Notes under the pieces: model-generated | The model's input: only the letters and a program-made list of their open reading frames with translations | Databases searched by the model: none | What the model was told of the DNA's origin: nothing | NCBI GenBank assembly: GCA_003599025.1 | Contig: QZIL01000106.1 | Span: 1-50,933, forward strand | Length of the DNA stretch: 50,933 nt | Direction of reading: 5' to 3' | DNA from: Nitrospiraceae bacterium | Lineage (GTDB): Bacteria; Nitrospirota; Thermodesulfovibrionia; UBA6902 | Position numbers and translations under genes: made by a program | Shown here: one piece after another, positions 1 through 50,933 of the stretch | How positions within the stretch are numbered: the stretch's first letter is position 1 | Layout: each line of letters starts with the position of its first letter

Positions 1-1
1 T

Positions 2-193
2 AACACATATGGATATTACAGGAAGCTGCAGACCTTTTTGAGGCTGAATGAGGAGGATGTGATTTCCGCCGGATCAGATATCACGAAACAGGCAGCGGCC
101 TTTATGGGTCATGCGTCGGAGAAAGAATTTCTGGAGTATCTGGAGACGATAAGAAAAAAGGTTTTGGAAGTTGTGCGCGAAAATTATGGCTGA
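2..193 (+). CDS. C-terminal fragment of a hypothetical protein (5' end outside window)
   Basis: Frame 2 open from window edge: NTYGYYRKLQTFLRLNEEDVISAGSDITKQAAAFMGHASEKEFLEYLETIRKKVLEVVRENYG*; family not recognised. Confidence 0.6.
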   Translation, partial: NTYGYYRKLQTFLRLNEEDVISAGSDITKQAAAFMGHASEKEFLEYLETIRKKVLEVVRENYG

Positions 194-207
194 ACCTCCA
201 TAATTCA

Positions 208-236
208 TTGAGGCATCCTTATTTATTATGTATAAT
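208..236 (+). promoter_or_regulatory. sigma70-like promoter upstream of glnA
   Basis: TTGAGG (208-213), 17-bp spacer, TATAAT (231-236). Confidence 0.5.
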
Positions 237-307
237 TAGTTTCATCCGCCGATAAACATTAATACAAAGTTGACTTCTGAATGACACACTTCGACAAGGA
301 GGTTTAG

Positions 308-1645
308 ATGACCGCAAAAAAAAACAGGACAAAAGAGGACGTTCTGAAGCTGGTAGAGGAGCATAACGTAAAATTTGTACGGCTCTGGTTTACCGATATC
401 CTCGGCCAGCTGAAGAGTTTTTCCGTGACAAGCGAGGAACTGGATACCGCTTTTGATGAGGGCATGGGGTTTGACGGTTCATCAATTAAGGGCTATGCAC
501 GGATAGATGAAAGCGACATGGTGGCAAAACCGGACCCGGCAACATTTCAGCTCATCCCATGGAGGCCGAAAGAAAAGGCTGTAGCGCGCATGTTCTGTGA
601 CATTCTGAACCCTGACGGCACACCTTATGAAGGCGACCCTCGATATGCGTTAAAGAGAAACCTTGAGCGGCTGAAAGACCATGGATACACTTTTTACCTC
701 GGTCCGGAGCTTGAGTTTTTTTATTTTAAAAACTCCAGGGGCACGGAAGTTCTGGATGAGGGCGGATATTTTGATCTCACAACTCTTGATGCAGCCAGTG
801 ACCTGAGAAGGGAAACAGTCCTGACACTTGAAGATATGGGCATAAAGGTTGAATACTCACACCACGAGGTGGCCCCGTCGCAGCATGAAATCGACCTCCG
901 TTTTGCAGAGGCACTCGAAATGGCGGACAATGTAATGACCTACAGGATTGTCGTAAAGGAAGTGGCCACAAAATACGGGTTCTATGCCACGTTCATGCCC
1001 AAGCCGATCTTCGGACAGAACGGCAGCGGCATGCATACACATCAGTCGCTTTTTAAAGACGGCCGGAACGCCTTCTATGATGCAAATGACAAGTATTACC
1101 TGTCCGATGTGGCCAAGAAATACATAGCCGGAATTTTAAGGCATGCACCCGAAATAACCGCCTTCTGCAATCAGTGGGTCAATTCTTACAAGCGGCTCGT
1201 TCCGGGGTATGAGGCCCCGGTATACATCGCCTGGGCAAGAAGAAACCGCTCCTCGCTCGTGAGGGTCCCCCTTTACAAGCCGGGCAAGGAACAGGCAACA
1301 AGGATCGAACTGCGGTCGCCCGACCCGGCCTGCAACCCGTATCTCGCCTTTTCTGTAATGCTTGCTGCCGGGCTTGAGGGCATAGAGAATAACTACGAAC
1401 TGCCTGAACCCATTGAAAAAGATATCTATAACCTCAGCGATGAGGAAAAACAGGAACTCGGCATTGAATCGCTTCCGGGGAGCCTGAGCCAGGCAATAGA
1501 GACAGCTGAGAAAAGCGAGGTTGTACGCAGGGCCCTTGGAGACCACATATTCAATAATTTCATTACGAGTAAAAAGATCGAGTGGAACAATTACAGAACT
1601 CAGGTACATCCATATGAGCTGGAGAAGTATCTGCCGATATTGTAA
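308..1645 (+). CDS. glnA: Glutamine synthetase, type I
   Basis: 445 aa; FTDILGQLKSFSV, GMGFDGSSIKG, GSGMHTHQS, RSSLVRVP motifs; AAGGAGG upstream. Confidence 0.96.
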   Translation: MTAKKNRTKEDVLKLVEEHNVKFVRLWFTDILGQLKSFSVTSEELDTAFDEGMGFDGSSIKGYARIDESDMVAKPDPATFQLIPWRPKEKAVARMFCDILNPDGTPYEGDPRYALKRNLERLKDHGYTFYLGPELEFFYFKNSRGTEVLDEGGYFDLTTLDAASDLRRETVLTLEDMGIKVEYSHHEVAPSQHEIDLRFAEALEMADNVMTYRIVVKEVATKYGFYATFMPKPIFGQNGSGMHTHQSLFKDGRNAFYDANDKYYLSDVAKKYIAGILRHAPEITAFCNQWVNSYKRLVPGYEAPVYIAWARRNRSSLVRVPLYKPGKEQATRIELRSPDPACNPYLAFSVMLAAGLEGIENNYELPEPIEKDIYNLSDEEKQELGIESLPGSLSQAIETAEKSEVVRRALGDHIFNNFITSKKIEWNNYRTQVHPYELEKYLPIL

Positions 1646-1814
1646 AAAGAAACTAAGGAGTTTATGAGTTGTGAGTTATAAGCAAATGTCTTACTGACAG
1701 TGCATCCCTGACTCCCAACTCTTAAACCCTCAGCTCCTGACTCCTACCTTTTGATTACATTAGCTGGTATAATTATCCATCATAAAATAAGCCTGATACC
1801 ATATTTCCAAACCC

Positions 1815-2894
1815 ATGATACTTCATAAAACCATATTCAAGGAAATGTCCAGAAGCCTGCTGGTCATAATTTTTTCCATGTCCATCATACTTTTCATGGA
1901 AAAGTTCGTGCGCCTGACCCGGTTTTTTATGGGCAAGGGCGCTGACCTTTCTGACCTGGCCAAGATATTTATTTACCTGCAGCCATCCATTCTGCTGCTC
2001 GCAGTCCCGATGGCGATACTGGTTGCAATTTTTCTGACGTACGGACGCATGTCAACAGACAGTGAGATAATAGTGCTGAAGGCAAGCGGCATGAGTTTCT
2101 GGGGAATCTCGAGGGCAGCCGTCATGCTTGCGGTAATCTGTTTTGTCGTGCTTGCCTTTGTCAGTTTATATCTGCTGCCGCGAAGCATGTATGCCTTCAA
2201 GCATACTTTATATGAAACCATTGTCAAAAAGGCCTCGATGACCTTTGAGGCCGAGACCTTCTCGGACGTATTCAAGGACACGGTCATCTATGTTAAAGAA
2301 ATTCCCTCAGCAGATTTATTCAAAGGTATTTTTGTATACAAGGAGGGGATCAAATCCGTAGAAGAACCGGTAGTAATTGTCGCTGAAAGCGGGGTCATAA
2401 GAACAAGCCCTGAGGAAGGCCTGATCAAGCTGAGCATGAATAAGGGATTTGTTCATACCTTCAATGAAAAGAGCTCATCCGAGATATCATTTACCCGATA
2501 TGATTTTATACTTAAATCCGGCATCGAGACAATGGACAAAATAAAGCCGGATGAAATAAAAACTTCAGACCTGTGGAAAGCCAACAAGGAAAACACCTAT
2601 TGGGCCATAGAGCTGCACAGGAGGCTGGCACTTCCTTTTGCCTGTCTGATATTCGGCCTTTTAGGCCCTGCCCTTTCCAACAAGATCGGCAAGATAGGGC
2701 GGCTGGGCGGATTCTCATTGAGCCTGGTCATACTGATACTATACTATGTGCTTCTGATCTTCGGTGAAGGCCTCTCGAAGTCCGGGGAAATATCGCCTTT
2801 CTGGGGAGGCTGGGCCCCGAACATGATATTTGGCGGTATCACCATGTTCTTCGTATATATTGCCTATAAGGACAGCCCCATCAAGAGGTTTTAA
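1815..2894 (+). CDS. lptF: LPS export permease, LptF/LptG family (LptF-like)
   Basis: 359 aa, LptF/G topology; first of two adjacent permease genes. Confidence 0.85.
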   Translation: MILHKTIFKEMSRSLLVIIFSMSIILFMEKFVRLTRFFMGKGADLSDLAKIFIYLQPSILLLAVPMAILVAIFLTYGRMSTDSEIIVLKASGMSFWGISRAAVMLAVICFVVLAFVSLYLLPRSMYAFKHTLYETIVKKASMTFEAETFSDVFKDTVIYVKEIPSADLFKGIFVYKEGIKSVEEPVVIVAESGVIRTSPEEGLIKLSMNKGFVHTFNEKSSSEISFTRYDFILKSGIETMDKIKPDEIKTSDLWKANKENTYWAIELHRRLALPFACLIFGLLGPALSNKIGKIGRLGGFSLSLVILILYYVLLIFGEGLSKSGEISPFWGGWAPNMIFGGITMFFVYIAYKDSPIKRF

Positions 2895-2913
2895 GGATAT
2901 AGGAACAACATTC

Positions 2914-3984
2914 ATGAAAATTTTCAGGAGATATTTTTTAAAGGAATTTTCCAGGTTCTTCATCATCGTCCTTGTCAGCTTCACGGCGATATCCATAGTC
3001 GCGGAGTTTTTTGACAAGGCAGCGGAATTTTACGCTGAAAAACCTCCTGTCTCGATGGTTATCAAGTACCTTTTGCTGCAGACGCCGAGAGTCATCCTTT
3101 ATGCACTGCCTTTTGCATCCCTGTTTTCCATCCTGATCACCATCGGCATGGCGTCAAAATGGCGTGAGACCGTAATCATCAAGGCGTCAGGCGCCAGCAT
3201 GAAGAAACTCTTTTCATCCTTCCTGATACTGGGGATTTTTATATCATTCTTATCCCTGCTCCTGGGAGAGACCGTGGTACCTGAGGCCACAAGGACTGCG
3301 GCGTATATAAGAAAGGTGCATATCCTGAAACAGTCTCCCCGGATAATACAGAGTAAGGGGGCACTGTGGATGAAGGGCCTGGACGGAAGCCTGGTCAGGA
3401 TAGATGGATTTGTTGAGAACGAAAACCGGACCTTAACAACAAGCATTTTCAAGTTCAACCCTTCTTTTGGATTAGAGAAAAGGACTGAAGCGGATGAAGC
3501 CGTATGGGACAACGGGGTCTGGACCCTGAAAAATGTATCTGTCTTCGACTTTAAGAACAACACTGCTTCCAGGTTCGAAACACTGGTTACAACATCACTG
3601 GAGGAGCCTAAGATATTCAGGGAAGAAATGAAAAAGCCTGAAGAAATGAATTTCAGGGAGCTCTACAATTATTATTCGAGACTCGAGAAGGCAGGGTTCA
3701 GGAACCTGAGATATATTATCCAGCTCTATGAAAAGCTCGCCTATCCGTCTATCAATTTTGTAATGATACTTTTCGGCATCTCCCTGGCGTTAAATACCAG
3801 ATGGGGCGGTGGAATGAGGGCAGCAGGGCTTGGGGTTATCATCAGTGTGTTTTACTGGCTGCTTTATTCTGTGAGTATATCTATGGGCAATACAGGAATT
3901 CTGCAGCCGTGGCTCGCGCCGTGGATAAGCCCTTTGGTGTTTGGTATTGCGGGAGGTGTTATGTACTGGCAAATCAAAGAATAA
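2914..3984 (+). CDS. lptG: LPS export permease, LptF/LptG family (LptG-like)
   Basis: Second tandem permease; likely start MKIFRRYFLKEFSRFF at 2914 rather than ORF-track start 2830, which overlaps lptF. Confidence 0.85.
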   Translation: MKIFRRYFLKEFSRFFIIVLVSFTAISIVAEFFDKAAEFYAEKPPVSMVIKYLLLQTPRVILYALPFASLFSILITIGMASKWRETVIIKASGASMKKLFSSFLILGIFISFLSLLLGETVVPEATRTAAYIRKVHILKQSPRIIQSKGALWMKGLDGSLVRIDGFVENENRTLTTSIFKFNPSFGLEKRTEADEAVWDNGVWTLKNVSVFDFKNNTASRFETLVTTSLEEPKIFREEMKKPEEMNFRELYNYYSRLEKAGFRNLRYIIQLYEKLAYPSINFVMILFGISLALNTRWGGGMRAAGLGVIISVFYWLLYSVSISMGNTGILQPWLAPWISPLVFGIAGGVMYWQIKE

Positions 3985-4005
3985 CTACAGTTTTGTTCTT
4001 CAGCT

Positions 4006-5001
4006 TCAGAATAAAGCAATTCCCCAGAGTGAACCGGATTGTGGGCTGTACAACGGGCCACCGACATTTATTGTACCGGTAACGCTATTTGTGCCCGTAT
4101 CAATCACTGAAATGGTGTGGTCTGCATGGTTTACTACATACAATCTGTTACTTGACGGGGCGACTGCAATCCCCAGAGGCTGCCTGCCGACCTTTATTGT
4201 CTCCAGCACCTCATTATCTAAAGTATTAATGACTGAAACCGTGCCGTCCCTCCTGTTAGTTACATAAGCCCTGTGCGCGACCGGATCAATCCCTATATAC
4301 CATGGCTGCCTGCCGACTTTTATTGTCCCTGCAACTTTGTCGGTCTCAGTGTCAATGACAATTACAGCATCACTGTCCGGGCCGGCAGCAAAGACCCTCC
4401 TCTTTAATGGACAGACAGCCAGCCCGAGCAATTTGTGGCCTGTCTTTATGGTAGTTATTACTTTATTGTTTCCCGTATTAATTACTGTAACTGAATGGTC
4501 TTCTGAATTACTCACATAAAGTTTATTGCCGGCAATGGCCATATGAAAAGCACCGGCGCCGACCTTAATCTTTCCGGATGATATATTTTTCTCAAGATTG
4601 ATCACAGAGATGGTTTTATCTTTTCCTTCAGGATGTGTTATATATGCAAGGCCGTCAGCAGAGTTAATTGCGATATGCATCGGATTGCGGTCAACCTTTA
4701 TTGCTGAGACCAGCCTGCTGGTAATAATATCAATCACAGAAATACTGCTGTCATCATAACGGGAGTTGACGACATAAACCCTGCCGGCAGTACTGTCTAT
4801 CGCTATTCCTGTGGGCAAGGCCCCGGTGTCGATTGTCATTACCGCCTCATTTTCTGAAGGATCAATGACGGACACAGTATTATTGGCAATGTTAGTTACA
4901 TAAAGACGGTTCGTTAATGCACCGGCAACTTTCACACATACCGGAAGCATACATATGGAGCATATCAGGGACAATAAAATCTTTTTAAAGTTCATAAACA
5001 T
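4006..5001 (-). CDS. Secreted YVTN/YncE-type beta-propeller protein
   Basis: 331 aa; signal peptide; repeats RLYVTNIANNTVSVID, RVYVVNSRYDDSSISVID, KLYVSNSEDHSVTVINT, RAYVTNRRDGTVSVINT. Confidence 0.88.
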   Translation of the reverse strand: MFMNFKKILLSLICSICMLPVCVKVAGALTNRLYVTNIANNTVSVIDPSENEAVMTIDTGALPTGIAIDSTAGRVYVVNSRYDDSSISVIDIITSRLVSAIKVDRNPMHIAINSADGLAYITHPEGKDKTISVINLEKNISSGKIKVGAGAFHMAIAGNKLYVSNSEDHSVTVINTGNNKVITTIKTGHKLLGLAVCPLKRRVFAAGPDSDAVIVIDTETDKVAGTIKVGRQPWYIGIDPVAHRAYVTNRRDGTVSVINTLDNEVLETIKVGRQPLGIAVAPSSNRLYVVNHADHTISVIDTGTNSVTGTINVGGPLYSPQSGSLWGIALF

Positions 5002-5051
5002 CTCTCCGGTACAAGATATGTCATCAATGACGGGACATCTGATTAATTCTG

Positions 5052-5912
5052 TTACGGAAGCAGGTAGTTGAACAGCGTAAAGACAAACACCGTTATGCTG
5101 ATATATCCGTTCATGTTGAAAAAGGCCATATCAAGCTTGCTCAGGTCATTTGGTTTTACCAGCAAGTGTTCATACAGCATCAAACCTGAAGCAATCAGGA
5201 CCCCGATAAGGTAAAGTCCGGACAATTTAAATATGGGGACAAGGCTTAATAACAGGCATATAGTTATTAAGTGAAACATCCGTGCTATCCACAGGGACAT
5301 ATTTACACCGAATACACTGGGGATTGAAAAGAGACCCTCTTTTCTGTCAAAGTCCATGTCCTGCAGGCCGTAAAGAGTATCGAAACCGGCTACCCAGAAC
5401 ATTACGGCAAAACAGAGAGGCAGGATGTCGGCATTAAAAGTACCCTTTATGGCTATCCACGCCCCGAGCGGCGCTAACGCGAGTGCAATCCCAAGCACGA
5501 TATGACACAGCCAGGTGAATCTTTTGGTATATGAATAAGTAACTAGTACGAAAAGAAACAGGGGTGCTATCTTAAAGCAGAGGGGGTTGAGCTTGTAAGC
5601 GGCCAGCAACAGAAATGAAAATGCTATGGCAGTAAAAATAAACGCTTCCCACGCCTTAACAACTCCTGCCGGAATCTCTCTGTTCCGGGTCCTTGGATTA
5701 AGGGCATCAAACTTCCTGTCCAGGATCCTGTTCATACCCATTGCCCCTGTTCTGCCCCCTACCATCGCCACGGTTATCCAGAACATCTGATAAAGCGGCG
5801 GGACCCCTCCTGCTGCGATAAGGGCAGCGGTAAATGCAAAAGGGAGCGCAAATACTGAATGGGAAAATTTAATGAGTCTGAGATAATCAGTGATCTTGCC
5901 GACAAGGACCAT
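5052..5912 (-). CDS. ubiA: UbiA-family prenyltransferase (4-hydroxybenzoate polyprenyltransferase-like)
   Basis: 286 aa polytopic; NRILDRKFDALNPRTRNREIPAG and DMDFDRKEGLFSIP Asp-rich motifs. Confidence 0.9.
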   Translation of the reverse strand: MVLVGKITDYLRLIKFSHSVFALPFAFTAALIAAGGVPPLYQMFWITVAMVGGRTGAMGMNRILDRKFDALNPRTRNREIPAGVVKAWEAFIFTAIAFSFLLLAAYKLNPLCFKIAPLFLFVLVTYSYTKRFTWLCHIVLGIALALAPLGAWIAIKGTFNADILPLCFAVMFWVAGFDTLYGLQDMDFDRKEGLFSIPSVFGVNMSLWIARMFHLITICLLLSLVPIFKLSGLYLIGVLIASGLMLYEHLLVKPNDLSKLDMAFFNMNGYISITVFVFTLFNYLLP

Positions 5913-6057
5913 AACGTCTTTATTTTAGATTTATACCATATGAAAAGCAATATTTTATCGTGTGATAAATATTTCATATATCAGGCCTCAATCAGGCAGC
6001 AGTTTGAAATTTACATCTGCCCAATGTTAAGATATTCTTCCTCAGGAACTCAGAATT

Positions 6058-7329
6058 ATGGCAGATATTATTCCATTTAGAGGCATTCTTTATAATCCTG
6101 AAAAGGTGGACGCTTCTCTGACTACAGCGCCACCGTACGATATCGTCACGCCCGAATTCAAGGAAGAACTCTATAATAAGGACCCTCACAATATCATACG
6201 CATCGATTTCGGTAAAGACATCGATTCTGATACCGAACATGAAAACCGCTATACAAGGGCCGCCAGATACCTGTCTGAGTGGCTGCAGGAAGGTACGTTA
6301 ATACATGACACTGAGCCGTCCTTCTATTTTTATGAAATAAGTTACGAGTTAAAAGGGAGGAGCTTGAAGACAAGAGGTTTTCTGGGGGCTGTAAAACTGG
6401 AAGAACTGGGCTCCGGCAGGATCCATCCCCATGAGATGACCTACTCAAAGCCAAAGTCAGACAGGCTGAACATCCTCCGCTACTGTGATGCAAATACAAG
6501 CCCCATATATTCCCTGTACAGCAGCAGGGAAAGGAGAACATCATCATTACTTGACGATCTGGTCAGCAGCGCGCCCTTTATTGAAGCGGTCAATGGAGAC
6601 GGATTCAGGCACAGGCTCTGGCGGATAAGCGACAAAGCTTCCATTAACACGATAATAAAGGAGATGTCTGACAGGGACGTATTTATAGCCGACGGACATC
6701 ACCGTTATGAAACAGCGCTCGCATTTCAGAAAGAGATGGAAGCTAAGGGGTTGAGAAAAACCGGGAATGAGCCGTTCAACTATGCGCTTATGTTCCTTGC
6801 CAATATGGAAGATGATGGACTGACACTGCTTCCCACACATCGCATAGTTGAAATAAATTCGGGTATAAACATAAAGGAAACACTTGAGAAACATTTTATT
6901 CTTCAGAAAATAGGCCCTGCAGAAGGCACGGAAGAACAGGCAAGACATAAAATGCTTCAGACAATGGAAGGCAGGTCCCATTCGTTCGGAATGTTTCTTG
7001 TCAATACGGGATCATATTATACGCTGTCATTTAACGGGGCGGGTATTGATATGGACCTTCCGGAGTGCCTCAGGACCCTTGATGTATCTGTCCTTCACAA
7101 ATTCGTTTTTGAGGAACTCCTGAAAATAGGCCACTACGAATATGAAATGGACCCTGAGGTTGCAGTGAACAGGGCCAGAAAAGGGTCATTTGAAGCCGTG
7201 TTTTTTCTTAATCCGACCGACATACATGCCCTTAAAGAAGTTGCCCTTGCAGGTCACAGAATGCCGCCCAAGTCCACATATTTTTATCCCAAACTTCTGA
7301 CCGGCATGGTAATGTACAAATTTCAGTGA
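6058..7329 (+). CDS. DUF1015 family protein
   Basis: 423 aa; MADIIPFRGILYNPEKV, APPYDIVTPE, IADGHHRYETAL. Confidence 0.9.
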   Translation: MADIIPFRGILYNPEKVDASLTTAPPYDIVTPEFKEELYNKDPHNIIRIDFGKDIDSDTEHENRYTRAARYLSEWLQEGTLIHDTEPSFYFYEISYELKGRSLKTRGFLGAVKLEELGSGRIHPHEMTYSKPKSDRLNILRYCDANTSPIYSLYSSRERRTSSLLDDLVSSAPFIEAVNGDGFRHRLWRISDKASINTIIKEMSDRDVFIADGHHRYETALAFQKEMEAKGLRKTGNEPFNYALMFLANMEDDGLTLLPTHRIVEINSGINIKETLEKHFILQKIGPAEGTEEQARHKMLQTMEGRSHSFGMFLVNTGSYYTLSFNGAGIDMDLPECLRTLDVSVLHKFVFEELLKIGHYEYEMDPEVAVNRARKGSFEAVFFLNPTDIHALKEVALAGHRMPPKSTYFYPKLLTGMVMYKFQ

Positions 7330-7371
7330 CTCCGATATCAAGAAAAACTGATCTGTTGTAATCTTGCAATT

Positions 7372-8028
7372 ATGTTCACACGCCTGAAACAATCCCTTGT
7401 TGTATGGCTTATAAAAAAAGTACAGAAATATGGCCCGCGCAAGGTGCTTATATCGGGGAGGGTCTATGAGATTTCCGAGGATGTATTCAATCCCAAATTC
7501 TATTTCACAAGCAGGTTCATGGCAGAACATATATCAGTCACCCCTGAAGATAACGTTCTGGATATGGGGACCGGCTCAGGCATTCAGGCAGTAACCGCAG
7601 GACATTCGGGAGCTGAGGTCATAGCAGTAGATATCAATCCCGAGGCCGTACGGTATGCCTACAGGAATGTTATGGCCAATGCACTTGATGACAGTATCAC
7701 GGTGCAGGTGGGAGACCTTTTCAGCACTCTTGACCCGCAGCATAAATTCAGTGTCATACTTTTCACCCCACCCTATCTCGAGGGAACACCTGAGACATTG
7801 CTGGATAAAGCCCTGTATGACCCTGACAAAGATTTGCTGATACGGTTTTTTAAGGAAGCAAAGGAATATCTCAGACCCGGGGGATACATCCAGATGATTT
7901 ATTCTTCAATTGCCGGGAATGGAAAGGCCATTTCTGCAGCTGAGCAATCGGGATGGAATCATAGTATAATAGCAAGAGCAAAAACCTTGACAGAAGAGTT
8001 TATAATCTACAGGCTGACTTTGGGTTAG
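7372..8028 (+). CDS. Class I SAM-dependent methyltransferase (HemK/PrmC-like)
   Basis: 218 aa; VLDMGTGSGIQAV motif I; FTPPYLEG (NPPY-like motif). Confidence 0.85.
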   Translation: MFTRLKQSLVVWLIKKVQKYGPRKVLISGRVYEISEDVFNPKFYFTSRFMAEHISVTPEDNVLDMGTGSGIQAVTAGHSGAEVIAVDINPEAVRYAYRNVMANALDDSITVQVGDLFSTLDPQHKFSVILFTPPYLEGTPETLLDKALYDPDKDLLIRFFKEAKEYLRPGGYIQMIYSSIAGNGKAISAAEQSGWNHSIIARAKTLTEEFIIYRLTLG

Positions 8029-8051
8029 TCAGCGGCCCTGAATAAAATAAT

Positions 8052-8537
8052 ATGAAAATCGGGATCATATCAGATTCACATGACCACAACGAGAACATTA
8101 CCCGGTGCGTCCGGGTTTTTAAGGACAGAGGCGTCGCCTATGTCCTGCATCTCGGCGATTATGTAAACCCTAATTCTGTACGGGCCTTTCGGGGGATAAG
8201 ACTCGTGGGAATTTTCGGGAACAATGATGGCGACAAATTCAGACTGATGACTGCCTTCAACGAGATTTCAGGGGAAATTAAAGGTGAATTTTTTGAATTC
8301 GAAGAGGCAGGACTTAAGTTCGCCTGTTATCACGGCACAGAGCAGCCAATTAAAGACGCCCTGATAAAATGCTCTGAGTATGATGTGGTCCTCTCCGGAC
8401 ACACGCATAAACATGAAAATATCAGATCAGGAAAGACACTCGTCCTCAATCCAGGCACCTCTCACGGCTTTGGAAACATGGCAACGATAATGATTTTTGA
8501 TACGCAGACTATGCAGGCTGAACTTATTGCTCTGTAA
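8052..8537 (+). CDS. YfcE/MJ0936-type metallophosphoesterase
   Basis: 161 aa; SDSHDHNENI, LGDYVN, GNNDGD, SGHTHKH. Confidence 0.9.
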   Translation: MKIGIISDSHDHNENITRCVRVFKDRGVAYVLHLGDYVNPNSVRAFRGIRLVGIFGNNDGDKFRLMTAFNEISGEIKGEFFEFEEAGLKFACYHGTEQPIKDALIKCSEYDVVLSGHTHKHENIRSGKTLVLNPGTSHGFGNMATIMIFDTQTMQAELIAL

Positions 8538-8547
8538 CACATACAAT

Positions 8548-8577
8548 TTGACAAAACCCCGATTTATTTGAAATAAT
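8548..8577 (+). promoter_or_regulatory. putative sigma70 promoter of the ABC ATPase gene
   Basis: TTGACA (8548-8553), N18, AATAAT (8572-8577). Confidence 0.4.
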
Positions 8578-8638
8578 AACACTTGCACGAAAGAGTAATT
8601 CGTTATTTTTTCAGTAAATCCTATAACAGGTCCAGAGC

Positions 8639-9403
8639 TTGATCAGATTTATTGCCGCCAACAAGTGGTTTAACAGTCACCACGTACTGAAAAACATCAA
8701 TCTTGAAATCTCCAGGGGAGAGGTTATCGTCATTTGCGGGCCGAGCGGGGCAGGTAAAAGCACCCTCCTCCGGACAATTAATAAATTGGAGCAGATTGAT
8801 GAAGGGGAGATCATTGTTGACGGAATGTATCTTTCTGACCCGAAAACCGATCTTACATCCCTAAGGGCTGAAATTGGCATGGTTTTTCAGCATTTCAATC
8901 TGTATCCGCATAAATCAGCGATAAAAAACATTACGCTTGCACCGCGCAAGATCCGGGGATTAAGCAAGGTGCAGGCTACTGAAAGGGCACATAAACTGCT
9001 TGAAAAAGTCGGACTGCGCCATAAAAGTGATGCCTACCCTGTCCAGTTGTCAGGAGGTGAGCAGCAGCGTGTTGCCATAGCAAGGAGCCTTGCCATGGAA
9101 CCCAAGATCATGCTCTTTGACGAGCCTACATCAGCCCTTGATCCTGAGCTTATCAATGAAGTACTTGACGTAATGATCTCCCTTGCCAGGGAAGGAATGA
9201 CGATGGTTGTGGTTACACACGAAATCGGGTTTGCCCAGAAAGTCGCTGACAGGGTCGTCTTCATGGACAACGGAGAGATCATCGAGATCGGGACCCCGCC
9301 TGATATATTCGTAAACCCCGTCCATCAGAGGACAAGAAATTTCATGAGCAATGTATTTCATATCCCTGTCTTTGATTTTGCCCGCGAACAGGAATCATCC
9401 TGA
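8639..9403 (+). CDS. glnQ: Polar amino-acid ABC transporter ATP-binding protein, GlnQ type (TTG start)
   Basis: 254 aa; [12 protein letters not shown] Walker [18 protein letters not shown] signature, [13 protein letters not shown] Walker B. Confidence 0.85.
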
Positions 9404-9467
9404 AAAATTCATTTGTCCGCTGAATGTCCCGTAATTATTAAAGCCTGACCTGTCCCGTTCGCAATAT

Positions 9468-11219
9468 CTATTGCCTGTCTTTGACCTCAGGCAGGTAAAC
9501 CATCACAACAGGACTGTACAGAAACAGCCCGTCACTGTCCTCAAACACACGGACCTGTTCATGACCCTTCAACCTGTCTCTCAGGATTTCTGGCTGAATA
9601 CTGTCTCCCTGGTTTGCGATTACTGCTATGACAGACGAAGCTGCTCCGCTATGTGTCTGCTTATAATATTCGGGGTTCTTATACCCCCAAGTGAATCTGA
9701 CCGATGACTTTTTTATTTTGTCGAAGGGCAGAGAGTTGCTTTCATCATGATGGTAGATGAGCTCTTTTTCTGTATAAAGATCAAGTATGGGAACTGCAAC
9801 CGAAGGACTTACTGCGGATCTGCCTGACGGCAGGACAAAGACCTCCACTTTTCCAGAATCAACGGAATCCAGATAGATACCGGCATTTCGGATATTGACC
9901 AGGCCCATGGACTGCAATAAAGGCATATATGCAAAAACAGCAACTGTTAGCGAGACAGCAACAATGCATGAAACCAGATATTTCCTTAATTCCAGTGTTG
10001 ATATCTTCTGTAATCCGTATGAAGCCATGAGCGTCAACATCGGAAAGACAACCATGACATAACGCGACCTCCTTATCTGCAGGATGACTACCAATAAAAC
10101 GAGCCATGAAATAATCAGGAACTTCGGGTCCTTCTTTTTAAAGGCTTCATAAATAGAATACAGTGCTGCTATGGTTATAAAGGGATGTACCTGATACAAA
10201 AAAGTTGAAACAAAACTCTCTCCCCATCGGCCTAAACCCGGTGCCTGATATTCACGCAGAAAATTTATCTGGCCGAAAATGAAATCATATTTCAGATATA
10301 CCACTATGCCTGCCAATACCCCGGTAATGAGGACAACTGATATGCCCCGATAAAAACAGCTACGCTTACCTGACGCAGATTTCTTGTCTCCTGTGTCTGT
10401 GATCTGTGTTCTGCGATCTGTGTTCTTTGATAAAAATACCAGAAACACGACCGCAAGCACTGACAGCATGACCCAGGCAGAGTACTTTGAAAATACAGTG
10501 CAGAATACAGATAGTGCCGCAACAGGGACCCACACCCCCCCCTCCTGCAATGCCTTCATAAATAAATATATTGAAAGAGTCAGAAGAAACATTGTAGGAA
10601 TATCCACAAGCATCAGAGGGGTCTGTGAAAAAAAATATGGTATTCCCAGCAACATTGTTCCTGCCAGAAGCCCGGTCTCTTCATTCCAGAGAGCTTTGCC
10701 AGTCAGATATGTAACAACAGCTGTTCCAGAGAAAACAATGGCTGTAAACACCTGAATGAAGGCCCTTGACTCCCCGAATATTTTAAAAATAAGTCCATGG
10801 AGAAAAGGCACAAGAGGCATGTCAGTCCATGCATAAATATCCTTTCCCCATTCTGAAATAAAATATTGCACACCATACAACTCAAGATGCTTTGCCTGCG
10901 TAAAATACCGTGACGCATCTATAATGACCTCCGGGACTTTCCAGAATATGGCGCAGACCGCAAATGAAACCGAAAACAGAAAGAACAAGGGCCGCTGCCT
11001 TGTCACAGGCGAGTTAAGCAGGGCATATATAAAAACAATACCCGCCAGCATAATCAAAACCATCCAGCCCGGTTGAGTATCTGGAAACGCCCACTTCCAG
11101 CTTGTCAGACGGTTGTCATCCGCATTACGAAAGATATACAAAAGCAAAAAAGCGGCTACAGCGCTAAGCGTTACAGTGAGGACATGCCACTTTTTATTAA
11201 ATAATGACCCGGGCATCAC
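9468..11219 (-). CDS. GT39/ArnT-like membrane glycosyltransferase
   Basis: 583 aa polytopic, first-loop acidic motif and 'WTDMPLVPFLHGLIFKIFGES' region typical of the dolichyl-P-mannose mannosyltransferase/ArnT family. Confidence 0.7.
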   Translation of the reverse strand: MMPGSLFNKKWHVLTVTLSAVAAFLLLYIFRNADDNRLTSWKWAFPDTQPGWMVLIMLAGIVFIYALLNSPVTRQRPLFFLFSVSFAVCAIFWKVPEVIIDASRYFTQAKHLELYGVQYFISEWGKDIYAWTDMPLVPFLHGLIFKIFGESRAFIQVFTAIVFSGTAVVTYLTGKALWNEETGLLAGTMLLGIPYFFSQTPLMLVDIPTMFLLTLSIYLFMKALQEGGVWVPVAALSVFCTVFSKYSAWVMLSVLAVVFLVFLSKNTDRRTQITDTGDKKSASGKRSCFYRGISVVLITGVLAGIVVYLKYDFIFGQINFLREYQAPGLGRWGESFVSTFLYQVHPFITIAALYSIYEAFKKKDPKFLIISWLVLLVVILQIRRSRYVMVVFPMLTLMASYGLQKISTLELRKYLVSCIVAVSLTVAVFAYMPLLQSMGLVNIRNAGIYLDSVDSGKVEVFVLPSGRSAVSPSVAVPILDLYTEKELIYHHDESNSLPFDKIKKSSVRFTWGYKNPEYYKQTHSGAASSVIAVIANQGDSIQPEILRDRLKGHEQVRVFEDSDGLFLYSPVVMVYLPEVKDRQ

Positions 11220-11281
11220 TTAGTATACTATACTGAGACAACAGTCATAAGTTAGCAGACAGTGGAAGGAAAAAAGGGGGG

Positions 11282-11452
11282 TTACCAGGACACTACTCTG
11301 TCACAGGCAAAGATATCATCGATCACAGCTTCATAAGATATATTTTGTTTTGAAAGCTCAATAATTTTAATCTCGTGTTCCTTTGACTGCGTGTCGATGA
11401 TCTTTCTTGTCAGGTCAGTAATGCCGTTATTGATAATATGAAGGATTTTCAT
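11282..11452 (-). CDS. Small DsrH/TusB-like sulfur relay protein (56 aa)
   Basis: My translation: MKILHIINNGITDLTRKIIDTQSKEHEIKIIELSKQNISYEAVIDDIFACDRVVSW*; below ORF-track cutoff; adjacent to DsrE-like gene. Confidence 0.6.
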   Translation of the reverse strand: MKILHIINNGITDLTRKIIDTQSKEHEIKIIELSKQNISYEAVIDDIFACDRVVSW

Positions 11453-11481
11453 TATTAACTCCTGTCCGGCAGATAAAAGGG

Positions 11482-11784
11482 TTAAAGCACTATTACCCTG
11501 TCAGCCACATGATTCATCGTAGCATTATCATACTGGCTTCCACATACTATTTTGTCGCAAATGCCTTCCTTGGATATCCCGTTCTTCTGGGTTGTATAAT
11601 CACAAAAACTCATACTTATTCCGGAATTTTTACATAGATTCGTTACCGAAGGATTCTGAAGGAGCCTGACCCCAGCGTCCATAAAAAAGACCATGACCTC
11701 ATGACCCTTGGAAAGGGCAGCTTTTGTCAACCCGATCAGGTCCTTTGCATGTCTGTCTGTATTAACCAGAATACCGAGTTTCAA
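11482..11784 (-). CDS. DsrE-family protein
   Basis: 100 aa; MKLGILVNTDRHAKDLIGLTKAALSKGHEVMVFFMDAGV, C-terminal ADRVIVL. Confidence 0.75.
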   Translation of the reverse strand: MKLGILVNTDRHAKDLIGLTKAALSKGHEVMVFFMDAGVRLLQNPSVTNLCKNSGISMSFCDYTTQKNGISKEGICDKIVCGSQYDNATMNHVADRVIVL

Positions 11785-11851
11785 TGGATATATTGAACTT
11801 GATCATAAATTATTAGTTAAAGCTTCTGTACGAAAAAAGCCAAAAAGTATA

Positions 11852-11880
11852 AGGCCCGGATTATAAACTTATCCGGGCCT
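11852..11880 (-). terminator. Rho-independent-like terminator of rhodanese gene
   Basis: Perfect 10-bp inverted repeat AGGCCCGGAT...ATCCGGGCCT followed on the minus strand by TATACTTTTT. Confidence 0.7.
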
Positions 11881-11890
11881 GTTATGAGTA

Positions 11891-12823
11891 CTATTTTTTC
11901 TCTTCTGCTATTTTTCCTACGATCGGGTACTTGTTATAGTCCAGACCGCTCCACTCACCCCATGATCCGACATAAACCTTTACGTTCTTATACCCAAGAA
12001 TATGTGAGAGCACAAAATATGCGTTAGCAGCCTTTATCCCGCCCTGGCAATAAGAAACAACCTCTTTGTCTTTTGTGACCCCTTTTGATTCATAAGCAGC
12101 TTTCAGGTCCGCAACAGATTTAAGAGTACCGTCTGCATTAAAGTTAGTCTTATAGTAATCGAGGTCCAGTGCACCTGGTATATGCCCTACCCTTTTATTC
12201 TTGTCATTATTTACTTCTCCTTTATACTCGCCAGTGCCGCGGGCATCAACAAGAACAAAATTCGGTTTATTCAGGTTCTTTAAAACGTCATCAGCAACTA
12301 TCCTGATAGATTCATCCGTAGCACCAACCTTGTATTTGCCGGCTTCAGCCACTTTCATGCCGGACTCAGACGCACGGTTTTCCTTGTTCCACTTAGCAAG
12401 ACCGCCATTCAGATAACTTACCTTCTTGTGACCGAAATACTCCATCAGCCAGTATGCGCCGAGAGTAAAAACACTTTCACCGTCTATTCCGTACAACACT
12501 ACATGATCATTATTATTGATGCCGAGCCTGTTCATCATGCCCTCAAACTGTGCCTTGTCAGGAGGATTGGGGCTAATTGTACCCATTAATGCGCCTATGC
12601 CCATGTATACTGAACCTGGAACATGTTTCTTTTCATAGCTCTCCTTGGCAGAAGGCCAGTTGTCCACGAAAACAATTTTTACATTATTCAGGTTGTCTGC
12701 AAGCCACTGTGTTTCGACCACAGCGCCTCCGTCTTTTGCATACGCATCCTGAAATCCGGCAAATACAGACACCATAAAAAGAACTGAAATGATACAGATT
12801 ACGGCTTTTCTACGTAAACGCAT
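11891..12823 (-). CDS. Secreted tandem-rhodanese sulfurtransferase (SseA-like)
   Basis: 310 aa; signal peptide; FVLVDARGTGEYKG; active-site loop CQGGIKA. Confidence 0.88.
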   Translation of the reverse strand: MRLRRKAVICIISVLFMVSVFAGFQDAYAKDGGAVVETQWLADNLNNVKIVFVDNWPSAKESYEKKHVPGSVYMGIGALMGTISPNPPDKAQFEGMMNRLGINNNDHVVLYGIDGESVFTLGAYWLMEYFGHKKVSYLNGGLAKWNKENRASESGMKVAEAGKYKVGATDESIRIVADDVLKNLNKPNFVLVDARGTGEYKGEVNNDKNKRVGHIPGALDLDYYKTNFNADGTLKSVADLKAAYESKGVTKDKEVVSYCQGGIKAANAYFVLSHILGYKNVKVYVGSWGEWSGLDYNKYPIVGKIAEEKK

Positions 12824-13011
12824 TTTTCCTCCTTTTCGAACGGCTATTATTAAGTGGTATAGCTGATTCTGAAATAGAATGCCTTCATATTAAATAATAC
12901 CATACCATTTCATGTCAAGTGATATAAGGATCACATATGCAGTGAAAAAAAACATTTATGGCACAACTATATATAACGGAACAGACTTACTCCTCAATTT
13001 GATGGTATTGA

Positions 13012-13410
13012 TTAGAGCCTATCTAAATAGATATTAATAAAAAATGCCTGCATACAGTAAGTCGATTCGACCATCATCCGATCATGAGACCCGATTCGGG
13101 TGAGCATCCAGACGTCATCCCCGTGAAAACAGGACCATAATTCAATAAAAAACTGGATTACCTCGAACAGACTGTGTCACAATTGCGGAATATACGCTTT
13201 GTGTCATTCCTGCGAATGCAGGAATCTCGCTATTCCAGGCACTTTCAAAAGGCATAGATTCCGGCACTAAGGCCGGAATGACAATTGTGACACAGTCTGT
13301 TGATCCGGAATGACAATACAAGCCTTTTCCCTATTGAGACACAGTCTGTTCGCGGGAATCCAGAAATATAGTTATTCTATGATTAGAACCTGTTTTGAGA
13401 TAGGTTCTAG
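13012..13410. repeat. Composite nested inverted-repeat (MITE-like) element
   Basis: Outer ends TTAGAGCCTATCTAAATAG (13012-) and ...TGTTTTGAGATAGGTTCTA (-13409); inner perfect 20-bp IR AACAGACTGTGTCACAATTG (13166-13185) / CAATTGTGACACAGTCTGTT (13282-13301). Confidence 0.75.
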
Positions 13411-13487
13411 TACGGCCTGCGGGATTAATGCATATCTATTTCGGACAATTTACCTGCGGAACATGGCCGTATAAAATCGTGGCACAG

Positions 13488-13525
13488 ACATTGCCCCGGG
13501 AAATGCTAATATCCCGGGGCAATGT
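13488..13525. terminator. Perfect 14-bp hairpin overlapping the 3' end of the cytochrome c gene
   Basis: ACATTGCCCCGGGA / TCCCGGGGCAATGT with 10-nt loop; cytochrome stop codon (13506-13508) lies in the loop. Confidence 0.6.
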
Positions 13526-13865
13526 TTTCCTGTACTTTTTTCCCTTTAAGCGTCGAGAGGTAAGATACGATGTCCTTCATCTCCTGAGAATTCACGTCAA
13601 GAGTTTTCCCATCCATCGCATTTTCTATGCAGAAATTGATGACACCTCCGATGCTGGTGATCTCTTCCCCGAGGACAACAAAGGTCTTTTTGCTGCCATC
13701 TATATCACCACCGCCTGAATGGCATGTATTACAGCTCTTGCCATTTGTCCCCAGACTGCTGTCATTAAAGAGGACCTTCCCTTTTTTAACATCACCTGAA
13801 TGTGCGGCACCCATAGCAAGGACTACAACTGCGGCAATCACAACTAACATCCCGAAGACTTTCAT
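13506..13865 (-). CDS. Monoheme c-type cytochrome
   Basis: 119 aa; signal peptide; GKSCNTCHSGGG. Confidence 0.88.
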   Translation of the reverse strand: MKVFGMLVVIAAVVVLAMGAAHSGDVKKGKVLFNDSSLGTNGKSCNTCHSGGGDIDGSKKTFVVLGEEITSIGGVINFCIENAMDGKTLDVNSQEMKDIVSYLSTLKGKKVQENIAPGY

Positions 13866-14112
13866 TTTAATACCTCCTCCTGCTGATTAATTATTTCAAG
13901 CTGAATCATTATGCTTTCCATGGACATTATAATGTGTTTCTTATCCGAAGGCGGGCAACCTCTGCTGCTTTCGCTGTTCCGGGTCCGCATACGAGTGATT
14001 ATCTTACGTTATCACAGAAAGACAATTTTTTTACGTTGAGAAAGGCATGTCTGAAAGGTACCGCATGATACACATTTCAAACATGCCCTCTCTGATTCAA
14101 ATACTCTCCTCT

Positions 14113-15744
14113 TTAGAACGATATATCCAGAGTCAGATAAATGTCCTGCGCGCTCTTCAGCGGTGCCAGCATCTGTGTTCCTGCCGGGTCTGTTGTATTT
14201 AAATCATCTATTTCCTTCGGCTCACCGATCCAGTTGTTGCTTCCTGTATATTTAAACTTGTAATACTGATAGCCGAGCCGGACAAATGCCTTGCCGAATT
14301 TAGAAACTGGAGTTCCGGGCAGTTCCTGTATCACATACCCTTCATAAACAGATCCTCTTGTACCCAGTTTGCTTGTCCAGAGATCATCAGCAGCCGGGGC
14401 AAATGTGATCCAGTACTTTGAACCATAATTATATTCGAGTCCAACCTTCGTACCCGTTTTTTTGATGTCATATCTTGCCCCTGCATAAATCGAGCTTCCG
14501 GTATGGCCGTCATTACCCTGGCCGCCTGCCTGCATCGGATCACCGTCATCATAAAGCAGGCCGTACCCGCCTTTTGTCCATGTAGTCCCCCCGTCCATTG
14601 AGAAGAAGTCCAGTTCATACAAATTTTCATTAGGATAAGTTTTGCTCATGGCCCCTGATACAAAAAGATTGAGGTCACCAAAACCTATATCTTTAATCCT
14701 GCCATTGACATAGACCCCGAAGTTGTCAATGTCTCCAAGGTTCGTAGACACGCCTCCATCCGGAAGGGTATCGAATATATTGTTTGCTCTTACTACCTGA
14801 AGTTCAATATTGAGGTCGTCTGTAAATATGGGATCAATAAATAATCCGACAAAATCAGTGTCCTTCGTAACATTGGACCCCGGGACATCAGTATTAAAAC
14901 CGCTGTCATATCCGCGGCCGTAGCAGAACTTGGCATAAGCACCGGGCAATGCTTCAATATCAGGAGCATACCCGATCGTCAGCCCGTCAAATGCGTAATC
15001 AATCAAGTGTCCGGCAACCCCGGCAGTGCCAATCTTATCGGTGTTCTGCCTGATATTTGTAGGTACTCCCTGAGTTGAGTACCTCCTGCCTATCGAAAAC
15101 CATACGGGGGTGTCAGCTATGTTGCTCCATGTGGCAAAGGCATAGTCCACCCTCAATACATTGTCCTGGGGCACATATCCGACTGTCCCGTCAAACGCCC
15201 CCATGGCCCTGTCTGCAAAGTAACTGCCCTGTACAGGGGACATGCTGCTGTGTCCCCACACTTTATACATAGACAGACGGGACGCTACTGTAAGATTTTC
15301 ATATACGTCTGCATTAAGTTTAAGCCTGAAACGGTTGAACATAACTGAATCGTTCTCGGCAGTATACTCCTCAACCGGAGTTGAACGGAAAAGCGTGGTC
15401 ATCCCCGGCATCGGGTAATTAGGGACAGAATAGGAAGCCGACGGACTATACTGCATATATTCGCCGACCCTGCCCTTAAGTGAATCGATCCTGAACCTGT
15501 ACTCCCCGCCGATTGTAAGCCACGACCATTTGCTTTCCACATCAGATGCTTTTTCTTCTGCTGCAGATACCCTCTTGTCCTGAAAACTCTCCTGTGTCTT
15601 CATCTTTTTCAGTTCTTTTTTCATTTCCTCAAGCTGATTGCTCATGTCGAGTATTTTCTGCTCAAGGTCCCCTTCAGCAGCAGCAAAGAGATAGGCAGGG
15701 AGAACAAGGAGAGAAAGAATAAAAATGACAACAAAACGTTTCAT
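14113..15744 (-). CDS. DUF3373-like outer-membrane porin
   Basis: Start set at MKRFVVIFILSLLVLPAYLFA (15744); coiled-coil N-term then WLTIGGEYRFRIDSLKGR and beta-rich strands ending in aromatic DISF. Confidence 0.75.
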   Translation of the reverse strand: MKRFVVIFILSLLVLPAYLFAAAEGDLEQKILDMSNQLEEMKKELKKMKTQESFQDKRVSAAEEKASDVESKWSWLTIGGEYRFRIDSLKGRVGEYMQYSPSASYSVPNYPMPGMTTLFRSTPVEEYTAENDSVMFNRFRLKLNADVYENLTVASRLSMYKVWGHSSMSPVQGSYFADRAMGAFDGTVGYVPQDNVLRVDYAFATWSNIADTPVWFSIGRRYSTQGVPTNIRQNTDKIGTAGVAGHLIDYAFDGLTIGYAPDIEALPGAYAKFCYGRGYDSGFNTDVPGSNVTKDTDFVGLFIDPIFTDDLNIELQVVRANNIFDTLPDGGVSTNLGDIDNFGVYVNGRIKDIGFGDLNLFVSGAMSKTYPNENLYELDFFSMDGGTTWTKGGYGLLYDDGDPMQAGGQGNDGHTGSSIYAGARYDIKKTGTKVGLEYNYGSKYWITFAPAADDLWTSKLGTRGSVYEGYVIQELPGTPVSKFGKAFVRLGYQYYKFKYTGSNNWIGEPKEIDDLNTTDPAGTQMLAPLKSAQDIYLTLDISF

Positions 15745-15842
15745 AGATCCTCCTGTTTGTTTTGGTGAGACCATCTTATGTGGCCTTTATCGCGCTGTGA
15801 AACCAGCGATTTAATTGTATCTGGGTAGACTAGGAGGGATAT

Positions 15843-15858
15843 GGCAATTCCAGTGCCA
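15843..15858 (-). promoter_or_regulatory. sigma-54 (-24/-12) promoter of the porin gene
   Basis: Minus strand TGGCACTGGAATTGCC: GG and GC dinucleotides 12 nt apart as in TGGCAC-N5-TTGCW. Confidence 0.85.
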
Positions 15859-15953
15859 GTGAGGATGGTATTTTGTAACTATATGATTTATTTTGGAATA
15901 TTAAAGCGAAAAAAGGGGAAGGGACAATAATCAGGTCATGCAGCAACAACTAT

Positions 15954-16023
15954 GAGTTTCAAAGCGTTTCATTTCATTCCACTGTGTTTCAAGATGTTTC
16001 AATTTCATCCAATTATGAAACAC
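15954..16023. promoter_or_regulatory. Putative upstream activator sequence array
   Basis: GTTTCA at 15956, 15966, 15986, 15996 (10-bp phasing), inverted TGAAACAC at 16016; two ~30-bp tandem copies 15954-15983 and 15984-16014. Confidence 0.65.
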
Positions 16024-16040
16024 TCTGAATATCTATTACT

Positions 16041-16201
16041 AATTAGTATCAGTTGCGGAAAGTGATAATTTGATATTGACATGTCATTTCGAGCGAAGCG
16101 AGAAATCTTAACCAGTTGCAATACCGAAAGATTTCTCCCGCTGGTCGAAATGACAATACAGCTACGTAAGTATTGTACAGTTTCCGCAACAGGAACTAAT
16201 T
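16041..16201. repeat. Nested inverted-repeat element between activator and porin
   Basis: Outer AATTAGTATCAGTTGCGGAAA (16041-16061) / TTTCCGCAACAGGAACTAATT (16181-16201); inner TGTCATTTCGAGCGAAGCGAGAAATCTT / AAGATTTCTCCCGCTGGTCGAAATGACA. Confidence 0.8.
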
Positions 16202-16204
16202 AAA

Positions 16205-18001
16205 TCAGCTGACCAGATCGTATTTTTTTAATTTACGCCATAGAGTGGTGCGGCCGATCCCGAGATGCCCGGCAACAACAGTCTTGTTCCAGTTGAACCT
16301 GTCCATCAGTTTTTTCAGGTTCTGCTTTTCCGACTCTGCCCTGTTCAGTCCTGCATTCCGGTCAGCCAGAGATTGAACAGGTTGAACCTGGAAGGCGTTT
16401 ACAGCAGGAGGAAGTGATTCCCTGTCTATTATATGTGACTTGCTTCTGATGAAGGCATGCTCAATAGCATTTTCCAGTTCCCTTATATTCCCCGGCCAGT
16501 CATAATCCATGAGGGCTGACATGGCTACTGGAGACACTTCTATGATCTTACGCCTGTTCTGACTTTTTAATGAACACTTTGCCAGAAAGTGGTTCACAAG
16601 CAGTGGGATATCTTCCTTTCTTTCCCGTAGCGGGGGCATCGTGACCGGCACAATACAAAGCCGGTAATATAGGTCTTCCCTGAAGCTGCCGCCTTTTATG
16701 TCATCCTGCAGGTTTTTATTTGTAGCTGCTATTACCCTGACGTCAACCTTGACGGTTTTGTTGTCTCCGACTTTTTCAAACTCCATGTCCTGGATGACCC
16801 GTAACAGCTTCGACTGCAAGGCAAGCGGCATTTCCCCTATTTCATCAAGGAAGATAGTACCGCCGTCAGCAAGTTCAAATTTGCCGATCTTATCTTTTAT
16901 CGCACCCGTAAAGGCCCCCCGCACATGTCCGAAGAGTTCACTCTCAAAGAGGCCTTCCACTATGGCACTGCAGTTGATCTTTACAAAACGTCTGTTTCTT
17001 CTGCTGCTCTCGTGATGAATGGCCCTTGCCACAAGCTCTTTCCCTGTCCCGCTCTCTCCTTCTATGAGAACAGCACAATCTGTTTCACCCAGGGTCTCGA
17101 TTAATTCAAATATCTGCTGCACCGGAACACTTTTCCCTATAATATTAGAAAAATTGTATCTGTCATTAATCTCTTTCTTGAGTTTTTCTATCTCCGAGGC
17201 ATCTCTGACTGTGGCGATCAATCCAATGTCATGTTCACCGTCTTTAAGAAAGGCCGTGCTGATAAACACGGGTATGACATTTCCATCACTGCCGGTGATC
17301 CGTTCCGTAACATTAGCCAGTCCGTACCCGTTCTTCAGTGTAAATGCAAAGGGGCAATCCCCTGCACAGTTGTCGGCATTCAATATTTTTTTGCATGTAT
17401 GACCTATGACATCAGATGCATTAAGGCCGGTAAGTTTTTCCATCCCCTTGTTAAAGCTTGTTATACGAAGATCTTTGTCCACAGTTATTACACCGTCCGC
17501 AAGGCTCTCAATAATCGAATCAACCTTGTCCTTCTCCTGTGAAAGCACGATGTTGCTCTCTTTCAGGGACTCGATTATCCTGACTGCTTCGCTCATGGGC
17601 CTGAAGTTCTCTATGATTCCGACCATGCTGCCGCTTTTATCATAAAGGGGGGCCACATTCAGGCACAGTGGGATAGAAGTACCCTCAGTGCAATTATTGT
17701 CTTTGTACAGATTGATGTTCATGAAGTGGGAAGCACAGCTGCTGATGTTCCCTACTGCGTCCAGGGGGCAATTTCTCAGACACAGGTCAGTCCTGATTAT
17801 TTTATCGCATGCCACCCCATCCGGAATTCCATGCTCAAGCCCTATAAGCTCCTTTGCCATTTTATTAACGAAAATGATCCGTTTGTCCAGCCCGATAACA
17901 ACAATCCCCTCGGCAATACTTTCAAGTATAGATGTATGAAAATTCTCGTGAAGAACAACAGGATTTTCTGCACGACCGGATTTCAAGACTGACTTATTCA
18001 T
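16205..18001 (-). CDS. PAS-PAS-AAA+-Fis sigma-54-dependent transcriptional activator
   Basis: Start MNKSVLKSG at 18001 with AAGGTGG upstream; [15 protein letters not shown] Walker [20 protein letters not shown]-terminal [18 protein letters not shown]. Confidence 0.93.
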
Positions 18002-18099
18002 AACGACCACCTTAAGAAAAATATGATGTTCATATTTTAGCATACACGGTTTAATACAGGTCATTTTGCTTTAATCACGGCAAATGATAAAATAACGCA

Positions 18100-19041
18100 A
18101 TGAAAAAAAACACTTATACAGTTTCAGAGGGAACAAAGCCGGAGAGGCTCGATACCTTTATCACCTGCCAGAGCAATCTGACCCGCTCTTATATACAGAG
18201 GCTGATAAAAGAGGGGTTCATTACAGTCAATTCTCATAATGAGAAGGCACGCTATACAGTCAAAGAGGGGGACCGGATCGATGTAATCCTTCCCAATGAA
18301 CCGGACGGCTCCCTCCTGCCTGAAGACATCCCGCTGGACATATTATATGAAGATGAATATATGGTTGTGGTAAACAAGCCCCCTGATATGGTCATTTATC
18401 CTGCAGCAGGCAATAAGAGCGGGACCCTTATGAACGCACTCATGTCACGATGCAGCAAGCTCGCCTCTGTCGGGGCACCCCTGCGGCCGGGGGTAATTCA
18501 CCGACTTGATAAAGACACTTCAGGCGTAATCGTCATTGCAAAGGAGGATGAAGCATATCATAAGATCATTGCACAGTTCAGGGACAGGAAGGTCGAAAAA
18601 TACTATCTGGCGCTCCTGTTTGGCAGCCTTAAAGAGCCTCGCGGGGAGATACGCACCCTTATAGGCAGGTCCAGATCAAACAGAAAAAAGATGTCAGTAA
18701 AAACAGACCGGGGGAAAGAGGCGATCACGCAGTTTGAGGTCATAAAAAAGCTGCGCTCCGCCACTCTTGCAAAAATAAGGATCGTGACCGGCAGGACCCA
18801 CCAGATCAGGGTACACTTTTCTTCAAGGGGACATGCTGTACTGGGAGACAAAACCTACGGGAAAAAAACTGAACTGATTATTGGCGATGAATCAATTATC
18901 TTTCCACGCCAGATGCTTCATGCATTCAGCATTAAACTCCAGCACCCGGCGGACAATGTGCAGATGGAATTCACTGCACCTATGCCTGAAGACATGGAAA
19001 AGGCGGTCATGGCATTGACCGATGACCGTATTTTCAGATAA
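18100..19041 (+). CDS. rluD: RluD/RluA-family 23S rRNA pseudouridine synthase
   Basis: 313 aa; S4-like N-term; GVIHRLDKDTSGVIVIAKED; RTHQIRVHFSSRGHAVLGD. Confidence 0.93.
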   Translation: MKKNTYTVSEGTKPERLDTFITCQSNLTRSYIQRLIKEGFITVNSHNEKARYTVKEGDRIDVILPNEPDGSLLPEDIPLDILYEDEYMVVVNKPPDMVIYPAAGNKSGTLMNALMSRCSKLASVGAPLRPGVIHRLDKDTSGVIVIAKEDEAYHKIIAQFRDRKVEKYYLALLFGSLKEPRGEIRTLIGRSRSNRKKMSVKTDRGKEAITQFEVIKKLRSATLAKIRIVTGRTHQIRVHFSSRGHAVLGDKTYGKKTELIIGDESIIFPRQMLHAFSIKLQHPADNVQMEFTAPMPEDMEKAVMALTDDRIFR

Positions 19042-19438
19042 TCCTGTTTTTCATCTGTTTCGGTGACGGTTGCGGAATATTGATAAGACAATAATTCCTT
19101 ATGGAGGACACAAATTCCAGATAGTCCTGTGAAGGATTTACCAGCTCAACTCCCATGCTTTTGAGATTATTATCAACCTTTACCAGCCTTCTTATTTTCA
19201 CAATGACCTTAAGCGTCCCTGCCCTTAAGGGGACATGGACCACACAATATGATTTAAAAGGGTTGAGCAGGTCAGCTTTAGATTTCACAGGAAGAGACTG
19301 GTCAGCTTCAATGTACATGCCGATTAATGAAAGGTCTTTCAAAGTGCCGGCGTAACTCTGGTTGTTATAAAAAAAAGAAGTCCGGATATGTACCGGTATT
19401 CGCTCGTAGGCCCTTTTTCTTGAATAAAACTTACTCAC
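19034..19438 (-). CDS. PilZ-domain protein
   Basis: 134 aa; RAYER (RxxxR) and DLSLIG (DxSxxG); 3' end overlaps rluD convergently by 8 nt. Confidence 0.75.
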   Translation of the reverse strand: MSKFYSRKRAYERIPVHIRTSFFYNNQSYAGTLKDLSLIGMYIEADQSLPVKSKADLLNPFKSYCVVHVPLRAGTLKVIVKIRRLVKVDNNLKSMGVELVNPSQDYLEFVSSIRNYCLINIPQPSPKQMKNRII

Positions 19439-19728
19439 CGGATTACCCCCTTTATGAGGCCGTGTGAATTATAAGTCCTTCTGTCGCTCAATCTGGAATT
19501 CGCAATTTACATGCCCTCGATTAAACATTTATAAATCAAGCAATTACGCATTCTTCAACCAGGACAAATACTGCCAGATTGACAATTGACGCTGCCAGAT
19601 TGACATGATACGATCTTTATTATTGTCCGGATCATTATATTTATAGCCATACACTACAGCTTCTACTTCTATAAGCCGAAAGGGATAGAACAAAGGCCGT
19701 AAACTGATAAGCAGAACACTTTGCATAA

Positions 19729-20934
19729 ATGAGAAAAGCCTTAAGAACATTTATACCCGTTGCAGCATATTTTCTGGCCGCGGGTTATTTCACCCTGTTT
19801 ATGCCTGACCTTCTATACGCTTTCCATGAAGGCGGGATAGGGTATTGCGAGGGCTGCCATGATATGCACAGTCAAAAGCAGGGCAGAAGCCTTAGAACAG
19901 ATGATGACGGCAATCCGGGATCTGCGGTATTTATGCTAAAAGGCTCTGACCCGAGCTCAACCTGCCTGACATGTCATGCTGAGGAGGGTGCGTTCTACAA
20001 TGTATTCAGCAGTGATGGCTCACAGTATACTCCCGGCGGAGACTTCTACTGGCTGAAAAAGACCTTCACATCAATAGTAAATGGAAAAGTATACATCAGC
20101 GATAGCCATAGCCACGGCCACAATATTGTTGCCGGTGATTACGGCCTGATGGAAGACCGGATATCAAGTTCTGCACCTGGAGGGACATATGCTTCTTCTG
20201 CTATGGGATGCATCAGCTGCCATAATCCGCACGGGACAATAACCGGCAATGCCGCCAATAGCAGGCCGATTTCAGGGTCAGGATCTTACGGGAAGCCTGC
20301 ACCGCAAGGCACGATAACAGGCAATTACAGGCTGCTCGGCGGGCAGGGTTATAACGGAGGAAGCATGTCCAATGGTGTGAGTTTTGCCTATCCGGCTCCG
20401 GTAGCTGTTGCAAATGCTCTTAACTGGACTGAAACCGATTCAAACCATCCTGCATACGGCTCAGGCATGTCAGAATGGTGCGCCAATTGCCACAATGATA
20501 TGCTTGCTGCCGGCCGCAAACACCCTGCAGGCAGTAATGCCCGGTTAAGCCCCGCGGTGATTACAAATTATAACTCTTACAAAAAAACAGGTGATTCAAG
20601 GGGGATGCAGGCCATCTCATATCTCTCCCTGGTCCCCTTTGAACTCGGAACAACCGATACTTCTTTACTAAACCCGTCCAGTTCAGCCGGGCCTGATACA
20701 TCAGGAAAGGCAAGTGTAATGTGCCTGACCTGTCACCGGGCCCACGCATCTGCCTTTCCATTAATAGGCAGATGGGATTTCAGTGCCACATTCATCTCCG
20801 ACTCGCACCCCGGGTCCGGTGACGCAGGGGTATCTGGTAAAGATGTACTTAACAGCTACTATGGCAGGGACATGGCTGCACATTTCGGCCTGTACCAGAG
20901 GTCACTTTGCAATAAGTGCCACGTGCAGGACTGA
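19729..20934 (+). CDS. Multiheme c-type cytochrome (6 CXXCH)
   Basis: CEGCH, CLTCH, CISCH, CANCH, CLTCH, CNKCH; N-terminal signal/anchor. Confidence 0.88.
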   Translation: MRKALRTFIPVAAYFLAAGYFTLFMPDLLYAFHEGGIGYCEGCHDMHSQKQGRSLRTDDDGNPGSAVFMLKGSDPSSTCLTCHAEEGAFYNVFSSDGSQYTPGGDFYWLKKTFTSIVNGKVYISDSHSHGHNIVAGDYGLMEDRISSSAPGGTYASSAMGCISCHNPHGTITGNAANSRPISGSGSYGKPAPQGTITGNYRLLGGQGYNGGSMSNGVSFAYPAPVAVANALNWTETDSNHPAYGSGMSEWCANCHNDMLAAGRKHPAGSNARLSPAVITNYNSYKKTGDSRGMQAISYLSLVPFELGTTDTSLLNPSSSAGPDTSGKASVMCLTCHRAHASAFPLIGRWDFSATFISDSHPGSGDAGVSGKDVLNSYYGRDMAAHFGLYQRSLCNKCHVQD

Positions 20935-21023
20935 TCCTCTCAATATTTGGTGATATGACAAAGTTTCATATGGTGATACAACCAGAATATCATTTAGTTT
21001 TATGAGATAACAGCAAAAAAGTG

Positions 21024-21202
21024 ATTATAGCCAATCTCAAAACAAAAAAATGATACAACCTCTTGGATGTCATTCCGGCTTGGGAGCCTGCCCCGACTTT
21101 TTCGGGGGAATCTTTGTTTGTTTTCAGGTAGATTCCCGACGCGCTTCGCTTGCCGGAATGACGGTCCAGATTTAATAACCTGTTTTGAGATAGATTCTAA
21201 CT
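21024..21202. repeat. Nested inverted-repeat (MITE-like) element
   Basis: Outer ends related to the 13.0-13.4 kb element (TTATAGCCAATCTCAAAACA / TGTTTTGAGATAGATTCTAA); inner GTCATTCCGGCTTG...GCCGGAATGAC (21069-21162). Confidence 0.65.
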
Positions 21203-21316
21203 CCATATATGCAGCTATCAGTTTCTTAATACTATCTGCTCATCATGCCATACTGGCATATTCATTGCACATTACTTCCTAAAATCACAGCTGATACATC
21301 ATAATGTAAACACAAA

Positions 21317-24316
21317 ATGAAACTGCTCTTCATATCTCTTGTCTATCTGTTGTTCTTCCTGTCAGGGGCCGCTGCCCTGGTCTATCAGGTGGTATGGGTA
21401 CGTTCATTAAGCCTCATATTCGGAGGGACACACCTTGCAGTGACTACTGTTCTGTCTGTTTTTATGGGTGGACTTGCCCTCGGCAGCCACCTCATCGGCA
21501 AACGGGTTGATGAGATGAAAAACCCCCTCCGTTTCTATGGAATACTTGAAATCGGCATTGCCCTGTCCGCAGTCATGTTCATTGCATTGATAAACATCTA
21601 TCCCTCGGTTTACATATTTCTGGTACAGGGCAAAGAAGATTCAAGGTTTTATCTCACCTTTATACGTGTAGTGTTTGCTTTTATTTCACTGATAATCCCT
21701 GCAACCCTGATGGGAGGGACACTCCCTGTTCTCACAAGGTTTATTGCCGGGCAGTCTGAAAAGATCGGGACTCATCTGTCATTACTTTATGGCATTAATA
21801 CCTTCGGTGCAGTCGCAGGTACGGCTGCAGCCGGTTTTTATCTGCTGCGTTCCTACGGAGTGAGTACGACTCTTCATATAGCCATTGCAGCAAACATAGT
21901 TATCGGCGTGGCCAGTCTCCTGCTTGACATCAGGATGCCGGCCGTATTTAGTGGTCCTGATAAGACCCGGGGCAAAAAATCTCCTGATGCATCGTCTGAA
22001 AGAGATGAAACAACAGACATCCTGCCGCTCAGGCTTGTTCTTTTCGGTATAGGAGTCAGCGGTTTCTGCGCCCTTGGATATGAGGTCCTCTGGACCAGGG
22101 TCCTCACATTGACCATTGGAACGAGCGTGTACGGGTTTACCATCATGCTCGCTGCCTTTCTGACCGGAATTGCCCTTGGCAGCCAGGCCTACGGACTCTT
22201 CATGAAGATTTTGCTCTCAGGAAAGAGTGTCATCGAGAGGCACATCCTCGGTTTTGGCGGGGTTCAGGTCTTAATAGGTATGGCCGCCCTTTTTGTTACC
22301 TTTAACATCCGTGACCTTCCCCTGCACTCGGTTACACTTAAAAATTATTTCCTCGGCATGGGACTCAGCACATTCAACGCGCGTCAGTGGGCCAATCTGG
22401 CTATTGCCTTCACCTACATGCTTGTTCCTGCCTTCTTTATGGGCCTCGCCTTTCCTCTGGCAGGCAGGGTCAACACAGCATACAGGAACAAGTTAGGGCA
22501 CGCTGTGGGAGATGTGCTTGCTTATAATACGATAGGTGCGATCCTGGGTTCAGCTGTAAGCGGATATTTCATGATATATTTCTTTGGTCTCGAAAGGTCC
22601 CTCCAGCTGCTGACAGTCATAAATACCGGCTTCGGATTTCTGGTGATATTCAGCCTGCGTAATTTGAGGTCCGTAAATGCAGGAATTGCATTTGCGACAG
22701 TTGCCGTAATGGCATTGCTCATACTCAATCCGCATGTCTTCAGGATGTGGGACGCTCAGTTTTTTGCCATATTCCAGAATAACCGGCCCGAAATCTACGA
22801 CACTCCTGAAAAGGTAAAGGACGCTATTGAAAACACGGATGTCCTTTTTTATCACGAAGGCATCGACTCAACCATCAGCTCTATAAAGGCCAGGGGCGGC
22901 TCGCAGTCCGCCATGGTCAATGGAAAAGTCGTAGCGTCCGATGTTCCCGGTGACCGGCAGCTCCAGTTGACCCTCGGTCATCTGCCTATGCTCCTCCATA
23001 AAAAACCTGAAAAAGTATTTGTTGTAGGTCTGGGTACCGGGATGACGCTGGGGGCGGCCTCCGTCCACCCTGAGATAAAAGAGCTGACACTGGCAGAGAT
23101 CGAACCGAATGTGACAGGTGTTGCAAGGACCTTCGGAAAATACAATAATTATGTCCTTGAAAACCCGAAGCTCAGGACCGTCTTTACTGACGGCAGGAAT
23201 TATCTTCTGACTACAGAGGATAAATTTGATGTCATCAACGCAGACCCGATACACCCGTGGACCCAGGGCTCAGGGTATCTTTATACGGCTGATTATTTCA
23301 GACTGGCCTCTGAGAAACTCCTGCCGGGCGGGATCGTGTGCCAGTGGCTGCCGATCTACGAACTGAGCATTGATGACCTCAGGTCGGTTGCAAAGACCTT
23401 TTCCCTCAATTTCAAATATACCATGGCCTGGCTCACCTATTTCGACGCAGCGCTTATCGGCAGCAACTCTCCCCTGCTCATTAACGAGGAAGAACTCCAG
23501 AGGCGCATAGCATATCCGGCAGTGTCAGAAGACCTGAAGCAGGTAATGATGGGGTCTGCAGATGAGTTTCTCAGTTATTTTATAATGGGCACAGAGGGCA
23601 TGAAGGCATTCAGCAGCAGCGGGACCATAAATACAGATGATAATCTGTATCTTGAGTTCTCAGCCCCCCGTTCCATGGGAAAAAATGTTATGGAACAAAA
23701 CGTCAGTGCCATTGTGCGTTATCGCGAAAGCATACTTCCATACCTCGTACCTGCAGGAGATGAAAAGGAGCGTCAGGAACAGAAGAACAGGTGGGAGCTC
23801 AACAGGCAGGCAGCAGCTGTGTATGACCCTGCCCACTTCATGTTTCTTGGTCAGCAATATGACAGGCCGGAGTTCCGTTTTCTGATGGCGGAACTCGATA
23901 TGAAGTATCCCTGGTATGCACCAGGCAGATTTCTGCAGGCTGAACATCTTCGTGAAGCATCAAGAATACCGGTCCTGCTCAGGAGGGCAGAGTTCGCTTT
24001 TTTAAATAAGAATGGTCAGAAGGTTGTAAAAGAAATCTCCGCAGTAATTGCCGGAGTGAGCAGTGAAAGGGCCGCCCTGCTCTTTGTAGACAATGAGGCA
24101 AAGATCATTTACGGGCAGGTTTATTTTAACGGAAACAACATTAATGAATTGATGAACAGATTTGCAGATAATGTGCTTTCAGAAATTCAGCAGGCTTATT
24201 ATTCAGAAGCAAAGACTGCATTGTCACATGGGAAAGAACTTCCCTCGCTAGAACAGGGCATGGACAGAATGTCAGGTATTATCAAGACAAAAGTGCAGAA
24301 GCAGGAGGCCAATTAG
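21317..24316 (+). CDS. Fused MFS-like membrane / spermidine synthase-like protein
   Basis: 999 aa; N-term FLSGAAALVYQVVWVRSLSLIFGGTHLAVTTVLSVFMGGLALGS repeated in second half; C-terminal VFVVGLGTGMTLGAA ... DVINADPIHPW SAM-type domain. Confidence 0.9.
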   Translation: MKLLFISLVYLLFFLSGAAALVYQVVWVRSLSLIFGGTHLAVTTVLSVFMGGLALGSHLIGKRVDEMKNPLRFYGILEIGIALSAVMFIALINIYPSVYIFLVQGKEDSRFYLTFIRVVFAFISLIIPATLMGGTLPVLTRFIAGQSEKIGTHLSLLYGINTFGAVAGTAAAGFYLLRSYGVSTTLHIAIAANIVIGVASLLLDIRMPAVFSGPDKTRGKKSPDASSERDETTDILPLRLVLFGIGVSGFCALGYEVLWTRVLTLTIGTSVYGFTIMLAAFLTGIALGSQAYGLFMKILLSGKSVIERHILGFGGVQVLIGMAALFVTFNIRDLPLHSVTLKNYFLGMGLSTFNARQWANLAIAFTYMLVPAFFMGLAFPLAGRVNTAYRNKLGHAVGDVLAYNTIGAILGSAVSGYFMIYFFGLERSLQLLTVINTGFGFLVIFSLRNLRSVNAGIAFATVAVMALLILNPHVFRMWDAQFFAIFQNNRPEIYDTPEKVKDAIENTDVLFYHEGIDSTISSIKARGGSQSAMVNGKVVASDVPGDRQLQLTLGHLPMLLHKKPEKVFVVGLGTGMTLGAASVHPEIKELTLAEIEPNVTGVARTFGKYNNYVLENPKLRTVFTDGRNYLLTTEDKFDVINADPIHPWTQGSGYLYTADYFRLASEKLLPGGIVCQWLPIYELSIDDLRSVAKTFSLNFKYTMAWLTYFDAALIGSNSPLLINEEELQRRIAYPAVSEDLKQVMMGSADEFLSYFIMGTEGMKAFSSSGTINTDDNLYLEFSAPRSMGKNVMEQNVSAIVRYRESILPYLVPAGDEKERQEQKNRWELNRQAAAVYDPAHFMFLGQQYDRPEFRFLMAELDMKYPWYAPGRFLQAEHLREASRIPVLLRRAEFAFLNKNGQKVVKEISAVIAGVSSERAALLFVDNEAKIIYGQVYFNGNNINELMNRFADNVLSEIQQAYYSEAKTALSHGKELPSLEQGMDRMSGIIKTKVQKQEAN

Positions 24317-24814
24317 AGTCTGTCCATAAATTATAGCATGTCAGTTTCGTCATGCCCGAAGCCTGCCCTCTAATGTCGTAATCGGGGGTTCTTAATCAGA
24401 CATCCAGGGTTCAACAGGCTCACCATGGCAGTTTATCCCCTGGGACTGTCGAATGGTGGTTCCGGCCCTGAATTTACCCCGCCTCACCACTCACCATGGC
24501 TATCAAAGATGACAATGATGTATGAGGATTCCGTGGTTATATTTAGAAATTTGAGCCTTACACCTCTCCTGACCAATTTTCGATTAAATCGTAAATTAGT
24601 CACATGCATCAAAAGCTGTAAGTCCCGAGAAAGGCCTACTGGACATAGTCGAAATATTTGATGTCCATGACGCCGGACATAAATATGACCAGACATATTC
24701 TGCGATTAAAGAAATTAAGAAAATATGCTTGCTAAGAATATACCACCGAAGTGCATAGGAAAACTCCTGATTGACATTTATGTTAGCAGTGATATGATTG
24801 GATCATAATTTGTT

Positions 24815-24890
24815 TCCGATAATGTCAGAGCGACCGTGAAGGGGGACGGAATGCAATGGGTCTTAATAAGTAAGACAGCCGAGCTGCCGG
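24815..24890 (+). ncRNA. Putative divergent GEMM-I-like (c-di-GMP/cGAMP) riboswitch aptamer
   Basis: By-eye match to GGGGACGCAAAGCCACGGGUCU...AGACAGCCGGGUUGCCG: here GGGGACGGAATGCAATGGGTCT...AGACAGCCGAGCTGCCGGA, GUGAA loop (24836-24840), stem GTCTTA-ATAAG-TAAGAC. Confidence 0.45.
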
Positions 24891-24921
24891 AGGATGCGCC
24901 TTTGGTGAGTTCGGTTTTTTT
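24879..24921 (+). terminator. Intrinsic terminator / attenuator upstream of lipoprotein gene
   Basis: CCGAGCT (24879-24885) pairs AGTTCGG (24908-24914), inner GCC/GGT and AGG/CCT, then TTTTTTT; 5' arm overlaps the putative aptamer. Confidence 0.6.
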
Positions 24922-24943
24922 ATTAACATAAGGAGGTATAATC

Positions 24944-25528
24944 ATGCTATTGAGAGGGAATAAGTTCGACGTAAGCCTGTGTACACTTGCCGTAATGTTA
25001 GTAGTCATTGGTACACTTGGCTGTGCAGGACCTTATTATAGCCACTCTTTCAAAACTGACTGGCCCGATGCATATAGAGCATCAAATGTGCTTGCGCTTG
25101 CACCCGTGGAGGTCCCGTCGGATCTCCCCAAAGCTGACCAAGCAGAACAGTTCTTTGCTTTTGCTATCTCGGAGAAGCTGAGGATGGGAGGGTTCCAGGT
25201 CGTGGGGCCTGATGTCTACGAACAAACGATGTTCGAGATCACACGGGAGAGAGGCGGATCCTATGATGTCATCACGGGCAAAAAGGACGAGAAAAAGTTT
25301 CAGGAACTTCAAAGGGCCTGCTTGAAGCAACTTGAGACCACCACTGGAGCCAAAGCATTGCTGCAAGCTAAGGTTGTAGTTGTATCAGCACCCTTCTCGG
25401 GCTGCCAAGCCAGTTGGGACGGAGCCACACAATCTATTGCGCATGCCTATCTCGGCATCTTCTGCCCGATTGGCAACATGTTCGGAAAGATTGCAGCCTT
25501 TTCACTTGTAAGGAGTATCTTTGGGTAG
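24944..25528 (+). CDS. Putative lipoprotein, unknown function
   Basis: 194 aa; lipobox LGCAG; AGGAGGT RBS. Confidence 0.8.
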   Translation: MLLRGNKFDVSLCTLAVMLVVIGTLGCAGPYYSHSFKTDWPDAYRASNVLALAPVEVPSDLPKADQAEQFFAFAISEKLRMGGFQVVGPDVYEQTMFEITRERGGSYDVITGKKDEKKFQELQRACLKQLETTTGAKALLQAKVVVVSAPFSGCQASWDGATQSIAHAYLGIFCPIGNMFGKIAAFSLVRSIFG

Positions 25529-25693
25529 CACTGGAGTTCAGTGAGATAAGTATGATCCAATGGACTCTCGTTTTTTTGACTTTACTTATTAAGTGAAACT
25601 CCCCGTGGCAGACCATGGGGGATTCTACAAAGCTTTCGCTAAAAAAAAGAATTAATGGATAATAAAGATCAGATAATTAATAAATGAGATGCC

Positions 25694-26752
25694 ATGATGA
25701 GGTTATATAAACTTTTTTATTTATTAGTTACATGCTTATCATTCTTTGCTTGTGCAACAGGGCCATCTTTAAGATCGTCAATCCCTCAGTTGTACTTCAG
25801 TAAGCCACACGGTTCTGACTGGGTTGCATGGACGGATAGTCCCGGATTTACCAAACCAACTCCAAAAGGCAGATACCATACAATAATTACTATGGCCGGT
25901 TTCAAAAAAACAGATCTTTCGATTAACAACATCGATGAACTCAAGAAATTTGCAGAGGATAATTATAGAGATCCTCGTCTCACGTATAGGAATGTTGCGA
26001 TCACGGAATTCAGCTACTGCGGAAGGGATTGTGTGAAAGTCCAGTTCATAGCAGAAGATCATTTAGTGCCTTATGCCCCCCTGGACAATTTTTTCATCGT
26101 AAATGGATATGATTATTTATGTCTTTCACCTGACAGTCCGGGAGTTCTCATTTATTCTTCATACAGTCAGAGATACCTTCAGGATGAGAAGCCGTTAGAA
26201 GGATTGGAAGCTGAGGTAGAGCCCTTTATGCGAAGCATTGTATATATACGATCAGAAGGCAAAGAGATGCCACTTATAAGTGCATCAAAAAAAGGCGATG
26301 CTTCAGGTGTAAGACAAAGTCTTAAGGAGGCTGTTGATATTAACGCAAAGGGCACTGCCTCCGATTGGGGTAAAACAGCACTAATAGAGGCTGCACATAG
26401 AGGTTATTCAGATATCGTAAAGATATTAATTGACGCAGGGGCAGATATAAACGCCACGGATTTCTATGGTGATACAGCACTGATGCTTGCTATTGATCAA
26501 GACAATCATGAAATTGTCAGAATGCTGCTGAATTCAGAGGCAGACGTTAATGCGCAGAATATTACATATGGAACAACTGCGTTAATGGGCGCTGCGAGAA
26601 AAGGCAATGAAGAAGTGATAAGAATGCTGATGACTGCCAAAGCGGACCCCGGAATTAAAGACTGGGCCGGGAATACAGCTTTAACAATAGCTGATAGGAA
26701 TGGACGCACGGCGATTATAGAGTTGCTTCAAAAAGCAGGGGCAAGGGAGTAA
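25694..26752 (+). CDS. Ankyrin-repeat lipoprotein with unique N-terminal domain
   Basis: Lipobox FFACA; repeats GKTALIEAAHRGYSDIVKILIDAGADINATD, GDTALMLAIDQDNHEIVRMLLNSEADVNAQN. Confidence 0.88.
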   Translation: MMRLYKLFYLLVTCLSFFACATGPSLRSSIPQLYFSKPHGSDWVAWTDSPGFTKPTPKGRYHTIITMAGFKKTDLSINNIDELKKFAEDNYRDPRLTYRNVAITEFSYCGRDCVKVQFIAEDHLVPYAPLDNFFIVNGYDYLCLSPDSPGVLIYSSYSQRYLQDEKPLEGLEAEVEPFMRSIVYIRSEGKEMPLISASKKGDASGVRQSLKEAVDINAKGTASDWGKTALIEAAHRGYSDIVKILIDAGADINATDFYGDTALMLAIDQDNHEIVRMLLNSEADVNAQNITYGTTALMGAARKGNEEVIRMLMTAKADPGIKDWAGNTALTIADRNGRTAIIELLQKAGARE

Positions 26753-26768
26753 GTGGTGCGAGGTTTTT

Positions 26769-27728
26769 ATGAAGATATATAATCTTCTCAAAATCATTAT
26801 ACAGTCTCTTTTACTTATATTATGTTACGGCTGTGCTGGAGCTATCTTGCAGGAAGCAGCAAAAGGAGACACTGCAAAAGTTCAAGAGCTACTAAACAAA
26901 GGTGTCAATGTCAACGATATATCATCAAATGGATATACCCCCCTGTATGCAGCTGCTGAAAAGGGGCGTACAGATACCATCAAACTACTGCTTGCAAGAG
27001 GAGCAAACCCGAACTATCAAATGGCGTCAGATAGTTGTTGTCCTGGATGGACTTCTTTAATGATAGCTGCTGCTAATGGCCATACCCAGGCTGTTCAAGT
27101 CCTTATTGACTCCGGCGCTGATGTTAATACGAGAAATAAATTCGGCCGAACAGCATTGATGTTCGTTTCAAAATATGGCTATACATCAATCATGAAGCTG
27201 TTGTTGGAGGCAGGAGCTACAGTGGATATTCAACCGAATGATAAAACAGAGCGGAATGCGCTGCTTGCGGCGGCAGGTCAAGGACATGCGGGTGCAGTAA
27301 GTATGCTTATCGATTACGGTGCTGATATCAACCTTGCTGATAACGATGGGTACAATGCTCTATTCGCAGCGACAACAGCAGGGCATGTTAGGGTAGTGAA
27401 GGTTTTGATAGATAAAGGGGCTGACTTGAATATAAGAAACAGGACAGGCAATACTCCCCTTGCGCTTGCAATAAATGAAGGATATTTCCAGATTGCAAAG
27501 GCTTTACTGGATGCCGATGCAGATCCGAATATGACATCTATGTATATGTCAACTCCTCTAATGGTCGCTTGTCAGAAAGGAGATAGGGATATGGTTCAAA
27601 TACTTCTCGATAAAGGGGCTGTTATCAATGCAAGAAATATATTTGGAACTACCGCACTTGGATACGCAACTTCATCAGGGCGTAAAGACATTATTGAATT
27701 GCTTCAAAAAGCAGGAGCAACAGAATAA
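26769..27728 (+). CDS. Ankyrin-repeat lipoprotein
   Basis: Lipobox CYGCAG; about eight ANK repeats, e.g. GYTPLYAAAEKGRTDTIKLLLARGANPN. Confidence 0.9.
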   Translation: MKIYNLLKIIIQSLLLILCYGCAGAILQEAAKGDTAKVQELLNKGVNVNDISSNGYTPLYAAAEKGRTDTIKLLLARGANPNYQMASDSCCPGWTSLMIAAANGHTQAVQVLIDSGADVNTRNKFGRTALMFVSKYGYTSIMKLLLEAGATVDIQPNDKTERNALLAAAGQGHAGAVSMLIDYGADINLADNDGYNALFAATTAGHVRVVKVLIDKGADLNIRNRTGNTPLALAINEGYFQIAKALLDADADPNMTSMYMSTPLMVACQKGDRDMVQILLDKGAVINARNIFGTTALGYATSSGRKDIIELLQKAGATE

Positions 27729-27749
27729 CATCCTTGCGGGAGGAAAGCA

Positions 27750-29150
27750 ATGAAACATCTGCTTATCTTTTTTATTGCAATTTGCTTACATCTTTATGGA
27801 TGCGCGAGTGTAAATGAAGCGATCGAAACTGATCCGGACATCCGTAAACTGTCCGAAGAAATAAAAAGGTCGCCATATGACCCCCGACCCCATTTACAGC
27901 TTGCCTTGCTGTATTCAAATAAGTACAAGACTAAGCATAGTATTTCTTATTTAGATCAGGCCATTCATGAGACAAGAGAGGCATTGCTTTTGGCTCCCGA
28001 TTTTCCCCCTGCTCATGGTCTGCTCAGCACTTTCTTGATTGAGAAAGCTTATGCCACACTCGATGAAGATTTGATCGACGAATCTAAAAATGAATATGAA
28101 AAAGCCATAAAATTAAATCCTGATTTTGCCAGGGCAAAAGATATATATCCACCCCATATCAGGACTGCACAACTTTACCTTATAAAGTCAGTAAAAGATA
28201 AAATATTCATAGACCGTGCCATACAGGAATTAAAGGTGTCTGTCAGGCTCAATCCGAATGTTAGCTTATCTCATTTTTTGCTTGGAGGAATTTACGAGGA
28301 CTTAGATAACAATGAGCTCGCGCTTTTCGAGTTCAATGAAGCTGCCCGTCTGGACCCTGACAACCCTGAAGTATATGCTCACATTGGCAGCTTGCACAAA
28401 ACTGGCGTACATTCCGGGGACGGCTGTCTGGATGAATCAGCTACTGAAAAAGGAATAGCTGCATATAGAGAGGCGGCAAAATTAGACCCTCACGAAGCGC
28501 TTTACCACAGAGAGCTCGGATGGTTTTACAGACATAAGGGATTGTATGATATGGAAGTATTTGAAGCTAGAGAGGCACTCAGATTAGAGAATAGTCATAA
28601 AAGCCATAAAGCATTAGGAGATGCCTTCCTATGGAAAGGTGAATTTGAACAAGCTGTAGAAGAATATTTAGAGGCTATAAGACTGCAGCCCAGAGATATT
28701 GACATCATCCGGACCTTGGCTTTCACTTATTTTCTTCTAAATAAATATGATAACGCAGTCAGGGAATTTACCAGATTTTTAAATAAAGCCGACTTGCCTG
28801 ACACTTATGCTTTGCTATGGAAATATTTATCCTTGAAAGAAATCGGTAAAGACATTGAAGCAGGAAAGCTGCTGGATGATTATACCGGTAGGTTTAAGGG
28901 TAAAAAATGGGAATCATTATTAATCAATTATCATCAAGGGGCCATAAGTGAATCTGATCTTATTTCTGGGACAAGACACAAGTGCGACAAAGCTGAGGCA
29001 TATTTTTATATAGGTTATAACGCTCTCCACACGGACAACCAGCAAAAGGCAAGGGAGTTTTTCCAGAAGACCCTTGATACCCATGTTTATTGTTATTATG
29101 AGTATGCCGCAGCCAGAGCGAAGCTTGCGCAATTAGATGCAATGAAGTGA
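27750..29150 (+). CDS. TPR-repeat lipoprotein
   Basis: Lipobox LYGCAS; PYDPRPHLQLALLYSNKYKTKHSISYLDQAIHETREALLLAPDFPPAHGLL. Confidence 0.88.
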   Translation: MKHLLIFFIAICLHLYGCASVNEAIETDPDIRKLSEEIKRSPYDPRPHLQLALLYSNKYKTKHSISYLDQAIHETREALLLAPDFPPAHGLLSTFLIEKAYATLDEDLIDESKNEYEKAIKLNPDFARAKDIYPPHIRTAQLYLIKSVKDKIFIDRAIQELKVSVRLNPNVSLSHFLLGGIYEDLDNNELALFEFNEAARLDPDNPEVYAHIGSLHKTGVHSGDGCLDESATEKGIAAYREAAKLDPHEALYHRELGWFYRHKGLYDMEVFEAREALRLENSHKSHKALGDAFLWKGEFEQAVEEYLEAIRLQPRDIDIIRTLAFTYFLLNKYDNAVREFTRFLNKADLPDTYALLWKYLSLKEIGKDIEAGKLLDDYTGRFKGKKWESLLINYHQGAISESDLISGTRHKCDKAEAYFYIGYNALHTDNQQKAREFFQKTLDTHVYCYYEYAAARAKLAQLDAMK

Positions 29151-29195
29151 AGTAATAATGAACAATTATTATCTTCTTATGATGAGAGGTAAATC

Positions 29196-29783
29196 ATGAA
29201 AATGGTTAATAGTTATTTTCTCATTGTACTTTTACTGTTCGGGTGTGCTTCGTCATTTGTGAAGATTACTCGTGAGACCAACCTTATAACATTAAACGAT
29301 GTTCAATTTACTGCCCCTGACACAGGGGACTGGTATATTCGATACCCAGGGGCTAAAAAAGACGAAGCCGTTTTAACAAAGCAACTTGACCAAGCAAGTA
29401 TCATAATAGTTGTTGCAAGAAACGACATAGTGGATCCACAGCTAAAATCTAAATCAGCCAAGGAAGTTGCAGATGATTTCAGAAATCATGAAAAGCAAAT
29501 AATGATAGAGCAAGGGGTGAATAAAGGTCTATACACCATTAAAGATTTACAGATGGGAGAGATAGATATTCAGGGACAGATATTCTATACCATGGATTAT
29601 GTGAATGTTGCTAAAATAAGCAAAGTTCGTGCAAGCTTATACCTGCTTTTCCCTTCAACGGCACAAAATGACTATTTCATAATGACCTTATTTCAAGAAG
29701 CTACGCCTATTAATGTAGAAATTCCAGATCATAAACCAGTCGCTGTTGAACTGTTAAAAAGTCTGACTTTTGTAAAACATTAG
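29196..29783 (+). CDS. Putative lipoprotein, unknown function
   Basis: 195 aa; lipobox LFGCAS. Confidence 0.8.
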   Translation: MKMVNSYFLIVLLLFGCASSFVKITRETNLITLNDVQFTAPDTGDWYIRYPGAKKDEAVLTKQLDQASIIIVVARNDIVDPQLKSKSAKEVADDFRNHEKQIMIEQGVNKGLYTIKDLQMGEIDIQGQIFYTMDYVNVAKISKVRASLYLLFPSTAQNDYFIMTLFQEATPINVEIPDHKPVAVELLKSLTFVKH

Positions 29784-30031
29784 TACCACCATCTTAATAG
29801 TGAATTCAATTCCAGTGCATCGATTTATTGAAAATATCATTTACATCCATATTTTAAAAAAAGCAGTGCTGATTAACAGTTGTAATTATCAAGAATATAT
29901 AAAACTCAGAATCATTCATTATAGTTAGTTACTGATGACCGATCTGGTATCAATCGGCTGAGGATTAACGGGCAGGAGTTTCAGTTTCCTGACAGGACCA
30001 GTTCAGGGGTTTACCGTCCTGTCCCCCTGCT

Positions 30032-32563
30032 TCACCACTCCCCGTAACAGTCAAAGATGTCCCAGAAGAAATCAACTGATGACCATGGGGAAACAGCCCC
30101 GCTTATGGCGTCCCTCGCCCTTACCCTCCAGTACATTCCTGTACAGCTTGTGGAGAAAGTATAGGATGTCCCTGAAATCCAGCCCGAAGTGAATACCGTT
30201 GAAGTAAAATTGCTTTGATAGGACACCTGGACATTATACTGAACAGGATCTCCCTCAGGGTCAGTAACAGCACTCCACTGAAGTGTGATATTAACGGGGC
30301 CGCCTCCGCTGTTGTAGTCCGGCTCAGGGATAAGTGAAACAGCAGGAGGTGAACCGGGTGATATCACCGCAAATGAATCCATTACCCAGGCTGAACTGAA
30401 CTGCGACAGGGTGCGCACCGCGTCTCTCGCCTTTACTCTCCAGTGCCACGTAGCAGCGGTCTCAACAATTACCGTCCAGCCAGTCGACGCGATCCAGCCC
30501 GAGTTATAGTTTGGGCTGGTGTATGCCGGGTCATCATCTACCTCAACGTAATACTCCGTAAACGACGGCGGCCCGGTCACAGACGGAGCAGGGTACCATT
30601 GGAGTACCACGGACATGTCTGTGGTACTTGTCACATCGGGTTCAGGTATTATGACAGGGGCAGTCTGTGCAGCAGGCTCCGGGTACCCCGGTCCGACCCC
30701 ATGGCAGTCGATACAATAAATAGCCGGGCCGTTCCATACAGCGCCTGAATGGCAGGCCCCAGCACAGAATCCGTACCCGTTGCCCGGTGCTCCCGAGCTT
30801 GTATAAGAAAAATTAGTTACCCACCCGCTGTTGCTTGCCACTTCGATGCTCCCGTTTGCGTGGGTGCTCCCGTAATGGCACGTATTACATGTCATCGGCA
30901 GCCATGATTCTGCATGATGGTCTGAATTCATGTGCTTTAAATGCGTACCTGTGTTCGGCGGATATCCGTGACATGAGTTGCAGGCCAGTGCCCCGCTGCC
31001 CCATACAGGATTTGCATAGGACGTCGGTCCGCCTGTGCCGGTATTGTTCTGCACATTGCTGTGGCATGATATATTGGAACATTGTCCGTATGAGTCAAAC
31101 ATCGCTGCTGTACCGCTGTAACTGCCTCCGCTCACTCTGCTGTCTGCTGCAAATGCCACATGCACCTGACTGTCTGCATGCCTGTCCGCATACCCGGAAT
31201 GACATAGTGTACAGGTCAGATCAAGATCAGGGGCCGTACCTCCTGTATGTTTCTTGTGACTCCCGAGCACAGGCGGATTGGCATTGGTTGCCAGATGACA
31301 GTCCCCGCAGCTTACAACACCATCCCATACAGGAGTGGTGTTTATGCCATTGCCCCATTTGCTCCCGTCAGGCAGTTCTCCGTGGCAGTAGATATTAGAG
31401 CATGTTTTTGATCCAGCGGCCGGATCTATCACTGTGGTATTCGCTTCACTGCTGTCATACCCGGCTGCAGCCTGACCGTCGTATATTCCTCCGTTATAAA
31501 ACCCGCCGAAAAGCGAAAATCCCATTGTTATGTCCTGAGGGGGGCCGTCATTATGTCTGGCGCCCGAACCGACACTGCGATAATGACAATAATCGCAGGG
31601 ATAGAATTTGTCATTTACATGCTTATTGTGAGCGCCTGCCGCAGCCGAACCGGTGACACCGGGATTATTGACCAGACCATGAGGCCCGCCTGTCGCTTCA
31701 CTGACGACCGGAGGATAGCCATGACACACATCACAACCCGTACCCTTAAACCCGTCCGCGTGTGTGTGGCAGAGCGTGCATTTCAGTCCCTCGTTATGAG
31801 TATGATTGCCTGAGGCATTATTTCTGTGATATACAGTTTGTGTATGGCAGACTTCACAGATCCCGTCATATGTCCCGTCACCGTCTGCAAAGGATTTGGG
31901 GCCGGTATTATTAAAAAACCTGGCAGTCCGGTTCCCGCTGCTGGGGGTCCTGATCGTGCTTTCAATAAGTTTCCCGTACACAATAGCAAATGTGTTCCCG
32001 GCCGCCGCCTTTGTCAGATCAACAGGTCCGGATATCATCAGTGTATCAGCAGTGTTGCCTGAAATCCTGTATTTGTATTTCATCTGTGCAGTATTGGGGA
32101 TGACTACCAGCCCCTGGTATGCATTTACTCCCCATCCGGCCCCTGATTTTGTGAGCACTGTTGAGGTAATGTTTGTTGAAGTGCCTGAATAAAGGTAGCT
32201 GGAGCTTCCGTAAGTGTCCGCCTGTCTCTGGGTATGAGGGTTATGGCAGGTCCTGCACTCTATAGTCCAGTCTCCGTAGCCATTGTCTGTCTGAAGGCTC
32301 GAATGTGTCCTTACATAAGGGGCCTCTATGTCGTTGTGACAGCTCCAGCAGAGGGTATTATACTGTGTGTCATCTATGTCCTGTGGTAAATGCGCTGTCC
32401 ATGGCGGCAGCAGAGAAGGCTGTGACCCGTAAACAAAGTGGCAGGAACTGCACCCTATGCTGTTCCCGCTGAAATGGGGATAATCAAGGGCCTGGCCCCC
32501 TGATGTTATCAGGCCCAGCGTCAGTGTTGAGACTAAGGCAATTATGTTTAAATATTTTTTCAT
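30032..32563 (-). CDS. Large multiheme c-type cytochrome with C-terminal fibronectin-III-like domains
   Basis: 843 aa; 12 CXXCH + 2 CX4CH (CSNIYCH, CSNISCH) + CAGACH; Geobacter-type CxxxxCH/CxxCH repeats. Confidence 0.9.
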   Translation of the reverse strand: MKKYLNIIALVSTLTLGLITSGGQALDYPHFSGNSIGCSSCHFVYGSQPSLLPPWTAHLPQDIDDTQYNTLCWSCHNDIEAPYVRTHSSLQTDNGYGDWTIECRTCHNPHTQRQADTYGSSSYLYSGTSTNITSTVLTKSGAGWGVNAYQGLVVIPNTAQMKYKYRISGNTADTLMISGPVDLTKAAAGNTFAIVYGKLIESTIRTPSSGNRTARFFNNTGPKSFADGDGTYDGICEVCHTQTVYHRNNASGNHTHNEGLKCTLCHTHADGFKGTGCDVCHGYPPVVSEATGGPHGLVNNPGVTGSAAAGAHNKHVNDKFYPCDYCHYRSVGSGARHNDGPPQDITMGFSLFGGFYNGGIYDGQAAAGYDSSEANTTVIDPAAGSKTCSNIYCHGELPDGSKWGNGINTTPVWDGVVSCGDCHLATNANPPVLGSHKKHTGGTAPDLDLTCTLCHSGYADRHADSQVHVAFAADSRVSGGSYSGTAAMFDSYGQCSNISCHSNVQNNTGTGGPTSYANPVWGSGALACNSCHGYPPNTGTHLKHMNSDHHAESWLPMTCNTCHYGSTHANGSIEVASNSGWVTNFSYTSSGAPGNGYGFCAGACHSGAVWNGPAIYCIDCHGVGPGYPEPAAQTAPVIIPEPDVTSTTDMSVVLQWYPAPSVTGPPSFTEYYVEVDDDPAYTSPNYNSGWIASTGWTVIVETAATWHWRVKARDAVRTLSQFSSAWVMDSFAVISPGSPPAVSLIPEPDYNSGGGPVNITLQWSAVTDPEGDPVQYNVQVSYQSNFTSTVFTSGWISGTSYTFSTSCTGMYWRVRARDAISGAVSPWSSVDFFWDIFDCYGEW

Positions 32564-32621
32564 GGCTATGTTTACCGTTATTCTTTATTTGCATGGCCGG
32601 CGTTAATAACTCCTTAATCGT

Positions 32622-34694
32622 CTACTGCAAAAAAAAGCCTCCTATTGATAGCGCGCCACTGCTCATTGTTACATCCCCGTTGAGAATTGTATTCCCAATA
32701 CTGACTGAATAGCTGCAATCGTATCCACCGGACAGAGAAATGCTTATGTTACGGTCCACTATAAGATTGCCGCTCAAACTCCCGGCCCGGCTGCTGATAA
32801 CGGCCCCGTCTGCGGCATCGTCATAGGCATCCTGAAGAGTAGAATAATACCCACCCCCCATCTTTACAGGAGGAGTCTCACATCCCGACATACCTGCTGT
32901 TATGTAATCACTCCTTGTTAACAGTGACAGGCTTCCATCCCCGTCCCTGACTGTAAGGCAAACGCTGTATGTCCCTGCTTCATATGTATGAGACGGGTCC
33001 GAATCAGTGGAGTCGGTGACCGCATCACAATTAAAATCCCATTCATAAGTCAGAGGCTGATCATATCCTGAGGAACTGTTGCTGAAATACACGGTAAGCG
33101 GGGCTGTCCCTGTAACAGGATCCCCTGTGAAATGCGCATCCGGCACAGCGTCGGATATAGCGGCGGTTGCTGTTGCATATTCTGACTGGCCCGCATTGCC
33201 GCTGATCCTGAGCGTTATATCGTATAAGCCATTTGATGCAAAGTTATGCAGCTGTGTCGGAAACGCTGATGAGTACTCATAAGTCCCGTCACTGCCGATG
33301 TCCCATTCGTAACTGCTGATACAGCCACCTGAAGATGATGCATCAAGTATTACTGCCTGTCCTTCAGTACCGGTATAAGGGCCGCCTGCAGATGCAATTA
33401 ACTGCACCTGCTCTGCTGTCAGCTCAACCTGAATTATCTCTGTATCTCCGGATGCGGCGGTCACTCTTACAGTGCCGCTGTATTGTCCGGCAGGGAGTCC
33501 GTCAGGGTCGGCCCCTATGCTTAAGGATGAAGCCCCTGACACAGGCGCAGAGCCTGATGACGAAGACAGATTTATCCAGCTTTCATCCGTTACAGCAGTC
33601 CAGTCAAGCCCTGCTGTTCCGTTATTTACGATGTCCACATCCTGCAGACCGGGGACTGCACACTGTGAATCTGTGTAAGTTAAATTCAGCGGCGACACAA
33701 CCATGTTTGTGTATGTTTCTATTCCGAACACATCCACCCTGTTTGCTGTGAGTGAGGCTATATAAAGCTTGTTATTTTTACCGATAGTTATCCCGATCGG
33801 AATTCTCAGGGGGACATCCAGATCATATACGGCCCCGAGGTATACGTCAGTATCACCGTTTGCAGGATCGCCATCATCACCGTAAACAAGTGCAACATTG
33901 TAAAACGTATCAGTGACATACATCCTCCCATGATCGTCCATTGCCAGGTGCTGGGGCCTGAACATCTCCCCGCTGAGCATATCCATACCAAATTTGCTGA
34001 AGCTGCTTTTGAAACTGCCATCAGGATTGAACTTCTGAATACGTGCACCGTCCACCAGCGTACCGTATGAATCATATGTCAGCCCGTGATCAAGGACGGT
34101 AATCTCTCCTGTTGCATCCGATATCTCAATTGAGGTGGGCTTGCTGAATTTGCCGTCCGGGGTCGGCGTGGTCCCGCTTCCAGGCCCACCGATGAGACCC
34201 TCATAGAGGCCCTCGGCAGAATAAATTCTGACTATATGCGATCCCATATCAACAACGTAGACCCTGCCCGTGCTGTCGATCTCGATATCAGTGGGCTGGA
34301 CAAATTCCCCGTCACCTGCTCCAAGCTTGAACTGAAAACCTAAACCTGCGTCATAGACCGCCACATACCCTCCGGTCTTGTCTCCGACATAAATTCTTCC
34401 AAAGTCGTCGACCGCCACACTGACAGGGCTTTTAAAGCCCTGAATGGTCTGCTTAAGGATGCCGCCCTGACTATAAATATGTACGCGTTTATTTATCGAT
34501 TCTGCCACGTATAAGCTGCCATGTTTGTCCAGTGCTACCGCAGTCGGTGCATTTATCCCTGATGTGACCGGCTGGAGCCGGTCATAAACCGGCATACCGG
34601 CAGCCTGTAAGCTACGTACATTCCAGATGATCAGACAGAATGCCAGCACAGCAAGTACCGTCTGTCTCCATTTAGTATTTGTCTGTATCCTCAT
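32622..34694 (-). CDS. Secreted NHL-propeller / BACON / PKD protein
   Basis: 690 aa; NHL repeats (INAPTAVALDKHGSLYVAESINKRVHIYS), BACON-like DWTAVTDESWINLSSSSG, two PKD domains (YEWDFNCDAVTDSTDSDPSHTYEAGTYSVCLTV). Confidence 0.88.
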   Translation of the reverse strand: MRIQTNTKWRQTVLAVLAFCLIIWNVRSLQAAGMPVYDRLQPVTSGINAPTAVALDKHGSLYVAESINKRVHIYSQGGILKQTIQGFKSPVSVAVDDFGRIYVGDKTGGYVAVYDAGLGFQFKLGAGDGEFVQPTDIEIDSTGRVYVVDMGSHIVRIYSAEGLYEGLIGGPGSGTTPTPDGKFSKPTSIEISDATGEITVLDHGLTYDSYGTLVDGARIQKFNPDGSFKSSFSKFGMDMLSGEMFRPQHLAMDDHGRMYVTDTFYNVALVYGDDGDPANGDTDVYLGAVYDLDVPLRIPIGITIGKNNKLYIASLTANRVDVFGIETYTNMVVSPLNLTYTDSQCAVPGLQDVDIVNNGTAGLDWTAVTDESWINLSSSSGSAPVSGASSLSIGADPDGLPAGQYSGTVRVTAASGDTEIIQVELTAEQVQLIASAGGPYTGTEGQAVILDASSSGGCISSYEWDIGSDGTYEYSSAFPTQLHNFASNGLYDITLRISGNAGQSEYATATAAISDAVPDAHFTGDPVTGTAPLTVYFSNSSSGYDQPLTYEWDFNCDAVTDSTDSDPSHTYEAGTYSVCLTVRDGDGSLSLLTRSDYITAGMSGCETPPVKMGGGYYSTLQDAYDDAADGAVISSRAGSLSGNLIVDRNISISLSGGYDCSYSVSIGNTILNGDVTMSSGALSIGGFFLQ

Positions 34695-34711
34695 AGCGTT
34701 TTCCTCATGAT

Positions 34712-35023
34712 TTATGCATGATCAATCCACCTGCCATGAACATATTCCGGCCTGCTTACTATCTCCACCCCTATGCCATTATCACAACAATCGGATTTCT
34801 TCCGGTGTCTGACCCTGACGAGCATGTTCAACACTTCCGTTTCCCTGCGGATAATAATCGGGAACAGAAGCCCCACCGGCAGATTCACCATAGTTCGAAT
34901 AAACATACCTCCACTCGATCCATCTGTTATTGTGCCTGAATAGAAAATCCCGCTGTAAAAAAAACTGATGTTTATTTTCAGCGGCCTTCTTTCAAAGACC
35001 CTTCTCTGGACCAGCCTGTTCAA
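34712..35023 (-). CDS. PilZ-domain protein
   Basis: 103 aa; RRVFERRPL (RxxxR) and DGSSGG (DxSxxG). Confidence 0.65.
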   Translation of the reverse strand: MNRLVQRRVFERRPLKINISFFYSGIFYSGTITDGSSGGMFIRTMVNLPVGLLFPIIIRRETEVLNMLVRVRHRKKSDCCDNGIGVEIVSRPEYVHGRWIDHA

Positions 35024-35328
35024 ATATTTATCAGCCTTCCAGCCTGAATGAAAATCGCAATTTATCTATCTATAAATTTGCAATCGCTGTGCCAGCATTG
35101 GAACACTTTAGAAACCGCAAGTTATCAATTTAATAAACAGTGGTCCTCTGACAGACATGGTCGCCTGACAGGCTTCAACCGGTCATTAAACCACTTTATT
35201 AAATCTGTGGACTTTAAACTTACCGATTAACAATGGATATCCAACAGGTGAATCTGCTGGCATATTCATTGCAATATTTATGTGAAAGCAATGGAATTTC
35301 TTCCATATAAAAAGAAGGAGGGCCCAAA

Positions 35329-35508
35329 ATGATACTCTTTATTCTGGGGCTTGTCATAGGTTCAATCGGAGGGATGATAATGATGGCGATGTTTCTGACC
35401 GGAAAAACCCGGGAATCAACATTTGATGACCGTATAAAAATGTGTGGTCAGTCAGGCAGTGCCGGAAACAGCAGCAGGCATGACAAAACTGTAAATCACA
35501 GCCATTGA
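35329..35508 (+). CDS. Small single-TM protein (59 aa)
   Basis: My translation: MILFILGLVIGSIGGMIMMAMFLTGKTRESTFDDRIKMCGQSGSAGNSSRHDKTVNHSH*; AAGGAGG RBS; below ORF-track cutoff. Confidence 0.6.
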   Translation: MILFILGLVIGSIGGMIMMAMFLTGKTRESTFDDRIKMCGQSGSAGNSSRHDKTVNHSH

Positions 35509-35553
35509 AACGGCAGCCTCACATTTCTTTTAATATCGTATTGTTAAATCGGG

Positions 35554-36303
35554 TCAGATCTCGGTGTTGAATACTTCAGCGTAGGCCTCGGGGCTCTCTT
35601 TTTTAAGGCAGTCAGGACATATCCCGTGAGTAAAAGACGCATCCGAATGTTCCCTGATGTAGGTTTCCACTTTCTTCCAATACCCCTGGTCATCGCGTAT
35701 CTTCTTGCACCAGGCACATATAGGGATAAGTCCTGTCAGGGTCTTTATCTTCCTGAGGGCTTCCTTGAGTTCGCGGATGAGGTTCCCCTGCACCTTCTCT
35801 GCAAGCTTGCGTGCGGCAATGTCCTTATTAAGTTTGTCATTGAGTCTTGATAGTTCTGATGTCCGTTCCCTCACCAGTTCTTCTAGGTGCTCACGGTATC
35901 TGTTTAATTCTTCCTCAGAACGCTTCTGCTCAGTAATATCATGCCAGATGGTTTGAAAGACATTCTTGCCGGAAAGGTTCAGTACCCGTGTGATAACATG
36001 GACGTCCCTTATCTCACCGTGCTTGGTCCTGTGCCTTACCTCAAATTCAGCGCTGCCTTTTTTCAGCACTTCCATTATGCTGGCCTCTACTTCCTGCGGG
36101 GACTGGAATGGATCAATATCAGAGATACGTAGCCCGGCAAATTCTTCCCTTGTATAACCGAGCTCACGATGGGCCGTTTCATTAAAGTCAGTGATATTGC
36201 CGGCGCAGTCAATCAGCAGAATGCCATAAGGGGCCTGCTCAAATATGGTACGGTAGCGCAATTCTGTCTCACGTAATTTATTCATATCAACAACACGGAA
36301 CAT
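35554..36303 (-). CDS. PAS-domain protein with C-terminal CAWCKKIRDD-type cysteine domain
   Basis: 249 aa; PAS (GILLIDCAGNITDFNETAHRELGYTREEFAGL), coiled coil, LTGLIPICAWCKKIRDDQGYWKKVETYIREH...GICPDC. Confidence 0.8.
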   Translation of the reverse strand: MFRVVDMNKLRETELRYRTIFEQAPYGILLIDCAGNITDFNETAHRELGYTREEFAGLRISDIDPFQSPQEVEASIMEVLKKGSAEFEVRHRTKHGEIRDVHVITRVLNLSGKNVFQTIWHDITEQKRSEEELNRYREHLEELVRERTSELSRLNDKLNKDIAARKLAEKVQGNLIRELKEALRKIKTLTGLIPICAWCKKIRDDQGYWKKVETYIREHSDASFTHGICPDCLKKESPEAYAEVFNTEI

Positions 36304-36728
36304 CAGGTAAAACAGAAAACCCTTGCATCATCGAGGTCAGCCACATTTGCCTCTTCAATTATGCGGGTGTATATACTTCATACTGCAATGCAGCAAACGA
36401 AGTCTAATATATTCCAGAGCAAATGCAATCAATATGCCAGCACATACCGCAATTAATATCCTTTGATAAAACAGGATGTTAAGTGACCTGGTGGGAACAA
36501 TTATCCATTCACTGCGGGCAGCATCTGGTTTTTGCACCTGTACGTATCAGTAATTCCACCGGATGCAGTACCCGCTGCGGCCAGCCCTGCCTGTTAGCAG
36601 TCAGGACAAAACAGAATCTCAGGTCGATATCGTATGCGCCCTTTTATTAATTGCAATGATTCTGTAACAATATGAGAGACAGGCAAAATTCGGCGGGAGC
36701 ATCTGCCCTGCATGAAAGAACATATAAC

Positions 36729-38582
36729 ATGAAAGTCAGCCCTATACGCAATAAAATATTCCTTTGCATTTTTCTTGCTGTAATCACCCTTGCTGTTTAC
36801 TGGCAGACAGCAGATCATCAGTTTGTCAATTATGACGATGGAGTGTATATAACTGAAAATCCCCATGTAAAAGCAGGGCTGAGCATGGAAGGGACCAGGT
36901 GGGCATTCACCACCATGCACACCGGCAACTGGCACCCGCTTACGTGGCTTTCTCACATGCTCGATATCAGCATGTTCGGCCTTGACCCCGGCCCCCATCA
37001 TCTGATGAATGCAGCCTTTCACACGGCCAGTACCGTCCTGCTTTTCCTGCTTCTTCTTCAGATGACCGGGGCACAATGGCAAAGCGTCTTTGCAGCTGCA
37101 TTGTTCGCCCTTCATCCACTTCACGTGGAGTCTGTTGCCTGGGCCGCTGAGCGCAAGGACGTTCTGAGCGCTTTTTTCTGGATCCTGACTTTGCTGTTTT
37201 ATGTAAGATACGTGAAACATCCGGCACGTATCCGTTATCTCCTGACACTGACCGTTTTTGTCCTCGGCCTGATGTCCAAGTCAATGCTTGTGACACTGCC
37301 GCTTGTGATGTTTCTGATAGACTACTGGCCCCTGGGGCGACTGCAGTTCAGAAAGACGGACTCTGCACTGCAGCAGGGCCACAGTAACACGGCCACAAAA
37401 ACGTTTAACAGGCGGCTGATACTGGAGAAGGTGCCTTTTTTCGCGTTGTCTGTTTTAATAGGCATTGTAACGATATACGCGCAGCACAAAGGCGGGGCCG
37501 TTGCATCTGTTAAGTCCCTGCCCCTCTCTTTCCGGGCCGTAAACGCGCTCTGGTCATATGTTCTCTATATGGCCAGGATGGTCTGGCCGCTTGATCTTGC
37601 AGTTATATATCCCATCCCGTCCACGTTAACGCTATTGCAGGGGCTCCTTTCAGGCTTTCTGCTGGCGGGGATGACTGTCGCAGTGGCCATCCATGCGAAA
37701 AGGCATCCGTACTTTCTTACGGGCTGGCTCTGGTATCTTATAACACTCGTACCTGTCATCGGACTGGTGCAGGTCGGGAGGCAGTCCATGGCTGACCGCT
37801 ATACCTACATCCCGTTTATCGGTATTTTTATCATGATCGCATGGGGCCTTCAGATCATTGCAGGAGACAACCGCTTCCGTCGTACCGCAGTGTCTGTGGC
37901 CGCGGGTGGCACGCTCCTGTTCTTTACGGCCTGCACATGGCTGCAAATCGGCCACTGGAAAGACAGTGTGACCCTCTTCAGCCACGCAGTTAAAACAGTT
38001 CCTGATAATTATGTCGCACATGAAAGCCTCGGTTATGCCCTTGCAGAAAGAGGCAGACTGGATGAGGCGGTTTATCAATATTCCGAAGCGATCAGGATAT
38101 CCCCTGATTATGAGAGGGCACTTACGGGAATGGGTAATGTACTGGTCAAACAGGGAAAGATAAAAGAGGCAATCTATTATACAAACAAGGCTCTCGTTAT
38201 TAATCCTGATTCAGCGGAAGCGCATTTCAATATGGGATTTGCCCTCATGAATGAGGGCCGGGACAGGGAGGCCGCTCACCATTATTCCGAGGGGCTGCGT
38301 ATTGACCCGGAAAACGCAGAAATCCACTTCATCCTCGGCGTTATATCAGCTGAGCAGGGTAAATTTGATGAAGGCATCAGGTATTTCTCTGAAGCCCTGC
38401 ATTTGGCACCCGACTATGCAGAGGCACATTACAGCCTTGGACTCGTACTGCTTCAGCAGGGGAAGATAAATGAAAGCATTCGGCACTTCTCCGAGGCCCT
38501 GCGTATCAAACCTGATTTTGCGGAGGCGGGACATAGAATGAGGGAAGCCATTCAGCTCAGAAATGCTCCTCCTGGGAAATAG
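36729..38582 (+). CDS. GT-C/TMTC-like membrane protein with C-terminal TPRs
   Basis: Start MKVSPIRNKIF at 36729; FVNYDDGVYITENPHV, NWHPLTWLSHMLD, LHPLHVESVAWAAERKDVLS; five or more TPRs. Confidence 0.88.
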   Translation: MKVSPIRNKIFLCIFLAVITLAVYWQTADHQFVNYDDGVYITENPHVKAGLSMEGTRWAFTTMHTGNWHPLTWLSHMLDISMFGLDPGPHHLMNAAFHTASTVLLFLLLLQMTGAQWQSVFAAALFALHPLHVESVAWAAERKDVLSAFFWILTLLFYVRYVKHPARIRYLLTLTVFVLGLMSKSMLVTLPLVMFLIDYWPLGRLQFRKTDSALQQGHSNTATKTFNRRLILEKVPFFALSVLIGIVTIYAQHKGGAVASVKSLPLSFRAVNALWSYVLYMARMVWPLDLAVIYPIPSTLTLLQGLLSGFLLAGMTVAVAIHAKRHPYFLTGWLWYLITLVPVIGLVQVGRQSMADRYTYIPFIGIFIMIAWGLQIIAGDNRFRRTAVSVAAGGTLLFFTACTWLQIGHWKDSVTLFSHAVKTVPDNYVAHESLGYALAERGRLDEAVYQYSEAIRISPDYERALTGMGNVLVKQGKIKEAIYYTNKALVINPDSAEAHFNMGFALMNEGRDREAAHHYSEGLRIDPENAEIHFILGVISAEQGKFDEGIRYFSEALHLAPDYAEAHYSLGLVLLQQGKINESIRHFSEALRIKPDFAEAGHRMREAIQLRNAPPGK

Positions 38583-38597
38583 TCAGGTCCTCACCGT

Positions 38598-38780
38598 TTA
38601 CAATTGATCTTTCGGTTTCAGACTTACGGGCCTGTCCTGTTTTGTCCTGTCCTTAAGTGCAAGAAAAACGAGGACTGCCCCGCCTATGCCAGCAGTCAGT
38701 CGGACTAATGCCCCTGATATCTGTGTAAGCTTTTTAAAGAGTCCTGTGCATTGAGTACATTCATTCTGAATTTTTTTCAT
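38598..38780 (-). CDS. Small CxxC protein (60 aa)
   Basis: MKKIQNECTQCTGLFKKLTQISGALVRLTAGIGGAVLVFLALKD...; AAAGGAG upstream of ATG. Confidence 0.5.
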   Translation of the reverse strand: MKKIQNECTQCTGLFKKLTQISGALVRLTAGIGGAVLVFLALKDRTKQDRPVSLKPKDQL

Positions 38781-38979
38781 TCTGCTCCTTTATGAATTAT
38801 ATCAGATACTGAACAGCTAAACAGGGTTGGTCATTTGACCAGGTCAGGTGGGATACTTACAGAAACATGCTGCCTCGACTGAGAACTGGACATCCATCTT
38901 TTGAATAAAATCAACAAATTAACAACTGGCAAAATAATTGCAGTAACTACTATCAGGAGATAAAAACAGGAGATAAAAA

Positions 38980-39120
38980 ATGGCAACCCTCACAAAAAAA
39001 GAGATAGTGGCCCAACTGAAGAGACTGGGGATAAATACCCTCAATGAACTCGATTCATATATGAGGGATTATGATGAGTATTGCAATGAATGTATGGGCC
39101 AGTCATTATCCAGCAATTAA
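38980..39120 (+). CDS. Small CxxC protein (46 aa)
   Basis: My translation: MATLTKKEIVAQLKRLGINTLNELDSYMRDYDEYCNECMGQSLSSN*; AGGAGAT RBS; followed by hairpin. Confidence 0.5.
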   Translation: MATLTKKEIVAQLKRLGINTLNELDSYMRDYDEYCNECMGQSLSSN

Positions 39121-39150
39121 TGAGGTCAAAGTAATACTGAGTTGACCTCA
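39121..39150 (+). terminator. Hairpin immediately after small ORF
   Basis: TGAGGTCAA ... TTGACCTCA perfect 9-bp inverted repeat; no strong T-tract. Confidence 0.45.
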
Positions 39151-39378
39151 CCTCTCCCGTCTTCCTTATTATTTTATACTTCTCTTATTACATAATCGCT
39201 TGATTCACGGGCAGTCCTCCCCCCTCCAGAGACCTGCTATTTTTGCCTGACAACCAATATAATATCTTCAGACTTACTAAACCGTGCAGTTTGTTAATTG
39301 TAATATCCTATCGCATTTGTGAAGGTTTTGCGGCAAGTCCGCGTGCCGGTTTTATACATCGTTAAGGTAAACTCTCAA

Positions 39379-41241
39379 ATGGACTTATGCCCCAACATAA
39401 CTAAACTGGAACTGCTTTCCCCGGCTCAGAACCTCCGCCTGGGGAAGACAGCTATTAATTACGGTGCTGATGCTGTTTACATCGGCGGACCGAAGTTCGG
39501 TGCGCGGGTGGCTGCTGGCAATACGGTATCTGATATTGAGCTCCTGTGCCGCTATGCCCATCTTTACGGGGCAAGGGTATACATAACGCTCAATACTATC
39601 CTGTTTGACCACGAACTCGAAGAGGCCCGCAGGATTATTTATGAGGTCTATCACGCAGGTGCAGATGCCCTGATTATACAGGACATGGGCATACTCGAGA
39701 TGGACCTCCCTCCGATAGCGGTCCATGCCAGTACACAGGCAAATAATTACTCCCCTGCCCGGATCAGATTTCTTGATGCTATAGGGATAAAAAGGATTGT
39801 ACTGGCCAGGGAGCTTTCCCTCAGCGAAATTGCTGATGTCAGGAGCAGTACCGGATGCGAACTGGAGGTGTTTGTCTACGGCGCGTTATGCGTAAGCCTG
39901 AGCGGTCAGTGTTATATGAGCCATATACAGGGGGGTAGAAGCGCCAACAGGGGCTGCTGTGCCCAGCCCTGCAGAAACCTCTATTCTTTAAAAGACAGCA
40001 GCGGAAGGGCCCTCTCAAAGGACCGGCATCTCCTGTCGCTTAAAGATATGGACCGGAGGGCCTTCATACCGGAGCTTATCAGGGCAGGCGTCACGGGCTT
40101 TAAGATAGAGGGACGGCTTAAAGATGAAAATTATGTTAAAAACATCACGGCCTGTTTCAGAAAACTGCTCGACCGGGAGATTAATAAGCAGAGCGCTCTC
40201 AGAAAGGCCTCCTCAGGCTATACAGAATTTCTATTTGACCCTGACCCGGAAAAGACATTTCACCGCGGAAGCACTGATTATTTCTTAACAGGCGTGAGAG
40301 GGAATATTGCATTGCCGGCAACATCCAAGTCCATCGGCAAACCCATAGGCAAAGTCATAACAACCGGAAAAGGGTATATTCAGATAAAGGGAAAGGCCGC
40401 ACTGAATAATAATGACGGTCTCGTCTTTTTTGATAAGCAGGGGGTGCTGCGGGGTCTTAAGGTCAATGAGGTCAGGGGAGACAGGGTGTTTATTGACAGG
40501 GTGACGCTGCTGCCTTCTGAGGGAACAACCATATATCGGAATTATGATCATGAGTTTTCAGGCAGGCTGAAGAATGACCGGTCAGTACGTAAGATAAATG
40601 TTTCGATTGAAATCTCATTTAAAGGAGAGTACCGGTATGTTGTCAGGGCGGTTGATGAAGACGGTTTTATGGTTGAAAATAAATACCATCAGACCTGCCA
40701 GTCTGCTAAAAACAAACAGCTCGCCGCCGACAGCATCAGGAAACATCTCTCAAGAAGCGGACCAACTCCCTTCAAAATTAAAAGTGTAAAGATAAACTGG
40801 GAGTCTCCGGTATTTATTCCTGCATCAGTAATAAATACATGCAGGCAGGAGATACTGTTTAAGCTTGAGCAGGAAAGGCTTCGTATGTTCAGGCCGGCCC
40901 CCTGGGAATTCCCGGACCATGAGGCGGTCTTTCCTTATGATAAACTGGACTTCACTTTTAATGTCTCCAATAAACTGGCACGCAGGTTTTATAAAAGGCA
41001 CGGGGTGCGTCAGATGGACAATGCGCTGGAACTCACAATGCCTGCCGGAGAGATCACTGTAATGACCACAAAGCACTGCATCAGACATGAACTGGGATAT
41101 TGCACAAGGGAACACAAGCCTGCCGGCAAGGAAAAACTGAACGAACCGCTCTTTCTATATAACAGGGATGGTATCTATAAATTAAAATTTGACTGTATTG
41201 AATGCTTCATGCATGTGATGCGGAAATCTGCCATTACTTAA
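39379..41241 (+). CDS. Peptidase U32-family protein
   Basis: Start MDLCPNITKLELLSPAQN at 39379; GADAVYIGGPKFGARV, VFVYGALCVSLSGQCYMSHIQGGRSANRGCCAQPCR, FKIEGRLKDENYV. Confidence 0.93.
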   Translation: MDLCPNITKLELLSPAQNLRLGKTAINYGADAVYIGGPKFGARVAAGNTVSDIELLCRYAHLYGARVYITLNTILFDHELEEARRIIYEVYHAGADALIIQDMGILEMDLPPIAVHASTQANNYSPARIRFLDAIGIKRIVLARELSLSEIADVRSSTGCELEVFVYGALCVSLSGQCYMSHIQGGRSANRGCCAQPCRNLYSLKDSSGRALSKDRHLLSLKDMDRRAFIPELIRAGVTGFKIEGRLKDENYVKNITACFRKLLDREINKQSALRKASSGYTEFLFDPDPEKTFHRGSTDYFLTGVRGNIALPATSKSIGKPIGKVITTGKGYIQIKGKAALNNNDGLVFFDKQGVLRGLKVNEVRGDRVFIDRVTLLPSEGTTIYRNYDHEFSGRLKNDRSVRKINVSIEISFKGEYRYVVRAVDEDGFMVENKYHQTCQSAKNKQLAADSIRKHLSRSGPTPFKIKSVKINWESPVFIPASVINTCRQEILFKLEQERLRMFRPAPWEFPDHEAVFPYDKLDFTFNVSNKLARRFYKRHGVRQMDNALELTMPAGEITVMTTKHCIRHELGYCTREHKPAGKEKLNEPLFLYNRDGIYKLKFDCIECFMHVMRKSAIT

Positions 41242-41406
41242 TTGTGGCGGCCGTTATCTCGTTAATACCGAAAGAGACAAGACAATCAGCCGTTTCTCCT
41301 CCTTACTGCCTTTATCTTCAAACATGTTAAATAGTTACTCATATTCGCAGGCGATCTTCAGGAATTTCTGAAAGATGTCCTCAGCCGAATGCTTAAATCC
41401 TGCTCC

Positions 41407-41523
41407 CTATTTTCCTGCGCTTTTCGGTTGTTTGTCCTTCTTCTCTCTTGCATCTCTTGCCTGCTGGACCGCCTTCTGTTTCCGGTCCTTGGCTTTGTCC
41501 TTTTTACCGCCTTTGTCTCCCAT
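41407..41523 (-). CDS. Small basic Lys-rich protein (38 aa)
   Basis: My translation: MGDKGGKKDKAKDRKQKAVQQARDAREKKDKQPKSAGK*; GGAGGCAT upstream; below ORF-track cutoff. Confidence 0.6.
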   Translation of the reverse strand: MGDKGGKKDKAKDRKQKAVQQARDAREKKDKQPKSAGK

Positions 41524-41619
41524 TATATGCCTCCTTTGGTGCTGCCGGTTATAAGGGACATGTGTCCCTTACAATGAATGCTATCAGAAGAATGGGCCGA
41601 AGGCAATGCTGTTGAAATA

Positions 41620-42138
41620 TTATTTTTCTTTCTCCCTGTTAGACCCAATCTTTCTCTTCTTCTCTTCCGGCGGGGACATTAACTGCCGGATTGCCGTAAA
41701 CACTATCTTGAATTGGGCATCATATCTTTTCTAAAGTTCATCAAGCCTCCGGGCCAAATTATTATCAGTGGACAGCAGTTCGCGTATTCTGGTGAATGTC
41801 CTCATTATCTGGATGTTAACTGTAATTGCCCGTTCAGAATTTAGAACGCTAGATAACATGGCCACGCCATTTTCGGTAAATGCATAAGGCCTTCTTCTTA
41901 TTCCCATCTTCTCCTGATTGGACATCACAATTTGTGATTTCCAATTTTTCATTTCTTCTGCTGTTAACTGAAATATAAAATCAGGCGGGAACCTTTTGAT
42001 ATTCCTTTTAACTGCCTGATTTAACGTTCTTGTCTCAACTCCGTAAAGCATTGCCAGATCTCTATCCAGAATTACTTTCTTGTCTCTGATGAATAGTATT
42101 TTGCTCTCAACAACTTCTTGCGGAATAATTTCTTTCAT
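41620..42138 (-). pseudogene. ORF6N-domain protein with in-frame TAG at 41731-41733
   Basis: VVESKILFIRDKKVILDRDLAMLYGVETRTLNQAVKRN...RRPYAFTENGVAML...RRLDEL*KRYDAQFKIVFTAIRQLMSPPEEKKRKIGSNREKEK*: same frame continues with family-like C-terminus. Confidence 0.75.
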
Positions 42139-42413
42139 GCATGCCCCCTTTCAGACAAACCGTTTCAACAGCTTGAACTGTTCCATCTGCTTGAGCCGTT
42201 TAACTGTTCAAGTGACTGGAACTTATTTTTAGATTGGACCTGTCCCCGTAATGACGGTTGATTATAGCATACGGAAGCGCAGTTAATGGAATCGAAAACC
42301 TTGAGGTTGAACCATAATTCATGAGGTGAAATCAGGCAACAACTTCCCTAAAGGCGCGACCAGGTTCATGATAATGATATTTATCTTGTGCCCCTGTTAA
42401 TTGTTAACTGTAA

Positions 42414-42620
42414 TTAAGTTTTATTTTTTTCTTTATTGGCCGCATTAACTTTTTTAGGAGGCGGCTTGACAGAACAGGCTTTGCAGATTGTTGACCCTTT
42501 TGCATCATAACATCCGTCTTTATTAATTGTTTTTTCTAAATCATCACAATATATGTTTATTTGTTTTGAATATATTTTTTGCGCTTTCATATAAATGTAT
42601 TGTAGGCCCCTTTTGCGCAT
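42414..42620 (-). CDS. Hypothetical small Cys-rich protein
   Basis: 68 aa ORF, possibly starting at internal MKAQKIYSK; CDDLEKTINKDGCYDAKGSTICKACSV. Confidence 0.35.
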   Translation of the reverse strand: MRKRGLQYIYMKAQKIYSKQINIYCDDLEKTINKDGCYDAKGSTICKACSVKPPPKKVNAANKEKNKT

Positions 42621-42665
42621 ATAGCAAGTTTATAAAATACTCAATACTGGCAGGGAGAAGATTCC

Positions 42666-44690
42666 TCACTGACCAGTACCGATCTGCTGCCGGAGGGCCT
42701 CTGCCCTTACAGCATCGAGTGTCTCCAGCTTGAGAAGCACTTCTGACGCATCTCCTTGTCTCCCGATCGCAAGGTAATTCATACCGAGCCGGTACCAGGA
42801 AGCTGCATGGTCCGGCTTTATTCGCACGGCTTCCCGCAGGGCCGCAACTGCGTTGTCCAGCTGCCCGGTCCTGTTATAGATGAGTCCGAGGTTATACCAT
42901 GAAACATAGTCGCCAGACCCGAGTTGTGCGGCCTGCTGAAAAGCAGCAGCAGCATCGTATAGCAATCCAGAGCTTTGATACGCAATACCGAGATTGGTCC
43001 ATGCTGCTGCGTAGTCCGGTTTAAGCTGCACTGCTTTACGATAGACTTCAATCGCTTTGGCTGTCTGTCCGGTTCTTCCATAAAGAGAACCGAGATTAAA
43101 CCAGGCCGCAGGTTCATCCGGAGTAAGCCGCGTCGCTTTTAAAAGTGCATCGGACGCCTCTGGAATACGGCCTAACGACAGATAAACAGCACCCAGATTG
43201 GACCATGCATTGGCATATTCAGGCTTGAGCCGGAGCGCCTCACCAAGGGCGCTGGCAGCTTCATTCAGCTCCCCCCTTTTCCTGTGCAGGACACCAAGGT
43301 TATACCAGCCGGACTCGTTTTCAGGACAGAGCCGCAGCGTTTCTTTCAGATGGAATTCGGTTTCATCAAGTTCGTCCTTCTTTATGAGATAATCAGCAAG
43401 GCTGTTATGCGCCAGGCAATTATCAGTCGTGACTCTGAGGGTATGACGGAAAAGGGTTTCATGAGTCTGCCAATGTCCGGCCTGCAGCCACGTAAGGCCT
43501 GCCAGAACAACAATCACTGCTGCCGATGCAGCCCGGAGTACCTGCGTCCTCATGTTCCGGTTCATGAGCAGCTCAGGGACCTCCCACGCTACCATTATGA
43601 AAATTCCGATCAGAGGAATATATGTATAGCGGTCTGCAATCGCCTGCGCACCCACCTGCACCAGTCCGATCACAGGGACCATGGTGCCCAGAAACCAGAA
43701 CCAGCCGACTGCCACCCCTGGTGAGCGCCTGATGCGCAGCAAAGCCCAGACAGTCAGCAGAACAAGAAGCAGACATGCTCCGGCTACCTGCCAGACCGTC
43801 AAGGAAGATCCAGGGTGGGGATAGAATACAGAGAGAGACACAGGCCAGAAGGTCTTCCAGAGATACTGAACATAGCCGACCACTGCATTGGCCAGACGGT
43901 CTCCAATGTCCAGGGAGAGGCCAGCAACCGCCCCCCCGCGTTTCTGGGCTATCACAGTAATCACACTTGACGCAGCGCATAACACCAGTATTGGTATCTT
44001 CTCAACAATTAAACGTGATACTGTCGTCTGCGGCCGGCCCTGCCCTCCTTCATGAATTGTCTGAAATCTGCCACTCATACGGCCAAGAGGCCAGAAGTCA
44101 AGCAGCAGAAACAGCAAAGGCAGGGTCACGAGCATGGGTTTGCTTAAAAGACCGAGAGCAAGAAGCAGTACCGTCACTGCATATCGCTGAACACCGGGGC
44201 GCTCCGCATAATGCACATAGGCGTTGAGGGCAAGCAGGCCGAAGAACGCGCTCAGAATGTCCTTGCGCTCTGCAGCCCATGCAACTGATTCGACATGAAG
44301 AGGATGGAGCGCAAACAGCGCAGCAACTAAGGCGCTCTTCCACAGCGCACCGGTCATCCGCGTGAGGGTCAACAATAGCAATACAGTGCTGGCAGTATGA
44401 AAAAGGACATTCACCAGATGGTGCGGACCGGGGTCAAGGCCGAACATCTGTACATCGAGCATGTGGGAGAGCCAGGTCAGCGGGTGCCAGTTGGCTGCGT
44501 ACATGGAGGTAAATGCCCACCTGGTCCCGCTCCACGACAGACCTCCCCGCACCTGTGGGTTCTCGGTCACATACACATTGTCATCATAGTAAATAAACTC
44601 ATGTCCGCCGACCTGCGCGTATACCAGAAAGGTTGAAAGGGCCAGCAGCAGGGAGATTATTAGCGGAAGGTACTTTCCTTTTGTGTCCAT
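42666..44690 (-). CDS. GT-C/TMTC-like membrane protein with C-terminal TPRs (paralogue of 36729..38582)
   Basis: Start MDTKGKYLPLIISLLLALS at 44690; FIYYDDNVYVTENPQV, NWHPLTWLSHMLD, LHPLHVESVAWAAERKDILSAFF; multiple TPRs. Confidence 0.9.
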   Translation of the reverse strand: MDTKGKYLPLIISLLLALSTFLVYAQVGGHEFIYYDDNVYVTENPQVRGGLSWSGTRWAFTSMYAANWHPLTWLSHMLDVQMFGLDPGPHHLVNVLFHTASTVLLLLTLTRMTGALWKSALVAALFALHPLHVESVAWAAERKDILSAFFGLLALNAYVHYAERPGVQRYAVTVLLLALGLLSKPMLVTLPLLFLLLDFWPLGRMSGRFQTIHEGGQGRPQTTVSRLIVEKIPILVLCAASSVITVIAQKRGGAVAGLSLDIGDRLANAVVGYVQYLWKTFWPVSLSVFYPHPGSSLTVWQVAGACLLLVLLTVWALLRIRRSPGVAVGWFWFLGTMVPVIGLVQVGAQAIADRYTYIPLIGIFIMVAWEVPELLMNRNMRTQVLRAASAAVIVVLAGLTWLQAGHWQTHETLFRHTLRVTTDNCLAHNSLADYLIKKDELDETEFHLKETLRLCPENESGWYNLGVLHRKRGELNEAASALGEALRLKPEYANAWSNLGAVYLSLGRIPEASDALLKATRLTPDEPAAWFNLGSLYGRTGQTAKAIEVYRKAVQLKPDYAAAWTNLGIAYQSSGLLYDAAAAFQQAAQLGSGDYVSWYNLGLIYNRTGQLDNAVAALREAVRIKPDHAASWYRLGMNYLAIGRQGDASEVLLKLETLDAVRAEALRQQIGTGQ

Positions 44691-44766
44691 ATCGAATGGT
44701 AACACGTGATGGGACGTATTTAAAAGAAGATACACCTGTAAAAGTATCAAGTGACTCGCCCTTGCC

Positions 44767-44858
44767 GTCATACCCGCGAAAGCTGGCATCCAGATGTCTA
44801 TCGACTCACCTCCGGCTTTAAAGAATACTGGATTCCCGATAAAGACCTCGGGAATGAC
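44767..44858. repeat. REP/MITE-like inverted repeat
   Basis: GTCATACCCGCGAAAGCTGGCATCCAG ... CTGGATTCCCGATAAAGACCTCGGGAATGAC. Confidence 0.6.
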
Positions 44859-44929
44859 AAACAAAGACTTGTGCATGGACCTCAGAAGCTGTATTGAGCA
44901 ATTGACAGTAAAAAAGGGTAAAATTATTC

Positions 44930-45970
44930 ATGACCAGATCACTCAGGAGCACCCTGGATATTTCAAGGTATTTATTGATGCTGATAACAGCGGTATTTAT
45001 ATGGCTGCTGCTGGGCATGGTCTACCTGGACAGTTTCATCACGCCCTTTGACAGACTCATCCCGTGGCTCATGCCCTGGAAAGATTCATCATCTGGTGCC
45101 GGCCCGTCCTCAGTGGAAGGTTTTCTCTCTGTTATGCAGCTGCAGCTTGACGGGTCAAGGAGGGTAGCTGAATATTCTTTTATCACCATGATAGTCTCTT
45201 TCGCCCTGTTCTGCGTTTATCTCACCTTTATTTATCAGCAGAAACAGGGGCGGGCCCGTGAAAATGAATTGCTGCTGCTCAAGAACCAGGAGATCGCCAG
45301 ACGGAATGAATTCATCCGGTATATTACCGCCACCATCGGCCATGAATTCAAGAACAACCTTGGAAGGATAAAGCGCCGTCTCGACCTGCTTCGTGATCTC
45401 ACACCGGAGGTAAAGGCCCGCCTTGACGACAACATGGAAAAGCTCTTCGCGGACATTGATATTTTCAAAAAGATCTCTGATGAGAGGGAAACTGTCCTTA
45501 TAAGCTTTGAGAAGGTAGACCTGAAAAAAATATTTATTGACCTGACCAGACAATATGGTGACGTGGCTGCCTTTGTTTATGAGGACACCTCCCCTGCTCC
45601 GGCGATCTTTGCTTCCCCGGCCCTTTTAAAGACGGTTTTTGAAAATCTGATAGATAATTCCATAAAGTATAAAAAGCCTGATCAGGAACGCGCACTGATT
45701 TCATTTTCCTGTTCTGAGGACATTGACAGCAACAGACGGTATGTTACACTTTCGTTCCGGGACCAGGGCATTGGCATGGATGAGCAGTCAGCTGACAGGT
45801 GTTTTTATAAAAGCAGGGCATCTGCAGGAGGCTGGGGGCAGGGGCTCTATTTTGCCAAATATGTGGTCGGTCTGCATGCCGGAAAAATCAAGGTGGGGAA
45901 AGAACATACTGCGCCGGGAGCAGGGACCGAGATAATCATTAATCTGCCGCTTGTTGAGGAGACTGCCTGA
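44930..45970 (+). CDS. Membrane sensor histidine kinase
   Basis: 346 aa; two TM segments; ATIGHEFKNNLGRIKRRLDLL H-box; FENLIDNSIKYKK N-box; DQGIGMDEQSA G-box. Confidence 0.88.
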   Translation: MTRSLRSTLDISRYLLMLITAVFIWLLLGMVYLDSFITPFDRLIPWLMPWKDSSSGAGPSSVEGFLSVMQLQLDGSRRVAEYSFITMIVSFALFCVYLTFIYQQKQGRARENELLLLKNQEIARRNEFIRYITATIGHEFKNNLGRIKRRLDLLRDLTPEVKARLDDNMEKLFADIDIFKKISDERETVLISFEKVDLKKIFIDLTRQYGDVAAFVYEDTSPAPAIFASPALLKTVFENLIDNSIKYKKPDQERALISFSCSEDIDSNRRYVTLSFRDQGIGMDEQSADRCFYKSRASAGGWGQGLYFAKYVVGLHAGKIKVGKEHTAPGAGTEIIINLPLVEETA

Positions 45971-46857
45971 TGTTCAGTGTGCTGGTAGCTGACAATGAGT
46001 ATGAGGACAGGGAACTGCTGAAGCTTGAGATCAAACGGGCGCTCAGCTCAGAGACGTCTGATATCAGGTTCAGTGAGGCCTCAAGCGTCAGACAGGCCCT
46101 GCAGCTTTTGACATCACAGACATTTGACCTTATGACACTGGACATAGAGTTTGACCGCCTGAATGAAGGTATAGATGCCCTCCCCGAGATCTTCGAAAAC
46201 TATCCGACCCTGAACATCATAATTGTGAGCGGGAAGCTCGATAAAAGCGAGGTTATGGCGCAGGTGTTCCGTTTTACAAAAGACAATGTGTTAAAGGGAA
46301 AGCGCTGGGCCAGGCATTTCGATGTGCTGGACAAAAAAGACGACAAGACAGAGGCGCTGCTTCATGCATATTCATTTGCCCTCAAACAGAATGAAGGGGC
46401 GGACAAGATAAAGGACCTGTTCCTGCTTGCTGAATCATATCTCGAAAAAGGCATGATAGAGAAGTGCCAGGAGATATACCGCAAGATCCAGGACATTGCA
46501 CCGGGAGAGAATGAGTCCCGCGAGAACATCCAGATCTTCAAATCCGCTATTTCCCCTCAGCAGGCAAAGGAGTATTACACAAAGGGAGATGCGGTCGTAG
46601 GGTCCCTCCTGCTCGGGCATTATATTGAAAATCAGCTCAAGGCATTTACCGGAAGGGTCCTCGGTCGCTCTGTGCCGGTGCTTTCAGACTGTCTGAAGGA
46701 GCTCGAACGCTCCGGTCTCATTACTAAATACAGGAAAGGATTGTTTCAGCGGTTGTATCTGACAAGAAACAAGGCCATTCATCAACCGGGGGCCATATCT
46801 GAAAGTGATTTTGATGATGCCGTAAAAAATCTCGACCTGCTGGAGGAGCAACTTTGA
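45970..46857 (+). CDS. Response regulator with C-terminal HEPN-like domain
   Basis: Receiver FSVLVADNEYEDRELL...LMTLDIEFD...IIIVSGK...FTKDN; C-term LTRNKAIHQPGAISESDFDDAVKNLDLL with RX4H; start overlaps kinase stop (TGATG). Confidence 0.8.
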   Translation: MFSVLVADNEYEDRELLKLEIKRALSSETSDIRFSEASSVRQALQLLTSQTFDLMTLDIEFDRLNEGIDALPEIFENYPTLNIIIVSGKLDKSEVMAQVFRFTKDNVLKGKRWARHFDVLDKKDDKTEALLHAYSFALKQNEGADKIKDLFLLAESYLEKGMIEKCQEIYRKIQDIAPGENESRENIQIFKSAISPQQAKEYYTKGDAVVGSLLLGHYIENQLKAFTGRVLGRSVPVLSDCLKELERSGLITKYRKGLFQRLYLTRNKAIHQPGAISESDFDDAVKNLDLLEEQL

Positions 46858-46954
46858 AGTAAGACTAAGAACAACTGTTATTGTCGCAGGTTTCACAGAT
46901 AAAGGCGATGCTAAATGAGACTTACTAGGACATAACTTAATGAAGTCCCATTGC

Positions 46955-47085
46955 TGTCATTCCGGGCTCGACCCGGTCGGATCGACTCGTCGAGTAGACT
47001 CGATTCGAGAATCCAATGTTTTTTTAAAATATATTTCTGGATTCCCGCTCGGAATCGAGTCGATTCGACTTTCGCGGGAATGACA
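46955..47085. repeat. REP/MITE-like inverted repeat with TCGA-rich segments
   Basis: TGTCATTCCGGGCTCGACCC ... TTCGCGGGAATGACA; eight TCGA tetramers inside. Confidence 0.7.
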
Positions 47086-47160
47086 AAAACTGTGGCATTG
47101 TTAACGTAGTTATCAGTAATCTGTGATAATCTGCGTTAATTTTTAGATTAATACTTTTTT

Positions 47161-47805
47161 ATGATGAAGGATCATATCAGAAAATTCATGATGCCGTCCG
47201 GCCCGATAATAAGCGTGACGCTTATCGGCCTGCTGTTATTGAGTGCGCTATTGTATTACAGGGCGGTCAAGATCCAGAGATTTCTGGAACCTGCCCTGGC
47301 TGTTTCCGAACCCCGGATCAAGTTCAATCAGGACATCAATAACCTGCTTACAAAAGAATTCGGGACAACAGGCAGCGGTATAAAATTCAGGAGAGGGTCT
47401 GTCCTGATTGACCAGTCCTTTCTGTTTTCTGCCGCACATGAGATGGACGGGTCGCATCCTTTAATACTCAAGAAGCTGGGACGTTTTTTCCTTTCGGTTC
47501 TGGGTGACCAGTCTCTCAGGGAACGCATCAGCCTCGTCCTGGTCAGCACAAACCTTCCGTTTACAGCAGACACAGGCCTGAACAGAGAACTCAGGTTCCA
47601 GGTCCAGGAGAGGACCGCCCTGATACTGAACTCGCTGTTTGCAGCAGAGCCGGAACTCGAACAGAAATTCGGAAAATACTTTGCAGTCACCGCTGTCCCT
47701 GTGGACGCTTCAGGTGGAGAAACCAACTCGATCGAATTCAGGATGATACCAACCGAGAGGCTGCATATAGATGTGCTCGAAAGACTGGAGAAGTATTCGT
47801 ACTGA
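47161..47805 (+). CDS. Single-TM protein, possibly degenerate OmpA/MotB-like periplasmic domain
   Basis: 214 aa; one N-terminal TM then GSVLIDQSFLFSAAHEMDGSHPLILKKLGRFF...; weak family recognition. Confidence 0.55.
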   Translation: MMKDHIRKFMMPSGPIISVTLIGLLLLSALLYYRAVKIQRFLEPALAVSEPRIKFNQDINNLLTKEFGTTGSGIKFRRGSVLIDQSFLFSAAHEMDGSHPLILKKLGRFFLSVLGDQSLRERISLVLVSTNLPFTADTGLNRELRFQVQERTALILNSLFAAEPELEQKFGKYFAVTAVPVDASGGETNSIEFRMIPTERLHIDVLERLEKYSY

Positions 47806-47867
47806 TTAAGAAAATATATAAATGCTCAATTCAAAGTAAAAGAGTCAGCTGCGAGTGATGGCACGCT

Positions 47868-48227
47868 TCATTCTGCTTCAGTGCTGTTGTTGAGATCTTT
47901 GAGGACTTGCTTTATATGAGGTTTCAAGCGCGGGATTTCTTCTTTTACAACAAGCCAGACAGTTTCAAAATCAACTGCAAAATAAGCATGAATGATTTTA
48001 TCTCTCATTCCTGCAATCTCTCGCCATGGGATTAGAGGATATTGATTTCTTATAGTTTCAGGTATGTTTTTAACAGCTTCTCCTATAACTTCGATACACC
48101 TTATAACTGCATCACAGGTTTTCTCTTCTTTGCAAAAAGCTTCAAAGCTGAAACTCATGACATAGTTTTCTGCTCTATCCATATATTCAAGGATGTCATT
48201 GATGTAAAGTCTTGCGCTCCTCTTCAT
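47868..48227 (-). CDS. hepT: HepT-like HEPN ribonuclease toxin (DUF86)
   Basis: 119 aa; IGEAVKNIPETIRNQYPLIPWREIAGMRDKIIHAYFAVD with RX4HXY. Confidence 0.9.
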   Translation of the reverse strand: MKRSARLYINDILEYMDRAENYVMSFSFEAFCKEEKTCDAVIRCIEVIGEAVKNIPETIRNQYPLIPWREIAGMRDKIIHAYFAVDFETVWLVVKEEIPRLKPHIKQVLKDLNNSTEAE

Positions 48228-48520
48228 ACAGGAACTGCCTCGTTTAAGATATGGTCCTTAAGTTCTTTACGAATGTTTTTTTTGGGAACAACATCAACTT
48301 TAATGTCAAGAAGGTCGGACAGATAATTTTCACAAGAAACTAAATGAAGCAGGCTTACAGGTTTATTAAACTCAACTAAAATATCCAGATCGCTTGTTTC
48401 CTTCTGCTCATTTCTTACATATGAACCAAAAATCCCTATTATTGCAACAGAATATTTTTCATGCAGCAGGCTTTTATGCTTAACAAGGATGTCCTTTATT
48501 TCATCAAGTGTTTTCTTCAT
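48224..48520 (-). CDS. mntA: MntA-like minimal nucleotidyltransferase antitoxin
   Basis: 98 aa; GIFGSYVRNEQKETSDLDILVEF (GSX10DXD); 4-nt overlap with hepT. Confidence 0.9.
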   Translation of the reverse strand: MKKTLDEIKDILVKHKSLLHEKYSVAIIGIFGSYVRNEQKETSDLDILVEFNKPVSLLHLVSCENYLSDLLDIKVDVVPKKNIRKELKDHILNEAVPV

Positions 48521-48580
48521 ATCTATAGCACTCCTCCACTCATGAGATATTATAATTCATTCCCTGGGTGATGTCTCGCC

Positions 48581-48688
48581 TTAATTTACCTTCACTTTGC
48601 CTTTCATGAGCATGGGAAGGAGCCAGTCGCGGAGTTCGGTCAGGGTCTTTCGATCAAAACTGAGCCATCTCCTAAGTTGCGTACCATG
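48581..48688 (-). pseudogene. C-terminal remnant of type I restriction specificity subunit (HsdS)
   Basis: My translation: HGTQLRRWLSFDRKTLTELRDWLLPMLMKGKVKVN*; LxxLRDWLLPMLMxGxVxV is a typical HsdS C-terminus; upstream in-frame TGA. Confidence 0.6.
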
Positions 48689-48885
48689 TCAGTCAATATG
48701 TAGTCTTCCTGATTTCGTTAGTATACAGAGAATTCCAAGTCCTTAACATTGATAGTTTGTATATTCCTATCGATATTCCCCTTCTTCGCATCGTGTCCCC
48801 GCGTTATAAATAACTTAGTCGGTGATAATAAATTAGAGGTGATTTTTCAACCTTGTATGCCTTGCTGCTCTATGAGAGGACTTGT

Positions 48886-49794
48886 TTATTTTATCAACTG
48901 AAATATCTGGACCCTGCTGTTATTTGTGTCAGCTACCGCGACTTCTCCCTTGTCATTGACGCACAGCTGGGACGGGTAGTTGAGCAGGCCTTCTTTCCAG
49001 CCCAGCTCCGACATCTGCCCGAGGAACGAGCCGTCCTGCCCTATGACCATGATGCGGCTGCCGTTGCGGTCCACAAGGTAAATGCGCCCTCTGCTGTCAG
49101 TTGATATGCTGGTTGGAAACCTCATCTGCTCCTTCATGACTTCCGTAAGAGGTGAAAACTCCTTCGCACCCTTTAATGCAACATACACCCTTGACTTAAC
49201 ACTGTCGACGAGCAGGACATTGCCCTTGAAATCAACCGAGACATCAGAGATAAAACCATGTCCTCCTGGAAAGTCAATGTGTTCCTGATAGGTCCCGTCA
49301 GGATTGAGGACTATAACCCTGGCGGACAATACATCCACGATATAAATATTGTCGTCCCTGTCTATCTCAAAACTCTTTATTGAATACGAAGCAGGAGAAG
49401 GTATTCCCGACGGTTCGAGGTATCCGGCAAACACCCCCTGAGGGCTGAGACGCGCGATCCTGCGCAGTTTGCCGTCAAGCGTTAAAATTTCGCCTTTTGA
49501 ATTGAACTTCACGAGTACCGGATATGTGACCTGTGGCAGGACAATTTCATTCCCAACTGTCAGGGTCCTGTCCTCCAGTTTATACTGAAGGAGCCTGCTG
49601 TTTGCCGTGTCTGCTACGACAATCCGTGATTCGTCATTGCAGGCCACGCCTTCAGGATTTTTCAGGCCTTTGCCTTTTTCATCGTCGTAGAGCGTGTATA
49701 TATGCATATACTTTATCGCGCCTGCACTGAATGCCCTTACAGGTGACAACATTACGGCTGCTATTAAAAAGATATTTATTAAGGCGCCCCTCAT
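48886..49794 (-). CDS. Secreted NHL-repeat beta-propeller protein
   Basis: Start MRGALINIFLIAAVMLSPVRAFSAG at 49794; LKNPEGVACNDESRIVVADTANSRLLQY, FPTSISTDSRGRIYLVDRNGSRIMV. Confidence 0.88.
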   Translation of the reverse strand: MRGALINIFLIAAVMLSPVRAFSAGAIKYMHIYTLYDDEKGKGLKNPEGVACNDESRIVVADTANSRLLQYKLEDRTLTVGNEIVLPQVTYPVLVKFNSKGEILTLDGKLRRIARLSPQGVFAGYLEPSGIPSPASYSIKSFEIDRDDNIYIVDVLSARVIVLNPDGTYQEHIDFPGGHGFISDVSVDFKGNVLLVDSVKSRVYVALKGAKEFSPLTEVMKEQMRFPTSISTDSRGRIYLVDRNGSRIMVIGQDGSFLGQMSELGWKEGLLNYPSQLCVNDKGEVAVADTNNSRVQIFQLIK

Positions 49795-49795
49795 A

Positions 49796-50932
49796 TTATC
49801 TCCTCTCAAGCTCCTTGTGGCACTGGATGCATGTTTCGGTAACGGTCTCAAACTGTGACATCGATGGTTTGTTGCCGGTCCCGCAGGCCCTGTGGCAGCT
49901 TATGCAGTCTACAGAAAGATTGCTGTTTCTGGGGTCAATGAACTTTGCTCCTACAGGGTGTGTTGAATGGGTCTTCCATTCATGGCATTTATTACAGATA
50001 TCAAAACTCATGGACGGTTTTTCTGTCAGCAGCACATGGTCCGAAGAGTGCGGTGAATGGCAGCTTACACAGTCCCCCTCTTTTACCGGCTTGCAAAGGC
50101 CCGGGTTCTTCGGGTTGGTCTTTGATATATGCTGAAGCTCTACGGTGTCTGAATGACACTTCCCGCAGACATAGAGAACGGTCCCTGCCAGAAGTTTCTT
50201 CTGTCTGGCAGCATGCGCATTATGGCAGTTCAGGCATCCCTCCCTGTCAAGGAGAGGCGAATGCACACGGTTTTTGCTGAAGGTCATATCAACCATCTCT
50301 TTATGACATCCCCTGCAGAGGTCGACCCCCTTCTTTTTGGTCGCGATGGGGTTTTGTGATCCGACCTCTTCATGGCACTGGTTGCATTTTTTCTCGGCAA
50401 CAGGGGCATGCACATCCTCAAATATTATTACAGGCCTGCTGGAGCCGTGTGAATCATGACATGAGTTGCACCTTGAAGCAGCAACCGGATAGTTCATATG
50501 CTGTCTTCCAAAAGCCGGGTTGTCGGTCTTGTGGCATTTGATACAGAGGGCCGGAATGTCTTCTTTCAGCAGGAACCCTAACTTGCCTGACGCGTGCGGA
50601 TTATGGCAGTTCATGCAGTCTTCATTAACAGGCTTATGCTTGAACCGGGCTGTCTTCACCTTATCGGCTGTGTCCTTATGACAGTCAAGGCAGAGTTCAT
50701 TGCCCTGTTTCACGAGTACACCTTTGTTACCGGACGCATGCGGGTCATGGCACTGGACACAATTGCCTTCAACAACAATCTTATGCGCGCTGACGGCATT
50801 TTCAGGGACTATGTTCTTATGGCAGGCATCGCAAATCCTGGTGCTGACTTCATCCAGCAGTTTCCCTTCAGGAGAGGTGTGAGGGTTATGGCAGCCGGAA
50901 CATTCCCCGATCTTTACAGGTGTATGAACAAA
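49796..50932 (-). CDS. Multiheme c-type cytochrome, paired-CXXCH type (5' end outside window)
   Basis: Frame is open to the window edge (FVHTPVKIGECSGCHNPHTSPEGKLLDEVSTRICDACHKN...CVQCHDPHASGNKG...); 15 CXXCH visible; the ORF-track start at 50713 is internal. Confidence 0.92.
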   Translation of the reverse strand, partial: FVHTPVKIGECSGCHNPHTSPEGKLLDEVSTRICDACHKNIVPENAVSAHKIVVEGNCVQCHDPHASGNKGVLVKQGNELCLDCHKDTADKVKTARFKHKPVNEDCMNCHNPHASGKLGFLLKEDIPALCIKCHKTDNPAFGRQHMNYPVAASRCNSCHDSHGSSRPVIIFEDVHAPVAEKKCNQCHEEVGSQNPIATKKKGVDLCRGCHKEMVDMTFSKNRVHSPLLDREGCLNCHNAHAARQKKLLAGTVLYVCGKCHSDTVELQHISKTNPKNPGLCKPVKEGDCVSCHSPHSSDHVLLTEKPSMSFDICNKCHEWKTHSTHPVGAKFIDPRNSNLSVDCISCHRACGTGNKPSMSQFETVTETCIQCHKELERR

Positions 50933-50933
50933 C

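Follow-up and report, generated by a model that had tools for sequence, protein, structure and literature searches.

A degenerate GEMM-I riboswitch homologue in front of an apparently truncated gene and a probably acquired block of lipoprotein genes in a Nitrospiraceae bacterium

The window analysed here, a stretch of 50,933 nucleotides from a Nitrospiraceae bacterium (contig QZIL01000106.1), carries an island of five consecutive plus-strand lipoprotein genes spanning positions 24944-29783. The genes, and the gap that separates the first from the other four, are as follows.

24944-25528, plus strand: gene 1, an open reading frame of 194 aa; apparently 3'-truncated lipoprotein of an uncharacterised family, strict lipobox
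25529-25693, no strand: AT-rich gap of 165 nt, in which GC falls from about 0.5 to 0.23-0.39
25694-26752, plus strand: gene 2, an open reading frame of 352 aa; lipoprotein with an unnamed N-terminal domain and ankyrin repeats
26769-27728, plus strand: gene 3, an open reading frame of 319 aa; predicted lipoprotein consisting almost entirely of ankyrin repeats, loose lipobox
27750-29150, plus strand: gene 4, an open reading frame of 466 aa; predicted lipoprotein with TPRs, loose lipobox
29196-29783, plus strand: gene 5, an open reading frame of 195 aa; lipoprotein whose domain family appears to be that of the gene 2 N-terminus

Five such genes had been described in a first-pass annotation of this DNA, and both the reading frames and the lipobox cysteines quoted there were confirmed. 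The gaps had been given as 165, 17, 22 and 46 nt, of which the first is correct and the last three are each one too high, the actual spacing being 165, 16, 21 and 45 nt. All five products open with a hydrophobic segment followed by a lipobox-like cysteine, consistent with a lipoprotein signal peptide; the strict prokaryotic lipobox pattern was matched by genes 1, 2 and 5, and only a looser pattern by genes 3 (LCYGC) and 4 (HLYGC). Among 29 other genes in the window, used as a control, none matched the strict pattern and one the loose pattern. The residue at +2 after the cysteine is alanine in all five, which by the +2 rule of E. coli suits sorting to the outer membrane. Pfam searches agreed with the earlier assignment of two ankyrin genes and one TPR gene, Ank_2 matching genes 2 (1.3e-28) and 3 (4.5e-77) and TPR_11 matching gene 4 (6.4e-24), while genes 1 and 5 matched no Pfam family over the cut-off. 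Matches of gene 1 to an F420 oxidoreductase and a ribulose epimerase (Pfam/NCBIfam) were below cut-off and are not believed, and AlphaFold models made without an alignment were unusable (pLDDT 38 for gene 1 and 32 for gene 5).

Clear homologues of gene 1 were found only in two distant members of the phylum, L084 in genome G287 (32% identity, E=9e-22) and L085 in G250 (30% identity, E=1.3e-15). Both extend about 70 residues past the gene 1 stop and have a NAGGI segment in common, and the missing C-terminus is not encoded in any of the three frames that follow the gene 1 stop. Judged from this comparison, 3' truncation is the simplest reading of gene 1; with two homologues at ∼30% identity, it may also be a naturally shorter form.

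Base composition divides the island at the gap. The GC content at third codon positions (GC3) is 0.528 in gene 1, as compared with 0.363, 0.331, 0.377 and 0.321 in genes 2, 3, 4 and 5, respectively, and ranges from 0.437 to 0.605 in 28 other genes of the window (mean 0.525, s.d. 0.043). Taken together, genes 2-5 (0.35) differ from gene 1 (0.53) at p=4e-6 and from the rest at p=5e-33. This composition suggests a foreign origin of genes 2-5, and the gap, in which there is an 8-bp hairpin lacking a U-tract, is likely to be the junction of host-like and foreign-composition DNA. A putative trace of the neighbouring cytochrome gene between genes 1 and 2 proved no better than shuffled sequence. A plasmid search with genes 1 and 5 gave no match, nor did scans of the genome contigs.

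The spermidine-synthase-like and multihaem-cytochrome genes that flank the island are neighbours in two genomes of the same genus (G001 and G002), where an unrelated short sequence lies between them, indicating that the island was either inserted or repeatedly lost; a third genome (G003) has different genes downstream. Searches of 40 relatives, four of them of the same genus, detected homologues of neither gene 1 nor gene 5 nor the N-terminal part of gene 2, and the five-gene set and order was found conserved in no relative, the distant relatives being scattered. The block of genes 2-5 (25694-29783) is thus probably a lineage-specific, AT-rich and horizontally acquired one. The first-pass view of a five-gene, signal-controlled complex is not supported, given a sensor that looks decayed (see below), the apparent truncation of gene 1, the deviating GC3 of genes 2-5 and the lack of conserved order, the last being an outcome that the annotation itself had named as refuting it.

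Wider searches recovered distant relatives of gene 5 (L065, L066 and L067) and one of the gene 2 N-terminus (L063); the cytochrome L064 was discarded as a false match to gene 2. Pairwise comparison shows no direct relationship between the gene 2 N-terminus and gene 5, and profile-profile comparison recovered it only partially. It is accepted here only via the intermediates L063 and L065, through which the two would appear to share one unnamed lipoprotein domain. A joint profile (A5) retrieved both window copies and loci in five of 395 other genomes, with a new locus in G272 lying beside another lipoprotein. The domain matched no Pfam or PDB family, a search of the PDB by sequence included. The loci of the same phylum that are related in sequence to gene 5 and the N-terminus of gene 2 (L063/L079, L065/L081, L066/L080 and L078) resemble the island in that L065 is a gene 5-like domain fused to ankyrin repeats, which is the architecture of gene 2, and that in one case (L063/L079) the gene directly follows one for a TPR lipoprotein-like product. 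They differ from it in gene order, and no GEMM-I RNA was found at any of the domain-relative loci, so that the link of riboswitch and lipoproteins is so far particular to the present locus.

From the lipoboxes, the alanine at +2 and the repeats, we infer that the four lipoproteins of the block are probably held on the periplasmic side of the outer membrane, most likely as protein-binding envelope scaffolds. The main alternative is an immunity-type function. Arrays of immunity genes are often foreign in composition and located in variable slots, and genes 2-5 likewise form a block of foreign composition in a slot that varies between members of the genus. By analogy with Tli of Enterobacter cloacae, a periplasmic ankyrin-repeat lipoprotein which neutralises the T6SS phospholipase Tle (PMC10294624), the ankyrin lipoproteins could be immunity or orphan-immunity proteins that counteract toxins from neighbouring bacteria acting in the periplasm. 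Genes 2 and 3 share with Tli the lipoprotein signal and the ankyrin repeats, but gene 2 carries an additional N-terminal domain, and no adjacent cognate effector, phospholipase or secretion system was seen. As no toxin, T6SS or contact-inhibition gene was recognised either in the window or beside the domain relatives, and PADLOC matches concerned ankyrin or TPR repeats only, an immunity role is considered quite unlikely. Ankyrin matches to Legionella effectors, MzaA and the PADLOC ankyrin models were repeat-only and far below the cut-offs where any exist.

The sequence upstream of gene 1 contains the following elements.

24771-24798, plus strand: sigma-70-like promoter, TTGACA-16-TATGAT with a TG extension (11 of 12 consensus matches; a consensus match only)
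24814-24891, plus strand: degenerate homologue of the GEMM-I (c-di-GMP-I) aptamer, scored at 45.6 bits by a lineage model and below cut-off by Rfam
24830-24844, plus strand: remains of the P2 helix with a GUGA loop; four of six pairs lost, one base deleted
24858-24880, plus strand: P3 helix, seven of seven modelled pairs intact
24877-24922, plus strand: intrinsic terminator, its 5' arm overlapping the 3' side of P3 and the 3' end of the aptamer

The leader had been said to resemble GEMM-I, and a covariance-model check gave different answers depending on the model. An Rfam scan of the whole window found nothing at the gathering score, the leader included, and a permissive local scan of 401 nt yielded c-di-GMP-I-GGC at 27.2 bits (E=1.9e-4), far short of the cut-off of 59. 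In contrast, a covariance model (R1) built from 30 GEMM-I RNAs of relatives (alignment A1), with the window sequence left out, matched positions 24814-24891 (45.6 bits, E=3.4e-13). In A1, 96% of the cells of the three helices are paired and two-sided changes occur at 14 of the 15 pairs, a support by covariation that none of 500 shuffles equalled. Since this was the sole R1 match in the 50,933 bases, the leader is, on covariance evidence, a true homologue of GEMM-I (c-di-GMP-I), and the ancestry proposed earlier is supported by the lineage-specific model where Rfam does not support it. At least one GEMM-I RNA was present in 26 of the 41 genomes searched, and the genome under study has six over the cut-off, located upstream of cytochrome and other exported-protein genes; a genome-wide GEMM-I search at E≤0.001 missed the leader.

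The promoter at 24771-24798 was the best-scoring site in the region and ends 15 nt before the aptamer, so transcription would be expected to start just 5' of the latter. The terminator noticed at the end of the leader was borne out, with a hairpin at 24877-24916 (−23.7 kcal/mol) followed by seven U residues; a match to the DUF2815 RNA of Rfam at the same place (E=1.4) was attributed to chance. Forcing P3 to form carries a penalty of ∼8 kcal/mol relative to the free fold, and the terminator should prevail unless ligand stabilises the aptamer. By analogy, the logic of this overlap would be that of an ON switch: in the pilM-type switch of Geobacter, a GEMM-I RNA responding to cGAMP (PMC9262584), the terminator likewise incorporates the 3' portion of the aptamer, and ligand binding would therefore antiterminate. 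The leader differs from the pilM type in having, by alignment, G (the c-di-GMP type) rather than A at position 20, a broken P2 and unrelated targets.

Compared with the c-di-GMP-I/GEMM-I family (RF01051, and its sibling c-di-GMP-I-GGC, RF03167), the leader has an intact P3 and has kept both side pairs near the ligand pocket. It retains the GNRA-type loop of P2 as GUGA, but the helix which that loop should cap is lost, whereas P2 has no unpaired position in 25 of the 30 relatives and one in the other five. Equivalents of G20 and A47 (family numbering) are present by alignment and that of C92 was placed by eye only; the retained G20 and A47 equivalents would be in keeping with c-di-GMP, not cGAMP, as the ligand. 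At 21-46 the leader has U-G where the relatives have G-C or C-G, and pairing is thereby retained. The GUGA loop, P3, the terminator and the near-consensus promoter have all persisted, as they would in a leader still in use, and this speaks against decay. The source assembly is 70% complete, and the view of the aptamer as decayed draws on this one genome.

In a related c-di-GMP riboswitch, ligand stabilisation has been attributed in part to the contact made by the P2 tetraloop, and no binding is reported for two mutant RNAs designed to probe contacts of this kind (PMC9262584). In the light of this contact, the loss of P2 makes it likely that ligand binding by the leader RNA is low or absent. 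Thus, of the nucleotide-sensing leader that had been proposed, the GEMM-I ancestry holds, whereas a working sensor is doubtful because the P2 helix has lost four of its six pairs.

The leader could nevertheless be a diverged but working c-di-GMP-I ON switch, in which ligand would hold P1 and P3 together and block the overlapping terminator, so that a high signal would raise the five lipoproteins. The G20 and A47 equivalents and the still pairing 21-46 U-G would fit such a switch, as would the promoter abutting the aptamer, the mutual exclusion of aptamer and terminator known from the pilM ON switch (PMC9262584) and the company of six GEMM-I RNAs over cut-off in the same genome. Against these stand the loss of the very helix needed for the tetraloop contact, an Rfam score far under the cut-off together with the miss in the genome-wide search, and the truncated gene directly downstream, and we regard a working switch as unlikely.

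A further question is how far the leader's influence reaches. Genes 2-5 might be driven by a promoter of their own in the 165-nt gap, in which case the leader would control truncated gene 1 alone. In favour of this, the gap is rich in AT and lies where the composition changes, and its hairpin could also limit read-through. However, no consensus sigma-70 promoter was found in the gap, the only strong plus-strand promoter being that at 24771, so co-transcription of genes 1-5 is possible and a separate promoter, while worth keeping in mind, is rather doubtful.

On balance, we favour, with some reserve, the reading of a composite locus, in which a decayed riboswitch and a truncated gene 1 have come to lie next to four orphan lipoprotein genes that form a block of foreign origin. 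The leader would descend from an ON-type c-di-GMP-I (GEMM-I) riboswitch lying 5' of a host-like gene 1, now truncated, downstream of which the AT-rich, probably horizontally acquired block (25694-29783) was joined. Transcription would most likely start from the promoter at 24771-24798. Because the aptamer has lost its P2 helix, terminator folding would be the default state, and expression of genes 1-5 would be weak and for the most part independent of ligand. It is very unlikely, by comparison, that the leader is a functional GEMM-I variant which, without the P2 docking helix and with a weaker or altered ligand preference, was captured for the acquired ankyrin/TPR outer-membrane lipoproteins.

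On the favoured reading, the locus illustrates that an operon headed by a riboswitch may seem intact on inspection although both the sensor and the first gene are decayed. Should the leader still work, it would offer a test of whether GEMM-I can do without its conserved P2 docking contact. Beyond the leader, gene 5 and the N-terminus of gene 2 would represent an uncharacterised lipoprotein domain of sporadic occurrence across the phylum, with ankyrin repeats sometimes fused to it.

In one subgroup of the GEMM-I RNAs of this lineage the pair G21-C46 is replaced by C21-G46, a clear two-sided change at a position that adjoins the ligand pocket. The members of this subgroup are as follows.

C21-G46 GEMM-I subgroup: L004 and L005 (both in the source genome), L027, L039, L042, L043, L044 and L041

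The degenerate copy ahead of the lipoprotein island carries U21-G46, one step away from C21-G46. Downstream of the six GEMM-I RNAs of the source genome that exceed the cut-off (L001-L006), reading of the genes assigned a subtilisin-like protease, fibronectin-type proteins, multihaem cytochromes and a PEP-CTERM-like protein.

Within the island, a perfect 8 bp hairpin (CCCCGTGG/CCATGGGG) lacking a U-tract is located between genes 1 and 2 (25601-25620). Upstream of the island, positions 24455-24511 resemble positions 30006-30059, at the 3' end of the cytochrome gene that follows the island, over 57 columns, and none of 1000 shuffles scored as well, although the margin was slim; the segment is perhaps a leftover of a second copy.

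Further downstream, a related pair of membrane proteins (36672-38582 and 42666-44876) was observed, both with C-terminal TPRs, the latter sharing 44% identity with the counterpart of the former in G002, a genome of the same genus.

In another genome, G205, two copies of the unnamed lipoprotein domain of gene 5 are fused to ankyrins (L065/L081, 1687-2937; L077, 3170-4413). As one of these copies is intact and the other interrupted, the pair suggests turnover of this domain family.
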